Assembly: GCA_029262895.1 (NCBI GenBank)
Contig: JAJCYM010000062.1
Location: 1 to 64,000 of the forward strand
Reading direction: 5' to 3'
DNA length: 64,000 bases
Source: Roseivirga sp.
GTDB taxonomy: Bacteria > Bacteroidota > Bacteroidia > Cytophagales > Cyclobacteriaceae
Below the pieces are notes generated by a model that saw only the letters and a list, made by a program, of their open reading frames with translations, did not search any database and was not told the origin of the DNA. Within the stretch, counting starts at the first letter, position 1. The number at the start of each line of letters is the position of its first letter. Position numbers and translations under genes: made by a program. Positions 1 through 64,000 of this stretch are shown here, one piece after another.

Positions 1-2
1 AG

Positions 3-221
3 ATCGTTGATCAAAAAGCGGGTGTAAGGCCGGCTACAAAGGACAGGAAACCATTTATTGGGCTCCACCCGAAATTTGATCAAGTGGGGATTTTTAATGG
101 ATTAGGGACGAAAGGAGTGTCATTGGCACCCTACTTTGCCAACCAGTTTGTTAACTCGCTGACGAATAGGGCTGATCTTGATTCTGAGGTTAATATCAGC
201 AGATTTTTTTCGTTATATTGA
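3..221 (+). CDS. FAD-dependent oxidoreductase (DAO family), C-terminal fragment
   Basis: The window opens inside a gene. Reading from base 3, an open frame of 72 codons ends at TGA 219-221. It contains AGVRPATKDRKPFIGLHP and then FNGLGTKGVSLAPYFANQ, the usual C-terminal signature of DAO-type FAD oxidoreductases (D-amino-acid dehydrogenase / glycine oxidase-like), in which the conserved NGLGTKG loop lies against the flavin. The catalytic and Rossmann parts are upstream of the window, so the substrate cannot be inferred. The next gene on the same strand begins about 20 bases later, so the two may be cotranscribed. Confidence 0.75.
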   Translation: MVDQKAGVRPATKDRKPFIGLHPKFDQVGIFNGLGTKGVSLAPYFANQFVNSLTNRADLDSEVNISRFFSLY

Positions 222-241
222 AAGCCTTTTAATTGAAAATA

Positions 242-3200
242 ATGATTTTGAACTCTTTGAAGAGCAACCTAAAATTTGGACTGATCTTCTTGCTGTTGAT
301 GTTTGCATTTCAAACCGTCAAAGCACAGGTTTTTAATGAGAAGTTTGGTAAGAGTAGAATTCAGTATAAGGAGTTTAACTGGAAGTTCTATTACTCCGAT
401 AATTTTGAAGTCTATTTCTACAAAGACGGAGATGGTATCGCCAAGGATGCCATAGAATATTTAGAGAGCCAGTTCAGTAGAATCACTGAGACCATTGGCT
501 ATCCACCTTATTCCAAAACCCGTGTGTTTCTTTATAATTCGCTGGCCGATAAGCAGCAGAGTAATGTGGGCCTTAAGGGACAGGACTTTTCAGTTGGTGG
601 TCAAACGAATTTTATAAAATCCCAAATAGAGCTTTTTTATACAGGAAATCTGCAAGTTTTCAAAGAGGAGTTGATTTACCGGGTCACAAATATGCTGATT
701 GAAGAGATGCTCTTTGGTGGTAATATTGCCGAAATGTTCCAAAGTTCTTTTGCAACACCGGTACCAAGTTGGTTCACGGCCGGTGCTGCCGCATACATTG
801 CCAAGGGTTGGAACAAGGAATCAGACGATCTTGTAAGAGAATATGTAACTAACAACGCCACTAACAAGTTCAACAAACTTGCCCCGCAGCGAGCAGCTTT
901 GGTTGGTCAATCAATGTGGAATTATATCACACAGCAATACGGACAAAGAAACATTTCGAATGTGCTTAATCTGGCTCGTATCATAAGAAATGAGGAGAGC
1001 AGCATTGCCAGAACATTGGGATTACCGTACTCTCGTTTTATCGCAGATTGGCGAGCCTACTATAGTGAGATGAATGTGAATTTGATGCAATCTTATGTAG
1101 AGCCAGATGCAGCTAATCAAATCTCCGGTAAAACAGGACGAAGTTCCGTGATCACTGACGTGAGAATTAATCCAGATGGAACAATGTTGGCCTATGCTTC
1201 GATGAGTTTGGGGCAATTTGAGGTCAAAGTGGTCAATTTAAGTTCCAAAAAAGAGTCTGTCCTGTTGAAGGGAGGGACCCAACGGATTGATCAAGAGGTA
1301 GATTTCAGATACCCTCTCTTAAGTTGGTCGGATGGAAATACCCTTGGAATTGTTCACAATGAATTCGGAAAAAATATTCTGACGATAAAAAGAGTAGGGG
1401 TTAAGGGAAAACAGAAGATTGAAATCCCAAGGTTTAGCCAGGTTAACAGCTTTGACTTCAAGTCAAATGGTAGGCTGGCCGTGGTCAGCGGAACTATAAA
1501 AGCGGCCAGTGATATTTTCCTTTACAACATTAATAGAAACTCAATAAGAAGACTCACTACGGATTCCTTTGATGATCTTGACGCTCGGTTCATGCCTGGC
1601 TCAAATACGGTGGTCTTCAGCTCAAATCGGACTACAGATAGTGTTTTTGTTACGGGGCCAGCAAACTTAGAAGAAGTCAACAGTGAGCGTTACAACCTAT
1701 TTGCATATGACCTTGATAACACGGACAGCGTCTTGACAAAATTGACAAATAATTTGGCGAATGAAGTGAAACCAATTGCGTCTTCATCTGATTTGGTGTA
1801 CTACCTGAGCGACCAGCAGGGAGTTAATAATATTTACCGGCATGACGTGCCAGATACAATTACCAGACAAGTGAGTAACTATATCTATAGCGTAAAGGGG
1901 TATGACTTAAATTTTGAGACTGGTTTGGTTGCCTACATTTCTACTCAGATGTCGAAAGATGTGCTGTTTTTAGAGAACTTTGATCCATCCAAAACCTTTT
2001 TCACCCCGGTAACTCCAAGAAGGACACTTGAAACCACAAGAATGTTAGCCGAGAGGCGTAGAAAATTTTTATTGGAAAGTGACAGTACACCGGAAATAGT
2101 AGAACCTGATGTACGGACAATGCTTGACCCTCCAAAGCGGGATACCTTGCCCGAGGGTGCCATAAATACTGAAAACTATAAGTTTGAGAATCAGACAAAG
2201 GTTGACACACGGAACTACCAATTTGAGAAAGCTACTGGAGATCAGGGAAACGGCAACCGCTCCTTTTTGAGTATTTACCAGAATCAAAGCAAGGAAAATA
2301 CAATTGAGGGACCTGTTGACTATGAAACCAGATTCCTGACAGACAATCTTGTTACTACGATTGTTATAGATGAGTTAAGGTCATTTTCTCAGCTTTGGGA
2401 GATTCAGATGAATGACTTCCTGGAAAACCACCGTTTTTATGGAGGCTTGCTTATGCCCTATAATTTTAATAGCGGCTATGATGTCTTTGGTGAGTATCAA
2501 TATTTGAAACATCGAATCGATTTGCGAGCAAAATATTATCGCAAGTCTATTCAAAGGACAGAGAACTTTTTTAGGCAAAGATATAACCTAAGTAAGTTTG
2601 AAGTGGGACTTGCCGCTGCGCTTACTCCTAATCTTCGCGTGGAAGTTTCACCTTTCTTTGCTCAAACAAGGTATGATGATCTTGATCCGGGACTATTAAT
2701 CCGGAACCCACCACCACAAGAACCAACAACAAGATCTGCGAACTATGCAGGGATTGGTGTTAATATAGTTTTTGATAAGAGCTTGGTGATGGGCACGAAC
2801 CTTCATGACGGCACTCGGGCAAAATTGAAATTTGAGAACTACTCAAAACTAAATAGCGATGCCGTGACCTTTGGAAATTTAGAGATTGACGTGAGACATT
2901 ATGAGAGAATCACACGTGGAGTTACCTTGGCTTTTCGCGGCTTTTTCGGTGCTTATTTTGGAAAAGCACCGAAGCAGTACTTGTTGGGAGGAGTAGACAA
3001 CTGGGCTTTCAATAAAACAGAAAGCTGTAACTCGGAAGATTGCCCGCTGTTTCTAGAAACACTCTTTGACAATACGGATATTTTGTTTCACAGATTTACC
3101 AACCTGCGGGGGTATGATTACAATACCTTCAACGGCAGGAATGTTCTGACTTTGTCGGCAGAATTGAGGCTGCCTGTTTTTGAGCTTCTCGACAACAAAG

Positions 3201-3502
3201 AGCAACGGTCGAACTTCTTAAGAAATTTGCAATTGATAGCCTTCTGGGACGCAGGTTCTGCTTGGGATGATTTGTCTCCTTTTCGTGAGAAGAATAACCT
3301 GAATACAGAAATTGTTAATCCTGATAATAACGCGTTTGATGCGGTTATCAATAATTTCAACAACCCATGGCTGCAAAGTACGGGTGCGGGAATTCGCACT
3401 ATGCTCTTTGGGTTCTTCTCTAAAATTGATGTGGCCTGGCCAATCCGTAATTTCAAAATAGAAAGCCCTCGACTTCAGGTGTCAATCGGGTACGATTTCT
3501 AA
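242..3502 (+). CDS. TolB-like PD40 / outer-membrane barrel protein
   Basis: Large exported protein of about 1086 residues. I place the start at ATG 242; an in-frame TTG at 233 would add three residues. A hydrophobic signal peptide ends near FQTVKAQ. Residues of about 30-290 resemble the peptidase-MA-like region found in Bacteroidota TolB-like proteins (no HExxH zinc site seen). About 300-620 holds beta-propeller PD40/WD40-like blades (for example ARFMPGSNTVVFSSNR). The last roughly 350 residues resemble a bacterial surface antigen / Omp85-like barrel: YLLGGVDNWAF, LRGYDYNTF and a terminal aromatic GYDF. The role is unknown; location in the periplasm and outer membrane is inferred. The fold assignment is a family impression. 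Confidence 0.72.
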   Translation: MILNSLKSNLKFGLIFLLLMFAFQTVKAQVFNEKFGKSRIQYKEFNWKFYYSDNFEVYFYKDGDGIAKDAIEYLESQFSRITETIGYPPYSKTRVFLYNSLADKQQSNVGLKGQDFSVGGQTNFIKSQIELFYTGNLQVFKEELIYRVTNMLIEEMLFGGNIAEMFQSSFATPVPSWFTAGAAAYIAKGWNKESDDLVREYVTNNATNKFNKLAPQRAALVGQSMWNYITQQYGQRNISNVLNLARIIRNEESSIARTLGLPYSRFIADWRAYYSEMNVNLMQSYVEPDAANQISGKTGRSSVITDVRINPDGTMLAYASMSLGQFEVKVVNLSSKKESVLLKGGTQRIDQEVDFRYPLLSWSDGNTLGIVHNEFGKNILTIKRVGVKGKQKIEIPRFSQVNSFDFKSNGRLAVVSGTIKAASDIFLYNINRNSIRRLTTDSFDDLDARFMPGSNTVVFSSNRTTDSVFVTGPANLEEVNSERYNLFAYDLDNTDSVLTKLTNNLANEVKPIASSSDLVYYLSDQQGVNNIYRHDVPDTITRQVSNYIYSVKGYDLNFETGLVAYISTQMSKDVLFLENFDPSKTFFTPVTPRRTLETTRMLAERRRKFLLESDSTPEIVEPDVRTMLDPPKRDTLPEGAINTENYKFENQTKVDTRNYQFEKATGDQGNGNRSFLSIYQNQSKENTIEGPVDYETRFLTDNLVTTIVIDELRSFSQLWEIQMNDFLENHRFYGGLLMPYNFNSGYDVFGEYQYLKHRIDLRAKYYRKSIQRTENFFRQRYNLSKFEVGLAAALTPNLRVEVSPFFAQTRYDDLDPGLLIRNPPPQEPTTRSANYAGIGVNIVFDKSLVMGTNLHDGTRAKLKFENYSKLNSDAVTFGNLEIDVRHYERITRGVTLAFRGFFGAYFGKAPKQYLLGGVDNWAFNKTESCNSEDCPLFLETLFDNTDILFHRFTNLRGYDYNTFNGRNVLTLSAELRLPVFELLDNKEQRSNFLRNLQLIAFWDAGSAWDDLSPFREKNNLNTEIVNPDNNAFDAVINNFNNPWLQSTGAGIRTMLFGFFSKIDVAWPIRNFKIESPRLQVSIGYDF

Positions 3503-3509
3503 GGACAGC

Positions 3510-3539
3510 TTTGACATTCTTTAATTAAGCCTATTTTTG
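3510..3539 (+). promoter_or_regulatory. Bacteroidota-type promoter for yicC
   Basis: TTTG at 3510-3513 is followed after 18 bases by TATTTTTG at 3532-3539. This fits the Bacteroidota primary sigma pattern (TTTG near -33 and TAnnTTTG near -7). Transcription would start about 15 bases before the yicC ATG at 3562. Confidence 0.55.
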
Positions 3540-3561
3540 TGCTTTCATAAAAATAGATACT

Positions 3562-4440
3562 ATGCTTAAATCAATGACCGGATATGGCATTTCCAAAGGA
3601 AATGAAGGAGGTTATTCAATCACAATTGAGTTAAGAACACTGAATTCAAAATTTTTGGATGCCAGTGTAAGACTTCCGAAGGTAATTCTGGACAAGGAAC
3701 TAGAGGTGCGAAACCTACTTTCAGCCGGGTTAGTTCGGGGAAAGGTGAGCTTAAGTGTGGATCTTAAGAAGGAAGGAGATGGTCCCGAAAAGGTTGAAGT
3801 AAACAAGCCACTTTTTGAAGCCTATTATAACGAGTTCAAGAAGATGGCTGAGGGGGTTGACGCTAATCAGGATGATATTTTCAGGTTGGCACTTCATAGC
3901 CCAGACGTGTTGAATGTGGACCGCGATGTAAAGGAGAATGTTCAGGAATGGAATTTAATTAAGAAATATCTCACCAAATGCATAGCGCATTGCAATGAAT
4001 TCCGCGAGGCGGAAGGGGAGACGCTGAGAAAGGAGTTGTTGATGTATGTGGACAACATTGGTGATTACCTGGAAAAAATACGTGCACAGGACGGGGATAG
4101 GCTCAAGGTAGTTAAGGATAGGATTCAAGGGCATATTGTTGAGATCGGACAGAATGAGGATTTCGATAAAAACCGCTATGAGCAGGAGATGATTTATTAT
4201 ATCGAGAAGTTAGATATCAGCGAGGAGATGGTGAGGCTAGGGAGTCACTTGGATTACTTTAAGGAGATTATGGAATTGCCAGATTCACAAGGCAAGAAGC
4301 TTGGATTCATTTCACAGGAGCTAGGCCGGGAGATCAATACTATTGGCTCTAAGGCTAACTATGCTGAGGTACAGCGGCATGTAGTGTGTATGAAAGATGA
4401 GTTGGAAAAAATTAAGGAACAGTTACTTAACGTAATATAA
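3562..4440 (+). CDS. yicC: YicC/YloC family endoribonuclease
   Basis: 292 residues, the normal family length. The N-terminus MLKSMTGYG is the family signature, and the C-terminal DUF1732-type part contains DRYEQE-like and EELGREINTIGSKAN-like strings (seen here as NRYEQEMIYY and SQELGREINTIGSKAN). YicC proteins form hexamers that degrade RNA, including regulatory small RNAs in E. coli; the target in this organism is unknown. In many genomes the neighbour is gmk, but here the gene stands alone between a TolB-like gene and a convergent tonB. A promoter lies immediately upstream. Confidence 0.92.
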   Translation: MLKSMTGYGISKGNEGGYSITIELRTLNSKFLDASVRLPKVILDKELEVRNLLSAGLVRGKVSLSVDLKKEGDGPEKVEVNKPLFEAYYNEFKKMAEGVDANQDDIFRLALHSPDVLNVDRDVKENVQEWNLIKKYLTKCIAHCNEFREAEGETLRKELLMYVDNIGDYLEKIRAQDGDRLKVVKDRIQGHIVEIGQNEDFDKNRYEQEMIYYIEKLDISEEMVRLGSHLDYFKEIMELPDSQGKKLGFISQELGREINTIGSKANYAEVQRHVVCMKDELEKIKEQLLNVI

Positions 4441-4492
4441 AAAGGCTGATTTCGCCTTAATCAAACGAGAATAATTTAATCTCTATTTGCGC

Positions 4493-4516
4493 CATTTTAT
4501 AATTCAATTGGTATCA
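4493..4516 (+). repeat. Dispersed 24-bp intergenic repeat, copy A
   Basis: This 24-base stretch beginning CATTTTATAATT and ending TTGGTATCA is close to stretches at 15499-15522 (reverse strand) and 18261-18284 (same strand). All three lie between genes. The ends are partly complementary (ATACCA / TGGTAT type). Function unknown. Confidence 0.5.
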
Positions 4517-4580
4517 GAATATCGGCCTGACCACGATTTACATGATGAAATAGTGATCAAACCGATTGCACAAAATAGTA

Positions 4581-4607
4581 AAGAGGCTGTCGTCACGACA
4601 GCCTCTT
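4581..4607. terminator. Bidirectional intrinsic terminator between yicC and tonB
   Basis: Perfect 10-bp stem GAGGCTGTCG (4583-4592), loop TCA, CGACAGCCTC (4596-4605), flanked by A and T runs. It lies just beyond the tonB stop codon (4609-4611, minus strand) and downstream of yicC, so it can serve both convergent genes. Confidence 0.85.
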
Positions 4608-4608
4608 T

Positions 4609-5280
4609 CTAATTCAACCGAAAAACAATGGCTATGGACATTGGTGATTTGACGGCACGTCCACGCTGGCGACCAGGGTTCCATTTTGGAGATTTTTGCA
4701 GAACGCGGATGGCCTCCTCATCGCAGCCACCCCCTAGTCCTCTGAGCACTTCGATGTTTGATATGTTTCCTTCCTTGTCTACAATAAACTTCAAATTGAC
4801 TCTTCCTTCAATTCCCTGGCGTTGAGCAATCCTGGGGTATTTGAAGTTTTTCTTTAAGAATTTGCCCCAGGCAGTCTTTCCACCCGGAAAGCTTGCGTTT
4901 TCTTCCGGGAAGGCAATAAAAGTGTCTTCAGCAACTTCTTCCTCTATGTCATCCATGACAATCTCCTCGATCACCTGTTCTTCGGTTATGTCTACATCTA
5001 TTTCTATTTCGATTTCTTCTTCTATTTCCTCATCATCAGGGATTGAAATGATCTTTGGCTGTTTAATGATCGGTTTTGGCGGGATGATTTCAGTAATGGG
5101 AATGTCTATGACCTCTTCGAAAGGATCATCGATGGTTCCTAAATCTACTAATTCACCTGTTCCATAGTTTTTCCATTCAAATGCCATAAACGTTAATGAC
5201 AGACTGATGATCAGACCGAGCAAGAGAAGGGCTGGGCGTTTCTTTCCTATGTCGGCTTCGGGATGTTTCTTGTTTTCCAT
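4609..5280 (-). CDS. TonB-like energy transducer, paralog 1 (acidic linker)
   Basis: 223 residues. A short cytoplasmic N-terminus (MENKKHPEADIGKK), one transmembrane helix at about 17-35, and a linker of about 90 residues that is very rich in Glu, Asp and Ile rather than Pro/Lys. The TonB C-terminal domain follows: ASFPGGKTAWGKFLKKN, YPRIAQRQGIEGRV, LRGLGGGCDEEAIRVL and SPKWNPGRQRGRAVKS. TonB proteins couple the ExbB/ExbD proton motor to outer-membrane receptors. No exbB/exbD lies in the window. It is the last of three tandem paralogs; its linker is close to that of paralog 3 and unlike that of paralog 2. Confidence 0.88.
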   Translation of the reverse strand: MENKKHPEADIGKKRPALLLLGLIISLSLTFMAFEWKNYGTGELVDLGTIDDPFEEVIDIPITEIIPPKPIIKQPKIISIPDDEEIEEEIEIEIDVDITEEQVIEEIVMDDIEEEVAEDTFIAFPEENASFPGGKTAWGKFLKKNFKYPRIAQRQGIEGRVNLKFIVDKEGNISNIEVLRGLGGGCDEEAIRVLQKSPKWNPGRQRGRAVKSPMSIAIVFRLN

Positions 5281-5345
5281 AATGCGTTACTTTTGGTTAA
5301 TTGAACTATTTTCTTAGTTAATTGAGTGAAATAAAAAGCTAATGG

Positions 5346-6017
5346 CTACTTGAGTCTAAATAAAACCATAAGGCTCATTCGGGACTTCACGGCTCTTCCG
5401 CGCTGTAGGCCTGGATTCCATTTCGGAGACTTTTTTAAGACCCTTACCGCTTCTTCATCACAGCCTCCTCCAATACCGCGGATTACCTCAATGTCCGAGA
5501 TGGAACCGTCCACGTCTACCTGGAATTTGAGAAAGACCCTGCCTTCTATACTGATTTTTCGAGCCTTTTTCGGGTACTTTAGATTCTTCCTTAAGAACTT
5601 CCCCCAAGCAGCATTCCCACCAACAAAGCTGGCAGCAGTCTCAGCTACTATGAAAGGTAGCTGTGGGTCTGGCTCAACCGGCATCGGATCCGGAACAAAA
5701 TTTGGAATTGAAGTATCTGGCTCAAACTCAGGAAGCAACTTGGTTAAATCCGGTTTTTCAAGTGGCTCCTCAATTGTTTCAATAATTACCACAGGCTTTG
5801 GTGGTGGTGGAGGCGGTGGAGGATTAATAACAGTTGGCGGTGGTTCATACTCATCAAAGGGATTTGGCTGTTCAAACTGACTGAGGTCTGTCTCCGTAAT
5901 GTCTTGCTTCCATTCAAATGCCATGAACGCCATAGAGAGGCTTACAAGCAGTCCAAAAAACAGAAAGGCCGGTCTTTGCTTTCTAAAGTCTGCTTCAGGT
6001 TTTTTCTTAGTTTCCAT
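5346..6017 (-). CDS. TonB-like energy transducer, paralog 2 (proline-rich linker)
   Basis: 223 residues with the same plan as its neighbours: METKKKPEADFRKQRP, one transmembrane helix, a linker and the TonB_C domain (VGGNAAWGKFLRKNLKYP, VIRGIGGGCDEEAVRVL, SPKWNPGLQRGRAVKS). Unlike the flanking copies the linker is proline-rich, with a run of about nine prolines (NPPPPPPPPKP), which is the classical TonB spacer. It probably spans the periplasm from the inner membrane. A hairpin at 6078-6098 may separate its transcription from paralog 3. The paralogs could serve different receptors; this is an inference. Confidence 0.88.
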   Translation of the reverse strand: METKKKPEADFRKQRPAFLFFGLLVSLSMAFMAFEWKQDITETDLSQFEQPNPFDEYEPPPTVINPPPPPPPPKPVVIIETIEEPLEKPDLTKLLPEFEPDTSIPNFVPDPMPVEPDPQLPFIVAETAASFVGGNAAWGKFLRKNLKYPKKARKISIEGRVFLKFQVDVDGSISDIEVIRGIGGGCDEEAVRVLKKSPKWNPGLQRGRAVKSRMSLMVLFRLK

Positions 6018-6077
6018 AAGCTTTAATTAATTCGTTAGTTTTAAAACTAAAAAACTAGTTATACAATTCAAACAAAA

Positions 6078-6098
6078 AGCTCACAAAAAATATGAGCT
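6078..6098 (-). terminator. Hairpin downstream of TonB paralog 3
   Basis: AGCTCA (6078-6083) pairs with TGAGCT (6093-6098) across a 9-base loop, with A/T tracts on both sides. On the minus strand it lies 11 bases after the paralog 3 stop and is followed by TTTTTGTTT, as in a weak intrinsic terminator. It could attenuate read-through into paralogs 2 and 1. Confidence 0.5.
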
Positions 6099-6108
6099 CT
6101 TTATTTTT

Positions 6109-6783
6109 TTATTTTAGTCTGAATAAAATCTGAATAGACATTCTAGATTTTACTGCTCTTCCTCTTTGTCTACCTGGAGCCCATTTCGGTGATTTCTTAA
6201 GCACTCTTATGGCTTCTTCATCACATCCACCGCCAATTCCTCTAATCACCTGGATATCTGAAAGTACGCCTTGTTGGTCAACTACAAATGATAGGAAAAC
6301 TCTTCCTTCAATACCCATTCGGGTAGCTTGACGCGGATACTTAAGGTTTTTGTTAAGAAACTTTCCCCATTCTCCTTGTCCACCTGGAAAAGCTGCTGAT
6401 TCTTCCACAACCATAAAGATTGTCTCAGCTACTTCTTCTTCCGGTTCTTCTTCAAAAACAATCTCTTCTACCTCAGTTTCTTCTGTGATTTCCACATCAA
6501 GATCGATTTCGAGTTCCTCCTCGAGTTCTTCTTCATCAGGGATTTCAATAATTTGAGGTTGCTGAATTTTTGGTGGTGGTGGTGGTGGCTGCTCCGTAGG
6601 AGGAATTTCGGTTAATTCTTCGAAATCGTCATTGGCCATTCCCAAATCCATCAGTTCACCTTCGTCTGATTTTTTCCACTCAAAGGCTACAAGAGTGAGG
6701 CCTAAGCTTACCAGCAGTCCAATGGCAAGGAATAAAGATGCCTTCTTATTAAGATCTGCTTCCGGAGTCTTCTTAGCTTCCAT
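6109..6783 (-). CDS. TonB-like energy transducer, paralog 3 (acidic linker)
   Basis: 224 residues: MEAKKTPEADLNKKA, a transmembrane helix (about 17-35), a short PPTEQPPPPPP segment, then a highly acidic stretch (DEEELEEELEIDLDVEITEE) matching paralog 1. The TonB_C domain follows: AAFPGGQGEWGKFLNKN, VIRGIGGGCDEEAIRVL, SPKWAPGRQRGRAVKS. It starts 27 bases after the VanZ-like gene ends, so it is probably the first tonB in the operon that begins at ruvA/sprA/gcvH. The three copies share nearly identical first and last segments and differ mostly in the linker. Confidence 0.88.
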   Translation of the reverse strand: MEAKKTPEADLNKKASLFLAIGLLVSLGLTLVAFEWKKSDEGELMDLGMANDDFEELTEIPPTEQPPPPPPKIQQPQIIEIPDEEELEEELEIDLDVEITEETEVEEIVFEEEPEEEVAETIFMVVEESAAFPGGQGEWGKFLNKNLKYPRQATRMGIEGRVFLSFVVDQQGVLSDIQVIRGIGGGCDEEAIRVLKKSPKWAPGRQRGRAVKSRMSIQILFRLK

Positions 6784-6810
6784 AATTTAGTTTACAGTTA
6801 GACATTAAAA

Positions 6811-7251
6811 CTATAGTATTAGTTTATGAATCCCAAACAATTTTTTACTAAAAACGAAAAAAAATATCAGACCCATGACCACACCTGAAATATTGGCTAC
6901 AATATCCAACCAATCGAAGGCTCTCCCTTCCGCAAATTTTTGCAGGAATTCCAGGAGAGTAGCATAAACTATACTTATAGTTAACGCCAGATTCCTGGCT
7001 TTATTTTTAAAGAAGGCGTATTGCTTTTGTTTTGTGAAAGCAACCACAAGCAGCAGGAATAATATGGCAAAAACGCCCAAATGGCCCAGTTTGTCAAAGG
7101 ACAATAGCTTTGAATCCGGGAAACTATCGGATGGTGAAAGCATTAAGAATGCTAACAATACCATCCACGTCAGGCCTGCTATGTTGTACTTAAAAAAGGA
7201 GTAGTCCTTTCCTCCCTTAGGCACCAATGTGCACTTTGTAGGCGGTAGCAT
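6811..7251 (-). CDS. VanZ-like membrane protein
   Basis: Small protein of about 135-146 residues with four hydrophobic segments and VanZ-family motifs: [15 protein letters not shown] near the first third, and [21 protein letters not shown] near the end (the R..D..D..AN..G pattern). The first ATG (7251) lies inside gcvH, overlapping it by 35 bases; in-frame TTG (7227) and GTG (7224) codons are alternative starts that also overlap. Translational coupling to gcvH is likely. The function of VanZ-like proteins is poorly known (teicoplanin resistance in Enterococcus). It lies in the sprA-gcvH-tonB run. Confidence 0.78.
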
Positions 7252-7597
7252 CCATCAATCCATCTCTATTAGATGCATCAGCGAGTTTTATTTTGATCAT
7301 CCAGCCATCACCATAAGGGTCTTCATTGACTTTCTCTGGGGAATCTTCCAATGCCTGATTGAACTCAGCAACTTCTCCACTCAATGGCATAAACAAATCT
7401 GAAACCGTTTTCACAGCTTCTACTGTGCCAAACACTTCGCCTGACTCAATGGTCTCACCTTCGGTTTCAATTTCAACATAAACAATATCGCCAAGTTCGC
7501 CCTGAGCGAAATCTGTGACTCCGACAGTGGCCGTATCCCCGTCAAATGAGACCCATTCGTGATCTTCAGTGTAGCTTAAATTTTCTGGTATGTTCAT
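7217..7597 (-). CDS. gcvH: Glycine cleavage system H protein
   Basis: 126 residues, the normal length. The start [15 protein letters not shown] and the core GDIVYVEI are typical. The lipoyl-lysine motif [10 protein letters not shown] places the modified lysine at residue 63. GcvH carries the aminomethyl arm between GcvP, GcvT and Lpd in glycine cleavage. None of those partners is in the window. The gene lies 54 bases after sprA in the same direction and overlaps the VanZ-like gene at its 3' end. The threonine-to-glycine pair tdh/kbl lies about 25 kb away and would feed this pathway. Confidence 0.95.
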
Positions 7598-7651
7598 AGG
7601 TATTCTTCAATTGTCAGCCAAAAATACACTCTTTATTCAATTTTCATGAAA

Positions 7652-10600
7652 TTATTGAGACAAACTAAAACGGATTCTTCCGCCAAAGGCCGTTCGTGCA
7701 TTTAAGAAGCTGGTAGACACGCGTGGTTCGTTCACATTCCGTTCAAAATAGAAGCTAATCTGAAGCTTTTCGCTGACGCTGTAGTCGATTGTCGGACTAA
7801 GCCTGAAGATCATTATCCCATCCGTTATCGTGCTGTTTTCACCTATTCTGTGCTGTACGGTTTTACTGTCGCGTATTACCAAACCCATGTTGAAACGGAG
7901 CTCGTTCGGTAATTTCTCCTTTCGTCCATTAATTCTAAATGGAATCTGGACCCCGGATTTTGCAAAGCCGATTTTGATATCAAGGTCTTTGGCTGACTGC
8001 GCGGTTACCTGAACATTGGAAAGGTTCAGTGCAATATTTCTCTCTTGGGAGTAATCTATCGAGAAGTCCCAATTGCTCTTAGTTCTAACTGTAATGCCGA
8101 TCAAGGGTGAGAACCTTTCTGATAATACCACCTGCTGAGCAATGTAAACGGGTACCAGGCTGCCGGCATCATTGAACTGGGAGGCCAATGGCGAACTGGA
8201 GATATTATTGTCAAGTGTGAAAATGTTGTTGTCGCGGGTTATGTCGTTGCTATAAAGCAATGAATTGGCATAATTACTCACATCAAACCGGCTTGAATAA
8301 GAATGATTGACGCTAATGGTTGAAAAGATTTTGGCGAGTGATGGTACCTTGGTTAGACCTCCATACCTGAGGCTCCAGTTCGGAATTGGGATTTTGGGAA
8401 AGGCGGTAAGCTTAACTTCGTCCGGAGAATTACCCGTATAGGCAGCTATAAAGGCCGGTATGGTGACTTCCTGTGCATTAATGTCGTATGTGCCAGCATC
8501 GTTGATGCCATCCAATCTGTTTTTAACGTTTGTTCTGAATTGCTCAAAATTTCTGAACAGTGAAGATTCGTTGCCGGCATCTTTTGTGAAGGCCGTTTTC
8601 ATCATAAAAAATGAAATGCCATAGCTACCTGACCGATTTGGGTTAACGCTTATAGTGGTACTACCTGGATCACTAGTTTCCCGCCTGAATATTTCCTGAT
8701 AATTCTGAGAATGTGACTTTCTGCCCGTGACAGTAAGCCTGAAGTCAGTAAAAGGTTCTACGGCCGCTGAGTACGTGAAGGTGGTGTTCTTGTCTTGAGC
8801 AAAGGGTGTAGTTAGGAAAGAACTGGTCGCAAAGAGGTTGTTTTCTGCAATTCTATGCCGAATGTTCGGATCCTGGCTACCAAACACAAAGCCCAGGCTC
8901 GGGTTGGAGAAGTCACGATCCAGTCCGAACAGGAAAACATTCTGGCTGTAGCCAGGAAGCAGAGTGCCCTGAGAAACATCATAATTGAATGTGATGTTTC
9001 TCACTGACATCAAGGCTCTCATTATCCCTTTAAGCAACTTTCTGTCTTCTATGGTTTTTTTGACTTCTGTAGTATCATTTGCTGCTCGGGCAGTGGGACG
9101 GGCTCTGGTTCTGTTTCGGGTAGGTGTATTTATTTTCTTTAGCACCCCAATCTTATTATAGAGCTTGACCAGATCAACTTTGCCTGTCAGGGTCACTTGA
9201 CGGTTGTTATTGATTACATGGCCAAGTGAATCGGCCTGTCCAATGGCTCCTGCCTTCCAGCCAAAATTGGCCGAATAGGTAAGGTCTGCATTGATCCAGT
9301 CGGTGATTGGAATTTTGTCAAATGGGAGGGTATAGTTCACATCAATTGACTGCCCAAAATCCCTGATTCTACCCATTCTCCAAAAATTCGAACGGACAGA
9401 ATCTTTTTTAACTTCTGTATCTAAATCGCCCTCGGGTTCGTCAATAATGGCCTGCGCATTGGCCCTGTAGTCAATTGTCAAGGCTCTGGTGAGGTTCCAG
9501 TTCACAGCATAACTTCTATCAAATAAGAAAGACTTTTCGAAATAAGGGTCTATTCCTTCAGTGGTGAGGTCCGAATTTCGTAGCTGCGTTTTTAAGAAAT
9601 TCCTGTTGACATTACCATTGATCACAATGGAATTCGGGATAGGGTTAAAATTGATGTCTTTAATCAACTTGAGAAAAGGTGAATCCAACCATTTCGCATT
9701 TTTAAATGGCTCAATAAACATCTCCTTAGGCTGGAAAGCATAATTGACAGCTCCCCTGTAATTTTTAAAGTCGTATGAGGCCGTATTGATGTTACTTCTG
9801 GTGACTTCATTATAGGCATAAGTAAAACTGAAATTTTCTATATCTATAGGAGTTGGTGCCTTAGTAGTGTTTGTTCTGCGTTTACGAATATTCGAGAAAT
9901 TAAAGCTCCTGCGACTTGATTGATCTATGACTTTGCTTCTATAGTCTTCGCGCGCAACCGGATCTTCAATTGCATTAAGTACATCATCCAGGGGAAGGTC
10001 AGGGTCAAGCGGATCAAATTGAGGAACAGCCCTGGAGTTTTCAAAACTGAAAAAGACGGGCAACTCCAGACCCCAGCGTTCAGGGAAAAACTTGTCTAAT
10101 TTAAGCCCGGTTGAAATGTCGTATTGCGTGGTGCGTTCTCTGTTTCTGTCAGAGATTTTATCGGAGATACCTCCGAAACCAATTGAAGAGTGTCGAATTG
10201 ATGCTGATATATTTCCGAGATCGGCCAGTTGTGCATCAAGTCTCGCGTTGGCTGCCCAACCCGATTTTGAATCGAAGTCGGTTACGCGAAGCTCATTGGC
10301 CCAAATACAAACTGTTTTGGACTGTTGATCTGGTGAACTTGGGTTTCGAATACCAATCATTAGGGTTTGCACGGTACTTAAATCCGGCCTTCCGACCACC
10401 GTCAGGTTATATCTGCCGACCTGTTGGCTAAAGGGCAAGCTGATATTGGTATTGGTTCTGTTCCGAGCTGATTTTAACTGATAAAGTTCACTGAAGGCCA
10501 AGTCAATTTCATTTTCTTCTGGCCAGATATCGCGTGCCGAGTTGGCCCCGACAGGAGACATGGTAAGTGGGACCTCAATCTCGTAGTAGTTCTCTGTAAA

Positions 10601-13600
10601 ATCGGTGCCTACTCGAAGGAATGCGGTGACTTCACCTGGATCCAAATCATCAGGACTGTCAGCGTGCAGGAACATCTTAATACGGCCATAGTTGACAAAA
10701 TCCTGGCCCACGTTTTTGAACACGGCCCTCGCATCCCGATCAATTAAATCTTCAACACATAGTTGGAGTGACTGCTCGTTTCTTCTTCTCTCAACGGTGG
10801 AAGTATTGTCTCTGTCTCTGATGATTCCGGGAGGCACAAAGTAAGGAGGCCTGCCTTCACTGCCCTGGCTATTTTCCTCGATGCCTACAACGGATACCGT
10901 AAAGTTCGGGTCAGAAGGCTCAGGAACCTCAAAAAGACCTTTTTCAAAAAGGCTTTCTGGAAATGTTCTCCACTGACTACCCACTAATCTTAAGTTCACA
11001 AACCTTAATACCACTGGTTGCTCAAATTCAGTAAGATACATCCGCATATATCGGATGGATTTAAATCCATTGATATTACCCTGAATATTGTCAGGCTTTC
11101 TCACCGGAATCCTGAACAGATACCAGCTTACTCTGTCTCCATTAATATCATCATTGGTGACCTTGTCTACGATGTTGTTTCTTCCAACTTCCATCTGGCC
11201 TGGTTTCAAGTCGATTTGGTACTCATAATATTCTTCTAAATCAGCCAGCGTGTTATCCCGGTTAAGGTCTTCATTATCTGGTAAATTAGTTGCGGAAGGG
11301 GTAAACAATTGGTTATTGTTTGTGAGTACAGGGCTGTTGCCTTCCATACCATTGAAATTCTTGTAGCGCTCCAGTATTTTGGCATCCGCAGCATCCAACT
11401 CCTCATTGAGGTAATACCTGAAGTTATCCCCGGATGGATCTGCCAGAATTCGCTCCCTGGCAGCGGCACTCAAATTCAAGCTATTGATGTAATTAGTGAA
11501 GAAGGTTAGTTCATCTGCACTTTTCAGTCCATCAAGTCCCACATCCTGGTTAGCTCTTGCGTTGGCCTGGTTGTCGAAAGCCGGATTTAAATAGGGCTGT
11601 CGGGTCACTCGGCCCCATTCATTTTCGACAACGTCATTGGCATCAGTAGAGCCATCAGCTGGTAATCCTTGTTCAAAAGCATGACGCTCGTCCACCATGA
11701 TGTCTTCTGAGATACTACCCAAATTGAAAATAAGCTTGCCCCCGGTAGTATTGGCCACAGGGTTGGCTGAACCATCGACTATAAGTCCATTCGGGTTACC
11801 AGGGGTTCCGTTTGTGCTATTGATGAATGGATCCATGACCCACATCTCAATATATTCCACGTTCGTTTTATCAAAATCAACTTCATTGGTTATGGCCCTT
11901 GTGATGGATCCAAAGTTGGACTTTGGATCGGGCAGGGTACCATCCGAATTCAGGTTGGTGTTGTAGTTGTACATTCCCCGTTCCGATGGAAAATAGGCGA
12001 TGTCGAAGGCAGGTTCATTAATGGCAATGACCTGCCTGTCACGTTTAATGACCTCTGTTTGCCCAACAGATCTGGTATAATGATTGTCAAGATCATCTTC
12101 TGTAATATTCGCTGGTTTCGCCCTTGAGTTGGTTCTGTAAAAAACATTATCAATCGAGTACCAGGCTATTTTAGCCCTCTTGTTATTCACCCCAAGCCTG
12201 TCCCCTGTTAAGTTGCTCTGGTCGAATCTATTGTCATTCGTTTTTGGAGTGGCTCCCAATTTCCAGCTCAAGGGGTTACCCAGGCTGAAAGGGGTTACCG
12301 TGGCTTCAAAATCGTCAATGTAAGAAGTGCCAACGCCTTGCACCTTGTTAGATGTTCCCGGTGATAGTTGAGCAAATTCACCAGAAAAGGTAACTGTGGA
12401 AGGTGCTTTGGTATCGATGAAGGGGAGGGCGTCCACCCATTTGGTGAGGAGTCTGGAATCATTGCTATAGTTGAGATCAACACCCCATATCGTGTTGCTT
12501 ACAGGTTCATTTCCAATACCGACTCTTGTAACCAACGGACGTTCATTCAAATGGAGCAACGTAGCCCCAATGTTGATTTTGTCATTGTAGATATAGTCGA
12601 ACCTGGTTCCGATTAAACTACGCGACTGGAAGTTGAATAGGTCTGCTTTTTCATAGGATACTCTTATCTTTTTACCTGAATTGAGAATGGATGGGTTGAT
12701 GATGTTCACCCGGCCCACTGAGTAATCAACGGTAAAATCCGGGCCTTCCTGAAGTGGCGTATTGCCCGCGTAAACTTGCACGCTTCCCTGAGCAATTTGG
12801 AAGGCGTTCAAATTGATTTCACTTGAAGAGCCTGCTTGAAAACTTCCCTTGATATAGAATTTATTTAACCTGGAAATGAGTTGTGCATCTGCGCGTGTGG
12901 TGGCATAGAGCGTGTCAAAAACATATTTATCTCTTAGAAATGTTTCTGCAGGGGTAAACTGCTTTCGGAGTTGCTCACCAAAGGGTTCAAGAAAAGGGAA
13001 GATCATGTAGCCTCTGTTGGGATTGATGGTAACATCTTCCACATAATCGAAATTGCCATCTTTTTGAGGGTCGTTATTTTGATTGAGCTTATCCAGTCCC
13101 ATTATTTCTATGAGCGGAATGTCCTTGGTGTGCTCTCCTTCATGAAGGCTTGGGTTATCCAAACCTGAATCATCGTCCCTATAAATTACCCGAAGCTGAA
13201 ACCCTTGCTGCTCTATTTGAGAGGCATTCAGGTCATAGATGTTCTTCATCATCAGATCCCAGGTGGGAACGCGCGTATTGATTTTACTTGGCCTAAGCAA
13301 CTTGAGGAAGATCACTTCATCTTCAGAGCGAGTTTGATAGTCTTCAGTGAGCTCTCCCACTTTATATCGTCTGCCCAGGTAATTATACTCGAATGCCACG
13401 GCCAATACTTCATCATTTTGAAGCTGCCGACTTAGAGAGACAAAACCCAGTTGTTTGTTAAAAGTATATTCGCTTGGGTCCAATTTTCTGGCACCGGTAA
13501 CACGTTCAAAATCCTGAGCCTTCTCAAAACCAAAACTAGACTCCAGTACTCCGCTTACCTGATCGGCTTGTCTAAGCCGTGGATCCGCCTCTAGGTTGGA

Positions 13601-14815
13601 AAAAAGATTATTGGCATCGTTGCTGGTTGGGCTACCCGGAGTCGCTCCACCAACGTTCGGATTGCCTTGCTGGAATATGACATCGCCCTCACCCAAATCC
13701 ATGAAGCCAGCAAAATTTCTTAAGGTCTGTGTATTATTCGACCTGTTCAATACATAAACCTCCACTCTTGAGATGTCTAAGCCTGAAATTACCTGCGGAA
13801 TACTTCTTAACCAGTTCTCGTAGTTCTGGCGGAAGAAATGGCCAAGGAAGTAATGTCTGTTTTCGTCATAGTCAGAGGCCCTGATTTCAAATTCATTGCG
13901 TTGAACGCCCCCTTCGATTTCGAGCGACTCTGTCTGACCACGCTGGGTCGAGGCCAGCGCTGTAACAAAGAGCTTTCCGAATTGCATTTGGGTTTTAAAA
14001 CCAAATAGGTTCTGTGCACCGGAAATCAGGCTGTTGGCTACAGGCATGCTCACATTACCCATCTCCACAGATTTGATAATGTCAGATTCCAATCCGGTAT
14101 AATCCACCTTGAGGGTATTTTCAAAGTCAAAAGAACTGTTGTTATCGAAATTGGCATTCAGTTGTAGCTTTTGACCGATGGAACCTTGCAAGCTCATGTT
14201 GATTTTCTGGTCAAATTCGAAGCCTCCATTCCTTTGTTGTCTGATAGGTACGGCAGGATTGTCTATTCGCTGAAACCGCCCTCCGAAATCCAGCTGAACA
14301 AAGCCGTTGGTGGTTATGAGAATCTGATCCCCTCCAAAAAGTCTGTCAAAGAAGGGACTTAATGCAATAGGAGGGATAAGCTGGCCTCTATTGGTCACAG
14401 CACTCTCACCATCCAGCGCAGCCGATTTCTCTCGTTGAAAGTTCCTGGTGTCCTCTCTTTCTCGGAATTTGCTGAACTCCAGAAAGGGTAGACTCACAGG
14501 TGCTTTGAAAAGCGTGCTTCCCAGCTGATCTGAGATGCTCATGTTTCTGGCCGTATCAAGTAGAAAATTTCGGTTCAGAAATTTTGGAGTACCAAATAGC
14601 AGCGGAGACCTGGGCACCCTGTTTGAAAATGGATCTCCGAAGCGATATTTTAAATTAAATATTGGATAAGGAGACTTGACATATTTTGTGGTGTCAGTCC
14701 TTGTTTGGGTGGTATCTTGACTCTGCTGGAAAAATGGAGTGGCCGCAACTTTTACTGTAAGTCCAAAAAATGCAATTACAGTAAAGAGTATTATATGCTT
14801 ATAGCGGGTAATCAA
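7652..14815 (-). CDS. sprA: SprA, type IX secretion outer-membrane translocon
   Basis: 2387 residues, the size expected for SprA/Sov. A signal peptide of about 25 residues precedes TPFFQQSQDTT. Recognisable family parts include the N-terminal KSPYPIFNLKYRFGDPFSN, repeated fibronectin-like and barrel segments (for example KINMSLQGSIGQKLQLNANF), and the C-terminal strand ending FGGRIRFSLSQ. SprA forms a very large single-chain beta-barrel through which folded T9SS cargo crosses the outer membrane, with PorV and plug partners. It starts 16 bases after ruvA ends and leads into gcvH, which suggests one operon. The frame is intact throughout. Cytophagales use this system for gliding and for exporting hydrolases. 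A candidate cargo-type sorting domain is at 51.6 kb. Confidence 0.95.
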   Translation of the reverse strand: MITRYKHIILFTVIAFFGLTVKVAATPFFQQSQDTTQTRTDTTKYVKSPYPIFNLKYRFGDPFSNRVPRSPLLFGTPKFLNRNFLLDTARNMSISDQLGSTLFKAPVSLPFLEFSKFREREDTRNFQREKSAALDGESAVTNRGQLIPPIALSPFFDRLFGGDQILITTNGFVQLDFGGRFQRIDNPAVPIRQQRNGGFEFDQKINMSLQGSIGQKLQLNANFDNNSSFDFENTLKVDYTGLESDIIKSVEMGNVSMPVANSLISGAQNLFGFKTQMQFGKLFVTALASTQRGQTESLEIEGGVQRNEFEIRASDYDENRHYFLGHFFRQNYENWLRSIPQVISGLDISRVEVYVLNRSNNTQTLRNFAGFMDLGEGDVIFQQGNPNVGGATPGSPTSNDANNLFSNLEADPRLRQADQVSGVLESSFGFEKAQDFERVTGARKLDPSEYTFNKQLGFVSLSRQLQNDEVLAVAFEYNYLGRRYKVGELTEDYQTRSEDEVIFLKLLRPSKINTRVPTWDLMMKNIYDLNASQIEQQGFQLRVIYRDDDSGLDNPSLHEGEHTKDIPLIEIMGLDKLNQNNDPQKDGNFDYVEDVTINPNRGYMIFPFLEPFGEQLRKQFTPAETFLRDKYVFDTLYATTRADAQLISRLNKFYIKGSFQAGSSSEINLNAFQIAQGSVQVYAGNTPLQEGPDFTVDYSVGRVNIINPSILNSGKKIRVSYEKADLFNFQSRSLIGTRFDYIYNDKINIGATLLHLNERPLVTRVGIGNEPVSNTIWGVDLNYSNDSRLLTKWVDALPFIDTKAPSTVTFSGEFAQLSPGTSNKVQGVGTSYIDDFEATVTPFSLGNPLSWKLGATPKTNDNRFDQSNLTGDRLGVNNKRAKIAWYSIDNVFYRTNSRAKPANITEDDLDNHYTRSVGQTEVIKRDRQVIAINEPAFDIAYFPSERGMYNYNTNLNSDGTLPDPKSNFGSITRAITNEVDFDKTNVEYIEMWVMDPFINSTNGTPGNPNGLIVDGSANPVANTTGGKLIFNLGSISEDIMVDERHAFEQGLPADGSTDANDVVENEWGRVTRQPYLNPAFDNQANARANQDVGLDGLKSADELTFFTNYINSLNLSAAARERILADPSGDNFRYYLNEELDAADAKILERYKNFNGMEGNSPVLTNNNQLFTPSATNLPDNEDLNRDNTLADLEEYYEYQIDLKPGQMEVGRNNIVDKVTNDDINGDRVSWYLFRIPVRKPDNIQGNINGFKSIRYMRMYLTEFEQPVVLRFVNLRLVGSQWRTFPESLFEKGLFEVPEPSDPNFTVSVVGIEENSQGSEGRPPYFVPPGIIRDRDNTSTVERRRNEQSLQLCVEDLIDRDARAVFKNVGQDFVNYGRIKMFLHADSPDDLDPGEVTAFLRVGTDFTENYYEIEVPLTMSPVGANSARDIWPEENEIDLAFSELYQLKSARNRTNTNISLPFSQQVGRYNLTVVGRPDLSTVQTLMIGIRNPSSPDQQSKTVCIWANELRVTDFDSKSGWAANARLDAQLADLGNISASIRHSSIGFGGISDKISDRNRERTTQYDISTGLKLDKFFPERWGLELPVFFSFENSRAVPQFDPLDPDLPLDDVLNAIEDPVAREDYRSKVIDQSSRRSFNFSNIRKRRTNTTKAPTPIDIENFSFTYAYNEVTRSNINTASYDFKNYRGAVNYAFQPKEMFIEPFKNAKWLDSPFLKLIKDINFNPIPNSIVINGNVNRNFLKTQLRNSDLTTEGIDPYFEKSFLFDRSYAVNWNLTRALTIDYRANAQAIIDEPEGDLDTEVKKDSVRSNFWRMGRIRDFGQSIDVNYTLPFDKIPITDWINADLTYSANFGWKAGAIGQADSLGHVINNNRQVTLTGKVDLVKLYNKIGVLKKINTPTRNRTRARPTARAANDTTEVKKTIEDRKLLKGIMRALMSVRNITFNYDVSQGTLLPGYSQNVFLFGLDRDFSNPSLGFVFGSQDPNIRHRIAENNLFATSSFLTTPFAQDKNTTFTYSAAVEPFTDFRLTVTGRKSHSQNYQEIFRRETSDPGSTTISVNPNRSGSYGISFFMMKTAFTKDAGNESSLFRNFEQFRTNVKNRLDGINDAGTYDINAQEVTIPAFIAAYTGNSPDEVKLTAFPKIPIPNWSLRYGGLTKVPSLAKIFSTISVNHSYSSRFDVSNYANSLLYSNDITRDNNIFTLDNNISSSPLASQFNDAGSLVPVYIAQQVVLSERFSPLIGITVRTKSNWDFSIDYSQERNIALNLSNVQVTAQSAKDLDIKIGFAKSGVQIPFRINGRKEKLPNELRFNMGLVIRDSKTVQHRIGENSTITDGIMIFRLSPTIDYSVSEKLQISFYFERNVNEPRVSTSFLNARTAFGGRIRFSLSQ

Positions 14816-14831
14816 TGTGAGCTGTGCTGTC

Positions 14832-15425
14832 TTAGGCCGATTTCAATGCTAATTTGATCAATTCTTCCAGCTTTATATGCTCGTCTGAATCTTTCAAAAT
14901 TTTATCAATACTCTTCTGGGCTGCAGCTTTGTTAATACCTAAAGTAATCAACGCACTCAATGCCTCATTTCTTATAGAATTTTTTGGTCCAGACGAAATA
15001 ATTGTATCCATGCCCCCATGTGAGTCTTTACCAATTTTATCTTTCAGCTCAAGAATGATCCTTTGAGCGGTCTTTCCTCCTATGCCTTTCACCCTCTGGA
15101 TTGTGGCAACGTCCTCACCTAAGATGGCTTGTTCTACCTCCTCAGGAGATAGTGATGAGAGCACCATAAGACCTGTTGATGGGCCGACTCCTGAAATAGA
15201 AATTAAGTGCATAAACAGCGCTTTTTCGCGCTCTTCAGCAAAACCGAAGAGGGTATGCGCATCCTCTTTGATGTGTAAATAGGTGTGCAATTTGCACTGC
15301 TCTTCATCCTTAATTTTTGAGAAAGTATTTAATGAGATTTTGATCTCATAACCCACTCCCTGTATATCGATAATCACGAAAGTGGGGTCTTTTTGGACGA
15401 GGCGTCCTCGGATGAAAGCAATCAT
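14832..15425 (-). CDS. ruvA: Holliday junction branch migration protein RuvA
   Basis: 197 residues, a normal length. N-terminal OB-fold (MIAFIRGRLVQKDPTFVII), two helix-hairpin-helix motifs in the middle (LISISGVGPSTGLMVLSSL and VKGIGGKTAQRIILELKDK), and a C-terminal three-helix domain that contacts RuvB (about 150-197). RuvA tetramers bind four-way junctions and load RuvB. ruvB and ruvC are not in the window. It precedes sprA by 16 bases, so sprA is probably expressed partly from the ruvA promoter. Confidence 0.95.
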   Translation of the reverse strand: MIAFIRGRLVQKDPTFVIIDIQGVGYEIKISLNTFSKIKDEEQCKLHTYLHIKEDAHTLFGFAEEREKALFMHLISISGVGPSTGLMVLSSLSPEEVEQAILGEDVATIQRVKGIGGKTAQRIILELKDKIGKDSHGGMDTIISSGPKNSIRNEALSALITLGINKAAAQKSIDKILKDSDEHIKLEELIKLALKSA

Positions 15426-15452
15426 TAGTAAATCTACTCAGGTTAAAGAAAA

Positions 15453-15468
15453 AGCAAGCGTTCTTGCT
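15453..15468 (-). terminator. Hairpin downstream of the DUF4837 gene
   Basis: On the minus strand AGCAAG, a four-base loop and CTTGCT are followed by TTTTC. It lies about 75 bases beyond the stop of the DUF4837 gene and just upstream of ruvA. A short stem, so only a modest candidate. Confidence 0.4.
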
Positions 15469-15498
15469 CTCGCTTAAAATTAAGAAGATTTAGCGGAA

Positions 15499-15522
15499 TG
15501 ATACCAAATCAATGATGAAATG
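15499..15522 (-). repeat. Dispersed 24-bp intergenic repeat, copy B
   Basis: Read on the minus strand it is CATTTCATCATT followed by GATTTGGTATCA, differing from copies at 4493-4516 and 18261-18284 at only a few bases each. It lies in the gap between ruvA and the DUF4837 gene. Confidence 0.5.
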
Positions 15523-15542
15523 CTATGACAGGTTTTTGAGTG

Positions 15543-16652
15543 TTAAAATAGGCTAGCCGTGCTTTGTGTTTTCTCAGCTCTGAAGGTGGTCAAAATCGAC
15601 TCCATTTCTCTGATTAATTCGCGGTGTTCTTCATTCGGGTGAATGACGAAACCTTCGATATAGTAAAGTCGGTTGGAGACTTCATCAACAAAAGTGTAGC
15701 TCACAAATGTACCTCCAACCGAATAGTTGTTGGTCTTCCATGCGCCTTTCGTTTCGACTGTATATTTTCCGTCAAAGCTGATGTCACGTTGAGATATAGG
15801 AACGAATTTTTCTTCAGTGGTCATGAAGGACTCGGGATTTTCAGGATCACCGAAAATGTAGTTTTTCCCTATTTCGTTTCTCAACTTGACAATGTTCTCG
15901 TGTTTAAATTCATCCTTGGACTCATAAGGTTTGAAATAAACCACCAGGTTTTTGCTGGGCCCTACACCAGGTAAGAAACGTACCCATGTAAAGTCATCCT
16001 CGAGCAATGCGAGTTCATATCCTGCAGGAATTTTAACGTTAAAGCCAAACTTCTTTTTCAATCGCTCTGAGATTTTTTTAGTTGCGGTAGAGGTTCTGAG
16101 GTCTTTTGCCAACCTTTCTTTCTCGGCAATGTTGAAGTAGTTCTGAATGATTGCTTTATTCTTAGAAAGGTTCTCCATTAGTGTGGCATCATCTTTTCCG
16201 AATAGGTGTAAAACCTTCTGTCTGCGAGCAAACTGGTCATTCTGAGTTCTCATGAATTGATCTGGGTCATTCAATACCATTTGTTTTGATTCTTCATTAA
16301 AAGTGTTCTGCAACCACTTATCTGCCGGTTGGTTTCCTTCGAATGAAGTGACGTACACTATGTTTTTGGCTAGTTTGAAAATTCTATTGAACTGGAAGGG
16401 CTCGATAATTCTTGTTGTAAAGTAAGGTTCTGTCCTTGTCAAACCTGGTACACTGGCGTGGAATACCTCTTTCAAGGCAATGCCTAGTTCACCGTCCCAC
16501 TTATCTTTATTGACAAGAATGACTATCTCACCATATTCTCCTGAAGCCTCTGGCAGCATGCCGGCATTTTCAGACTGTTCTTCTTTGGTCTCCAAGTTGC
16601 ATCCGAAAAGGCAAAGAGAGATGAAAATAGAAAAGACAAATTTCTTACTCAT
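15543..16652 (-). CDS. DUF4837 family lipoprotein
   Basis: 369 residues. The N-terminal signal MSKKFVFSIFISLCLFGCN is a type II (lipoprotein) signal with Cys18 as the acylation site. The mature part has the DUF4837 look: GEIVILVNKDKWDGELG near the start, EPYFTTRIIEPFQFN, and a C-terminal segment with GTFVSYTFVDE and YIEGFVIHPNEE. The family is widespread in Bacteroidota and has no known biochemical role. It lies between a lytic transglycosylase and ruvA/sprA, which suggests an envelope setting but not a mechanism. Confidence 0.8.
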   Translation of the reverse strand: MSKKFVFSIFISLCLFGCNLETKEEQSENAGMLPEASGEYGEIVILVNKDKWDGELGIALKEVFHASVPGLTRTEPYFTTRIIEPFQFNRIFKLAKNIVYVTSFEGNQPADKWLQNTFNEESKQMVLNDPDQFMRTQNDQFARRQKVLHLFGKDDATLMENLSKNKAIIQNYFNIAEKERLAKDLRTSTATKKISERLKKKFGFNVKIPAGYELALLEDDFTWVRFLPGVGPSKNLVVYFKPYESKDEFKHENIVKLRNEIGKNYIFGDPENPESFMTTEEKFVPISQRDISFDGKYTVETKGAWKTNNYSVGGTFVSYTFVDEVSNRLYYIEGFVIHPNEEHRELIREMESILTTFRAEKTQSTASLF

Positions 16653-16742
16653 AATCGTGTGGGTTAGAATCCTTTTTTCAAGGAAAATAATTTTGAAATG
16701 ATTCGCAAGAGAAATCTACTAAAACTTTAGTTGACAAGAGGT

Positions 16743-18119
16743 TTATCCAATTTTCAGAGAGGTGCCAGGCTTCAATCTATCGGATTTTAGATTGTTTAAC
16801 TGCTTGATTTTCTGAATTGTAAGTCCATTGTACATTCTGGAGATGTCCCAAAGTGTGTCACCGGATTGGACGATGTGTGTTTTGGAATTGGGAATGGGTT
16901 GATTTAATACAACCCGACCTCTGTTCCCAGAGTCTTCATAAAAATTTGGACCGGACCAAATTGTTAATCTCTGACCTACTCTAATCATAGATCCCTTGAT
17001 GTTATTCCATGACTTCAAATCTGTCAGGCGTACTTTGTGTTTCTGAGCAATGGTGCCCAACACGTCACCTCGTCTGACTCTATAGGTCACTTTTTCCCTA
17101 CCGAAGGTGCTACCTGGCATATTCTTAGCCATTTTCTCGAACTCAGTTTTGCCAGCTTCTGCTTTAGCCAGAATTTGTGTTGAGCGTTCATTGAACTGTT
17201 CAATCGTTGCCTTGGGCACTCTCAATTCAAAATTTTTGGCGGAAGCCGGAATTGCCCCTTTTTTGATCCCCGGATTGAGCTTCTTCAAATCTTCCAGACT
17301 CATACCACTTTCTTCTGCAAAAGCCTTTAGGTAAACAAACTGATTGGTTTTAACAATGTCATAGGGAATGGGATACTCCTGCTCCTCTACAAATAAATTA
17401 TGCTCATCAGCATACTCCATGGCATACATTATGGCTGCAAATTGTGGTACGTAAGATCTGGTTTCTCTGGGTAAATAGCGATAAACATCCCAGAAGTCCT
17501 TTTTATTTCCTGATCGTCTCATGGCTCTTTTGACATTGCCAATACCACTATTATAGGCTGCTAGAGTCATTTTCCAATCCTTGAAAACGCCATATAACCA
17601 TTTGATGTATTTACAGGCTGCTTCTGTAGACTTTTCAGGATCCATCCGCTCATCAATGTACCAATCGATTTTTAAGCCTTGTTCTCTTGCGGTAGGAGAC
17701 ATGAACTGCCAAAGGCCTACAGCCCGTGGGCCAGAAACCGCCTTAGGATTGAGGCCTGCTTCAATAATTGGCAAGTATTTTAACTCTGTTGGTAAACCAT
17801 ATTTCTTGAGGTATTTTTCAAATAGAGGTAGATAGACCTCTTGTCTCCTTATCATTTCGCGGGTGTAGTTGCGCTCGCGAACAGTGAAATAGTTAATAAA
17901 TGCTTTGACCCGCTCATTAAAAGCAATGTCTATTTGCTTGTCAAGCTTATTATATCTCCTTTCAAGTTCTTTGTAAGAAAAGTCCGGGGCGTAGTCGTAA
18001 GTGGGTTTTTTCTTTTCCAGAGTAATATCAGAAGGGTTTTGCGCATTAGTCTGGAAGACAAGAAGAATGGCGAATAGGAATAAACCCGTTTTCATATTTA
18101 GTCTGAGTGCCCTGATCAT
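16743..18119 (-). CDS. LysM lytic transglycosylase (MltD-like)
   Basis: About 450-458 residues; the start is either ATG 18119 or ATG 18095, the latter giving a cleaner signal peptide (MKTGLFLFAILLVFQTNAQ). The catalytic SLT domain spans about 100-260: ELKYLPIIEAGLNPKAVSG with the catalytic Glu, then AVGLWQFMSPTA and LAAYNSGIGNVKRA. The family's usual Glu-Ser after the catalytic residue is Glu-Ala here. Two LysM repeats close the protein (VRRGDVLGTIAQKHKV at about 355 and VQSGDTLWDISRMYNG at about 415) and bind peptidoglycan. It cleaves glycan strands to 1,6-anhydro products in the periplasm or at the outer membrane. Confidence 0.9.
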   Translation of the reverse strand: MIRALRLNMKTGLFLFAILLVFQTNAQNPSDITLEKKKPTYDYAPDFSYKELERRYNKLDKQIDIAFNERVKAFINYFTVRERNYTREMIRRQEVYLPLFEKYLKKYGLPTELKYLPIIEAGLNPKAVSGPRAVGLWQFMSPTAREQGLKIDWYIDERMDPEKSTEAACKYIKWLYGVFKDWKMTLAAYNSGIGNVKRAMRRSGNKKDFWDVYRYLPRETRSYVPQFAAIMYAMEYADEHNLFVEEQEYPIPYDIVKTNQFVYLKAFAEESGMSLEDLKKLNPGIKKGAIPASAKNFELRVPKATIEQFNERSTQILAKAEAGKTEFEKMAKNMPGSTFGREKVTYRVRRGDVLGTIAQKHKVRLTDLKSWNNIKGSMIRVGQRLTIWSGPNFYEDSGNRGRVVLNQPIPNSKTHIVQSGDTLWDISRMYNGLTIQKIKQLNNLKSDRLKPGTSLKIG

Positions 18120-18260
18120 TTTTAATTACCTGAAATTGCAAAAACTTTTAATTGGTAAAAAACCGTAAGTCAAAGATTTTACGATTTGGATGTACATCCC
18201 CTTATTTGTGGTAGGTTAAAATTGTTATAGGCTGATCGATTGTTGACATCGATAGCATAC

Positions 18261-18284
18261 CATTTCATAATTGAATTGGTATTG
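18261..18284 (+). repeat. Dispersed 24-bp intergenic repeat, copy C
   Basis: CATTTCATAATT followed by GAATTGGTATTG. Matches copy A (4493-4516) and the reverse complement of copy B (15499-15522). It lies between tatA and the lytic transglycosylase gene, upstream of the tatA terminator hairpin. Confidence 0.5.
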
Positions 18285-18328
18285 CACATTAAACGTAACG
18301 CGTTTGAATGTGGTTTTGTATAAATAAA

Positions 18329-18359
18329 AATGCATTGAATCTAAAAAATTCAATGCATT
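18329..18359 (-). terminator. Intrinsic terminator of tatA
   Basis: A perfect 12-bp stem: AATGCATTGAAT (18329-18340), 7-base loop, ATTCAATGCATT (18348-18359). Read on the minus strand it is followed by TTTTTATTTA. It lies about 33 bases past the tatA stop. Confidence 0.8.
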
Positions 18360-18392
18360 CAAAAAAAGCATTTTTATAAGTGTTTTCGCAGA

Positions 18393-18593
18393 CTACGACT
18401 TCTTAACCTCGTCTCCAGCCTCGTCAACTTCTTTCTTAATTTCTTTGGTGGCATCTTTAAATTCGCGAATGCCTTTTCCAAAACCTCTTGCTAAATCAGG
18501 AATTTTCTTAGCCCCAAAAAGAAGCAAAATGATTAGAACTATAAAAATCATTTCCGGGCCACCTGGCATTCCTATTGCTAAAATCGTCTCCAT
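18393..18593 (-). CDS. tatA: Twin-arginine translocase subunit TatA/TatE
   Basis: 66 residues. N-terminal transmembrane helix ([19 protein letters not shown]), hinge [20 protein letters not shown] and an amphipathic, charged tail, exactly the TatA plan. TatA oligomers form the pore for folded, cofactor-bearing substrates; tatC is not in the window. A single-gene unit with its own strong terminator. The downstream neighbour is the lytic transglycosylase, the upstream neighbour the EnvC-like gene 121 bases away. Confidence 0.92.
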
Positions 18594-18714
18594 AATTTCT
18601 TCTGTTTCTTGGAATCAACCCAAAGATAGACAATTTCTGTCAATGTCGGTCAAATGAATTCATTAATGATTCCGTATGAGTTTAGACGAAAAGTTAAAGA
18701 TTTTGTTTAATCAA

Positions 18715-19899
18715 TCACTTATTCTGAAGCCAGGTTTCCGGATTAACGCTTCCTTTTGGATCGTGAATCCTGAATTTGACCGCTGAGATATTTTCACTAT
18801 CTGTGAGTACTTGACCAAGCTCTTGCAAAGACTGGACTTCATCATTGGCCTTGACATAAACCGTTTTTAGCTTAGAGTATGCTGTCCAGTAATCCCCATG
18901 CTGTATGATAACGGTGTTGCCTAATCCAGCAATGGACATTATGCTTATCACCTTTCCAGGGAACACGGCCCGGACCGCTGCATTTTCTGAGGTTTGAATA
19001 TCGATACCCTCATTTTTGATGGTGACTCTCTTCAAGGTTGGGTGTCGATGCGTACCAAATTTGGAGGACACGAAACCTTCAGAAACCGGCCAGGGCAAGC
19101 TTCCTTTCTCCTGGGCAAAGGCTTCGCTAAGTGCAGACATATCTACAGAAGAAAGAGCGGCAGCCCTTCTTTCCGCTTCTATAATGGCGTCAATTCTGGA
19201 TGTAAGTTCTCTTTCAGCTTCTCTTTGTTTATCCAGTTGTTTTTTAATGCGGGACTCTTCTTGCGTTAACCTCCTTACCAGGCTTCTTTGCTCTCCCTTC
19301 AAGTTTTCAAGCTTTTTATTCTCCGTCAGCTCATCATCAAGCAAGGCCTGTTTTGATGACTTTTGGTTTTCTATTTCATCATTCTGAACCTGTAGATTGA
19401 CCTGAACTATCTTAATCTGCTCAGCTTGTTTTTTTCTGGCTTCCGAATATTGCTTCAAATATTTGGTGCGCATAAACAACTGATTGAATGTACTGGAGGC
19501 AAACAGAAAGGTGAGTTCACTAAATCCTTTACCCGATTTTTGAGATGCGTAGATCATGGCAGCATACTCATCCTTAAGGAGCTGTAAATCTCTCTCCATG
19601 GAATTGATAATGTCCTGATTTTCTTCAATGTCATCATCAAGCAATGACACCTCACTTTTAATTGCATTGATAAGAGAGCTACGTGTTCTGATTTGGTTGT
19701 TCAAGGCACTCAACCTGCCCAGGCTTGTGGTTTTTTGACTGGAGGTTTGTGAAAGGATGCGTTGGGTTTCTTGTATTTTTTTCTGAAGCTCTCTTTTCTG
19801 GGATTCTAAAGATGCTTTTTCGTTTTGAGCGGAGACAGTAAGGCCTATAAGAAGAATTAGGAGAGTAGAAAAAAGTGTTCTTCTAATTATTGCGCTCAT
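18715..19899 (-). CDS. EnvC-like murein hydrolase activator with degenerate LytM domain
   Basis: About 394 residues from ATG 19899, chosen because MSAIIRRTLFSTLLILLIG is a good signal peptide; an upstream ATG (19971) would prepend 24 residues inside the neighbouring gene. Residues of about 25-260 are long coiled coils. The C-terminal LytM/peptidase M23 domain begins near SEGFVSSKFGTHRHP. Its metal ligands look lost: the expected HxGxD is NEGID and the expected HxH is KFRIH. This is the pattern of EnvC/NlpD-type activators, which stimulate amidases at the septum rather than cutting peptidoglycan. The start overlaps the 3' end of the DUF4292 gene by 17 bases. Confidence 0.85.
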   Translation of the reverse strand: MSAIIRRTLFSTLLILLIGLTVSAQNEKASLESQKRELQKKIQETQRILSQTSSQKTTSLGRLSALNNQIRTRSSLINAIKSEVSLLDDDIEENQDIINSMERDLQLLKDEYAAMIYASQKSGKGFSELTFLFASSTFNQLFMRTKYLKQYSEARKKQAEQIKIVQVNLQVQNDEIENQKSSKQALLDDELTENKKLENLKGEQRSLVRRLTQEESRIKKQLDKQREAERELTSRIDAIIEAERRAAALSSVDMSALSEAFAQEKGSLPWPVSEGFVSSKFGTHRHPTLKRVTIKNEGIDIQTSENAAVRAVFPGKVISIMSIAGLGNTVIIQHGDYWTAYSKLKTVYVKANDEVQSLQELGQVLTDSENISAVKFRIHDPKGSVNPETWLQNK

Positions 19900-20689
19900 A
19901 TCGCTTAGGGATATTAAACGGAAATTTAAGAGGTTTTTTCTCAATTTGTGTCTTATTGTGCTCAAAATCAATGGTTGTTGATCTGTTTTGGGCTTCTTTA
20001 ATGTAATTCAAAACTAATAACGCTTTATGGGCAAAAGCGTATTCATCCACCAGCTTAAAATCCGAATATTTCAATTCCAGCGCGTTAGTAGTTGTTACAG
20101 AAACAGCCCTTAGTTCTTCCAGTTTGCGTGTTTTCAGACCGATGGTGTTCATAATTCTCAGATCATCGCGGTTCTGAGTGACTAAAAAGTGATTGGCCTG
20201 CTTGTCAACCATATCCTGGGATGATCTAGCCATGGGCAATTCACCCATAATAACAGACTGCAACAATTGATAGTCCAGATCAAAATTGAATGTTTTACTA
20301 AGTGTTTCAAAGCTGAACCTTATCACTTGCTTGTTCACCCTGTCTATCAGAATCAATGAATCTTGGGTAATTCTGGCTCTGGCAGCCTCTATTCCAATAC
20401 CGGGGGTGAGCGACATCCAGATAATACTGTCTTTTTTGATCCGAATGTTCGCAGTTGCTTTTACTTTGTTATCCCCGTCCTTGAACTTGAATTTGGTTTT
20501 GGAAGAGAAGTACTCAAACTCAAAGGAATTCACTTTGAGCTCATCTTTATTGCTGAAGGAGAAGCCGAGAAACTTTTTGTTACAGCCCTGTATCAAAAAG
20601 AAAGAGCAAAGCAGTAGCAGCAGCCCTACTTTATTAATTGTATTGTTTGGTCTCAATTTTTTGATCAATCTTATCTGACGTTCCGCCAA
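19883..20689 (-). CDS. DUF4292 lipoprotein
   Basis: Up to 268 residues. A lipobox LLLCSFFLIQGC marks the acylated Cys. The first ATG (20689) overlaps the upstream TPR gene by 56 bases and gives an over-long signal; TTG 20656 (giving MRPNNTINK before the hydrophobic core) is a plausible shorter start. The mature part (IRIKKDSIIWMSLTPGIGIEAARARIT, read in two parts as IRIKKDSIIWMSLTP and GIGIEAARARIT) resembles LolB-like DUF4292 proteins of Bacteroidota, probably involved in outer-membrane lipid or lipoprotein handling (inference). It lies in a tight TPR - DUF4292 - EnvC operon with overlapping genes. Confidence 0.78.
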   Translation of the reverse strand: MAERQIRLIKKLRPNNTINKVGLLLLLCSFFLIQGCNKKFLGFSFSNKDELKVNSFEFEYFSSKTKFKFKDGDNKVKATANIRIKKDSIIWMSLTPGIGIEAARARITQDSLILIDRVNKQVIRFSFETLSKTFNFDLDYQLLQSVIMGELPMARSSQDMVDKQANHFLVTQNRDDLRIMNTIGLKTRKLEELRAVSVTTTNALELKYSDFKLVDEYAFAHKALLVLNYIKEAQNRSTTIDFEHNKTQIEKKPLKFPFNIPKRYERNN

Positions 20690-22397
20690 CCGATTTTGCT
20701 TTTTGCCACTGTGTTAGGGCTTCATCAACCATATTGAGCTTAAATAATATGTCTCCATACAATTCAAGCAATGGTCCACCAGCTCCCGTGCCATTCTCCT
20801 CTAATACACTCTCGAGCATCTGTTTTGCCTCTGCAAACTGTTCGGCCTCAAAAAGCACAAATCCCCTGGTAAATGCGTAATCGAGAGAAGATCGATCGAA
20901 ACCGATCAAATGTTTCGAAAGGTCAAGGGCTTTTGCCAAATCAATTTTCCGCAAAGCTAATTGGAAACTGTAGGTATTTAAAACTTCGGGATGAGTATTT
21001 TGTTCAGAAAGCGCCTGCTCGAATTTTTTAATCGCCTCGTCAATATCTTCCTGGCTTAATAAGACCTCAGCCTCCTTGCTTAGAATTCTACTTTTTAAGA
21101 GTGAATTGCTGAGCGATAACTTGGCTCCCTGCTTGAGTGCGTCAATAGCATCATCGTGGTTGGCCGTTTCAAGATTGGCTGCTCCGTTATGAAAATAGAA
21201 TAAACCCTGGTTAGGGTATAAGTCTAGTGCTTCGTTGCTATGTTCCAATAGCTGGTTCCAGTTTTTTGAATCATATTCAGCCGTCAGTATTCTGGTCCAG
21301 ACTTGAAAATCGGAGGGGTTCAAATCCTTGACTTGAATAAATCTCTCAATGGCTTTTTTCTGATAATCTTCTCTGGATTCGCCACTTACTTCTGAAAGCT
21401 CTAAATAGACCCGACCGCTCATTTCCAGTACCTGAGGGTTATTTGGGTATTGCTCTTCCAATGTGTTTTGAAGAGAAATAAACAAGGCTTGATTCTGTTC
21501 GAGATCCGGTTGTTCAAGCAAATCATTAATCATTACTAATTTGTTTTCGACATCAACCAGCGGACTTGAAAATGCATTGAGCATAAGTTCTTTCGCCTTT
21601 TCTCCTTGATTAATGTCAAGATACAGTTGAATCAAAAATAAATCTTGCTTGCCAGTGCGCTCTCTTGTTTCCAGAAAATCGATGGCCTCCTGAACTGATC
21701 GATAACTTGAAACCAAATTGGCATATTCTAATACAAACTCTTCATCATCCGTTCCGGAATCAATTAAGTCTTTGACCAGATCAATGGCTTCTTTGTTCAT
21801 GTCTGCTGATAAAAACAGACTTACCTTTTGCAAGGCAAAGCGCCCGTTGGAGCCAAACCTTTGTTCCAATGTCTCAATTGTGGCTATTGCTTTTTTATGC
21901 TGACCGAGAGTTACATATACATCTGACAGATCCAGCAGGTAATCATGGTAGTCGTCTGTGTTCTCAATCATTTGCTCATAGGCCAGAGCAGCTGACGCAA
22001 AGTCATTTTTTTGTTTATACAGCTGAGCCGCCAACAGGTAGTAATATTTATTATCCTTAACCAAATTCAATGCTGCGGTGATAGCATCTAAACCCTTATC
22101 GGTTTCTGAAGTAGTGAAATGAATTTCAGCCAGCTTGAAGTGTGCCGCATGATTTTTTGGATCAACATCTAAGGATTGTTCCAGAAATGCCTGTGCCTTT
22201 TTATAGTCTTCAAGTAAAAAATACTTTTGAGCATCGATGAGCAGATACTCGGCATTTGCCCTTTCGTGTTTGGTAACCTCCTTATCCTGTTCCTTCTTTT
22301 TGTCTTTTTTCTTTTTCTGCGCGAATGCATCCACTGAAATACCGCACAGCAGGCAGCCTAGTATTAGAAGTGTAGCTATGTTGGACTTAAATCGCAT
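20634..22397 (-). CDS. Exported tetratricopeptide-repeat protein
   Basis: 587 residues. Signal peptide MRFKSNIATLLILGCLLCG with cleavage near AFAQ, then a Lys/Asp-rich stretch, then TPR units through most of the chain (AEYLLIDAQKYFLLEDYKKA, NHAAHFKLAEIHFTTSETDK, AFTRGFVLFEAEQFAEAKQM). TPRs mediate protein-protein contacts; this is a periplasmic or membrane-associated scaffold. It leads an operon with the DUF4292 lipoprotein and the EnvC-like factor, a conserved-looking Bacteroidota arrangement that hints at outer-membrane or cell-division assembly. No enzyme domain is visible. Confidence 0.82.
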   Translation of the reverse strand: MRFKSNIATLLILGCLLCGISVDAFAQKKKKDKKKEQDKEVTKHERANAEYLLIDAQKYFLLEDYKKAQAFLEQSLDVDPKNHAAHFKLAEIHFTTSETDKGLDAITAALNLVKDNKYYYLLAAQLYKQKNDFASAALAYEQMIENTDDYHDYLLDLSDVYVTLGQHKKAIATIETLEQRFGSNGRFALQKVSLFLSADMNKEAIDLVKDLIDSGTDDEEFVLEYANLVSSYRSVQEAIDFLETRERTGKQDLFLIQLYLDINQGEKAKELMLNAFSSPLVDVENKLVMINDLLEQPDLEQNQALFISLQNTLEEQYPNNPQVLEMSGRVYLELSEVSGESREDYQKKAIERFIQVKDLNPSDFQVWTRILTAEYDSKNWNQLLEHSNEALDLYPNQGLFYFHNGAANLETANHDDAIDALKQGAKLSLSNSLLKSRILSKEAEVLLSQEDIDEAIKKFEQALSEQNTHPEVLNTYSFQLALRKIDLAKALDLSKHLIGFDRSSLDYAFTRGFVLFEAEQFAEAKQMLESVLEENGTGAGGPLLELYGDILFKLNMVDEALTQWQKAKSVGGTSDKIDQKIETKQYN

Positions 22398-22472
22398 ATG
22401 GTGACCTGAAGATTGTCAACGCATTTTAGGATTGACAAGTTTATTCAATGTGATGAGTTTACGAATTTTTAT

Positions 22473-23972
22473 TCAATCGGTAGCTTTGGCGGGCTTATAT
22501 TTAACTTTTCTTCCCTCAAAAAGATACATTAACACCACAAAAACGAGGGTTATCAACAAATTGATACCATAATTCAGCCAATTATTTGAAATTTCAATCA
22601 GGCTTCCACCATAGATAAAAGCCAATGCCAGTACCAGGTAACCAAACAAGGGTTTGAATTTATAGGGTACTTTGAAGTATTTCAGTCCCTTGTTATAACA
22701 AAGCAGGGTCATTACCACATAGCAAGCCAACGAGGTAAATGCGGATCCCCAGTAACCAATAAGCGGTATAAGCGCAAAATTTCCGACCGTGGTAACTATG
22801 GCTCCTATACTGGCGAAATAGGTGCCAAAGATGGTCTTGTCCTTAATTTTGAACCAGACACTTATATTGATATAAACCCCATAAAAGAGCTTGGCCAACA
22901 GTAATATGGGAAGCACGTGTAAGGCCTCCTTATAGCCTGGGCGTCTTAGAAAAATTTCAGATATCAGGTCGATATTGATGGCAACTCCAACCATAACAAC
23001 CAGACTGAAAATGACAAAGTAGTGTAGAATTCTTGCAAAAAGGGCGGGTGCTTCCTTGTTCTCAGCATGGCTGAAAAAGAAGGGCTCGCCTGCGTATCGG
23101 AAAGCCTGGACACCAAGCATCATGATTACACTGAGCTTTACGGCCCCTTCAAAGGTTCCCAGGGCACTCATACCTGAAACGGCATCATCCACGGATAGAT
23201 AAGGCATAATCAGGGCATAGCCACGATCATTGTATGTGCCGGCCAGTCCCATAAGTGAAATGGGTACGGCATAGGCAAGGATAGGCTTGAGTGCTTTGAA
23301 ATCAAAACGCAATCTGATCGATAGGAATTCTTTCCACAGCAGGGGTAGGTAAAGTGCGTTAGCCATGAGATTGGCAATAAAAATGTAACCGATACCAATG
23401 CTTGGGTCATACACCCGATTCACCAATCCCTGGGCACCAGATAGAAACCGACCCTCCATAATTGCTGGGAAAACCCATAAGAACAGGAGATTGAGAACTA
23501 CGGTCATTACAATTACCGCAGACCTTATGAGCACAAACTTAACCGGACGTTCATCCAATCGCAGTTTGGCAAAGGGAATAGCAACTATTGCGTCAATGAA
23601 AAGGATAATTGCCAAATAAGCAATGTACTCAGGTTTGACACCATGCTCGAGTACTCCACTAATGGAACCTGCCATCAGAAAGATGGCCGTGGAGAAAACG
23701 AGGCTTGTCAGTAGTATGGCAGTACTCGTCTGGTGATAGGCATCTGTGGACTTATCTCGGGTACTGAATCGAAAATAGCCGGTTTCTAATCCGTAGGTAT
23801 AGACTATATTCAGTAAGGCAGTAAAGGTGTAGAGATAGGTGACAGAGCCATATTCGTGCTCCGGTAGCTGTGATGTCCAGAGTGGCAACAATAGGAAATT
23901 CAGTAGTCTTCCCAGGATGCTACTTATGCCATAATAAGCAGTGTGCCCTGCCAGTTTCTTTATTTCACTCAT
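22473..23972 (-). CDS. Polysaccharide flippase (Wzx/MATE-like)
   Basis: 499 residues with about 14 hydrophobic helices. The start MSEIKKLAGHTAYYGISSILGR and the periodic membrane segments are typical of Wzx-type oligosaccharide flippases, which move undecaprenyl-linked sugar units across the inner membrane. A Lys/Arg-rich short tail ends the protein. No glycosyltransferases lie next to it, so the glycan is unknown. The start is 167 bases downstream of the crotonase gene on the same strand; a Met-initiated frame that spans this gap appears to be non-coding. Confidence 0.85.
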   Translation of the reverse strand: MSEIKKLAGHTAYYGISSILGRLLNFLLLPLWTSQLPEHEYGSVTYLYTFTALLNIVYTYGLETGYFRFSTRDKSTDAYHQTSTAILLTSLVFSTAIFLMAGSISGVLEHGVKPEYIAYLAIILFIDAIVAIPFAKLRLDERPVKFVLIRSAVIVMTVVLNLLFLWVFPAIMEGRFLSGAQGLVNRVYDPSIGIGYIFIANLMANALYLPLLWKEFLSIRLRFDFKALKPILAYAVPISLMGLAGTYNDRGYALIMPYLSVDDAVSGMSALGTFEGAVKLSVIMMLGVQAFRYAGEPFFFSHAENKEAPALFARILHYFVIFSLVVMVGVAINIDLISEIFLRRPGYKEALHVLPILLLAKLFYGVYINISVWFKIKDKTIFGTYFASIGAIVTTVGNFALIPLIGYWGSAFTSLACYVVMTLLCYNKGLKYFKVPYKFKPLFGYLVLALAFIYGGSLIEISNNWLNYGINLLITLVFVVLMYLFEGRKVKYKPAKATD

Positions 23973-24139
23973 GGATTAAGAGCTGGGGCTGATCAAGGTG
24001 AGTTCTCGAAAACAGGGGTGAGAGGTATGATTTCTTATTAGCCAATTTGCCTTTCCTATTGAGTGTTGTTTCTAGCATTTCAGTTGATCGAAGGTAATCA
24101 ATCGTACATCTTAAACCGTACTTCAAAAAAGTCATTCGA

Positions 24140-24919
24140 TCACTCTCCCCTGAATTCTGGTTTTCTTTTTTCGAGGAAAGCGGCTGTACCTTCTTTGAAA
24201 TCACTGGTTTTACAGCAATTGGCAAAGCTATTGGCTTCTGTTTGGTATCCGTCTTCATCCTCCTTATAAACGGCATTTATACAATCTATTACCATTCCAA
24301 TCGCTAAAGGTGCTTTTGAAGCAATTTTTGATAGAATTTTCTCGCATTTCGCCACTGCTTCTTCTTCGGATTCAAATACATAGTTAACCAGCCCCAGGCG
24401 TTGAGCCTCTTGCGCGTCTATCATATCGCCAGTCATAGACAGTTCGAATGATTTGCTTTTTCCGATGAGTTGAGTGAGTCTTTGGGTTCCTCCGTAGCCG
24501 GGAATGATGCCCAGGTTTACTTCTGGCTGACCAAATTTGGCATTACTTAGCGCAATGCGCATGTGGCAAGCCATGGCCAGTTCGCAACCACCACCCAGCG
24601 CGAAGCCATTTATCAAGGCAATGACCGGTTTGTGGCAATTCTCAATCATTCCGAAAATTTCATGACCATTTTCCGCAAATTTCCGGCCGTTCAATTCTGT
24701 GAGTTCTGCAATTTCTGAGATATCCGCTCCAGCAACAAATGCTTTTTCGCCTGCACCAGTCACAATAACACCATGAATTTCAGGGTCGTCATAAACAAGA
24801 TGGAAGGCGCTCTTGATTTCTTCTACCGTTTGAATGTTTAACGCATTTAGCTTATCCGGTCGATTGATGGTCAAGTATGCAATGCCATCCTTATTTTCAA
24901 ATTTCAGGTTTTTAAACAC
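24140..24919 (-). CDS. Enoyl-CoA hydratase/isomerase (crotonase)
   Basis: 259 residues from GTG 24919, which matches the usual family length and yields FKNLKFENKDGIAYLTINRP; an upstream ATG at 25006 would add 29 atypical residues. The oxyanion-hole segment AGADISEIAEL, the first acid in GFALGGGCELAMACH and the second in FGQPEVNLGIIPGYGGTQRL are all present, so both catalytic glutamates of a hydratase appear intact. It ends EKRKPEFRGE, typical of this subgroup. Likely role: hydration of 2-enoyl-CoA in fatty acid or butanoate metabolism. It is divergent from icd. Confidence 0.88.
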   Translation of the reverse strand: MFKNLKFENKDGIAYLTINRPDKLNALNIQTVEEIKSAFHLVYDDPEIHGVIVTGAGEKAFVAGADISEIAELTELNGRKFAENGHEIFGMIENCHKPVIALINGFALGGGCELAMACHMRIALSNAKFGQPEVNLGIIPGYGGTQRLTQLIGKSKSFELSMTGDMIDAQEAQRLGLVNYVFESEEEAVAKCEKILSKIASKAPLAIGMVIDCINAVYKEDEDGYQTEANSFANCCKTSDFKEGTAAFLEKRKPEFRGE

Positions 24920-25128
24920 AGTTTTGAGATTGAGTGAGGCCTCAAATATACGGGGTGCATCGTGAAACTGAAAATAATACCATACCCAAAGGCTTTGGCT
25001 GATCAATGGTCAAGCCGAAGACTGAGATACCCCTATCATGTTCATAAAACTGTCTTATTAATTACTAATTAAAGCGTTGCTTTAATACCTTTGCCGCCAA
25101 TCGAATGTAGAGGGAAAAACTGCCAAAT

Positions 25129-26577
25129 ATGACTTCAATTAATAAGGTTACAGTAGCGTATGGAGATGGGATTGGTCCTGAAATAATGGATGCCACATTA
25201 AGGATTTTGGATGCCGCAGGAGCGGCACTGGAATATGACGTTATTGAGATTGGCGAGAAGGTTTATAAGGCTGGCCATGAGTCAGGCATAAGTGCTGAAA
25301 GCTGGGAGAAAATCCGAACGAACAAAATATTTTTAAAGGCTCCAATTACAACCCCGCAGGGTGGAGGCTTTAAAAGCCTCAATGTGACTATTAGAAAGTC
25401 GTTAGGGCTGTTTGCCAATGTAAGACCTACACGGGCCTATCCTCCTTACGTAGCTTCGCATTTCCCTCATATGGATCTTGTGGTTGTGAGAGAGAATGAG
25501 GAGGATTTGTACGCGGGCATCGAGCACCAGCAGACCAATGAGGTGGTTCAAACGCTCAAATTGATTTCAAGACCTGGCAGCGAGAAGATTATTCGATATG
25601 CCTTTGAATATGCCAAGGCCTATGGTAGACGTAAGGTGACTTGCATGACCAAGGACAATATCATGAAGCACTCTGATGGGCTTTTCCACAAGGTTTTTAA
25701 TGAGGTGGCCACCGAATATCCTGATATTGAAGCGGATCATTGGATTATTGATATTGGTTCGGCAGTGGTTGCGCAGAGGCCGGAGTCATTAGATGTAGTG
25801 GTTACCCTGAATCTATATGGTGACATTATCTCTGATATTGCTGCGGAAGTTGCGGGTAGTGTAGGACTCGGTGGTTCTTCCAACGTGGGCATGAACCATG
25901 CTATGTTCGAAGCAATTCACGGTTCAGCTCCCTCAATTGCAGGACAAAATATTGCTAACCCTTCGGGCCTTCTAAATGGAGCTGTGATGATGCTCGTGGA
26001 AATTGGCAAAACGGATATTGCTGAGAAAATTCAAAATGCCTGGCTCAAGACCCTGGAAGATGGCATTCACACCCGAGACATCTATAGGACCCAGAGAAGC
26101 AATGAATTGGTAGGTACTAAGGAATTTGCCGATGCTGTGATTGCGAGACTAGGCGAGAGGCCGGCTAAACTTCGAGCGGTCAAATACAATGAGGATGTGC
26201 ATATTACTGTGAAACTCTCAGAACAGCCAAGAAAGCGTAAGGAGCTTGTAGGTGTAGATGTCTTCATCGATTGGGAAGGGGAGGATCGAAATCCGGAAAC
26301 TTTGGGCAAAACCTTGGAGACTATTAGTAATGATAAACTTTACTTGAAGGTTATCTCAAATAGAGGGGTCCTGGTTTATCCGAATGGGCTGCCCGAAACG
26401 TTTAATTCAGACCATTGGCGCTGTAGGTTCAGTGCCAGAGAAGGAATTACTTTAGACAACAAAGATATTTTAATCCTCCTTGGTACCATTCAAGAAATGG
26501 GCTTCGACTTTATTAAAACCGAGCATCTTTATGATTTTGATGGTGAGCGGGGCTATTCGCTTAGTCAGGGGGAGTAA
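25129..26577 (+). CDS. icd: NADP-dependent isocitrate dehydrogenase (Thermus type)
   Basis: 482 residues. N-terminal VTVAYGDGIGPEIMDATLRI, the substrate serine/arginine region NVTIRKSLGLFANVRPTRAY, the metal-binding YGDIISDIAAEVAGSVGLGG and the coenzyme loop HGSAPSIAGQNIANPSG are all visible. A further domain of about 140 residues follows the decarboxylating dehydrogenase fold, as in Thermus thermophilus IDH. It oxidises isocitrate to 2-oxoglutarate in the citrate cycle. A possible -7 element TACCTTTG is at 25086-25093. The stop is one base away from that of the convergent lipoprotein gene. Confidence 0.92.
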   Translation: MTSINKVTVAYGDGIGPEIMDATLRILDAAGAALEYDVIEIGEKVYKAGHESGISAESWEKIRTNKIFLKAPITTPQGGGFKSLNVTIRKSLGLFANVRPTRAYPPYVASHFPHMDLVVVRENEEDLYAGIEHQQTNEVVQTLKLISRPGSEKIIRYAFEYAKAYGRRKVTCMTKDNIMKHSDGLFHKVFNEVATEYPDIEADHWIIDIGSAVVAQRPESLDVVVTLNLYGDIISDIAAEVAGSVGLGGSSNVGMNHAMFEAIHGSAPSIAGQNIANPSGLLNGAVMMLVEIGKTDIAEKIQNAWLKTLEDGIHTRDIYRTQRSNELVGTKEFADAVIARLGERPAKLRAVKYNEDVHITVKLSEQPRKRKELVGVDVFIDWEGEDRNPETLGKTLETISNDKLYLKVISNRGVLVYPNGLPETFNSDHWRCRFSAREGITLDNKDILILLGTIQEMGFDFIKTEHLYDFDGERGYSLSQGE

Positions 26578-26578
26578 A

Positions 26579-27067
26579 TTAAAAATCAGCCAGATTATAG
26601 GTGCCTTGATCTGACAGATCAAATGTATGTGCTCCATCTGAGGCGGTCATTTCAAAACTGACGGACCATTTTGTAGGGCTGATTTTAGTCCCGGTTACAG
26701 ATACACTTTGTATGGTGAAGCCAAATTCAAAAAAGCAAAAACAGATTCTGCGATAAGCCATTGGGAAAACGGATCCACCTGCAACGTCAGTAGTGGTGAT
26801 TTCAAATGAGGATTGATCTGCATCAATGGCAAAAATAAATACCTCGGTTAACTCATCGTCCGCAATGTTTTCTTCATGAGGGTGATTGAATGTATACCTG
26901 AAAACTATCTGAGAGCCATCCGTAAGCGTGTATGGGTTATTTGGTTCTCCTACATTAATCGTGACGTTTTTCTCCGTGTCAAACTCTCTTAAATGTCCGC
27001 CATCAACTTCATCTTTGCAACTGCTTGTAAGCACACACAATATTAAAGCACCAATCAACTTCTTCAT
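26579..27067 (-). CDS. Putative lipoprotein, unknown function
   Basis: 162 residues. MKKLIGALILCVLTSSCKDE is a clear lipoprotein signal with Cys17. The rest is beta-rich with no recognised domain; FRYTFNHPHEENIADDELTE and a Cys/Phe patch (RRICFCFFEFGF) are the notable parts. The two adjacent cysteines could be oxidised after export. Convergent with icd, stop codons one base apart. Confidence 0.7.
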   Translation of the reverse strand: MKKLIGALILCVLTSSCKDEVDGGHLREFDTEKNVTINVGEPNNPYTLTDGSQIVFRYTFNHPHEENIADDELTEVFIFAIDADQSSFEITTTDVAGGSVFPMAYRRICFCFFEFGFTIQSVSVTGTKISPTKWSVSFEMTASDGAHTFDLSDQGTYNLADF

Positions 27068-27163
27068 ATTTCTCCTTTTATTTCTTAGACACTGAAACTC
27101 AAAATAAGGTTGTTTTTGAATGAGTGAATTGTAGCCAAAATGCTGGCTGTTCCAATTGTAACG

Positions 27164-27766
27164 TTACTCCAATGACTTTATTAGGGCCTCGGTTGCAGGC
27201 ATGGCGCCTTCATCAATATCACTTAGAATCTGCCGGAGATAATTACTGGTTATCTGTAGTCCTTCCAAATACCAGTTGAATTCTGGTTTTAATTCTCCCT
27301 GACGATTATAGAAATCTATGGGTTCGGTAGAAATAAGGTTTCGATTGCAGATATCATTAAAACTATCAATCCACTTGGTGGCGGCTTTGATATTGTCATA
27401 CCCACCACTGAGACTTGACGCCAAACCAGGATTGAGTTGAAGGAAAATGTCTTCATTTAGACCTGCCTGGGTAATCAATAATTGACTTGTTAAATAAGCG
27501 CTCAGTGGTTTGAGAATCGGGCGCTTGCCTGAGTCTAAATCGGCTTTGAATTCATTCAATAATTTGTTCGTCCTGTCCTGAAGATTAATAATATGAGACC
27601 TAACAAATGCCAATTCAGAGCGGAAACTTTTCATATAATCAATCTTGATTTTATCTGCTCTATTGGATTCCTGAAGGCTGTTGAGTTCAAAAGCTCCATA
27701 CACCCCGATAAAAACAATAAAGAGTTCGAAAAAGAACTTACTCAAACGATTCCTTTTAACAGCCAT
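27164..27766 (-). CDS. Membrane-anchored protein, unknown (DUF6090-like N-terminus)
   Basis: 200 residues. A positively charged N-terminus (MAVKRNRLSKFF) is followed by one transmembrane helix FELFIVFIGVYGAFELN and a soluble helical domain with a coiled coil around RSHIINLQDRTNKLLNEFK. The helix and its flanks resemble a common Bacteroidota membrane-protein start often filed under DUF6090. No catalytic motif is seen. It heads the minus-strand accessory block but is separated from the next gene by about 240 bases holding two hairpins. Confidence 0.65.
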   Translation of the reverse strand: MAVKRNRLSKFFFELFIVFIGVYGAFELNSLQESNRADKIKIDYMKSFRSELAFVRSHIINLQDRTNKLLNEFKADLDSGKRPILKPLSAYLTSQLLITQAGLNEDIFLQLNPGLASSLSGGYDNIKAATKWIDSFNDICNRNLISTEPIDFYNRQGELKPEFNWYLEGLQITSNYLRQILSDIDEGAMPATEALIKSLE

Positions 27767-27832
27767 GGCTAAAGATAAGAAAGATAAAGATTTGATTATT
27801 GACGTTAGAACTCAACCGCGCTGGCAGTGTCC

Positions 27833-27856
27833 GGTCTTAGCGTTTTCGCTAAGACC
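27833..27856. repeat. Hairpin with stem GGTCTTAGCG, first copy
   Basis: GGTCTTAGCG (27833-27842), TTTT loop, CGCTAAGACC (27847-27856): a perfect 10-bp stem, followed on the plus strand by TTGTTTT. The same nine core bases recur in the hairpin at 27963-27983. Confidence 0.6.
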
Positions 27857-27962
27857 TTGTTTTAGTTTAATACAAATAGTTGATTGCTGTTAACTCTTTT
27901 TTGTTTTCTAAAGGCTTTGTGATTGGTTCAATTGGATACTGAATGATGAAGTATTGCAAATA

Positions 27963-27983
27963 GTCTTAGCGAGACGCTAAGAC
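27963..27983. repeat. Hairpin with stem GTCTTAGCG, second copy
   Basis: GTCTTAGCG (27963-27971), AGA loop, CGCTAAGAC (27975-27983). It shares its stem with the hairpin at 27833 but has a different loop. It lies 22 bases past the stop of the gene at 28006-28284 (minus), where it could act as a terminator, although no clear T tract follows in that direction. Confidence 0.55.
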
Positions 27984-28005
27984 CAGAGTGAGATTAATTT
28001 TTATC

Positions 28006-28284
28006 TCAATTATTGTCAATTCTCGATTCGAGAATTGAAATGAGCCTTTTCCTATAACCCTCGTCTTCAATCGATAATCCAGTTGTATTGTCTAATTCAT
28101 CAGCTAGCTTTTTATAGATAACCTTTTTTTCTGCATCAGTGTTGGTACTACTCACAGTGCTTGTGAACTTATCATCTATTCTTAATAATCGCTTATCCGG
28201 GTTTTTATTTTTGCCCTTAAGCAGTATGTTCATGATAATGAAGTACCCTATTATAACAGCTACTACAATAAAAAATGTCTTCAT
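28006..28284 (-). CDS. Small membrane-anchored protein, unknown
   Basis: 92 residues: one N-terminal transmembrane helix (FFIVVAVIIGYFIIMNILL), a basic stretch (KGKNKNPDKR) and a hydrophilic helical tail (KKVIYKKLADELDN). No family recognised. The N-in/C-out or N-out orientation cannot be decided with confidence; the basic residues right after the helix favour a cytoplasmic tail. Flanked by hairpin-bearing gaps on both sides. Confidence 0.6.
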   Translation of the reverse strand: MKTFFIVVAVIIGYFIIMNILLKGKNKNPDKRLLRIDDKFTSTVSSTNTDAEKKVIYKKLADELDNTTGLSIEDEGYRKRLISILESRIDNN

Positions 28285-28424
28285 AATTTTACCTTAATTT
28301 ATTTCAAATACCACCCAACGTCCGAAAGTATCAGGCGTGAATTGAGGAGAAGATAAAAAGACTTTTTGTGAAGTTTACTTTTTGGTGATTAGTTGGTGGT
28401 CTTTTTATGTTCAGGATAAAGATC

Positions 28425-28457
28425 GTCTGACCTGCCTACCAGTCAGGCAGGCAAGAC
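28425..28457. repeat. Imperfect palindrome built on CCTGCCT / AGGCAGG
   Basis: A 13-base arm at 28425-28437 pairs with 28445-28457 at 11 positions around a 7-base loop. It sits inside an outer, weaker pairing (TTGGTGGTCTT near 28393 with AAGACTACCACC near 28453). It lies in the 245-base gap between the genes ending at 28530 and starting at 28284, with a smaller hairpin (GATACTT/AAGTATC) near 28480. Confidence 0.5.
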
Positions 28458-28529
28458 TACCACCACGATTTAAGATTGATACTTCTAAAAGTATCTTATT
28501 GCACGACTCTTTGGAAATGGCTCATAAGC

Positions 28530-29021
28530 TTATGGAGTTTTAGCATTTGTTAGCTGTATGTTGAATGGATATAGTTCCCAAATTTGGGAGAACATTATGT
28601 AAATAAAAAACACAAACCCTAAACCAAATAATACTAACACCGCAATCAACCATCTCGACTTTATCTTATTTATCTTTTGTATTACGACTTGTTTTTCATA
28701 GTCAGTTTTTGCTTCGTAAGCTCTCGGGAAAATTCCAATTATAGTCCCGATAATGACACCAAACCAAACAAGGAGAGGTGCAAATAATAAGAGTTTGGCG
28801 ATAGGTTCGGAGTTGAAATGTGGATCTTTCAAGTAACTCTGCAGTATCTGCGAATAAATAGCAATTACAATTCCACAACTCGAAGCAACATATTTTATGG
28901 CATCTACTAGAATATCAATTACTTTCTTTTGAAGATCTTCATATGCTTGTGTTATGAATGGAGATGACTTTGGTTTTACACCCTCCAGAATAATTTCGGA
29001 ATCAGTTTTGTCTTCATCCAT
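28530..29021 (-). CDS. Membrane protein, unknown
   Basis: 163 residues with two strong hydrophobic segments (LLLFAPLLVWFGVIIGTIIG and LIAVLVLFGLGFVFFIYIMF) and a weaker amphipathic one (YVASSCGIVIAIYSQIL). The N-terminal 30 residues are acidic and soluble; a Lys-rich loop (YEKQVVIQKINKIKSRW) separates the helices. No recognised family. It starts 10 bases after the zinc-ribbon gene ends, so the two are almost certainly a two-gene transcript. Confidence 0.65.
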   Translation of the reverse strand: MDEDKTDSEIILEGVKPKSSPFITQAYEDLQKKVIDILVDAIKYVASSCGIVIAIYSQILQSYLKDPHFNSEPIAKLLLFAPLLVWFGVIIGTIIGIFPRAYEAKTDYEKQVVIQKINKIKSRWLIAVLVLFGLGFVFFIYIMFSQIWELYPFNIQLTNAKTP

Positions 29022-29031
29022 ATTAATTAGA

Positions 29032-29274
29032 TTATTTTAGGAATTGATCAATTAGCCCTCCCAAATCACCACCGTCTTTAAAGTATTGTGACAGTATTTG
29101 ATTCACCGTTTCGGAACTAATCTCGATTTTATTTGTGGCACCACAATGTTCACAGTAGAATTCTAACTTTTGAGATTCCCTATCTGGAAAGGCACGTCTT
29201 ATTCCATCATCTACAGAGTTTTTGAAGCTGCTCTGTTTTTCACATTTATGACATTTGAATTTAAGTTGACTCAT
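29032..29274 (-). CDS. Small zinc-ribbon protein
   Basis: 80 residues. Two CxxC knuckles, FKCHKCEKQ at about residues 7-13 and FYCEHCGATN at about 39-45, separated by about 28 residues, form a likely zinc ribbon. An amphipathic C-terminal helix (ISSETVNQILSQYFKDGG) follows. No DNA-binding or enzymatic signature beyond that. It is the first gene of the pair with the membrane protein at 28530-29021; it may be an adaptor for it. Confidence 0.65.
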   Translation of the reverse strand: MSQLKFKCHKCEKQSSFKNSVDDGIRRAFPDRESQKLEFYCEHCGATNKIEISSETVNQILSQYFKDGGDLGGLIDQFLK

Positions 29275-29310
29275 AAGTTCTCTTTGATTAGTGGATTACA
29301 ACTAACTACT

Positions 29311-29336
29311 GGTTAAACATACCATGCCGTTTAACC
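29311..29336. repeat. Inverted repeat GGTTAAAC / GTTTAACC
   Basis: GGTTAAAC (29311-29318) and GTTTAACC (29329-29336) are perfect inverted 8-mers 10 bases apart, upstream of the zinc-ribbon gene start. A third GGTTAAAC is at 29426-29433. This could be an operator or a recombination half-site pair; neither is proven. Confidence 0.45.
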
Positions 29337-29390
29337 GGTCAAATCAGATGTAATATATAATCTTTCGGAGATAAAATTGCTATATTCATT

Positions 29391-29480
29391 ATGATTAGCG
29401 CACATGATTTCGTGAAAATGCTAGTGGTTAAACGCTATAGTAAGAACACAGGGAAAGCACAGCCTCGGCAATTCGAATGA
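29391..29480 (+). CDS. 29-codon ORF resembling an integrase N-terminal segment (tentative)
   Basis: ATG 29391 to TGA 29478. The peptide MISAHDFVKMLVVKRYSKNT has the F..xL..KRYSKNT pattern seen at the start of the SAM-like core-binding domain of tyrosine recombinases; after about 20 residues the similarity ends. The stop codon sits in the loop of a terminator hairpin. It may be a relic of an integrase gene, a tiny peptide, or chance. No catalytic part of a recombinase was found nearby. Confidence 0.2.
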   Translation: MISAHDFVKMLVVKRYSKNTGKAQPRQFE

Positions 29481-29493
29481 CTGAGGCTTTTTT
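29461..29493 (+). terminator. Plus-strand intrinsic terminator in the 29 kb gap
   Basis: AGCCTCGG (29461-29468) pairs with CTGAGGCT (29481-29488, one G-T pair) and is followed by six T (29488-29493). It implies a plus-strand transcript about 100 bases long in a gap where all annotated neighbours are on the minus strand. Confidence 0.6.
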
Positions 29494-29549
29494 AAAAATG
29501 GAACTTGCGTTATTGAAAGAGCCATAGCCTAATACAGGCTCCCTCTTGG

Positions 29550-29784
29550 CTAACCGATGGCCCCTCTATTTGTGTCTTTATCAAGAAGTACCTGAAGTTC
29601 AATTACCATTCTTTCAGTTTGCATTGCAAGGGTAACTAGTTCATCAGAAATCAATGGGTTCTTTCCTTTTTGTGATAACTAATTGATTCATGTCCGTTAT
29701 GTTCACAACCATCAAATCAATATTGATTTGCTCCGGTTTTTCTTTTAGCACCTTTTCAATAATTGGCAAAAGGAGCTTAATTAT
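29550..29784 (-). pseudogene. Decayed partial copy of the 121-codon gene at 31781-32146
   Basis: This segment is clearly similar to the 3' two-thirds of 31781-32146 (for example both contain CATTCTTTCAGTTTGCATTG and GGGTAACTAGTTCATCAGAA). The last part still reads LISDELVTLAMQTERMVIEL and LLDKDTNR, against LISDELVTLSMQTERMVIQL and LLDKDTSR in the intact gene. A two-base deletion near the GGGTTC site (about 29660-29675) breaks the frame, and similarity stops abruptly near 29784, so the first third is missing. Confidence 0.8.
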
Positions 29785-29879
29785 AACCTGTAACAGCGAG
29801 CATTAGCCTTTGATTTTTTTAACTAAATGACATGGTATATAACTGATGCCTATTAACCAAATTCAAGTGGGAATTAATG

Positions 29880-29908
29880 ACTAGGCGTAGCTGCAAACTA
29901 CGCCTAGT
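29880..29908. terminator. Strong hairpin downstream of the 402-residue gene
   Basis: Perfect 11-bp stem ACTAGGCGTAG (29880-29890), loop CTGCAAA, CTACGCCTAGT (29898-29908). It lies 13 bases past the stop of the gene at 29921-31129 on the minus strand. No T run follows, so it may be a transcript-stabilising or Rho-independent-like structure. Confidence 0.55.
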
Positions 29909-29920
29909 AGTGTTGGATCA

Positions 29921-31129
29921 CTATTCTGTAGGATTTGGAAGGGTGGGAGGAGTCGGTGGTGGAACATTTTCAGCAAGTAGTTCGATATAAAATGTATAAC
30001 TCACATCATCCATAAATCCAGAATAATCTTTGTCACTCTTAAATCCCAATTCTTGACCCAATGTGAGGTTCTGGGTATATATTGTTTTAAAATAAATCGG
30101 ATCGGCAGTATCCTCGTTTTCCTGGTCGTGATCGTAAGCCTCAATTTGAACAGTCCCATCGAACCAGATTGAACGTCCACAATCCCAATCTGAGCCACTT
30201 GCCATTTCGAAGTAGTCGTAAGTTGGATAGTGGTAGATAGTATCTGAATCTGCGGTGAATTTGAAGAAAACTTCATTTTTACCACCAATTCCATCGGACT
30301 TTGTGCTACCACAGTGAATTCTGTTGATAACGAGCAGGTTCTTTTTACGTGGTTGATATGCTGGTTTTAGATAACCGCTGCCATCACCACTCTGACTGCC
30401 GAAAATAAAAGTAAAGCTTTCTTGTTCATCCGCTCCGTCTTCCTCACCACCGCCAATTACGATGCTTGCGCCTACCAAATTTCCATCAGAATTATAATTG
30501 ATTGAAGCGCCTCCCTCAGCTCCAAGGCCGAGGTCTACTTCTGTGCTTAAACCAAACCCACCAAGTTCGGAAGGTGCTATTGACCAAAATCCCAACTGTA
30601 CACCAACCAGGCCGCCTTCATCAATTCCTTCAGTAAGTGCAATAGTTAAGAATTCGGAGGTTCCCACTCCTTTATCATCTCCAATTCCCCAGGCCATACC
30701 GATGGTTATTCGAAATCCGATAATAAGTTCTACCTCAAAATCGAACCCAAGACTAAAGCAAGCGGCATCCAGTCCCAAAGTATCCCAGGCATTTTTCAAA
30801 GTACTAAGAATGGGACTGTCGAATATGACGGGAATGGTGGCCAATATTTCAGGCATATCCATTTTCTCAATAGCCTTGAGTTGAGCTTTCCCTTCTGGCG
30901 ATTCGGAATATTCTTTCCATGCAACGTTAGCTATTTCTAAAACCCTTTTTTGAGCGGGTGTAACTATTGCACTTCTGTTGTTTCTTCTTTCTTTTCTTTT
31001 TTCGCTTTCACGTTTTCGATCAGCACCTTTTAGTGTTTCCCCGGGTTCGGATAATTTAATTTCTTGCTGGGTCAGGCCCTGGTATCTTCCAACGTAGTTA
31101 GCCAATTGTATCTTAAGTGCGTTGTTCAT
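29921..31129 (-). CDS. Unknown protein with C-terminal beta domain shared with its neighbour
   Basis: 402 residues, no signal peptide. Residues of about 30-55 are strongly basic (RKRESEKRKERRNNRS). About 120-250 is Gly-rich with alternating hydrophobics (VELIIGFRITIGMAWGIGDD, GFGLSTEVDLGLGAEGG), suggesting a beta-sheet or barrel region. About 265-385 forms a domain shared with the 124-residue protein next door: INRIHCG, NEVFFKFTAD, VQIEAYDHDQENED against LNSIKCN, DEVYLVLQAD, VTIWDHDINDD. The acidic DHD..N.D cluster recalls calcium-binding C2-type loops (inference). A Pro-rich tail ends it. Function unknown; likely cotranscribed with 31174-31548. Confidence 0.65.
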   Translation of the reverse strand: MNNALKIQLANYVGRYQGLTQQEIKLSEPGETLKGADRKRESEKRKERRNNRSAIVTPAQKRVLEIANVAWKEYSESPEGKAQLKAIEKMDMPEILATIPVIFDSPILSTLKNAWDTLGLDAACFSLGFDFEVELIIGFRITIGMAWGIGDDKGVGTSEFLTIALTEGIDEGGLVGVQLGFWSIAPSELGGFGLSTEVDLGLGAEGGASINYNSDGNLVGASIVIGGGEEDGADEQESFTFIFGSQSGDGSGYLKPAYQPRKKNLLVINRIHCGSTKSDGIGGKNEVFFKFTADSDTIYHYPTYDYFEMASGSDWDCGRSIWFDGTVQIEAYDHDQENEDTADPIYFKTIYTQNLTLGQELGFKSDKDYSGFMDDVSYTFYIELLAENVPPPTPPTLPNPTE

Positions 31130-31173
31130 GAGGGTGTTTTGATGTTTTTAACAAAATTTGGATGGAGGAGTGA

Positions 31174-31548
31174 TCAACTTATATTCTCGTAATTGATTTC
31201 ATAACTGGCTCCGTTTGGATTGGTAAGTGCTATGGGGCTTTCTCCGGTTCCCGGACGAAAATCGTGACTTTGTAAATAGGTAGCTGAATTAGGATCGTCA
31301 TTGATGTCGTGATCCCAAATAGTTACCAGCGCCTCCCATTCGAAGTAGAGTGTAATGCCGTCACCATCGTTTAAATTCCAGGTTTGGCCTGCAGACATAT
31401 TATGCGAAGGGTTTAATCCACCGGGAACATGGATCGGAATTCCTCCATCCGCTTGTAAAACAAGATAGACTTCATCACCGCTTGGTTCATGCGACTCGGA
31501 AGGATTGTTGCATTTAATGCTGTTTAGTTTTATGGCATGTTTACCCAT
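31174..31548 (-). CDS. Stand-alone version of the shared beta domain
   Basis: 124 residues without a signal peptide or membrane segment. It aligns by eye over its whole length with residues of about 265-385 of the 402-residue protein encoded 44 bases downstream: LNSIKCNNPSES, DEVYLVLQAD, MSAGQTWNLNDGDGITLYFE and VTIWDHDINDDPN. The acidic DHD.N.D motif may bind a metal. It was probably generated by domain duplication. No known family recognised. Confidence 0.65.
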   Translation of the reverse strand: MGKHAIKLNSIKCNNPSESHEPSGDEVYLVLQADGGIPIHVPGGLNPSHNMSAGQTWNLNDGDGITLYFEWEALVTIWDHDINDDPNSATYLQSHDFRPGTGESPIALTNPNGASYEINYENIS

Positions 31549-31780
31549 GAGGTCAGGTTTTGGTCAGACGTAAATTAGTAAAAATTACTTATTGTCTTAT
31601 TCTAACCTTGAATAGTGTAATGAGAGCAACATGACAGGGTAAGTCACCTATAGTTTTTCTTCACTCATTCAAAATGGTAATGACAGGAGCTTCTTAAATT
31701 AAGGAACCAGTCTTACAGTACTATTAGTAAAATCTCGTGCTGGTTGATCTTCTTGGTTAACGAGTTAATCTGTTGCCTAC

Positions 31781-32146
31781 CTACCTGCTTGTATCTTTAT
31801 CCAGAAGTGCCTGAAGTTGAATTACCATTCTTTCAGTTTGCATTGAAAGGGTAACTAGTTCATCAGAAATCAAAGGGTTCATTGATTTTTGCCTGATAAC
31901 TAATTGATTCAAATGCTTTATGCTCGCAACCATCACATCAATATTGATTTGCCCCGGTTTTTCTTTTAGTTCCTTTTTAACAATTGGCAAAAGGCGCTTA
32001 ATTATTAGATCGATATTTGATGCAAATGTCGAATTATGATCTGCAGCATCAATTATATTCTTGATAGAGGCCAGATTGTTGATTAGATTCTGGAGGGCAG
32101 AAGTTACTATGTCATTCTGCTTGTCGATATTTTTATTTTCTATCAC
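31781..32146 (-). CDS. Small helical protein, unknown; intact parent of the 29.6 kb pseudogene
   Basis: 121 residues, mostly alpha-helical with hydrophobic heptads (DIVTSALQNLINNLASIKNI, SDELVTLSMQTERMVIQLQ). No membrane segment or motif. It starts 7 bases after the tdh stop, so it is likely cotranscribed with tdh despite having no evident link to threonine metabolism. A frameshifted partial copy lies 2 kb away at 29550-29784 on the same strand. Confidence 0.65.
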   Translation of the reverse strand: MIENKNIDKQNDIVTSALQNLINNLASIKNIIDAADHNSTFASNIDLIIKRLLPIVKKELKEKPGQINIDVMVASIKHLNQLVIRQKSMNPLISDELVTLSMQTERMVIQLQALLDKDTSR

Positions 32147-32153
32147 CTTTTGG

Positions 32154-33107
32154 CTATTGAAAACTCGGAAGTAGTTCGGGCAGATGCTGCAGAATGTCAG
32201 AAGTCATCTCATCCAAATCATAAGCCTCTTTCCAGCCCCAATCTGCCCTGGCCACGGAGTCGTCAATACTGTTGGGCCAGGAGTCGGCAATAGGTTGGCG
32301 AAAATCTGGTACATAAGAAGTCGTGAATTCGGGAATGTTTTTTTGGATAGAAGCAACGATTTCTTTGGGTGAGAAGCTTATGGCGGCCACGTTGTAACTT
32401 GAGCGCACTTTGACATTTTCTGCTGGTGATTCCATTAAGTCGATAGTGGCTTTGATGGCGTCAGGCATATACATCATTGGCAATTGGGTGTCTTCGGACA
32501 GAAAACACTCAAAATGCCCTCCGGCAAGTGCCTTATGATAAATGTCCACGGCATAGTCTGTCGTGCCCCCACCAGGCAGTGATTTGTAACCGATTAGTCC
32601 GGGGTAGCGAATGCTCCTCACATCCACTCCGTACTTTTCGAAATAGTACTCGCACCATCGTTCCCCGGCCAATTTGCTTATGCCATAGACCGTATTCGGA
32701 TCCATAATGGTATGCTGAGGGGTATTGTCAACGGGTGTGCCCGGGCCAAAGACGGCAATGGAGCTTGGCCAATAAATTTTTTTGAGTTTCTTCTCTTTGG
32801 CAAGTTCTAATACATTGAGCAGACCGGTCATATTGAGGTTCCATGCCCATTTCGGATTCTCTTCGCCCTTAGCCGATAGAATGGCTGCCAGATGATAAAT
32901 CTGCGTGATGTCATGTTTGTCCACAATGTCTGCCAAGCTTTTTGCATCCATCACGTCCAACCTCTCATAGATGAAGCCTTCTATGGCAGGTACAGGATCG
33001 GCAATATCTGCTGCGATGATGTTTTCCTGACCAAATACCTCACCTAATCCATGGCTCAATTCAGAACCCAATTGCCCGCAGGCACCAATCACCAGAACTT
33101 TGTCCAT
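32154..33107 (-). CDS. tdh: NAD-dependent L-threonine 3-dehydrogenase (SDR type)
   Basis: About 317 residues from ATG 33107, chosen for the AAAAGG ribosome-binding site just upstream and the family start MDKVLVIGACGQLGSEL; an ATG at 33155 would add 16 residues. Rossmann glycine motif GACGQLGS, catalytic Tyr-Lys in TVYGISKLAGERWCEYY, and the diagnostic IRYPGLIGYKSLPGGGTTDY and LPMMYMPDAIKAT. This matches the short-chain threonine dehydrogenases of Bacteroidota (GalE-like), which oxidise threonine to 2-amino-3-ketobutyrate. The partner ligase kbl is divergent at 33720. Confidence 0.9.
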   Translation of the reverse strand: MDKVLVIGACGQLGSELSHGLGEVFGQENIIAADIADPVPAIEGFIYERLDVMDAKSLADIVDKHDITQIYHLAAILSAKGEENPKWAWNLNMTGLLNVLELAKEKKLKKIYWPSSIAVFGPGTPVDNTPQHTIMDPNTVYGISKLAGERWCEYYFEKYGVDVRSIRYPGLIGYKSLPGGGTTDYAVDIYHKALAGGHFECFLSEDTQLPMMYMPDAIKATIDLMESPAENVKVRSSYNVAAISFSPKEIVASIQKNIPEFTTSYVPDFRQPIADSWPNSIDDSVARADWGWKEAYDLDEMTSDILQHLPELLPSFQ

Positions 33108-33318
33108 CTCAATACCTTTTGGTTTGCAATAATAACCAAACAGGTCAAATTCCAAAACCTTTGCCGAGGCAAGCGGTCAAACTTATCGAATTTATCCAGA
33201 CTTTGGTTGTTGATCTGACCAGGCGATTCTTAGCGTTTAACCTGGATAATGCAATAGACTTTCTATTACGGACGTAACTCACTTCGAATCAGCCGCTTCG
33301 CTTCGTTTGTCTTTTTAC

Positions 33319-33338
33319 CATCCCGATTGATCGGGATG
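33319..33338. repeat. Perfect palindrome CATCCCGAT..ATCGGGATG
   Basis: Nine-base arms at 33319-33327 and 33330-33338 with two central bases. Symmetric, so it could be a protein-binding site between divergent promoters or a mobile intergenic palindrome. No T tract follows on either side. Confidence 0.55.
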
Positions 33339-33442
33339 CTTTCAAAACCAAACATCCTGATTCATTGCGATTTACGCCCTCATCACGATTTCTATTACAT
33401 TAACCAGGTTTAATTCTTAATGTTAACATTCAAAATCATCTA

Positions 33443-33450
33443 TATATTTG
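33443..33450 (+). promoter_or_regulatory. -7 element TATATTTG directly before the 33455 start codon
   Basis: TATATTTG (33443-33450) fits the Bacteroidota -7 box but ends four bases before ATG 33455, so the transcript would begin at or near the start codon. No clear TTTG is present 18-20 bases upstream. See the finding on a possible leaderless start. Confidence 0.4.
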
Positions 33451-33454
33451 TGCG

Positions 33455-33718
33455 ATGAGTGAGTTTCCGATTTTTGATGATTATTTGCGCAAGAAGAAGA
33501 TTGATGCAGATGCCTTCAAAAAAGCTGAAACGGATCTTTATTCATCCTTGAAAGAAGTCTATGATCAAATGCATCCTGATAGCTTTACAGCCCAGAAACT
33601 CTTTTTGATAAATCCCATTCGAAGGAAATATCAATTGAAGGAAGTTGCTGAAAAGCCGGCAGAGAAGCCAAAGACGATGAGACCGAAAATTATGAAACCG
33701 AAACCCAAAATCAACTGA
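33455..33718 (+). CDS. Conserved-looking small protein upstream of kbl
   Basis: 87 residues, soluble. The first 65 are helical and acidic/basic mixed ([20 protein letters not shown], then [18 protein letters not shown]); the last 20 are a Lys/Pro-rich tail ([17 protein letters not shown]). No known family. It ends one base before the kbl ATG and is surely cotranscribed with it. A regulatory or assembly role for Kbl would be a guess. Confidence 0.7.
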
Positions 33719-33719
33719 T

Positions 33720-34913
33720 ATGTACGACAAGCTCAAACCCAAATTGGAAGCCGAAATCGCGGGAATCAAAGAAGCCGGACTATATAAAAAAGAACGTGTG
33801 ATTACCACACCACAGGCCGCGGACATCAAAACCGATGATGGTAGGGAAGTGATCAATTTTTGCGCTAATAATTATTTGGGTTTGTCTTCACATCCAAAGG
33901 TGATAGAGGCTGCAAAAAAGGCCATTGATACCCATGGCTTTGGTATGTCTTCGGTGCGCTTTATCTGTGGCACGCAGGATATCCACAAGGAGTTGGAGGC
34001 AAAAATATCGGAGTTTCTGGGTACAGAAGACACCATTCTCTATGCAGCGGCCTTTGATGCCAATGGGGGAGTATTTGAACCATTGTTGGGCCCTGAAGAT
34101 GCCATTATTTCTGATGCCCTGAATCATGCCTCTATCATTGATGGGGTTCGTCTGTGTAAGGCCATGCGTTTTCGATATAAAAACAGCGATATGGAAGACC
34201 TTGAGCAACAGTTGAAGGACGCGGATGCAAAAGGCGCTAAGCAGAAAATCATTGTGACTGATGGCGTATTCTCCATGGACGGTACCATTGCCAAAATGGA
34301 CAAAATATGTGATCTGGCCGATCAATATGGTGCCTTGGTAATGACCGATGAATGTCATTCAACGGGTTTTATGGGTAAAACCGGCCGGGGAGTACATGAA
34401 TATAAGAATTGCATGGACCGGGTAGATATTATCACTGGCACATTGGGTAAAGCCCTGGGCGGAGCCAGTGGAGGCTTCACTTCTGGTAAAAAAGAAATCA
34501 TCGAACTCCTTCGCCAAAGATCAAGGCCATACCTTTTCTCAAATACGCTGGCCCCATCTATTGTCGGTGCTTCCATTGCTGTCTTTGATATGCTTTCAGA
34601 GACCACTGCCCTAAGAGATAAACTTGAAGAGAACACAAAGTACTTCCGTGAGCAGATGACTGCTGCAGGGTTTGATATTAAACCTGGAGAGCATGCGATT
34701 GTTCCCATAATGCTTTATGACGCTGTGCTCTCACAAAAGATGGCTGATGCCCTTTTGGAAAAAGGCATTTATGTTATTGGCTTCTATTTCCCCGTGGTGC
34801 CAAAGGATCAGGCGAGAATAAGAGTGCAGATTTCTGCAGGACATGAACGGCATCACCTTGATAAGGCTATAACTGCTTTTACAGAGGTAGGTAAGGAACT
34901 TGGGGTGATTTAG
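33720..34913 (+). CDS. kbl: Glycine C-acetyltransferase (2-amino-3-ketobutyrate CoA ligase)
   Basis: 397 residues, the family length. PLP-dependent class II aminotransferase fold of the alpha-oxoamine synthase group: [19 protein letters not shown] near the start, [16 protein letters not shown], and the PLP lysine in [12 protein letters not shown]. It cleaves 2-amino-3-ketobutyrate with CoA to glycine and acetyl-CoA. With the divergent tdh this makes a complete threonine catabolic pair, whose glycine could enter the GcvH-dependent cleavage system. Confidence 0.93.
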
Positions 34914-34923
34914 AAATGATGGC

Positions 34924-35751
34924 TTAAGAAGCCACTTCCAGATTAGCTTGCTCTTCTGGTACCGGGCTTTCTTTCTCGGTCAAATAAGTATTGATCCTTT
35001 GTCTGATCTCCGGTGCTGAGAGGTTACTATCCAGTCCACCGTTTCTTGCCAGGGACAACTGCCCGGTTTCTTCTGAAATGATCAAAACCAAAGTATCTGT
35101 AGCATCTGACATTCCGAGGGCGGCTCTATGTCGCATGCCATATTGAGCCGGAACATTGTCACGTTCCGAAACTGGTAGAATGCACCTTGCAGCTTTGATT
35201 TTTCCTCTATAAATAATAACAGCACCATCGTGAAGTGGGCTGTGCTTGTTGAAAATAGCCATCAGCAGTCGCTTCGAAATTGAAGCATCAATGAGATCTC
35301 CGGAATCGGCATAAAATTTCAGCTCGGTATTTCTGGAAAACACAATCAGTGCACCTGTATTGGAACCTGATAGGGACTTAACAGCTTCCATAATGGCTGT
35401 TATATTCATTGCTTCTTTTGGCTCTCTTCTCCGCCAAATAAGGCCATCTTGTCTAAATGTAGTTTTGCCCAAAAGCAGTAAGAACTTTCGAATCTCCTGA
35501 GAGAAGAGAATAATAGCAGCCAACACTCCAACACCCATAAATTGGCCAAGAATATTGGTCAATAGGTCCATTTGTACGGCCTTGACAACGAGATAAATCA
35601 GATAGAGGGACAGAAAACCGAGCAAGACTTTGACGGCAACGCTACCCTTAAGCAATTTATATATCTGGTAGAGCAATATACTTACGAGGAGGATATCAAC
35701 GAGATCCGTCCAGCGTACATCTAAAAACCCTATTTTAAATAAGTATATCAA
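34924..35751 (-). CDS. cdaA: Diadenylate cyclase CdaA
   Basis: 275 residues. Three N-terminal membrane helices (about 10-80), then the DAC domain with its two diagnostic motifs, LHDGAVIIYRGKI and GMRHRAALGMSDATD. It makes cyclic di-AMP from two ATP, controlling turgor, potassium and cell wall functions. The start overlaps the folP stop by four bases (ATGA type), so folP and cdaA are translationally coupled. No CdaR is nearby, which is normal outside Firmicutes. Confidence 0.92.
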   Translation of the reverse strand: MIYLFKIGFLDVRWTDLVDILLVSILLYQIYKLLKGSVAVKVLLGFLSLYLIYLVVKAVQMDLLTNILGQFMGVGVLAAIILFSQEIRKFLLLLGKTTFRQDGLIWRRREPKEAMNITAIMEAVKSLSGSNTGALIVFSRNTELKFYADSGDLIDASISKRLLMAIFNKHSPLHDGAVIIYRGKIKAARCILPVSERDNVPAQYGMRHRAALGMSDATDTLVLIISEETGQLSLARNGGLDSNLSAPEIRQRINTYLTEKESPVPEEQANLEVAS

Positions 35752-36605
35752 GGATAAGTCAGCTTAAAGAGTTTGACTGTTTCCACTGCTTCTTTCACAT
35801 CGTGCACCCTTAAAAGTGACGCCCCATTCATAAGAGCTATCATATGCACAGCTGTCGTTCCGTTCAACGCCTCCTCGGGTGAGATTTCCAGTTTTTTGTA
35901 AATCATGGATTTCCTGGAAATTCCTGCTAAGATGGGCAGCTTCAATGTCTTAAAATAACCCAAATTTCTCAGTAATTCATAATTCTGGTCTCGTGTTTTG
36001 GCGAAGCCGAAACCAGGGTCAAGAATAACATCTCTCACACCAAGGCCTTTTAAAACTTGATACTTTTCCACAAAGTATTGAGCCATTTCAGTGATCATGT
36101 TATCATAATGAGTTTCCGATGTCATAGTTTGAGGGGAACCCTTCATGTGCATGAGAATGTAAGGCACACCTAGTCTGCTGATGGCATCAAACATATCGCT
36201 ATCAAGAGCCCCACCGGAAATATCATTGACCATGCATGCACCGGAATCAACAGCGGCCTCGGCCACCTGCGAACGAAAGGTATCAATAGACAAATAGGCT
36301 TTTGGAAACTCTTTTTTAATCAATTTGATAGCCGGAATAACTCTTGACAATTCCTCTGCAGCGGTTACTTCAAGTGAACCCGGACGCGATGAGTAGCCTC
36401 CGATGTCCAGAATCAGCGCACCATCGGACAGCATATTTTCGGCTGTGGTTAATATGGCCTTCTCGTTTGCAAGCCGACTTCCTTCAAAAAAAGAATCAGG
36501 TGTGACATTGAGAATCCCCATCACTTGAGGTGTTTCAAGTGATACCAGATTTCCACTTAGGTTAAGTGTTTTTTTTGTGCGAAATAGACTATCTTCGATG
36601 CTCAA
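35748..36605 (-). CDS. folP: Dihydropteroate synthase
   Basis: 285 residues. Motifs: MGILNVTPDSFFEGSRL, ILDIGGYSSRPGS, AYLSIDTFRSQVAEAA, MVNDISGG, ILDPGFGFAKTRDQN and ILAGISRKSMI, together the complete pterin and pABA sites. It joins pABA to hydroxymethyl-dihydropterin diphosphate in folate synthesis and is the sulfonamide target. The start is a TTG at 36605 preceded by AGGG; the expected length of about 28 residues before MGILN supports it. The start codon overlaps the divergent DUF1599 start. Confidence 0.92.
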   Translation of the reverse strand: MSIEDSLFRTKKTLNLSGNLVSLETPQVMGILNVTPDSFFEGSRLANEKAILTTAENMLSDGALILDIGGYSSRPGSLEVTAAEELSRVIPAIKLIKKEFPKAYLSIDTFRSQVAEAAVDSGACMVNDISGGALDSDMFDAISRLGVPYILMHMKGSPQTMTSETHYDNMITEMAQYFVEKYQVLKGLGVRDVILDPGFGFAKTRDQNYELLRNLGYFKTLKLPILAGISRKSMIYKKLEISPEEALNGTTAVHMIALMNGASLLRVHDVKEAVETVKLFKLTYP

Positions 36606-37182
36606 GAAATTACCCTCAAATAAAAATCAGACCACTTTGGAGGAACAAACAATTGGCGAATATAAACAAGTTATAAAGGCTTGTAAAGACATATTTTTGA
36701 AGAAAACCAAAGATTATGGCACCGCCTGGAGAGTGCTGCGACTGTCCTCCATAACGGATCAGATTTTTATTAAGGCGCAGCGCATTCGCTCTATACAGGA
36801 AAAAGGAACCCAAAAGGTTGATGAGGGTATTACCGGAGAGTTCATCGCTATCATCAATTACTGCGTGATTGCTTTGATTCAAATGGAGCTCACTGACGAT
36901 GACCCCATGGAAATGGAAGTTGAAAACCTGGAACCTCTATATGACGAAAAGGTAAATGAGACTATGGCATTACTCCTAAATAAGAACCACGACTATGGCG
37001 AAGCCTGGAGAGATATGCGCGTGGCCAGCATGACCGATATCATCCTGATGAAACTTTTGAGGGTGAAACAAATTGAGGACAATGCGGGTAAAACCATTAT
37101 CTCAGAAGGCATTGACGCCAATTATCAGGATATGATCAATTATGCTGTCTTTTGTTTAATCTTAATGGACTTCGCAAAATGA
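36598..37182 (+). CDS. DUF1599 family protein, two tandem domains
   Basis: About 194 residues from ATG 36598 (a GTG at 36577 is possible). The protein is an internal duplication: KTKDYGTAWRVLRLSSITDQ (first half) and KNHDYGEAWRDMRVASMTDI (second half), each followed by an ALIQME / LILMDF-type hydrophobic end. Known as DUF1599, function unknown. Its stop overlaps the next gene's ATG by four bases. Its start overlaps the divergent folP start by eight bases, so neither gene has private upstream DNA there. Confidence 0.82.
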   Translation: MLKKLPSNKNQTTLEEQTIGEYKQVIKACKDIFLKKTKDYGTAWRVLRLSSITDQIFIKAQRIRSIQEKGTQKVDEGITGEFIAIINYCVIALIQMELTDDDPMEMEVENLEPLYDEKVNETMALLLNKNHDYGEAWRDMRVASMTDIILMKLLRVKQIEDNAGKTIISEGIDANYQDMINYAVFCLILMDFAK

Positions 37183-38174
37183 AATTATTGAATACGATTG
37201 CCAGATATCTGGTAGGAGGACTGTTTATCTTCTCAGGAGCCATAAAGATCAATGATCCGGTGGGTACTCAAATCAAACTGGAAGAGTACTTCTCGGTCTT
37301 CTCCCAAGACATTGCTCCGTTCTTTGATGCACTTAAACCAGCCTCCCTTTTTCTTTCAGTGTTACTGTCCTCTCTGGAGATTGTTTTAGGCCTGGCTATC
37401 CTGCTTAAATACAAAGAAAAAATCACCACCACCTTGTTGCTGGCAATGATTGTCTTCTTCACCTTTTTGACATTCTACTCTGCCTATTTTAATAAGGTGA
37501 CAGATTGTGGCTGTTTTGGAGACGCCATAAAACTCACCCCCTGGCAATCATTCTTCAAAGACATCATCCTTTTGGGGTTAATAGTTGTCCTGTTTATTGG
37601 GCGAAAGAAAAATGAGAATGCTGAAGGCTTTAAAGTGAAGTCGGTTGTGCTCTCCGGGGCTGTGATATTTTGCCTGATCGTATGCTTTAGATCCATTGCA
37701 CATTTGCCGCGTATAGATTTCCGTGCTTATAAGGTTGGCACCCATATACCGACCGATATGTTACCACCTTTTGAGGATCCATCTGTGGTGCCCAAGATTA
37801 CCAATTTCCAGATTTGGGGTGATGAAGCAGATTTCACAGATGAAATTCTCAAGGGAAAGAAGCTTTTAGTGATTGTGCATGAGGCTAATAAAACTGACAT
37901 CGAATCTTATCCTCAACTAATCGGAATCATCAGTCAATTGCAACGCCAGCAGGTCGAGACAATTGCCATAACCGCTTCTGCCGGTGCTGATTTTGAAGTG
38001 TTACGCCACGATGTCCAACTGGCCACTCCTTATTATTACTCTGATAAGACGCTTTTGAAAACCATGATCCGTTCAAACCCAGGCCTGGTGCTTTTACAAA
38101 ACGGGGAGGTAATGGAAAAATGGCACTACAATGATATTCCAGAGGTTAGTGATGTTTTGTCTAAATTGAGATGA
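37179..38174 (+). CDS. DoxX/MauE-like membrane protein (BT_3928 family)
   Basis: About 331 residues from ATG 37179, which overlaps the DUF1599 stop as ATGA. Four membrane helices occupy the first 150 residues: LVGGLFIFSGAIKINDPVGT, LEIVLGLAILLKYKEK, and a CGCFGD motif (VTDCGCFGDAIKLTPWQSF) typical of MauE/DoxX-type quinone- or thiol-linked proteins. The C-terminal half resembles a thioredoxin-like domain (GLVLLQNGEVMEKWHYND) but lacks a visible CxxC. A redox role is inferred from CGC. This DUF1599 - DoxX pair is usual in Bacteroidota. Confidence 0.8.
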   Translation: MKLLNTIARYLVGGLFIFSGAIKINDPVGTQIKLEEYFSVFSQDIAPFFDALKPASLFLSVLLSSLEIVLGLAILLKYKEKITTTLLLAMIVFFTFLTFYSAYFNKVTDCGCFGDAIKLTPWQSFFKDIILLGLIVVLFIGRKKNENAEGFKVKSVVLSGAVIFCLIVCFRSIAHLPRIDFRAYKVGTHIPTDMLPPFEDPSVVPKITNFQIWGDEADFTDEILKGKKLLVIVHEANKTDIESYPQLIGIISQLQRQQVETIAITASAGADFEVLRHDVQLATPYYYSDKTLLKTMIRSNPGLVLLQNGEVMEKWHYNDIPEVSDVLSKLR

Positions 38175-38175
38175 G

Positions 38176-38694
38176 ATGGTTCAACGAATCTTCCTTATCG
38201 GATTACCTGGGTCAGGCAAGACTACGCTAGGTCAGGCCCTAGCGGAGAAAATCGGGTGTCGCTTTATCGATCTTGATGATGAAATTGTTAAGCGCGAAGG
38301 GCAAAGTATTCCAGACTATATTCAATTTCAAGGAGAGGGCAATTTTAGGATCAAAGAAAATGAAGCCCTGCACAGCCTATGTGCCTTGGGTGACAGGTTT
38401 GTAATGGCTACTGGTGGAGGTACTCCCTGTTATCACTTCAATATGGATTTCATGAACAATCAGGGGCTAACAGTATATCTGGATGTAAGCCCCGGAGATT
38501 TGGCGTTGCGGCTCATGGAACAGGGGCTGGAAAAGCGGCCGCTGATAAAAAGCTATGATCAAATGGATCTCATTCAAGAAATGAGGGGGTTGAAGGAGCA
38601 ACGTGATCCTTTTTATAATGAGGCAAAAATAAAACTGAGCGACAACCAAGTCAATGCTGAAATGATCCTCGCTCAGTTAAATGAATCTTCCTAG
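38176..38694 (+). CDS. aroK: Shikimate kinase
   Basis: 172 residues. Walker A GLPGSGKTTLG near residue 8, shikimate-binding FIDLDDEIVKREG with the Asp pair, FRIKENEAL with Arg, and the glycine triplet MATGGGTPC. The lid Arg lies in LEKRPLIKS. It phosphorylates shikimate in aromatic amino acid synthesis. One base separates it from the DoxX-like gene, so it is the last gene of that operon. It overlaps the convergent FadL-like gene by four bases. Confidence 0.92.
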   Translation: MVQRIFLIGLPGSGKTTLGQALAEKIGCRFIDLDDEIVKREGQSIPDYIQFQGEGNFRIKENEALHSLCALGDRFVMATGGGTPCYHFNMDFMNNQGLTVYLDVSPGDLALRLMEQGLEKRPLIKSYDQMDLIQEMRGLKEQRDPFYNEAKIKLSDNQVNAEMILAQLNESS

Positions 38695-40220
38695 AAATTC
38701 AATCCAAAGGTAAGGAGGGTGTTCCCAATATTATTATCTACAGTGGCTTGTGGCCCTCCACTCGAAACTGAGTACGAGGAGAAAGTTTCTTTATAGCTCG
38801 TATTGGCGTAGGCCACATCAAAAAAGTACTTACCGAAATTGAGGCCCGCTCCGAATGACACTACCGTTCTTGACCTATCAACGTTATTCAGTGACTTAAA
38901 AGGATCACCGAAGGTAGAGTATCCTGCTCGAAGCCTGAACATATTATATCTGTACTCTCCACCAATCTTGATGTTGGTCACGGATTGATAAAGGTTGTTT
39001 ATGGTACTGTTGTCGCCTTCAGTGCTGAAATCACCTGAGCTTACGTGAGCATTGCCGTAATTTACAAACTCAACATCAGCTGAGATAAATCCATATTTGC
39101 TGATTATAAATGAAACACCTGTGTTTATTTTTGACGGAGTTCTCAAGTTATAGTCCGATGTAAATAGCGGTGTGTTGGTGTTTAATGTATTGAGGACGGT
39201 ATCTTCCAAAATCAACCGATCGCCATTGTTATCAACCCAGTCTGCAACATCATAGTTGTTATATTCCGATTGATAAAACACGTCACTTTCCTCATTGAAG
39301 TTGTACCAGGTAGGAGAGGTATAAGATGCCCCGATTCGCACAAAATTTGTTGGGCGTATGATCACGCCAACATTCAAATTAACGCCTGTACCATTCACGT
39401 CCAGTTTTTCATCAATTGAGAATTGAGAAAGGGGCTCCCCGACAAACGTTTCTGTAAATATTCTGCTGTAGGAATAATTGGCGTTTGTAAAACCAATTCC
39501 ACCCCCCAGGTATAATTTGTCGTCAAAGTTGGTGCCGTAGGAAATATTCAGCTGATCGATTTTCCCCCTCCGTCTGATTTGCTCACCTTGAACTGGCAAC
39601 CCGAGAACAAATGAATCATAGACGTTGTTTGCGCCAGGCAAAGGATTTACCAGGTAATGATCAAAACCTACCTGCCCAAGCCCGCTTAGCTGGTCAATAG
39701 GCAGCCCGTTCGACTGTTCAAGCATTGCATCGATAATGGAGTTACTATTGTTTTGCCCACTGTATTGAATGTTTTGCCTGAAATCGTTTGTGCGATTATA
39801 AGTGATCCCCAGTGAACCGCCTCTCCAAGTGCCAGGAACCAAGTCACCTTTGTTGAAATTAATCACAACACCGAAATTGGCCAGATCTGCATTGGTGATT
39901 TCATCTCTGATACTATTGGTATTATCCAGAAAACTGGATTCTGAGCTGCCAAAAGTCAAGCTTGGAGTGATAACAAATTGTGATCTGTTAAATACACCCA
40001 ATCCGGCAGGATTAACTCCAATCGAACCAATTTCACCCCCTAAGGCCATTCCTGCACCCCCCAGGCCTACAAAGCGTGCAGTACCGAAAGGGTTGGTTTG
40101 AGAGTACCTAAGTGCATCCTCATAATACCCGAAGGCACTGGGATCTATCTGGGCCTTTGCCTCTACATTTAAAAGTAGGATGGCTGAGAGGGCCGTTATG
40201 TATTGAATAATTCTTCTCAT
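38691..40220 (-). CDS. FadL/OmpP1-like outer-membrane barrel
   Basis: About 509 residues from ATG 40220 (MRRIIQYITALSAILLLNVE, a good signal peptide cut near AKAQ); upstream in-frame ATGs give implausible leaders. The mature start carries FGTARFVGLGGAGMALGGEI and SIGVNPAGLGVFNRSQF, the N-terminal hallmark of FadL/TodX/PorV-like barrels in Bacteroidota; the remainder is antiparallel strands ending LLTFGLNF. It is probably a transporter of hydrophobic compounds or a PorV-like protein; size and lack of further motifs favour the former. Confidence 0.8.
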   Translation of the reverse strand: MRRIIQYITALSAILLLNVEAKAQIDPSAFGYYEDALRYSQTNPFGTARFVGLGGAGMALGGEIGSIGVNPAGLGVFNRSQFVITPSLTFGSSESSFLDNTNSIRDEITNADLANFGVVINFNKGDLVPGTWRGGSLGITYNRTNDFRQNIQYSGQNNSNSIIDAMLEQSNGLPIDQLSGLGQVGFDHYLVNPLPGANNVYDSFVLGLPVQGEQIRRRGKIDQLNISYGTNFDDKLYLGGGIGFTNANYSYSRIFTETFVGEPLSQFSIDEKLDVNGTGVNLNVGVIIRPTNFVRIGASYTSPTWYNFNEESDVFYQSEYNNYDVADWVDNNGDRLILEDTVLNTLNTNTPLFTSDYNLRTPSKINTGVSFIISKYGFISADVEFVNYGNAHVSSGDFSTEGDNSTINNLYQSVTNIKIGGEYRYNMFRLRAGYSTFGDPFKSLNNVDRSRTVVSFGAGLNFGKYFFDVAYANTSYKETFSSYSVSSGGPQATVDNNIGNTLLTFGLNF

Positions 40221-40344
40221 TTGATTATCGTTGAAAAGCCTCTTATCGCACTTTATCATTTTCCTTTCTTTGAAACCTGAGCACACCAAGCTTAACCACT
40301 CTAGTGCGGACGAATTATGACGCTTATATTTTGAGTATTATTTT

Positions 40345-42060
40345 CTAATTGCTCCTTCTGCCGGTTCCGGATTTCTTGACAGCACCGCTTCTTGATGAAC
40401 TACTTGAAGATCCAGACCTTTTAACCGAGCCGCTTCTGGATGAACTGCTTGAAGACCCTGATCTTTTAACCGAGCCACTTCTGGATGAACTACTTGAAGA
40501 CCCTGATCTTTTAACAGCCCCGCTTCTTGACGAACTACTTGAGGACCCTGATCTTTTAACAGCACCACTTCTGGATGAACTGCTTGAAGACCCAGACCTT
40601 TTAACAGTACCACTTCTTGACGAACCTGATGATCTTGAAGAGCTTGATGCATTTCTGCTGCTAGAAGAACTCCTTCTAAAATTTGAACTCGATCTGGAAC
40701 TTGGCGTGCTGCCAAACCTGTCTCTTGAACTGTTGCTTTTGCTAGTACTTGATCTGCTAAAAGTTGAAGTAGCCCCTGAGCTTCTGGTCTGGCCATTGTA
40801 GCCACTGTTACCATAACTTCTTGAACTGCTACTTGAACTACGTGTTCTTGTTGCTGACGATCGCCCTCTCACCGCGGTAGAAGATCGTACTGCGTTTCGA
40901 GAATTAACCCTATAGTCCTGGGTAGTAGTAGCCGATGAATTGGAAGTGACGGCAGACGATCTTGTCCTCATTACAGAGCTCCTCGTTCTACCTGCAGTCG
41001 CATCACTGGCAGAAGTGTTTGGCCCATTAGCGGCTATTCGACCTCGTGCAGTTGCTCTACCATTATTCAGGTTACTTGAACCACTGGCATCAGCACTGTT
41101 AAGGTAAGCTGTTGATCTTGTTCTGCCAGTAGCTCCATTAGAAGCATCATTTCTTACAGAAGCCACTGCGCTACTCGTGCCCCTTGGGCCTCTTTGCACA
41201 TTTGTGTTAGCATTGTTTGGTCCATCATTCTGGCTATATATTCTGTTGTACGAGTTACGGTAGCCGTTTCTATAATATCCCCAGTCATTGTAAAATGGAT
41301 CATATACAGAGTAGGCCGGAGGGCACCAGAATAAAGAGCCAAAAAACGAATTTGAGTAAACCCTTTGTCTATAGAAGGGATCATAGTAAGAATAGAAAGA
41401 CCGGGAATAATTAGTAGAGATGCCACGGCCAAAGCCGAAACCAAAACCAATACTAATTCTTGGACTGAACACTGAAAAGATCCCAAAATTGTTCCTTGTC
41501 CTGAAAGCTCTGTTATAGTTCCTTCGCCCAAAGTAATTGGTCAAACTGCCGTTATAACCCTGATAATAATAATCATACCAGGCTTGATTAAATCGGAAGT
41601 CTTGATTTACACGACTGTCGAACTCGAACCTTGACCAGTAACCTGTGCCCCAGTCAATAGGTAAGTCGTTATTTTGAACATAGCCATTTTCTAAATCCCA
41701 AAGAAAGTCATCATAACTTAGGTCGTTAGGGTTGCGGACCCTTCGTTCATCACGGGAATATACATCGGCCACTTTATCATTGCCATTGTTGTACTTATTT
41801 ACAATTGCCGGGTCTACATATTCAGGTGAATATTCCTCAACTGAATATGTGTTTTGTACTTCAGTAATTTTTTGATCAGATACCGGAATCAATCCTGATT
41901 CGGTCTTTTCTCTGATTACAGGAGCCTGCTTTCGATCGGCTGAAGTAAAATAAATGTCATCGTATTCTTGTGGTTGATTGTAGATGTTGGGTGAGCATGC
42001 TCCAAAAAGAAGTGCTGCGAGTGGTGCCAGTAAGAGTTTGGAATAGAAGTCCTTTTTCAT
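40345..42060 (-). CDS. Ser/Arg/Tyr-rich lipoprotein with C-terminal tandem repeats
   Basis: 571 residues. Lipoprotein signal [22 protein letters not shown]. Residues of about 100-270 are rich in Tyr, Asn, Phe and Arg ([18 protein letters not shown]); 270-480 is Ser/Thr/Arg low complexity; the final 85 residues are about 5.6 copies of the 15-residue unit [15 protein letters not shown]. The tail is very basic. No known function; an adhesive, surface-exposed or polyanion-binding role is plausible. The repeat is encoded by near-identical 45-bp units, so copy number may vary. Confidence 0.75.
40373..40626 (-). repeat. 45-bp tandem repeat, about 5.6 copies
   Basis: Near-perfect 45-base units, for example GATCTTTTAACCGAGCCACT at one end of each, lying entirely within the 3' end of the lipoprotein gene. 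They also keep long frames open on the other strand, which are not genes. Unit length is a multiple of three, so gain or loss of copies keeps the reading frame. Confidence 0.85.
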
Positions 42061-42131
42061 ATTTATCCTTTTAGTTGGCTTTTTGGTTAACGTCTATTTC
42101 ACAAAATGGATTATAAAATTCTTGAATCATC

Positions 42132-42139
42132 TATATTTG
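42132..42139 (+). promoter_or_regulatory. -7 element TATATTTG upstream of proS
   Basis: TATATTTG at 42132-42139 with a start of transcription expected near 42146, about 45 bases before the proS ATG. No clean TTTG at the -33 distance was seen, so this is a partial match. Confidence 0.4.
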
Positions 42140-42190
42140 TGTGAAACAAATCCACGCTGTGAAAAGCAAGTATCATACCAAGAAGTTAAA

Positions 42191-43669
42191 ATGAGCAAGG
42201 GATTACCAAAAAGAAGTGAAGATTATTCGTTGTGGTACAATGAATTAGTGAAAAGGGCAGATTTAGCAGAAAATTCACCTGTTCGGGGCTGTATGGTGAT
42301 CAAACCATACGGTTATAGCATTTGGGAAAAAATGCAGGCGGAGATTGACCGCATGTTCAAAGAGACCGGCCATACCAATGCCTACTTTCCGCTGTTCATT
42401 CCAAAGTCATTCTTTAGCAAAGAAGCTGATCATGTAGAGGGCTTTGCCAAGGAATGTGCCGTGGTTACCCATTATCGTTTAAAGAATGATCCGGATGGTA
42501 ATGGTGTGGTCATAGACCCTGATGCCAAGCTGGAGGAAGAACTGATCGTTCGGCCTACTTCAGAAACCGTGATTTGGAGTACTTATAAAAATTGGGTGCA
42601 GTCTTATCGTGATCTGCCGATACTAGTCAATCAATGGGCAAACGTGGTCAGATGGGAAATGCGAACCAGGCTGTTTTTGAGAACCACCGAATTTCTATGG
42701 CAGGAGGGGCATACAGCTCATGCGACAAAAAATGAGGCAGTAGCAGAGTCAATTCAAATGATGCATGTCTATGCGCAATTCGCTGAGGAGTTCATGGCAA
42801 TGCCAGTGATCAGAGGGATAAAATCGGAAAGCGAACGCTTTGCAGGAGCATTGGAGACCTATTGCATCGAAGCATTGATGCAAGATGGTAAAGCCCTTCA
42901 GGCGGGAACCTCTCATTTCCTTGGTCAAAATTTCGCCAAGGCATTTGATGTGAAGTTCACCAATAAAGAAGGAAAGCTAGATTTTGTATGGGGTACCTCG
43001 TGGGGTGTGAGTACACGCTTGATGGGAGCCTTGATTATGGCCCATTCTGATGACCAGGGCTTGGTGCTGCCTCCAAAATTAGCGCCAATCCAGGTGGTTA
43101 TTGTACCAATTTATAAGTCGGAAGAGCAACTAGCAGAAATCTCAGAAAAGGTAAATGGCATTGTGAAAGCCTTAAGAGCGGAGGGTATTACCGTCAAGTT
43201 TGATGACCGAGACACCTACAAACCAGGGTTCAAATTTGCCGAATGGGAATTAAAGGGAGTGCCGGTAAGACTTTCTATGGGGCCAAGGGATTTAGAAAAT
43301 AACTCCATTGAGATAGCCAGAAGAGACACAGGAGAGAAGGAGTTCTTCAATCTTGAAAGTGATCTCGCCCAGAAGATTTCTGGTTTGTTGGATGAAATGC
43401 AAACCAATATTTATAATAAGGCCTTGTCATTCACGGAGACTAACACAACATCAGTAGATACCTACGATGAATTCAAAAAAGTGCTGGATGATCAAGGGGG
43501 ATTTGTATCGGCCCATTGGGATGGCACAGCTGAGACCGAGGATAAGATCAAGGAAGAAACCAAGGCTACCATTCGCTGTATTCCTTTAGATGCCAAAGAG
43601 GAAGAAGGCCAGTGTATCTATTCTGGAAAACCATCATCCAAAAGAGTTCTTTTTGCCAGAGCCTATTGA
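42191..43669 (+). CDS. proS: Prolyl-tRNA synthetase, archaeal/eukaryote type
   Basis: 492 residues from ATG 42191, giving [20 protein letters not shown] as in this family; the open frame continues 36 codons upstream but without support. Class II motifs are visible: [44 protein letters not shown]-like [19 protein letters not shown]. The protein ends FARAY, the conserved C-terminal tyrosine of the shorter ProRS (type 3), which lacks the editing insertion of bacterial type ProRS. It charges tRNA-Pro. It is divergent from the Ser-rich lipoprotein gene. Confidence 0.93.
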
Positions 43670-43717
43670 TAAGGCCGAGGATTATTTTGGTATATTGTTG
43701 AGCCATTATCTAATTGT

Positions 43718-44185
43718 ATGCAAGACTGGATACCTGTTGTATTATTAATTCTTATTGGATTGGCACTTGTTTACGTTGAAGTGCTTTTTGTACCAGGAAC
43801 AACCTTCATAGGAATTGTTGGATTAATAGTGATGGGCATCGGTATCTATGTTACCTACGAAAAATTTGGTTCAGAAACTGGGACTATAGTTTTGATTGGA
43901 AGCTTTTTAGTTTCTCTTGGTGGCTTTTATTATAGCTTCAAAAACAAAACGTGGGAACGCTTTGCACTTAAATCAAAGATCAGGAGTAAAGTAAAAGAAG
44001 ATTATACTGCTGGTCTTGAGATAGCTATGGTGGGTAAAGCATTGTCAGACTTGAAGCCAATAGGTAAAGCAGAATTTGGAGATGAAACATTTGAGGTGAC
44101 AACGCAGGGAGATTTGATTGAATCAGGTCAAGCGATAAAAATCAAGAGCCTCAAACGAAATAAAATAGTAGTCGAGTTAACCTAA
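43718..44185 (+). CDS. NfeD-like membrane protein
   Basis: 155 residues. Two to three transmembrane helices ([59 protein letters not shown]) and a C-terminal OB-like beta domain with [20 protein letters not shown] and [16 protein letters not shown]. NfeD partners of flotillin-like proteins support membrane microdomains. It precedes the flotillin gene by eight bases and lacks the N-terminal serine-protease domain of long NfeD. Confidence 0.88.
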
Positions 44186-44193
44186 CCGTAATT

Positions 44194-45195
44194 ATGGAAG
44201 AATATTTAAGCTTAATCTTAGTCGCTGTCGGAATCATTGTTGTTTTCGCAATCCTCTATTTCGTACCCATAGGACTTTGGATTACAGCCCGAATTTCTGG
44301 TGTGAAAGTTGGCTTATTAACGCTGGTCTTAATGCGCGTTAGAAGAGTGCCACCAAGGATTATTGTTAATTCCTTGATTACAGCAACCAAGGCTGGCCTG
44401 GATTTGACTTCAGATGATCTGGAGACGCATTTCTTGGCAGGAGGTAATGTTCCTTCGGTAATAAAGGCGCTCATATCCGCAGACAAAGCAAATATTGAGT
44501 TGGGCTTCAAACAAGCCACAGCAATTGACTTGGCAGGAAGGGAAGTATTTGAGGCAGTTCAGATTTCGGTTAATCCAAAAGTAATTACTACGCCTAAAGT
44601 AGCAGCTGTTGCCCAGGATGGAATACAGTTGATCGCCATTGCAAGAGTGACTGTTCGTGCTAACATCCAACAACTTGTTGGAGGTGCGGGTGAAGACACA
44701 ATTTTAGCCAGGGTAGGTGAAGGTATTGTAACTTCAATTGGTTCTGCAGGATCTCACAAAGCTGTTTTAGAGAATCCTGACAAGATTTCTAAACTAGTAC
44801 TTCAGAGAGGACTGGATGCTGGAACGGCATTTGAAATTTTGTCTATTGACATAGCAGATGTGGATGTGGGAGTTAACATCGGTGCAATTTTGCAGACTGA
44901 TCAGGCACAAGCTGATTTGAAAGTGGCTGAAGCCAAGGCTGAGGAGCGAAGAGCTATGGCAGTTGCTGAAGAACAAGAAATGAAGGCTAAGTCTCAAGAA
45001 GCCAGAGCGAAAGTAATTGAAGCAGAAGCCGAAATTCCTCAGGCTATTGCCGAATCATTTAGGTCAGGAAACCTTGGGATCATGGACTATTATAAGATGG
45101 AGAATATTCAATCTGATACAGACATGAGAGAATCGATAGCCAAACCGGAACAGAAAAGTTCAGGAATCAAACGCGATAAGGGAGATAAAAAATAG
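44194..45195 (+). CDS. floA: Flotillin-like protein FloA (SPFH family)
   Basis: 333 residues, the length of the bacterial FloA group. One N-terminal hairpin-type membrane segment ([20 protein letters not shown]), an SPFH domain with [24 protein letters not shown]-like content (seen as [20 protein letters not shown]), and a coiled-coil ending with Ala/Glu repeats ([20 protein letters not shown]). It organises membrane microdomains with NfeD. The pair is followed by a strong terminator. Confidence 0.92.
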
Positions 45196-45200
45196 AAATA

Positions 45201-45224
45201 AAAAAGCCACGTAAGTGGCTTTTT
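45201..45224. terminator. Bidirectional terminator after floA
   Basis: AAAAAGCCAC (45201-45210), GTAA loop, GTGGCTTTTT (45215-45224): a perfect 10-bp stem with A and T runs, 6 bases past the floA stop. It can also act on the convergent WG-repeat gene, whose stop is 74 bases further on. Confidence 0.85.
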
Positions 45225-45297
45225 TATTTCAGCACAGGCCCGATTAAGTGGGTTTCTTGTTAACTATCAGTCTGACCGATTATCTCAAATTCCTCTT

Positions 45298-47523
45298 TTA
45301 TTTAAGGACAACTTCCGATGAAGCAGCTTTTTCACGAACGAGGAATTTGCCATTAAATGTCAAAATGTAATCATAGGCCAGTGGAATAATATCCAACCCC
45401 TTAATTGAGATCACCCCGAATTTGCCATTTTTCGACACCATAAATTGCGTTTTGTTGATCTGCTCTATAGAAGAATATTGTGGATCTCTGGCTACCACCC
45501 CATTTCTGTTAGCCAAGCCAACCTGACCGTTTTCGTAAAATAGAAGATGGTCTTTTTCACGTATGATTTTATCATATTTCACAGGGAGAACTTCCTTTCC
45601 CTCAAGATCAATAAGACCAAATCTGCTATTTTTCCGAACTATGGATAATTGACCATAAAAGGGTGTGACCTCATCATATGTAGGCTGAATCACAAGCCTC
45701 TCTTGTTTGTCTATAAAGCCCCATTTGCCGATAAGTTTGATGGCCGATAGGCCCTCCGAGAAATGTTGAACTGAGTCATACCTGTTGGCAATACTCAACT
45801 GACCTCTTTCATCGATAAACCCCCACTTGCCGTCAATCCTGACAGATATTAGGTCCTCTTCATGGTCTTTTACTTCTTGAATATCTTTGTCAAGAAGAAT
45901 TCGGGCTTTGGTGGTAGAATTGTATACCTCCCATCTGTTGTTTTTCTTGAAAATGTAGAGTGATGGTTCTATATACATCAGGGTATCCACAGCTTCCAAT
46001 ATGTCTCGGCTCCCCTGCCTATTTAGTAGAATGTATTGGTCGTCACGGTTTTTCTCAAGGAACAATGAGCCAATAGGCTCTATTGCATTTTGACTTCTAT
46101 AGAGTGTATTACCCTCCAGGTCCATAATGCCATTTTCTGATCCCTGTTTATAAAGCATGTTTTCCTCCATCAGCGTCATGTCATCTTTATATGGGGTTAC
46201 CACCCAAATTCCGTTTTCGTTGATCACTCCATAACTATTCTGATAATAAACCTTGGCAAAACTTCCCATTAAGGCACTCAAAGAATCATAAAGAAATGGA
46301 CTGACTTCTCCTCCGAGATTGTCAAGAAGGCCCCATTTGCTATTCCTTCTTGCCTTAAGACGATCAGCTGTTTCGTGTTGAAAATGTTCATACTGAAAAA
46401 AGCCCACTTGCTTTCCGGTATGATCATATGGGGTCCAGGACTGATTATTTGGTCGTTTGATTTTCGAGAACACCAAATCCTGGCCAACCCAAACAGAATC
46501 TTGCCGAAGAGGGATTAGGTATTTGCCAAGTGCATTAAGAATACCAAAGTACTTTCCATCATTTACCGTCAAAAGCTCATATTGAGCATCGCTTAATTCC
46601 AGGTCTTTGAAATAGCTCAGATACGATTCGCCCTGGGTAATAATCGCTGTGTTGTTATTGGTTTGAACGGCAAAAGAAGAGTCTGTTAATGGCAGAATCT
46701 TGTCGAAAAAGAAGGAGTTGATCACTTTGTTTTCAGCATCCAGAAGGGTCCACTTATCAAACGGCACACCGATCAATTGCCCTTGATCTAACCGGATATC
46801 TTTGTATTTGGGTGCCACTATCATCTGTCCCAAACCATCAACAACGCCTTTCCGATTGTAAAAGCTAATCAGGAAACGGTTTTCATCCAGTGGTTTAATG
46901 GATTCAAAATCAAAGCTTGACTTTTGATCACCCTCTATGGTATAGATAGCCATAAACCCCTCATCATTTTCCACCGCCAATAGATTTGAATTGATTCTCT
47001 GTATCGACTCAAATTCAAGAGGAATAACCAGTTTTCCAGCAGCGTTCATAAAGCCGGCTTTTTCGATGCTATTGATCCTCTTCGAGATGATCAGGTTTTG
47101 GTTGATAACCGTGACATTCTCAAGATCAATCGGTATTACTATTTTCCCTTTGGTATTTGAAACTCCGTACTTATTAAAGATGGAAAATCTACTTCTAAGG
47201 GCTGTAATCAGCAGGTTTTTGGTGAATGGATAGAGGAGAGTATATTGGGAATTGACAACTTTCTTACCCTCGATATTTACCAAGCCCCAGGTCTCATTTT
47301 CTTTGAAACCAATTACCCCATCAATAACAATTACGGTTCCATCTGACCAGCCGATGTCATCGTATTTAGCTGGGATAACCACTTCATCGGTCGCTGCATT
47401 AGCCAGACCAAATTTTCCGTTGACCGAGATTTTTTTGAATTCGTCTATATGGGATGCCCTTAGCACAGTCGCCTGTAGAATCAGAAGAATGACGACAATA
47501 CACTGGTGCCTGTTGAACCTCAT
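45298..47523 (-). CDS. WG-repeat protein
   Basis: 741 residues. Signal peptide MRFNRHQCIVVILLILQATV, then a long series of WG (KWG-type) repeats of about 40-50 residues, for example GKFGLANAATDEVVIPAKYD, GKWGFIDERGQLSIANRYDS and GKWGFIDKQERLVIQPTYDE. WG repeats are predicted to form extended beta structures that display binding surfaces; the ligand is unknown. Located 68 bases after hemA ends on the same strand; a functional link is not evident. Confidence 0.85.
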   Translation of the reverse strand: MRFNRHQCIVVILLILQATVLRASHIDEFKKISVNGKFGLANAATDEVVIPAKYDDIGWSDGTVIVIDGVIGFKENETWGLVNIEGKKVVNSQYTLLYPFTKNLLITALRSRFSIFNKYGVSNTKGKIVIPIDLENVTVINQNLIISKRINSIEKAGFMNAAGKLVIPLEFESIQRINSNLLAVENDEGFMAIYTIEGDQKSSFDFESIKPLDENRFLISFYNRKGVVDGLGQMIVAPKYKDIRLDQGQLIGVPFDKWTLLDAENKVINSFFFDKILPLTDSSFAVQTNNNTAIITQGESYLSYFKDLELSDAQYELLTVNDGKYFGILNALGKYLIPLRQDSVWVGQDLVFSKIKRPNNQSWTPYDHTGKQVGFFQYEHFQHETADRLKARRNSKWGLLDNLGGEVSPFLYDSLSALMGSFAKVYYQNSYGVINENGIWVVTPYKDDMTLMEENMLYKQGSENGIMDLEGNTLYRSQNAIEPIGSLFLEKNRDDQYILLNRQGSRDILEAVDTLMYIEPSLYIFKKNNRWEVYNSTTKARILLDKDIQEVKDHEEDLISVRIDGKWGFIDERGQLSIANRYDSVQHFSEGLSAIKLIGKWGFIDKQERLVIQPTYDEVTPFYGQLSIVRKNSRFGLIDLEGKEVLPVKYDKIIREKDHLLFYENGQVGLANRNGVVARDPQYSSIEQINKTQFMVSKNGKFGVISIKGLDIIPLAYDYILTFNGKFLVREKAASSEVVLK

Positions 47524-47591
47524 TGAGTTTTATACGGATAGACCCGGAAAGCAACAAGCTTACGAAAATTGGAGACTGAATAAAAGTCGAA

Positions 47592-48857
47592 TTATTTCTC
47601 TTGACTTTGTTTTTCAAGATCAAATAGATCGTTCAAAACGTCAATCAGAGTTTCAGCCTCACCTCTTTTGCACGCTGCCTTTAATTGTAGAACGGGCAGT
47701 TTCATGATTTTTTGTGTAAGACTCTTAGATAATTTTTCAGCAAGCGCCATTTCTTTAGTGCTCGCATTTTTAAGGAAGCGAGCCAGCTCTGCCTGACGGA
47801 TGTCTTCAAGCGCACCTTTTAGCTTGTTGATTGTGGGAGAAACAACCATCTCTTTGGCCCAATCATTGAATTCTAATATGGCCTCTTCTATGATTCCTTC
47901 TACACCCGGAATTGCAGCCTGTCTTTTCTCCAGGGTAGCCGAGGCTTTCGCATGAATATCATCAATGTTATAGAGTGACACCCCTGAAATTTCATCAATA
48001 CCACTTTCAATCGACCTTGGAATCGAGAGGTCAATGAAAAATTTGTACCCATTAATACCGTGCTTACTCACCTGATCAAATGTGATAAAGGGTTGATCGC
48101 TGGCGATAGATGACAATATAATATCAGCTTCTTCCACGGCCTGATTTACCAATTCGAAATCAACAATATTGAGCTGGCATTCTGCTGCGATTCGCTCAGC
48201 ACTCGATCTTGTTCTGTTCGCGATTGAAACATCCAAATCAGTCAGCGAAATGTGTCGGCAAACATCCTCACCAATTTCACCCAAGCCAAGCACCAATACT
48301 TTTGGGCTAACAATACTTTCCGCAAGGGTCTGTATAAGTTCTGATGCTACATATGAAACGCTGGCTGCGCCATCTCTGAAGCTTGTCTCCTGCGAGACCC
48401 TTTTGCTTGAAAAGAAGATGGTATGCAAAAGTCTGTGAAGAAAAGGCCCGGCCAGCTTTGCATCTGCTGTTAACTGATAAGCTTTTTTGATCTGATTTGA
48501 AATTTGCATGTCACCAATGACCTGCGCCTCAAGTCCGAGACTAACTCTGAACAGATGGCGGGCTGCATCATCTGAATTAAGAAAGTCAAAGTATTGTTTG
48601 TATGCCACCATTTCAGGGATACCCTTCTTAATTCCGATAAGAGAAATAAGGGCATCAGAGTAGTCCTCAGAGGCGGTATAGTAGATTTCTGTGCGATTAC
48701 ATGTGGAAAGTATGAATAGCTCCTCAACCGGAACAATATCGGTTACTTCCGATAAGATTTCCCGAATTAGATCCTCGCTCAAAGCAATGCTCTCTCTGAT
48801 CTCAACAGGAGCCTTTTTGTAAGATAAACTGATCGCTTTAAAAATTGAACTGGTCAT
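47592..48857 (-). CDS. hemA: Glutamyl-tRNA reductase
   Basis: About 421 residues from ATG 48857, giving MTSSIFKAISLSYKKAPVEI as in the family; an upstream ATG (48926) would add 23 unsupported residues. The active-site Cys lies in LFILSTCNRTEIYY near residue 50. The NADPH domain begins VLVLGLGEIGEDVCRHI. The C-terminal dimerisation helix carries LKAACKRGEAETLIDVLNDL. It makes glutamate-1-semialdehyde, the first step of C5 haem synthesis. hemC and hemD, often adjacent, are absent here. Confidence 0.93.
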   Translation of the reverse strand: MTSSIFKAISLSYKKAPVEIRESIALSEDLIREILSEVTDIVPVEELFILSTCNRTEIYYTASEDYSDALISLIGIKKGIPEMVAYKQYFDFLNSDDAARHLFRVSLGLEAQVIGDMQISNQIKKAYQLTADAKLAGPFLHRLLHTIFFSSKRVSQETSFRDGAASVSYVASELIQTLAESIVSPKVLVLGLGEIGEDVCRHISLTDLDVSIANRTRSSAERIAAECQLNIVDFELVNQAVEEADIILSSIASDQPFITFDQVSKHGINGYKFFIDLSIPRSIESGIDEISGVSLYNIDDIHAKASATLEKRQAAIPGVEGIIEEAILEFNDWAKEMVVSPTINKLKGALEDIRQAELARFLKNASTKEMALAEKLSKSLTQKIMKLPVLQLKAACKRGEAETLIDVLNDLFDLEKQSQEK

Positions 48858-49066
48858 TCGGTACTTTCTTTCCTTAACTACGCGGCCGCAAAAATAAACC
48901 CAACCCCCTTCATAAAAAAGTGACAAAAATCAGGTTTTGCTATTTAGAATAATTACAAATAACACTGACCTACTTTTGGCAACTTCACACCAAACGGCCT
49001 GAATTTATAAAGTGAAATTTTTTGGCTAAATTTCCTTTAAGCCTGTTGTCATTAATTACTCCACCA

Positions 49067-50032
49067 ATGATGAAAAGGCTGCGCAAATCAATCAGAAATA
49101 ATTTTGGTTTTTCTAAAACAGAAACGAATGGTGTTCTGATTTTGATTCCATTAATGGTGCTCTTTTTGTCCGCACCAAGTCTTTATACCAGAATCTTTTC
49201 CAGTGGTTATGAAAACTACGATACCGATAAGGCCTTATTAGATAGTATCCTTCAAGTCTGGAATGAAAGTGCCCTTCCTCGGGATTCCATTAGCCCGTCA
49301 CCTCTCAATTTGGAGACAGTAATAAACTTGCAACCCTTTGACCCAAATACTGCCAATACAGAATTAATGGAGTCGGTAGGAATACCCAGATATCTCGCCC
49401 GGAGGATTCTGAATTATCGATCCAGTGGAGGCAGATTTAAAATTAAAAGTGACCTGGGCAAAATCTATGATTTCCCCGATTCTCTTCTGAATACTTTAAA
49501 ACCCTTTATCTCCCTTCCTGAAAAATTACGAGCGGCCAAATCAGTGAGTGAGCAAAAGACTAATGTCAAACAGCCCTTAAATGAAACAGTACAAGTGAAA
49601 GAAGAGAGTGGGCCAAATGAAAGGTTGGTGTTGATAAAAATTGACATTAATCAAGCCGATACTACTTTGCTCAAAACACTTCGAGGAATAGGGCCTGTCT
49701 ATGCTGCCAGAATTGTGAAATATCGTGAGCTGCTTGGTGGCTATACGCAGGTGAGTCAGTTGAGCGAAGTCTTTGGCCTGTCAGATTCCTTAGTTGTAAG
49801 TTTCGAGCAAAGGCTGTTGGTAGAACAGGCCTTTAGACCTGTCAGGATTAATATTAATATAGCCACGTTTAAGGAGCTCAATGCACACCCCTACATTAGC
49901 TTCGATCAAACCAAGGATATCCTCAATACAAAAAGTAAGAGTGGTAAATTTGAAAGTGCTGCTGACCTGTCAAGAGTAAAATCCCTTTCAAAATCCGATA
50001 GAGAACGGCTGGCTCCGTATCTTAGTTATTAG
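49067..50032 (+). CDS. Membrane-anchored helix-hairpin-helix (ComEA-like) protein
   Basis: About 320 residues from ATG 49067 (a second ATG follows at 49070; a TTG at 49022 is less likely). One N-terminal membrane segment (NGVLILIPLMVLFLSAPSLY), a short spacer, then three HhH units: FDPNTANTELMESVGIPRYL, DINQADTTLLKTLRGIGPVY and NINIATFKELNAHPYISFDQ. HhH proteins bind DNA without sequence preference; ComEA homologues act in DNA uptake. No other competence genes are present here. It ends one base before nnr. Confidence 0.83.
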   Translation: MMKRLRKSIRNNFGFSKTETNGVLILIPLMVLFLSAPSLYTRIFSSGYENYDTDKALLDSILQVWNESALPRDSISPSPLNLETVINLQPFDPNTANTELMESVGIPRYLARRILNYRSSGGRFKIKSDLGKIYDFPDSLLNTLKPFISLPEKLRAAKSVSEQKTNVKQPLNETVQVKEESGPNERLVLIKIDINQADTTLLKTLRGIGPVYAARIVKYRELLGGYTQVSQLSEVFGLSDSLVVSFEQRLLVEQAFRPVRININIATFKELNAHPYISFDQTKDILNTKSKSGKFESAADLSRVKSLSKSDRERLAPYLSY

Positions 50033-50033
50033 A

Positions 50034-51542
50034 ATGAAAAAATTGCTTAATGCCGCTCAAATTCGGGTGGCCGATCAGTATACCATAAAAAATGAGCCAA
50101 TTGCTTCAATCGATCTGATGGAGCGGGCATCAGAAGCATTTGTTAAGCAATTTCAAAAATTGGTTTCAACTGACAAGTCAGTGGCAGTTGTTTGTGGTCC
50201 TGGAAATAACGGGGGAGATGCGTTCGCGATAGCGCGCCTGCTTCACGGTCATGGATATCAAACTATGTGCTATGAATCGATAGTTGATGGACACTCTCCG
50301 GATTGCGAGGTAAATAGAGAGCGTTATCGACAAAACGGATGGCTCGTGAAGCTCTTGGATAAAGACAGTCCAAAATTCGAAGAGGATGTAATTGTCGATG
50401 GTCTATTTGGTTCTGGACTGAGTAGGCCAATTAAGGAAGGTGTCTATGCCAGCTTGATCGATCTGATAAATGACTCTGGTAAAGAGGCAATCGCCATAGA
50501 CATACCCTCAGGCCTGTTCTCTGATGGACCGGGACATGAGAAAGTGGTTAAGGCCGACCATACCATCACTTTTGAATTGCCAAAAATTAGTTTTTTACTG
50601 CCCGAGACAGGAGAATATGTTGGTGAGTTTCATGTGGTTGGAATCGGTCTGGATCAAGGCTTTGTGGGCGCTCAAGAATCCAACTACTTTTTGATTGAGC
50701 AATCGAGTATCAAAGGACTGCTTAAGAAGCGTGATAAATTTTCTCATAAGGGCACTTATGGAAGAGTTCAGATTGTAGCTGGCAGTCGGGGCAAAATGGG
50801 AGCCGCCTATTTGTGTGGTAAAGCCTGTTTGAGGACGGGGGTTGGACTGTTGACCATGAATATCCCAGGAAGTGGTGACAACATTATTCAAACTAGTTTG
50901 CCGGAGGCCATGACAATGTCTAATGAGGGTGAACACTGTGTTTCGAAAATTGAATTGCTTGAAAAGACGAATGTGTTTTGCCTGGGGCCAGGTTTGGGCA
51001 CGGACCCACTTACCAAAAATGCTGTGACTCAGTTCCTGCATAATTCTCCAGACAAACCCTTGGTTTTGGATGCAGATGCACTGAACATAATTGCAGGAGA
51101 TATTGGCTTGCTGAAATTGGTTCCGAGAGGATCAATACTCACCCCACATGCGCTTGAATTTGAAAGGCTATTCGGCACCAACGAAAATAGTTTAGAGAAA
51201 TTTGATGTCATGCGCAGCTTTTCTCAAAAAACCGGAGTATTAGTTGTATCAAAGGGAGCGCACTCCGTTGTATCTGATGAGGATGGAAAAATCTACTTCA
51301 ATACTTCTGGAAATCCGGGAATGGCGACAGCCGGAAGTGGAGATGTGCTGGCTGGAATGATTGCAGGATTGCTTGCTCAGGGGATGAAATCGAGGGATGC
51401 CGCCATAGCGGGAGTTTACCTTCATGGAGTGGCAGGCGACATAGCAAGAAAAAAAGTAGGAGAAATGTCGTTAATGGCATCAGATTTGCTTCTTACCATT
51501 TCTCAAACAATTACTAACGTGCATAACGCGGAGATTATTTGA
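50034..51542 (+). CDS. nnr: Bifunctional NAD(P)H-hydrate repair enzyme Nnr
   Basis: 502 residues. The N-terminal half is the YjeF_N epimerase: VAVVCGPGNNGGDAFAIARLL and VIVDGLFGSGLSRPIKEGV. The C-terminal half is the ADP-dependent dehydratase (carbohydrate-kinase fold): GTYGRVQIVAGSRGKMGAAY, VLDADALNIIAG and GNPGMATAGSGDVLAGMIAG. Together they repair R/S-hydrated NAD(P)H. Coupled to the HhH gene by an essentially zero gap. The frame is intact. Confidence 0.93.
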   Translation: MKKLLNAAQIRVADQYTIKNEPIASIDLMERASEAFVKQFQKLVSTDKSVAVVCGPGNNGGDAFAIARLLHGHGYQTMCYESIVDGHSPDCEVNRERYRQNGWLVKLLDKDSPKFEEDVIVDGLFGSGLSRPIKEGVYASLIDLINDSGKEAIAIDIPSGLFSDGPGHEKVVKADHTITFELPKISFLLPETGEYVGEFHVVGIGLDQGFVGAQESNYFLIEQSSIKGLLKKRDKFSHKGTYGRVQIVAGSRGKMGAAYLCGKACLRTGVGLLTMNIPGSGDNIIQTSLPEAMTMSNEGEHCVSKIELLEKTNVFCLGPGLGTDPLTKNAVTQFLHNSPDKPLVLDADALNIIAGDIGLLKLVPRGSILTPHALEFERLFGTNENSLEKFDVMRSFSQKTGVLVVSKGAHSVVSDEDGKIYFNTSGNPGMATAGSGDVLAGMIAGLLAQGMKSRDAAIAGVYLHGVAGDIARKKVGEMSLMASDLLLTISQTITNVHNAEII

Positions 51543-51597
51543 AAAAATTGTAACTTTAACTAAACCTTGACACCTAAATAACTGTCTTAGTACTAAC

Positions 51598-51966
51598 ATG
51601 ACTTCTTTCGGCCAACGCATATCACTCATAAAAACCTTGCTTTTAGCAGCGCTACTACTGGTTTGTGTGAATGTTAATGCACAAGACGACCCGGTCAAGA
51701 CAACCAAAAATGACAAAATTAAGGTTGAAGTTTTCCCAAACCCCACATCAGATTACCTTACTGTAGATTTATCAAAACTTAGTTTAATAAGTCCTAAAAT
51801 TGAAATCCGTAATATTATCGGAAGTCAAATGCGGATGGATATAGAAAAATTAGAAGATAAGAAACACAGAGTTGATGTTAAAGACTATCCACCTGGATAC
51901 TACCTGGTTTTGGTAAGGGATGTCAGATCGAAATTCCAACAAACGATCAGATTCTCAAAAAAATAA
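51598..51966 (+). CDS. Signal peptide plus type A T9SS sorting domain with almost no cargo
   Basis: 122 residues. Signal peptide of about 28 residues (KTLLLAALLLVCVNVNAQ), a spacer of about 14 residues (DDPVKTTKNDKIKV), then a complete type A C-terminal domain: VFPNPTSDYLTVDLSK, IRNIIGSQM, DYPPGYYLVLVRD and TIRFSKK. Such domains normally sit behind large secreted enzymes or adhesins and direct them through SprA/PorV. Here there is no cargo, so it could be a standalone surface protein, a decoy/regulator or a shortened gene. Located 55 bases after nnr. Confidence 0.85.
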   Translation: MTSFGQRISLIKTLLLAALLLVCVNVNAQDDPVKTTKNDKIKVEVFPNPTSDYLTVDLSKLSLISPKIEIRNIIGSQMRMDIEKLEDKKHRVDVKDYPPGYYLVLVRDVRSKFQQTIRFSKK

Positions 51967-51970
51967 TGTG

Positions 51971-51991
51971 AGCGGCCTAGGCCGCTTTTTT
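51971..51991. terminator. Palindromic terminator between the CTD protein and asnS
   Basis: AGCGGCCTAGGCCGCT (51971-51986) is a perfect palindrome followed by TTTTTT on the plus strand, 5 bases past the sorting-domain gene stop. The asnS stop lies inside the T run, so on the minus strand asnS runs into the same structure. Confidence 0.8.
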
Positions 51992-53438
51992 AATACTCGG
52001 CATTTCCGGGAGTTCTTGGGAAAGGTATTACGTCCCTGATATTCCCCATGCCGGTCACAAAAATCATAAGCCTCTCAAAGCCCAATCCGAAACCGCTGTG
52101 CGGTGCAGTACCAAATCTGCGAGTGTCCAAATACCAATCCATTTCATCCTTAGGAATTCCCATGTCATCCATACGCTCAAGGAGTTTGTCCAATCGTTCC
52201 TCTCTTTGAGAACCGCCAACCATTTCTCCAATACCGGGAAACAAAATATCCATAGCACCCACTGTCTTGCCATCATCGTTTTGACGCATATAGAAAGACT
52301 TAATTTCTGACGGGTAGTCCGTAAGAATTACGGGTTTCTTGAAATGTTTCTCTACCAAGTATCTTTCATGTTCCGATTGCAGGTCTGTGCCCCAGTGGTC
52401 TACAGGAAATTGAAATTTCTTTTTCTTGTTAGGCTTCGAGTTTCTTAGGATATCGAAGGCCTCTGTATAGGTAATCCTGACAAATTCACTGTCTACAATC
52501 AATTTCAGCTTCTCCGTGAGCGTCATTTCAGATCGCTCAATGGCCGGCTTACTTTTTTCCTCATCAAGTAATCGCTTTTCCAGGAAGGCCAAATCATCAG
52601 CACAGTTGTCCAGGGCATACTGTACAAGATACTTGAGCAATTCCTCAGCCAGGTCCATGTTGTCCTCCAGGTCATAGAAAGCCATTTCCGGCTCAATCAT
52701 CCAGAATTCGGCCAAATGCCGTGTAGTATTGGAGTTTTCAGCTCTGAACGTAGGCCCGAAGGTGTAAATATCACTAAGCGCCATGGCTCCTAGCTCTCCC
52801 TCAAGCTGACCTGAAACGGTTAAGTTGGTCTCTTTTTCGAAAAAATCTTGCTTATAATCAACTTTACCTTCTTCTGTCAGTGGAGGGTTAATTGGGTCCA
52901 AAGTCGTAACTCTGAACATTTCTCCTGCACCTTCAGCGTCTGATCCGGTAATGATAGGTGTATGTAAATAATAGAAACCCTTTCCATTAAAGAAATGATG
53001 CACTGCATATGACATGGCATGGCGGAGCCTAAGTACAGCACCAAAGGTGTTGGTGCGTGGTCTCAGATGAGCAATTTCCCTAAGGAACTCAAAAGAGTGT
53101 TTTTTTGGCTGTAATGGATATGCTTCCGGATCAGCTACACCCAAAACCTCTATAGATTCTGCCTGAATTTCGATGGACTGTCCTGCCCCTTGGGATTCAG
53201 CTATTTTTCCGCTGGCTGAAATTGATGCTCCGGTGGTCACATCTTTAAGGATGTCCTCCGAGATTTTTTCCATATCAACCACGATCTGCAGGCTATTTAT
53301 TGTAGAACCGTCATTCAAAGCGATGAAATTCAAAAACTTGTTTCCACGCTTTGTTCTTACCCAGCCTTTTACGTTCACATCACTCCCGATTTCAGGGTTT
53401 TCCAGCAATGCTTTGATCTTGGTTCTTACAGTCTTCAT
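51990..53438 (-). CDS. asnS: Asparaginyl-tRNA synthetase
   Basis: 482 residues. N-terminal OB-fold anticodon-binding domain ([20 protein letters not shown]), then class IIb catalytic motifs: motif 2 in [20 protein letters not shown] and motif 3 in [16 protein letters not shown] followed by the ending [15 protein letters not shown], which is typical of AsnRS. It charges tRNA-Asn directly. Convergent with the T9SS sorting-domain gene. Stand-alone transcript with 259 bases to the divergent rpoN. Confidence 0.95.
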
Positions 53439-53697
53439 AATCTGATCAAAAATGATTCAAATAAATTGATCGCAAAGCAACCATTTTTTCGACTGATTCA
53501 CAATAAAATAGCTCGAAAATGGTTGCCGAATAATAAGGGTAATTATGAGCTGATTTGTAATTTTTATGGACTTTCAAGTCAATTGAAGCAACTTTTAATT
53601 TTTTGCACGGTTTTTGATAAAATGTTCGCTTATTTACGATTATATCACCTCACTTTATTTTAACTTTGATTAAAGTGAAGAGAATACGCTCAACCAA

Positions 53698-55158
53698 ATG
53701 CAGAAGCTCAGTCTAAGTCAAACGTTAAGTCAAAAACTGTCTCCTCAGCAGATACAGTTTATAAAACTCTTGCAGGTACCCACCGCAGAGTTAGACACGC
53801 GTGTTGAAGAGGAGCTTGAGATTAATCCGGCATTAGAGGAAGGACGTGAAGAACCCGAAGTCCAAACGGAGTCAGAGCCGGAAGATTTGGGCGAAGGGGA
53901 TTTGAGTTCTACGGAAGATTTGAATGTCGAAGATTATCTGGGGGAAGACGATGTTTCCGGATACAAGATGCAAGGCGATGGCAATTACTCCGAAGATGAG
54001 GATCGCGAAATGCCAATAGCCATGCAAACCAGCCTAAACGACCAGCTTGAAATGCAGCTGGGTTTTTTGGGTTTGGGTGAAAGGAACGAGCTGATCGCCA
54101 AGCAGCTCATCGGGAGTATTGAGAGTGATGGGTATATCAGAAGGGAACTTGACGCCATCGTCAATGATTTGGCTTTTTCTCAAAATATTGAGACTGATAT
54201 TGAGGAACTGGAAGAAATGCTCAAGGATCTTCAAACCTTTGATCCTCCTGGAATAGGTGCAAGAAATTTAAAGGAATGTCTGCTTCTTCAGCTTGAAAGA
54301 AAGCAGGATGAAGATGATCCCGATGAGGTATTGGAAGTAGCCATTAATATACTCACGTTCTGCTTTGATGAATTTACGAAGAAGCATTACGACAAAATCA
54401 TCAAGAAACTTAACTTGGAAGATGAAGGCATCCTTAAAGAAGCGGTGTCGGCAATTACCAAGTTAAACCCAAAACCAGGAGGAGTTTCTGGTGGGCTGGT
54501 TAAAACGCAATATCTGATCCCTGACTTTATTCTACACAATGATGATGGCAAAATGGACCTCACCCTCAATTCTCGTAATGCTCCTGAATTAAGAGTGAGC
54601 CAGTCATATTCCGATATGTTCAATGCTTATGATAAGAGTGACAAGAAAGATAAAAAACTGAAGGAAACAGTCTCTTTTGTGAAGCAAAAGCTAGATGCGG
54701 CACGATGGTTTATTGATGCCATAAAACAGCGACAGAACACACTCTTACGAACCATGGATTCTATTGTACGCTACCAGTACAGTTTTTTTATGGAAGGCGA
54801 TGAGACCAAACTCAGGCCAATGATCCTCAAGGATATTGCCAATGAAATCAACATGGACATATCCACAGTCTCACGAGTGGCAAATTCAAAATCTATTCAA
54901 ACAGACTTTGGCATTTTTCCATTGAAATACTTTTTCTCAGAAGGAATTTCGACCACCAGCGGAGAGGACGTGAGCAGCAGGGAGGTCAAGAATGTACTGC
55001 AACAATTCATTGATGGTGAAGACAAGAAAAAACCACTATCTGATGACAAATTGGAAAAATCACTGAAGGCGAGAGGCTATAACATTGCCAGAAGAACCGT
55101 GGCGAAATACCGAGAGCAATTGAACATACCAGTAGCCAGATTAAGGAAGGAGCTTTAG
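53698..55158 (+). CDS. rpoN: RNA polymerase sigma-54 factor
   Basis: 486 residues. Region I (SLSQTLSQKLSPQQIQFIKL, glutamine-rich activator-contact region), an acidic region II (about 50-120), the core-binding domain, and region III with the HTH (DISTVSRVANSKSIQTDFG) and the RpoN box ARRTVAKYREQL near the end, which reads the -24 element. It recognises -24/-12 promoters and needs an AAA+ activator; none lies in the window. A possible -7 element TAACTTTG is at 53661-53668. The next gene begins 2 bases after its stop. Confidence 0.95.
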   Translation: MQKLSLSQTLSQKLSPQQIQFIKLLQVPTAELDTRVEEELEINPALEEGREEPEVQTESEPEDLGEGDLSSTEDLNVEDYLGEDDVSGYKMQGDGNYSEDEDREMPIAMQTSLNDQLEMQLGFLGLGERNELIAKQLIGSIESDGYIRRELDAIVNDLAFSQNIETDIEELEEMLKDLQTFDPPGIGARNLKECLLLQLERKQDEDDPDEVLEVAINILTFCFDEFTKKHYDKIIKKLNLEDEGILKEAVSAITKLNPKPGGVSGGLVKTQYLIPDFILHNDDGKMDLTLNSRNAPELRVSQSYSDMFNAYDKSDKKDKKLKETVSFVKQKLDAARWFIDAIKQRQNTLLRTMDSIVRYQYSFFMEGDETKLRPMILKDIANEINMDISTVSRVANSKSIQTDFGIFPLKYFFSEGISTTSGEDVSSREVKNVLQQFIDGEDKKKPLSDDKLEKSLKARGYNIARRTVAKYREQLNIPVARLRKEL

Positions 55159-55160
55159 AA

Positions 55161-55778
55161 TTGAAGTTACTCGCCCAAATTATTTCCGCCATACTTCAAC
55201 CCTTGTTGATGCCCTCCTTGGTCTTCTACATGATCTTTTTCCATATAGATAACAGTACCAACCTAACTGAGGCAGGGCAATGGACAGTAATGTCCCTGGT
55301 GTTTTTAACTACATGCCTTATTCCGGTATCCGTTATACTGATGTTTAGGTTCACAAAGGTGATCAAGGATTTACAAATGACAACGCGGAGAGAGCGTTAT
55401 CTCCCCTTTGTGTTTATTTCAGTTTTTTATCTACTTGTTACCTGGCTTTTTCACAGGCAATTGCCAATGAACCAATTGCTTTCAGCGACATTAATAGCCA
55501 TGACCGCTGTTGTGGTTTTGACCAACCTCATCACTTTCTTTTGGAAGATTAGTGCGCATAGCGCTGGCGCTGCCGGAGTGGTTGGCTTTAGCTTAATCTA
55601 CTCATCCAAGTTTGCGGCAGGTCAGCAACTTCTACTGCCTATGATTCTTGCTGTTTTAATGCTGGGATTGGTGATGTGGGCCAGGTTATACCTGAATGCT
55701 CATAAACCTAAAGAGATTGTTGGTGGAAGTATGTTGGGTTTTTTGATATGTTACGGAGCAATTTATTTCTTTGTCTAG
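55161..55778 (+). CDS. PAP2-like membrane protein
   Basis: 205 residues, TTG start at 55161, five to six membrane helices. Two segments resemble the PAP2 acid-phosphatase motifs: KISAHSAGAAGVVGF (PSGH-like) and ARLYLNAHKPKEIVGGSMLGF, read here in parts as ARLYLNAHKP and KEIVGGSMLGF (SRxxxxxHxxxD-like). The expected acidic residue and Arg of the classical motif are altered (Glu for Asp, Ala-Arg context), so catalytic activity is uncertain. Likely handles lipid phosphates or undecaprenyl diphosphate if active. Cotranscribed with rpoN and the following crotonase. Confidence 0.65.
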   Translation: MKLLAQIISAILQPLLMPSLVFYMIFFHIDNSTNLTEAGQWTVMSLVFLTTCLIPVSVILMFRFTKVIKDLQMTTRRERYLPFVFISVFYLLVTWLFHRQLPMNQLLSATLIAMTAVVVLTNLITFFWKISAHSAGAAGVVGFSLIYSSKFAAGQQLLLPMILAVLMLGLVMWARLYLNAHKPKEIVGGSMLGFLICYGAIYFFV

Positions 55779-55781
55779 ACT

Positions 55782-56561
55782 ATGTATGAATTTTTAAAAT
55801 ATCAGAAGGAAAACGGAGTGGCAACTATTAGCCTTAATCGTCCGGAGGTCTATAATGCACTGAATAATGAAATCACCTTTGAGTTGCAAGCTGCATTGAA
55901 GGAAGCAAAGAAAGATGCTGAGGTCAGGGTGGTGGTTTTGACAGGAGAGGGCAAAGCATTTTGTTCAGGACAGGACCTTAAGGCGTCTTCGAAGGAACCT
56001 AACCGCTCATTTTCTGACTCGATTCATAAGCGTTACAACCCGATCATAAAGGGAATCAGAAATATGCCTAAGCCAGTAATATGCCGTCTGAATGGTGTCG
56101 CTGCCGGGGCTGGCTGTTCTTTTGCATTGGCTTGTGACTTAATTATAGCTGCTGAGGAGGCTAAACTAATTGAGGTGTTTGTAAATATTGGCCTTGTGCT
56201 GGACTCTGGTTCGTCCTATTTTCTGCCAAGACTTGTAGGTTCTGCTAAAGCATTTGAATTGGCCACTATGGGTACTAGAGTTTCGGGTAAGGAAGCTGAG
56301 GCGATGGGACTAGTGACAAAGGCAGTGCCTCTTGAGCAGTTGGACGAAGCAGTGAAAGGCTATACCGATTTTTACGCGGTTGCACCGACTAGGGCTATAG
56401 GCTTAATGAAGAAAATGTTAAACAAGTCTCAATCCTCCTCTCTGGGTGAAGCCTTGGAATACGAAGCTTATTGTCAGGATATTGCTGGAGCAACCAATGA
56501 CCACAAAGAAGGGGTGAACTCCTTTTTGGAGAAAAGAAAACCAGAGTTTAAGGGGAATTAA
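55782..56561 (+). CDS. PaaG-like enoyl-CoA isomerase
   Basis: 259 residues. Crotonase fold: CSGQDLKASSKEPNRSF, GVAAGAGCSFALACDLIIAA and FVNIGLVLDSGSSYFLPRLV. The Ala-Gly-Ala-Gly-Cys in place of the GGGCEL glutamate, and the LVLDSG with an acidic residue, match the PaaG subgroup (2,3-epoxy-phenylacetyl-CoA isomerase or delta3,delta2-enoyl-CoA isomerase) rather than a true hydratase. Ends KRKPEFKGN. Follows the PAP2-like gene with 3 bases spacing. Neighbours of the phenylacetate pathway are absent, so a general isomerase role is as likely. Confidence 0.82.
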   Translation: MYEFLKYQKENGVATISLNRPEVYNALNNEITFELQAALKEAKKDAEVRVVVLTGEGKAFCSGQDLKASSKEPNRSFSDSIHKRYNPIIKGIRNMPKPVICRLNGVAAGAGCSFALACDLIIAAEEAKLIEVFVNIGLVLDSGSSYFLPRLVGSAKAFELATMGTRVSGKEAEAMGLVTKAVPLEQLDEAVKGYTDFYAVAPTRAIGLMKKMLNKSQSSSLGEALEYEAYCQDIAGATNDHKEGVNSFLEKRKPEFKGN

Positions 56562-57265
56562 AAACCTGTTAAGGAAATTCCGATTGTTGTGGTACGGGTA
56601 TCAAGTCCACCTGCAGGGGCAATATCAAACTTCTTGGAAAGCTCAAAATATGCGAATAAGCTAAATCCTCCCCAACCTACACGGGCTTGAGCACCATAAC
56701 GGAACTTGTTGATTCCCAAGTCTTGTCTGTCTTTAACCATTCTTTTATCCGTCAGCGCATCTTCCAACTTAACTTTAGTGAAGGAAGAATAAAGTACCCC
56801 AAATTTTGCCCCGAACGCTACCCGGAATCCTCTGTTGTAATTATTGCCACTGGTATAGTATCTGAATTCCAATGGAATATCAAGATAGTTAAGACCAAGC
56901 TTCGACTTATCAAAGGCAGTGGCATTGCTGTACAATATGGGTAAACTCGTAACGGACACTGTTCTGGTACCTGCGTTGTCTACAATTGAGGTTAGTATAT
57001 TTGCATTCTTAAAAGAGTACTTTTCTAATCCTAAGCCAAAACCGGGAGTGAACGTCCACCCTCTTTCACCAATAGCGAAGTCGTAGTAATAAAGAAGGTT
57101 CACGGTTTTGGATTGAAACCCATTCAAATCTGCACCTGTGGGAATATCAGACCAACTGTTAATACCCAAATCAATAATCAAATGACCAGGTAAATCAGGC
57201 CTTTGGCTTTGGGCATTAAAAGCAAAGACTAAAACTCCAACAATGGCTACAATAAACTTCCGCAT
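56558..57265 (-). CDS. PorT-like outer-membrane beta-barrel
   Basis: 235 residues. Signal peptide MRKFIVAIVGVLVFAFNAQS cut near QSQ, then eight-strand-type porin family sequence: LIIDLGINSWSD, YLDIPLEFRYYTSGNN, GFRVAFGAKFGVLYSSF and the C-terminal GISLTGF. This resembles the PorT/outer membrane beta-barrel family. Partner or substrate unknown. It overlaps the convergent crotonase stop by four bases. Confidence 0.78.
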   Translation of the reverse strand: MRKFIVAIVGVLVFAFNAQSQRPDLPGHLIIDLGINSWSDIPTGADLNGFQSKTVNLLYYYDFAIGERGWTFTPGFGLGLEKYSFKNANILTSIVDNAGTRTVSVTSLPILYSNATAFDKSKLGLNYLDIPLEFRYYTSGNNYNRGFRVAFGAKFGVLYSSFTKVKLEDALTDKRMVKDRQDLGINKFRYGAQARVGWGGFSLFAYFELSKKFDIAPAGGLDTRTTTIGISLTGF

Positions 57266-57332
57266 AGGTTCAAAATCAATCTTTTTGTAAGCGTGGCAAA
57301 GATAGTATTTTTTAAAAGTATTAATAGCTAGT

Positions 57333-57362
57333 TTTGGTAATATGGATATTTAATTACCTTTG
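57333..57362 (+). promoter_or_regulatory. Bacteroidota-type promoter for tRNA-Arg
   Basis: TTTG (57333-57336), 18-base spacer, TACCTTTG (57355-57362): a near-consensus pair. Predicted start near 57369, about 33 bases before the mature tRNA 5' end. Confidence 0.65.
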
Positions 57363-57401
57363 CACTCCGTTTTTTAACGGTTTTTAACTGAAAGTAGTAC
57401 T

Positions 57402-57475
57402 GGCCTCGTAGCATAACTGAATAGTGCACTTGATTACGGCTCAAGAGGTTACAGGTTTGAATCCTGTCGAGGTCA
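57402..57475 (+). tRNA. tRNA-Arg, anticodon ACG
   Basis: 74 nucleotides fold as a complete cloverleaf. Acceptor GGCCTCG pairs with CGAGGTC (one G-T); D arm GCAT...GTGC; anticodon stem CTTGA/TCAAG with loop TTACGGC, giving anticodon ACG (A34, read as inosine if TadA is present); T arm ACAGG/CCTGT with loop TTTGAAT; discriminator A. No CCA is encoded. A promoter lies upstream and an intrinsic terminator 10 bases downstream. Confidence 0.95.
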
Positions 57476-57485
57476 CTTAAAGCAG

Positions 57486-57515
57486 AAAAGCCTTGTCGAT
57501 TGACAAGGCTTTTTT
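57486..57515 (+). terminator. Intrinsic terminator of tRNA-Arg
   Basis: AAAAGCCTTGTC (57486-57497) and GACAAGGCTTTT (57502-57513) form a 12-bp stem around GATT, ending in a T run through 57515. It immediately abuts the large inverted repeat beginning at 57510. Confidence 0.85.
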
Positions 57516-57562
57516 CATGTCCAAAAACCAAAGCTCGCTTTAGGTTTTTGGACATGAAAAAA
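57510..57562. repeat. Large inverted repeat, 25-bp arms
   Basis: The arm 57510-57534 (TTTTTTCATGTCC, AAAAACC, AAAGC) is the reverse complement of GCTTT plus GGTTTTTGGACATGAAAAAA (57537-57541 and 57543-57562), with a two-base loop and one bulged A at 57542. The right arm is also the start of the 131/132-bp repeat, so the left arm is an inverted piece of that repeat placed directly after the tRNA terminator. Confidence 0.8.
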
Positions 57563-57937
57563 GCAGTGCGTAGCACAGGCTTTTCTATTTTCAGGAGTGA
57601 TGCATCAGGATCGCGGTAGCAATCCTGTGATACTTGTTTGTGAGGACACAAACAAGGGCTGAAGCTTGCTTTAGGTTTTTAGACATGAAAAAAGGCAGTA
57701 CGCAGCACAGGCTTTTCTATTTTCAGGAGTGATGAAACAGGATCGCGAGAGCAATCCTGTGATACTTGTTTGTGAGGACACAAACAAGGGCTGAAGCTCG
57801 CTTTAGGTTTTTGGACATGAAAAAAGGCAGTGCGTAGCACAGGCTTTTCTATTTTCAGGAGTGATGCATCAGGATCGCGGTAGCAATTCTGTGATACCTG
57901 TTTGTGAGGACACAAACAAGGGCCGAAGCTTGCTTTA
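57531..57937. repeat. Three tandem 131/132-bp repeats plus a 12-bp stub
   Basis: Units start at AAGCTCGC/AAGCTTGC: 57531, 57662 and 57794, with a partial fourth at 57926. They are about 95% alike. Each contains three internal hairpins: GTGC-gta-GCAC, CAGGAT...ATCCTG, and the perfect CTTGTTTGTG-AGGA-CACAAACAAG. The minus strand stays open over units 2 and 3 with a 44-residue repeating peptide, but this frame has no ribosome-binding site and breaks in unit 1, where one base is missing, so I read the array as non-coding. Confidence 0.85.
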
Positions 57938-58072
57938 AGTCATTTACAGGAAAAGTACGACTCAGGGCTATTTTGCTGGAGTGGGAAGCAGGCTGATGAG
58001 ACAATTGTTTTACAAAACTCGCTTAACCCGTGTGCACCATACTATGTCTTAGCACCGCTAATTATAGAACCT

Positions 58073-58621
58073 TTAGGAGGCTAGCTTTTGAGACAGCTTC
58101 TTCTGCCTTTCTTTATAGTCCTTAAAAGTTTTGATTCCTATTAAGGAAACCCAAACCAAAGGAAAATATACCGTATAAATTACCTGATATGGACTTACTT
58201 TTAAGTAAGGATTATCAGAAATAAAATCTTCTGGTGTAACTCCAATCCAGGCTATTAAAGCAAGAGTAATACTAGCACCGAATGACAAGATTACCAGTAC
58301 CCTACCAAAACCAATAGATTGATTTACTTTAGCTTTATCTTGTCCTAATGCTATTATAAGCATTACTAGGATAAATACGACCGAGGAATAAGGTGAGGCT
58401 GGACTCCAGCCATAAGAGTACTGATAAAAATCAACGTAAGTGGTTCTGCTAAACAATTCAAGAAATATCCAAAAAGACCATATTAATAAAGATAATATTA
58501 ATGTCCATTTAAGATCAATGGGCATTTTCTGAATTCCGCTTTTAAGAATAGTCAGTGTTTTCAGAACCCCAGATTTGACGGTAGTAAATAAATTCTTGGT
58601 GTCTACTTTAGTATCTCTCAT
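58073..58621 (-). CDS. Membrane protein, unknown
   Basis: 182 residues. A basic N-terminal 35 residues (NLFTTVKSGVLKTLTILKSG) precedes four membrane helices (WTLILSLLIWSFWIFLELF, SSVVFILVMLIIALGQ, VLVILSFGASITLALIAWIG, VIYTVYFPLVWVSLIGI) and a short charged tail (KDYKERQKKLSQKLAS). No recognised family. Monocistronic. It lies just beyond the tandem repeat array, with its 3' end facing it. Confidence 0.65.
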   Translation of the reverse strand: MRDTKVDTKNLFTTVKSGVLKTLTILKSGIQKMPIDLKWTLILSLLIWSFWIFLELFSRTTYVDFYQYSYGWSPASPYSSVVFILVMLIIALGQDKAKVNQSIGFGRVLVILSFGASITLALIAWIGVTPEDFISDNPYLKVSPYQVIYTVYFPLVWVSLIGIKTFKDYKERQKKLSQKLAS

Positions 58622-59165
58622 GCGTAATTTTTTTTTGGTTAAGATTCTTCTCGATGTTTAGTGAGTTGGGACTAGAAACCATGTTCTTTCCTCAAGTTCT
58701 TAACTTTCATTTACTCTAATAACCACCAATATACAGATAACTTGTTCTTTTATTTTCCCGCCAACAATCATCAATCTGGCGGATTCTTCTCATTCATCAA
58801 CTTCTATGAACTCCAATTTCTTCTGTATCCGTGAAAAACAAAGTTCGGTTAACAGTCATATTTTATTAGTGTCAGTTTAGTCACGTTAGGTGAGCATGTA
58901 TATGAGTATAAAAGGTTTCCGAGGAGATTGCTCTGTTCAAAAAGGTAATTTTCGATACATTAATTATATACTTCAATCCAATTCTCAAGGAATGCCCCTC
59001 TTTGTACGATACCGACCAAACTTCTGTGCGGCTTCGTTCATTTCTGAATCTTTGGGTTTAGTTGGATTGAATAAAAAGCCTCTTTCAGGCCATTGAGGGG
59101 GATTTGAGGTATTTGGTATTTTTTTTGATAAACTGTGTCCGATTCCGCCTTGAAGGCGATGACCT
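58622..59165. other. Intergenic region before the permease gene
   Basis: 544 bases. It contains an AT-rich stretch, a doubtful 68-codon frame (58890-59096) without a convincing start, and short TTTG elements at 59103 and 59112 that may belong to the permease promoter. A small hairpin CGCCTTGAAGGCG lies just before the permease start. Nothing else recognisable. Confidence 0.4.
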
Positions 59166-61526
59166 ATGCTTAGAAACTACCTCAAAGTTGCCTTTCGAAA
59201 TCTCGTTAAAAGGAGAATAACCTCGACAGTAAACCTCATCGGCTTGAGTATCGGTATCACATCTACCGTCCTTCTGATCCTATATGCTCAATTCGAACTG
59301 GACTACGACAGTTTCCATAAGGATCCGGCCAACACGTATCGACTTTTGAGAACAGAGGATTTGGGTGACAATAGCCAGTTACTGGCAAAAACCAGTCCTC
59401 GGATAATGCTGTCTCTGACAGAAGAATTCCCAGAAATACGGGCCACGACAACAATTTTCAAACATTGGAATGAGCCGCTGCTAAGTCAGGAGGACAAAGG
59501 TTTTTATGAAAAGAACTTTCTTTTTGCAGATTCCTCTTTCTTCGATGTCTTTGGTTTTGAAATGATCAAAGGGGATCCTCAAACGGCCTTGATCGAACCA
59601 TACTCCCTTGTGATTACCGAGCGTATGGCCAAGAAGTATTTTGGTGATGAGGAGCCTGTTGGTCAAATTTTACGCTATGAACTGAGTCACGACTTTGTTG
59701 TATCAGGTGTAGTTAGAGAAAACAACGAGATCGGATCGCACTTTAACTTCGATTTTCTGGCATCCATGCCGACACTCAGGCATGTGATGTGGTACGATAT
59801 TCTGACAGGTGGATATAATGGCTTTTTCAACTATGTGCTTTTTAGTGAAGGCACGAACATAGAAAGTTTTGATTCTAAGTATCAAGAATGGCTTGTTAGT
59901 CGCTTTCCTGAAGAAAACATTGAGTTCCAAGGGCTTTTGGATATCCACCTGAGGTCGGATGCGCTATCTGAAATTCAGCCCCAGAGTGACATCATGTTTG
60001 TCAGAGTGGTATTAATTATCGCCATTGTCGTGATCATCCTTGCCACAATCAATTACATCAATTCAGCTGTTTCTTCCTCTATTGAGAGGTTAAAGGAGAT
60101 GGGCGTAAGAATGGTTTCCGGAGCTTTCGGGCCTCAGATTTTTACACAGTTTATCCTTGAAGCCATGCTGACCATTAGTGTGGCCATAGTGGTGTCCTTT
60201 CTTGCTCTGAATTTGACGCTTGCTCCTTTCAATGAGTTGCTAGGTACAAATTTGATTCTTGATCCGATTGGGCAATGGCAAATTTGGTTAGTGATAGCTG
60301 GCCTGATATTGTCAACAGCCTTTGTGTCTGGAATGGCCCCGGCCATCGTAATCCTGAGAATGGAGCTCACCGATGTGCTTATGAATGTGGTAACCATAGG
60401 TAAGATTGGTTATTTGAGGAAAGGACTAATGATTTTTCAATTTGTGGTCTCCGTAATTTTGATTGTTGGTGCAGTGACTATCAATCGTCAGGCAGCCTTT
60501 GTTAAATCCAAGGATTTAGGTTTTGACCAACAAGGTGTTATGGTTGTACCCATCCGCGACCGAGGAATTCATGGAAGCTATGAAAGTTTCAAAGACAAGA
60601 CACTTGGAGTGGCTGGTGTAACGGCCGTGTCGAGAGGAACCGCGATTCCAGGACGATCATTTGCCACAGAATATTATAAGCCGGAAATAACCAGTGTTGA
60701 TTCTATTATGATGAATGCCAACTGGATTGGGGATGACTATTTTGAGACCCTTGGCATTCAACTTATGACAGGTATTGACTTTGAATTCTTGATGGACACA
60801 GAGATAAAACCCGTGATTGTGAATGAAACTGTGGTTGTTGCCTTTGAATTGGGAGAGCCCTTTGAGGCGCTTGGGATGCCAATGTATCATGATGGTGAAG
60901 AGTACAGGATTGTTGGAGTGATCAGAGATTTTAATTACGAAACGCTGCACAAGCGTATTCAGCCCCTGGTGATTCACCCAGGAGAAGATTTAGAAGATTT
61001 TATGATAGTTAGGTTTCAGTCTTCGAATGATGAAGCCGTGGCCGATGGTTTGTCTGGTTTGTGGTATAAAACAGCCTATGAACAGCCTTTCACTCATTCC
61101 TTGCTCACCAAAGATTTGGAAGAACTGTACCAGTCGGAGAAGGTATGGGGAGACATAGGTAATATGTCTATGATTGTCTCACTGATTATTGGAGGCCTGG
61201 GTGTTTTTGGTTTAGTTTCATTAGTGGTCCAGAAGCGATTCAAGGAGATGGGAATCAGAAAGATATTCGGGGCCAGCAATGGCAATATTGTAAGCATTGT
61301 GTACGATGAGTTTTTTGCGATTCTGCTAGTGACATTGTTGATTTCAACGCCATCGGGGTACTTTCTGTCCAAGCTGTGGTTGCAGGATTTTGCCTATCGC
61401 ATATCAGTGCCGTTCGATGCGTTCATTATAGCCATGGCGACACTGTCAATAGTCACTTGTTTGGCTGTGTTGTTTCATACTTTCAGAGCCTTGGCCAAGA
61501 ACCCGATCAATTCACTCAAAGACTAG
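59166..61526 (+). CDS. FtsX/MacB-type ABC transporter permease
   Basis: 786 residues. Typical Bacteroidota tandem layout: an N-terminal anchor (MLRNYLKVAFRNLVKRRITS, STVLLILYAQFELDYDSFHK), a MacB periplasmic core domain, three central membrane helices near 280-400, then a second periplasmic domain and a final FtsX block (IIGGLGVFGLVSLVVQKRFK, EMGIRKIFGASNGNIVSIVY). No ATPase gene is adjacent; such proteins may use a MacB ATPase encoded elsewhere. Substrate unknown; lipoprotein or peptide export and envelope-stress roles are typical. The downstream AraC regulator may control it. Confidence 0.87.
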   Translation: MLRNYLKVAFRNLVKRRITSTVNLIGLSIGITSTVLLILYAQFELDYDSFHKDPANTYRLLRTEDLGDNSQLLAKTSPRIMLSLTEEFPEIRATTTIFKHWNEPLLSQEDKGFYEKNFLFADSSFFDVFGFEMIKGDPQTALIEPYSLVITERMAKKYFGDEEPVGQILRYELSHDFVVSGVVRENNEIGSHFNFDFLASMPTLRHVMWYDILTGGYNGFFNYVLFSEGTNIESFDSKYQEWLVSRFPEENIEFQGLLDIHLRSDALSEIQPQSDIMFVRVVLIIAIVVIILATINYINSAVSSSIERLKEMGVRMVSGAFGPQIFTQFILEAMLTISVAIVVSFLALNLTLAPFNELLGTNLILDPIGQWQIWLVIAGLILSTAFVSGMAPAIVILRMELTDVLMNVVTIGKIGYLRKGLMIFQFVVSVILIVGAVTINRQAAFVKSKDLGFDQQGVMVVPIRDRGIHGSYESFKDKTLGVAGVTAVSRGTAIPGRSFATEYYKPEITSVDSIMMNANWIGDDYFETLGIQLMTGIDFEFLMDTEIKPVIVNETVVVAFELGEPFEALGMPMYHDGEEYRIVGVIRDFNYETLHKRIQPLVIHPGEDLEDFMIVRFQSSNDEAVADGLSGLWYKTAYEQPFTHSLLTKDLEELYQSEKVWGDIGNMSMIVSLIIGGLGVFGLVSLVVQKRFKEMGIRKIFGASNGNIVSIVYDEFFAILLVTLLISTPSGYFLSKLWLQDFAYRISVPFDAFIIAMATLSIVTCLAVLFHTFRALAKNPINSLKD

Positions 61527-61530
61527 AAAG

Positions 61531-61559
61531 GCGGTTATTGTAATTTTCTAAGTAACCGC
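61531..61559. terminator. Weak hairpin after the permease gene
   Basis: GCGGTTA (61531-61537) pairs with TAACCGC (61553-61559) across a 15-base loop, 4 bases past the permease stop. No T tract follows, so terminator activity is doubtful; read-through to the AraC gene is possible. Confidence 0.35.
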
Positions 61560-61622
61560 TTACATAAAAATACTTAGTCAGGGGTTTTGATTTACCGTAG
61601 TACTAAGGATAAAGGTCAAAAA

Positions 61623-62576
61623 ATGATAGCATACGAGGGACAGCACCAAATACTCAAAATGGACGGTCAGGTTCATTGGCGGAATGGCAATGGAGAAATG
61701 GAAGGGATTGATAATGGCTTTTCTCTATTCAAATCCAGTGGACTTTACGGTCGAAATCATCAGACCAGGTTATCTGTTCGTTTTGGGCTTGAGGGCATTC
61801 AGCAATATCATATACAGGGCAGCAAATTAAATGTGGATAAGACCCAGTTCCTCGTAATGAACTGTGGTATGCAGTACGATGTATGCGCCCTGGATGGCGA
61901 AGAGACTACCATGCTTGCTTTCTCTTTTAACGAAGATTTTGTCAGCGACTTTGTGCACAATCTGATATGTAATGAAGAGCACCTTTTGGATAATTTCGAT
62001 TTATATAATGAGGAAAGGAAAACCCTTGAATTTCCTCTGCATACCCATTTGGTAGATGAACATTTTAGGCCAATGCTGCGCGATGTCTTACATGCCAAAA
62101 TGTTCTTGGAGAATCACCAATCAGATGAGTTCAGTGTGTTTAGTAGGGTACTACAAATGTTGGTAAGTCACAATAAGGCCTTAGTTCAATCTTTCAAAGG
62201 ACAGGAAATTGTTAAGAACTCTACCAAAATGGAGCTATACAAAAGGCTGTCTACTGCCAGAGATTTTATTCAGGCTCACTTTACCGAAGACATCAATTTA
62301 TCTGAGCTGTCCAGAGTGGCATGCCTTTCTCCATATCATTTTCATAGAGCTTTTAAAAGCACTTTTAAAATTACTCCTAAGCGATTTGTTACTCACCTGA
62401 GGATTGAGAGAACAAAATGGTTGTTGGAAAACAAGCGTATTTCGGTTCAATCAATTTGTAATGAAGTTGGATTCAGGGATGTCAGTTCCTTCACACGTCT
62501 CTTTACCCAATGGGTTGGTATGACCCCTTCGTCTTACCGTAATTTTGTCAGCGATTCTTTTGCTCAAACTGCCTAA
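61623..62576 (+). CDS. AraC-family transcriptional regulator
   Basis: About 317 residues from ATG 61623, which has AAGGATAAAGG upstream; a TTG at 61587 would add 12 residues. The N-terminal two-thirds is a cupin-like or unrelated sensory region with no clear motif; the last 100 residues are a double HTH (DINLSELSRVACLSPYHFHR and ISVQSICNEVGFRDVSSFTR) with the conserved GMTPSSYRN end. The domain order is typical. The likely target is its own locus or the permease upstream; no operator was identified. Confidence 0.88.
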   Translation: MIAYEGQHQILKMDGQVHWRNGNGEMEGIDNGFSLFKSSGLYGRNHQTRLSVRFGLEGIQQYHIQGSKLNVDKTQFLVMNCGMQYDVCALDGEETTMLAFSFNEDFVSDFVHNLICNEEHLLDNFDLYNEERKTLEFPLHTHLVDEHFRPMLRDVLHAKMFLENHQSDEFSVFSRVLQMLVSHNKALVQSFKGQEIVKNSTKMELYKRLSTARDFIQAHFTEDINLSELSRVACLSPYHFHRAFKSTFKITPKRFVTHLRIERTKWLLENKRISVQSICNEVGFRDVSSFTRLFTQWVGMTPSSYRNFVSDSFAQTA

Positions 62577-62646
62577 TTGATTCAGGAATCAGTGGCTTGA
62601 CTTGAAATAATTTGCATAATTTGATTGATCAACCGATGCGAATTGA

Positions 62647-64000
62647 ATGGAACCGAAAGATACTAAGCCCATGGACGAAAGCAGCAAGCTTAGACGTTGG
62701 GTGTCAAACCTCCAATTAGAAAGCTGGCAGCTCGAATTACTGATTACAGGTTTCTCGATTTTTCTACTCGTTGGCAGTATTGACGCATATGATGTTTTCA
62801 GACGTGAATTCGTGTTTAATAAGCTTCGCCCGGATGCCGGGGTAATCAACCCTATCGTAGTTGTTGCCATCAGTTTTGTAGTCAATTCAATTCCGCTAAT
62901 TTTAAATTTTTTACTCATTAACCTGCTTGTTCACCTATTGCTGAGAGGTTTTTGGATTGGAATTGTTGGGCTCAGTTCGGTTTCGTCAACCATCTATTTT
63001 GACAAACTTAACCTCAAGGGGGCATTCAGGAAATTTATTCCTAAAAAAGTAAAAAGTCTTGATGAGCTAATAGTCTATCTGGACAAAATTTCCAGCGTAA
63101 TTTTCGCCTACACTTATCTGTTGGTATTTTCCATTTTGTCGGTGGTAATAGTGACAAGCATTATTTTTTCCTTGCTTGGACTATCTACGTGGGTAGCTAC
63201 CCTAAATGTGAATAATGGACTAATCACAATTCTAAGCCTTCTGATTTTCATATTGATTTTTCTTGTGATCTTGGGGGCAATCATTTTTTTTCTGGATACG
63301 TTGCTTTTCAGCGCATTCAAAAAATCTAAGTGGTTTAATGTGATCTATTTTCCGATTTATAGATTCTTTTCGGTTGTATCATTTTCTATTCTATATCGAT
63401 CCATTTATTATCACCTCATCACTAATTTCAAGAGAAAGCAAATTGTCGGAGTGGCCTTAATATTGTTGGTGTTTTTCTTTCTCTCACAGCGGGTGTCAGG
63501 ATGGGACAATTATAAATTTTATCCCACAGGTGATGTCATATCAGAACATCTCATGTCCGGAAACGCCTACGATGATACAAGGAATGACACCTACATAGGT
63601 AAAGCGAGTATTCCCTCAAAGTTTGTAGATAATGGCTATCTGGAGTTGTTTATAAGATATGAGGCGGCCGACAATTCCCTGCTGACCTTTCTGTGCCCAT
63701 CAGCCCAGGGGCTGAGCCGTGAAATAAGCATAAGTGACGGTTTTAAAGCTGGTGTTGAAGTGCAGAAAGACTCTACGGTAGATATTAATGAATTACTGAA
63801 TCAAGGAGAGTCATATGCTGATTTGGTAAAGCTGTCGATTGATTGCGTATCTGAGTTATACGAAATTTGGATTGATGGAGAGAAAACTGAAACTGATGGA
63901 TTCATGTATCATTCACATACCAACAGAGGAGAGAAGGGTTACCTGACTGTATTGGATATTGAGGCATTGAGTAGGGGGCATCACCTTTTGGAAATTAGGA
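62647..64000 (+). CDS. Large membrane protein, unknown; truncated by the window end
   Basis: An open frame of 451 codons from ATG 62647 (or ATG 62671) reaches the window edge without a stop. About seven hydrophobic helices in the first 310 residues (LLITGFSIFLLVGSID, VVAISFVVNSIPLILNFLLI, TILSLLIFILIFLVILGAII, ALILLVFFFLS) are followed by a soluble, beta-rich extracellular or periplasmic domain from about 320 onward (VDNGYLELFIRYEAADNSLL). No known family recognised. It follows the AraC gene by 70 bases in the same direction. Confidence 0.7.
   Translation, partial: MEPKDTKPMDESSKLRRWVSNLQLESWQLELLITGFSIFLLVGSIDAYDVFRREFVFNKLRPDAGVINPIVVVAISFVVNSIPLILNFLLINLLVHLLLRGFWIGIVGLSSVSSTIYFDKLNLKGAFRKFIPKKVKSLDELIVYLDKISSVIFAYTYLLVFSILSVVIVTSIIFSLLGLSTWVATLNVNNGLITILSLLIFILIFLVILGAIIFFLDTLLFSAFKKSKWFNVIYFPIYRFFSVVSFSILYRSIYYHLITNFKRKQIVGVALILLVFFFLSQRVSGWDNYKFYPTGDVISEHLMSGNAYDDTRNDTYIGKASIPSKFVDNGYLELFIRYEAADNSLLTFLCPSAQGLSREISISDGFKAGVEVQKDSTVDINELLNQGESYADLVKLSIDCVSELYEIWIDGEKTETDGFMYHSHTNRGEKGYLTVLDIEALSRGHHLLEIR

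Follow-up and report, generated by a model that had tools for sequence, protein, structure and literature searches.

A probably mobile non-coding element repeated in tandem behind a tRNA-Arg gene of Roseivirga

Directly behind a tRNA-Arg(ACG) gene of Roseivirga sp. lies an inverted repeat, which is followed by tandem units of a folded sequence (Table 1). The locus is part of a stretch of 64,000 nucleotides of contig JAJCYM010000062.1, called the window below. It raises the question of what kind of element the array is, and how it came to be placed at the end of a tRNA gene. Comparison with loci from related and more distant bacteria indicates that the array is probably a tandemly amplified, non-coding mobile element of about 150-165 bp, which inserts into the T-arm of tRNA genes.

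The tRNA-Arg locus and its folded structure

The arms of the inverted repeat are 25 nt long and 96% complementary, and the tandem array (57531-57937) has a period of 132, 3.1 copies, and 92% matches (TRF score 723), with a start-to-start spacing of 131/132. The arrangement of three units and a stub agrees with the preliminary description, which had also recognized that the right arm of the inverted repeat is the start of the repeat unit, and that each unit holds a perfect 10-bp hairpin (D) and two smaller ones (B and C). All three hairpins recur in units 2 and 3 with a few substitutions. The only Rfam family at threshold in the window is tRNA.

Beyond what the preliminary description noted, an inverted-repeat search identified a stretch of the unit (57577-57594) that is complementary to the tRNA trailer (57476-57493), so the inverted copy extends back to the 3' end of the tRNA. 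The trailer, terminator, inverted repeat, and unit 1 fold as one four-way junction composed of P1, A, P2, and B. The parts of the element are ordered as the left strand of P1, terminator hairpin A, the long stem P2, hairpin B, the right strand of P1, and hairpin C (GGATC…AATCC), with hairpin D after C at the window locus. At the window locus P2 is formed by the 25-bp repeat; a tetraloop closes the stem, and a single A is bulged out. Folded as single-stranded DNA, the first 153 nt reach z = -10.1 on the plus and -10.7 on the minus strand, and none of 200 shuffled sequences folded as well. Hairpin A contains GC pairs and is followed by a T run, as in intrinsic terminators, which accounts for hairpin A only.

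Table 1. Parts of the tRNA-Arg locus of the window.
Feature	Position	Strand	Remarks
tRNA-Arg(ACG), host gene	57402..57476	+	T-loop AATCC 57460-57464, putative insertion junction by analogy with other loci
P1 left strand (tRNA discriminator and 3' trailer)	57473..57490	+	
Hairpin A, intrinsic terminator of the tRNA, then T run	57490..57509	+	
P2 left arm	57508..57532	+	
P2 right arm, start of unit 1	57540..57564	+	apex loop CTCG, one bulged A
Hairpin B, unit 1	57566..57576	+	GTA triloop
P1 right strand, unit 1	57580..57600	+	complementary to tRNA trailer
Hairpin C, unit 1	57606..57627	+	T-arm-like, C.A mismatch
Hairpin D, unit 1	57633..57656	+	perfect 10-bp stem; similar hairpins dispersed in own genome
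Unit 2	57662..57793	+	P2R 57674-57687, B 57698-57708, P1R 57712-57732, C 57738-57759, D 57765-57788
Unit 3	57794..57925	+	P2R 57806-57819, B 57830-57840, P1R 57844-57864, C 57870-57891, D 57897-57920
Stub of fourth unit (P2 apex)	57926..57937	+	

The same tRNA-Arg gene carries such an element, with differing letters, in 8 of the 19 genomes of the genus, and no such element was read behind the gene in the other 11. The structure alignment contains seven of the eight orthologues; one of the eight has a run of N. Compensatory changes in the stems, which the preliminary description had proposed to look for, are present. In the alignment 95.6% of the cells pair, and both partners have changed in 21 of the 51 pairs. 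These counts are favoured by the fact that the structure was derived from the aligned sequences themselves. When the partner column is shifted by 1-3 positions as a control, 2-9 such doubly changed pairs are left. In the shuffle control for conserved structure, 0 of 500 shuffles were as good on four of five measures and 126 of 500 on the fifth.

Elsewhere in the window, positions 40379-40625 hold a 45/90-bp tandem repeat, the consensus of which, read by eye, is a putative acidic protein repeat.

Occurrence behind tRNA genes of the genus and the phylum

A covariance model (R1) was built from the seven tRNA-Arg orthologues and run on the 19 genus genomes. Counted without the training loci, their array units, and reverse-strand palindrome matches, it identified 15 new loci at E <= 3e-5, and 13 of them start at the 3' end of a tRNA called by ARAGORN. 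Four genomes have the element at Val(TAC) and five, including the genome of the window (G000), at Ser(GCT); the other hosts are Val(GAC), Pro(TGG), Pro(GGG), and an Arg tRNA in G017. One of the other two loci (L100) follows a tRNA 3' fragment recognized by eye, and the second (L125) is near a contig end. The tRNA-Ser element of G005, held out of the model, was recovered at 2.4e-9. The element is not tied to tRNA-Arg, and its presence is patchy among related genomes. The preliminary description had named absence of the unit elsewhere as a refuting outcome. By sequence, the full unit indeed has only matches of at most 34 nt elsewhere in the own genome, and the second copy, behind tRNA-Ser, was found only by the structure model. 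Weaker R1 matches (E > 1e-3; L102-L107, L127-L140) were treated as chance. Of the 20 examined, 14 have no nearby tRNA; of the remaining six, five are at tRNA ends and look like ordinary terminators where read, and one has a distant tRNA.

The better short matches of the unit outside the array correspond to hairpin D and not to the element; they make up a dispersed family of their own and were rejected as copies of the unit. Some twenty places of the own genome (L004, L006-L021, L023, L024) have hairpins similar to GTTTGTGAGGACACAAAC, frequently with GAAGGCGGC behind them and another hairpin, GTTTGTGTCTTCACAAAC, in front. A tRNA lies on one of the 19 loci listed (L007). The three hairpins D of the array belong to this family or resemble it.

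Hairpin C of the window (GGATCGCGNNAGCAATCC) was rejected as a dispersed motif: it occurs in 6 of 295 genomes of the family, all of this genus, and a slightly looser form is present in 6 of the 19 genus genomes. GGATC…AATCC is found in 17 of the 21 genus elements listed, a count for which the pattern itself fixes GGAT and AATCC. The C and A are opposed as a mismatch, and the differences among inner stems preserve pairing (ACC/GGT, GC/GC, AGC/GCT, AAC/GTT). The exceptions are G015, which has GGATG, and three elements outside the pattern.

In most elements at tRNAs other than tRNA-Arg, hairpin C is GGATCACCGNAGGTAATCC or near it. The exact pattern was found in at least 117 stretches of named genomes. 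Among the 80 titles listed, 75 are from Bacteroidota, including Flavobacteriaceae, Chitinophagaceae, Bacteroidales, Cyclobacteriaceae, and Saprospiraceae; the others are two alphaproteobacterial titles, one of Chlorobiota, and two of 'uncultured bacterium'. The element family is widespread in the phylum Bacteroidota. The exact pattern is sparse, with 1 of 198 sampled phylum genomes, and undercounts because many members of the genus carry variants of C. Its one stretch in viral contigs lies on a 40-kb putative virus contig (L258, IMGVR_UViG_3300025298_000065), in which one element lies behind a tRNA-Ser-like 3' end recognized by eye, with no tRNA paired with it.

Among the matches listed from the 117 stretches, 83 of 119 strand groups of hairpin C have a tRNA on the same strand at most 330 nt upstream. 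For 14 of the 36 groups without one, the fetched stretch starts too close to tell, and several of the remaining groups show tRNA fragments by eye. The distance from the tRNA to C is 110-156 nt in 74 of the 83 loci; four loci have 82-84 nt, and the last five have either 53 or 228-316 nt. Serine tRNAs are the most frequent hosts (40/83), followed by those for Pro, Leu, Arg, Val, Cys, Lys, Gln, Tyr, Thr, and Phe. Tandem arrangements with two to six exact copies of C occur in 22 of the 83 loci, and 50 of the 54 spacings between copies are 73-180 (range 50-529). The coding reading of the unit, raised earlier from its length and the open minus-strand frame, finds no support in the unit lengths and was rejected: 15 of the 54 spacings are multiples of 3, about as expected by chance. 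The corresponding spacings in genus relatives are 103, 164, and 189, one of three being a multiple of 3.

Stem P1 holds across the phylum. It was assessed in the 74 of 83 elements with a tRNA-to-C distance of 100-170, by pairing the tRNA end, the trailer, and the bases after it with the right halves of their own and of other loci; the own pairing exceeds the 95th percentile of 585 swapped pairings in 66 of the 74. The P2 apex is recurrent and consists of a short stem, often with a CTTG loop (GCTTGC in 21 of the 57 tetraloops found). In the 40 elements listed, read by eye, a single additional A on the 3' strand of the apex and tandem G.A are frequent. Hairpin A has cGNRAg tetraloops in 16 of 31 cases. 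Among the 23 triloops of hairpin B found in 74 elements tried, 11 are cGNAg and none is the complement. GNA loops would suit the very stable mini-hairpins of DNA described in PMC4686876, but the counts are too thin to distinguish DNA from RNA.

Traces of insertion into tRNA ends

The bases directly behind hairpin C repeat the 3' end of the host tRNA, namely the 12-14 nt following the T-loop AATCC, in 21 of the 83 loci. The repeated end was scored at no more than 3 differences, and the control with tRNAs of other amino acids gave 1 in 1029. In L212, L223, L225, and L238 the hairpin behind the displaced tRNA end is terminator-like but unlike that of the element. In others (L158, L168, L170, L185, L253) the repeat also takes in the trailer and terminator, as a tandem copy would. 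A displaced tRNA end was not seen in 62 of the 83 loci or at the window locus, where none lies between the array units, so insertion at these places rests on analogy.

A single case allows an occupied site to be compared with an empty one. The element is present at tRNA-Val(TAC) in 4 of 18 genomes. In G005 the order is tRNA, element, hairpin C, CTCAGCGCCCAC, and terminator, with a direct repeat of about 17-18 bp; in G007, G000, and others, the tRNA is directly followed by a matching terminator. The comparison indicates insertion into the T-arm, with the tRNA end restored by the element. As read from the sequences of the compared loci, the inserted unit starts with a copy of the host tRNA 3' end, followed by the trailer and terminator, and the palindrome P1-A-P2-B-P1' is then followed by hairpin C and the displaced tRNA 3' end. 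Because the inserted unit brings its own tRNA end, the host tRNA stays intact.

Elements at different tRNAs of one genome provide a further comparison. Six same-genome pairs were listed, and four could be tested. In three genomes, the elements at Ser(GCT) and Ser(CGA) are identical in 143/154, 140/158, and 157/167 positions, and the 5' parts of these tRNAs in 45/65, 44/65, and 47/69. Two of the three pairs also share the array behind the element. The fourth pair (Pro/Leu) is identical in 106/145 positions. Near-identical elements on differing serine tRNAs require movement or gene conversion between tRNA ends, and gene conversion between 3' ends could be an alternative source of the copies at different tRNA-Ser genes. 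The compared loci place elements behind many different tRNAs in many Bacteroidota and show them shared between tRNA-Ser genes within genomes. The repeated tRNA ends, the one empty site, the copies at different tRNAs, and the tandem arrays lend strong support to a suggestion of the preliminary description, namely a non-autonomous element that moves or amplifies and makes use of the 3' flank of the tRNA.

Two observations concern other rearrangements at tRNA genes. In L168 the halves of a tRNA-Pro element (409-520 on the minus strand and to 1738 on the plus strand) are oppositely oriented and separated by about 1 kb, which looks like the result of an inversion that split the palindrome within P2. 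A further type of T-arm insertion was seen in L007 at about 1206 (G000:C74, tRNA-Val) and on the minus strand of L069 at about 1687 (G018, tRNA-Arg). It ends with GTGCGG[CT]ATG…GTACGA…AATCC directly before the displaced tRNA 3' end and contains GGTTCRAA-like T-arm sequence. In G018 it displaced the tRNA end together with the folded P1/P2 element.

Strand bias, proposed recombination and alternative explanations

A stem that folds from a single strand is expected to have an excess of G.U over A.C and of G.A over C.T mismatches on the folded strand. The tRNA acceptor stems of the same loci have a G.U to A.C ratio of 27:1. The ratio is 34 to 4 in hairpin A and 43 to 9 in P2 outside the U tract, and G.A to C.T is 119 to 7 in the whole of P2. 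The P2 values are gapped counts, used in place of a first ungapped count (G.U 79, A.C 47) with the same lean. The bias indicates that the tRNA-sense strand folds at P2. In P1 the two ratios are 24 to 26 and 18:14, counted in 70 of 74 elements. A stricter alignment gives 9:11 for the first, which differs from hairpin A (Fisher 4.5e-4) and from the acceptor stems (7e-5). P1 thus looks like an ordinary inverted repeat in double-stranded DNA, a misfit with selection for one-strand folding at P1.

Three features are suggestive of site-specific recombination in trans: the place of insertion, the likeness of hairpin C to a T-arm, and the direct repeat. The exchange would take place between hairpin C and the T-arm/3' end of the tRNA, and the recombinase would be supplied in trans. 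The tRNA-sense strand may be recognized in its folded form. P1 would then hold the ends of the element next to each other, and strand and direction could be marked by the bulged A in P2 and by the C.A mismatch in hairpin C. Tandem units may result from successive insertions or from slippage at the palindrome; since the units of the window lack a tRNA end, slippage or unequal exchange probably fits better there.

A search of 118 loci with an HMM made from the tyrosine recombinases of the own genome gave matches in two (L166, L219), neither of which is a convincing partner of the element; the match in L219 is probably incidental. In L166, from Arenibacter sp., a 5'-truncated tyrosine recombinase frame (6415-6646) starts at hairpin C, and a displaced tRNA-Arg-like 3' end lies behind C. 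The own genome contains two pairs of convergent tyrosine recombinase genes (G000:C45:68836-69873 and G000:C14:35605-36714).

G.T pairs are tolerated in DNA too, so the strand bias cannot separate RNA from single-stranded DNA. Read-through from the tRNA promoter might yield a tRNA-trailer RNA that acts in trans or in tRNA maturation, with tandem copies raising its dose and mobility being secondary. Such a structured RNA would account for the G.U and G.A bias of P2 on the plus strand, the similar bias of hairpin A and its frequent GNRA loops, the apex GCTTGC, which is a CUUG tetraloop in RNA, and the compensatory changes in the stems. However, P1, the defining stem, lacks the bias that the acceptor stems have, the terminator precedes P2, and presence among related genomes is patchy. 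The window contains no Rfam family except the tRNA, and when four related loci were searched at a lax setting, no family other than tRNA exceeded the gathering score. We consider this explanation unlikely; the repeated non-coding RNA proposed in the preliminary description finds its folding signature on the plus strand of P2 but not in P1.

It is much less probable that the palindrome is a bidirectional terminator bank, the sole role of which is to shield the tRNA from convergent transcription and the copies of which arose by local slippage. This would be in keeping with the terminator in hairpin A, with hairpin B, the A and T runs of which read as a minus-strand terminator, and with the convergent next ORF of the window (58073-58621, minus strand), but it leaves the conserved hairpin C, the repeated tRNA ends, and the copies at unrelated tRNAs unexplained. 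The least probable source considered, and a very improbable one, is the movement of REP/BIME-like palindromes by RAYT (Y1/HUH) transposases. According to PMC3733652, REPs and REPtrons are small, palindromic, and extragenic, and are presumably mobilized as single-stranded DNA by an enzyme acting in trans. The element is alike in size, palindromic form, and extragenic position, and its plus-strand hairpins have a bulge or mismatch. Y1_Tnp genes are present in 14 of 19 genus genomes, but they do not track the element: 8 of the 11 carriers have them, as do 6 of the 8 non-carriers. In contrast to REPs, the element is located at tRNA ends, its target is the tRNA T-arm where readable, and a stretch of the tRNA end is repeated at insertion. 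By eye, no GTAG or CGTC tag was noticed at hairpin C. The element is not classified as a REP because a linked Y1 gene is absent.

Tandem repeats directly behind a tRNA gene are reportedly also present at E. coli tyrT (rtT RNA), where about three of them contain tRNA 3' sequence. To our knowledge, the tyrT repeats come from enterics only and lack the P1-P2 cruciform and hairpin C that distinguish the element. In integrons, the folded strand of attC with its unpaired bases is the recombination substrate. The element resembles integron cassettes in its tandem arrays and in a folded strand with unpaired bases as its putative recombination substrate; cassettes differ in that they carry genes and target attI. 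The integrative and mobilizable elements NBU1 (tRNA-Leu) and NBU2 (tRNA-Ser) of Bacteroidota, according to PMC5704250, encode a tyrosine integrase and a relaxase; the integrases insert them at tRNA 3' ends, and one direct repeat restores the end. The element of the window type is similar in inserting at a tRNA 3' end and keeping the gene intact, and different in being about 150-165 bp long, non-coding, and palindromic with a T-arm-like hairpin at its end. It is not classified as an integrative and mobilizable element (IME) because the defining integrase is absent, although its mode of action resembles that of a gene-less integrative element. The PINSR of Prevotella (PMC4755523), considered here by description, is a 188-bp intergenic repeat with 177-184 copies. 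No description of such an element family was found in the open full-text literature, a scope that leaves out most subscription papers and preprints. The family of tiny, strongly folding, non-coding elements at tRNA ends is apparently undescribed.

A tentative extension of the mobile-element reading, which may well prove wrong, is that these sequences are a new, gene-less class of mobile DNA that moves as a folded tRNA-sense strand. The P1/P2 cruciform would join the ends, hairpin C would mimic the host T-arm, and a host or foreign recombinase would swap C with the T-arm; the elements would specialize by tRNA type and pile up in cassette-like arrays across the phylum. The 83 natural elements collected make the structural parts that are needed directly testable. 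If the mobile-element reading is right, tRNA genes in many lineages of Bacteroidota carry overlooked minimal integrative elements without genes, which would explain the recurrent tandem repeats at tRNA 3' ends, could provide attachment sites for genetic tools in these bacteria, and would illustrate how short a sequence can suffice for a mobile element.
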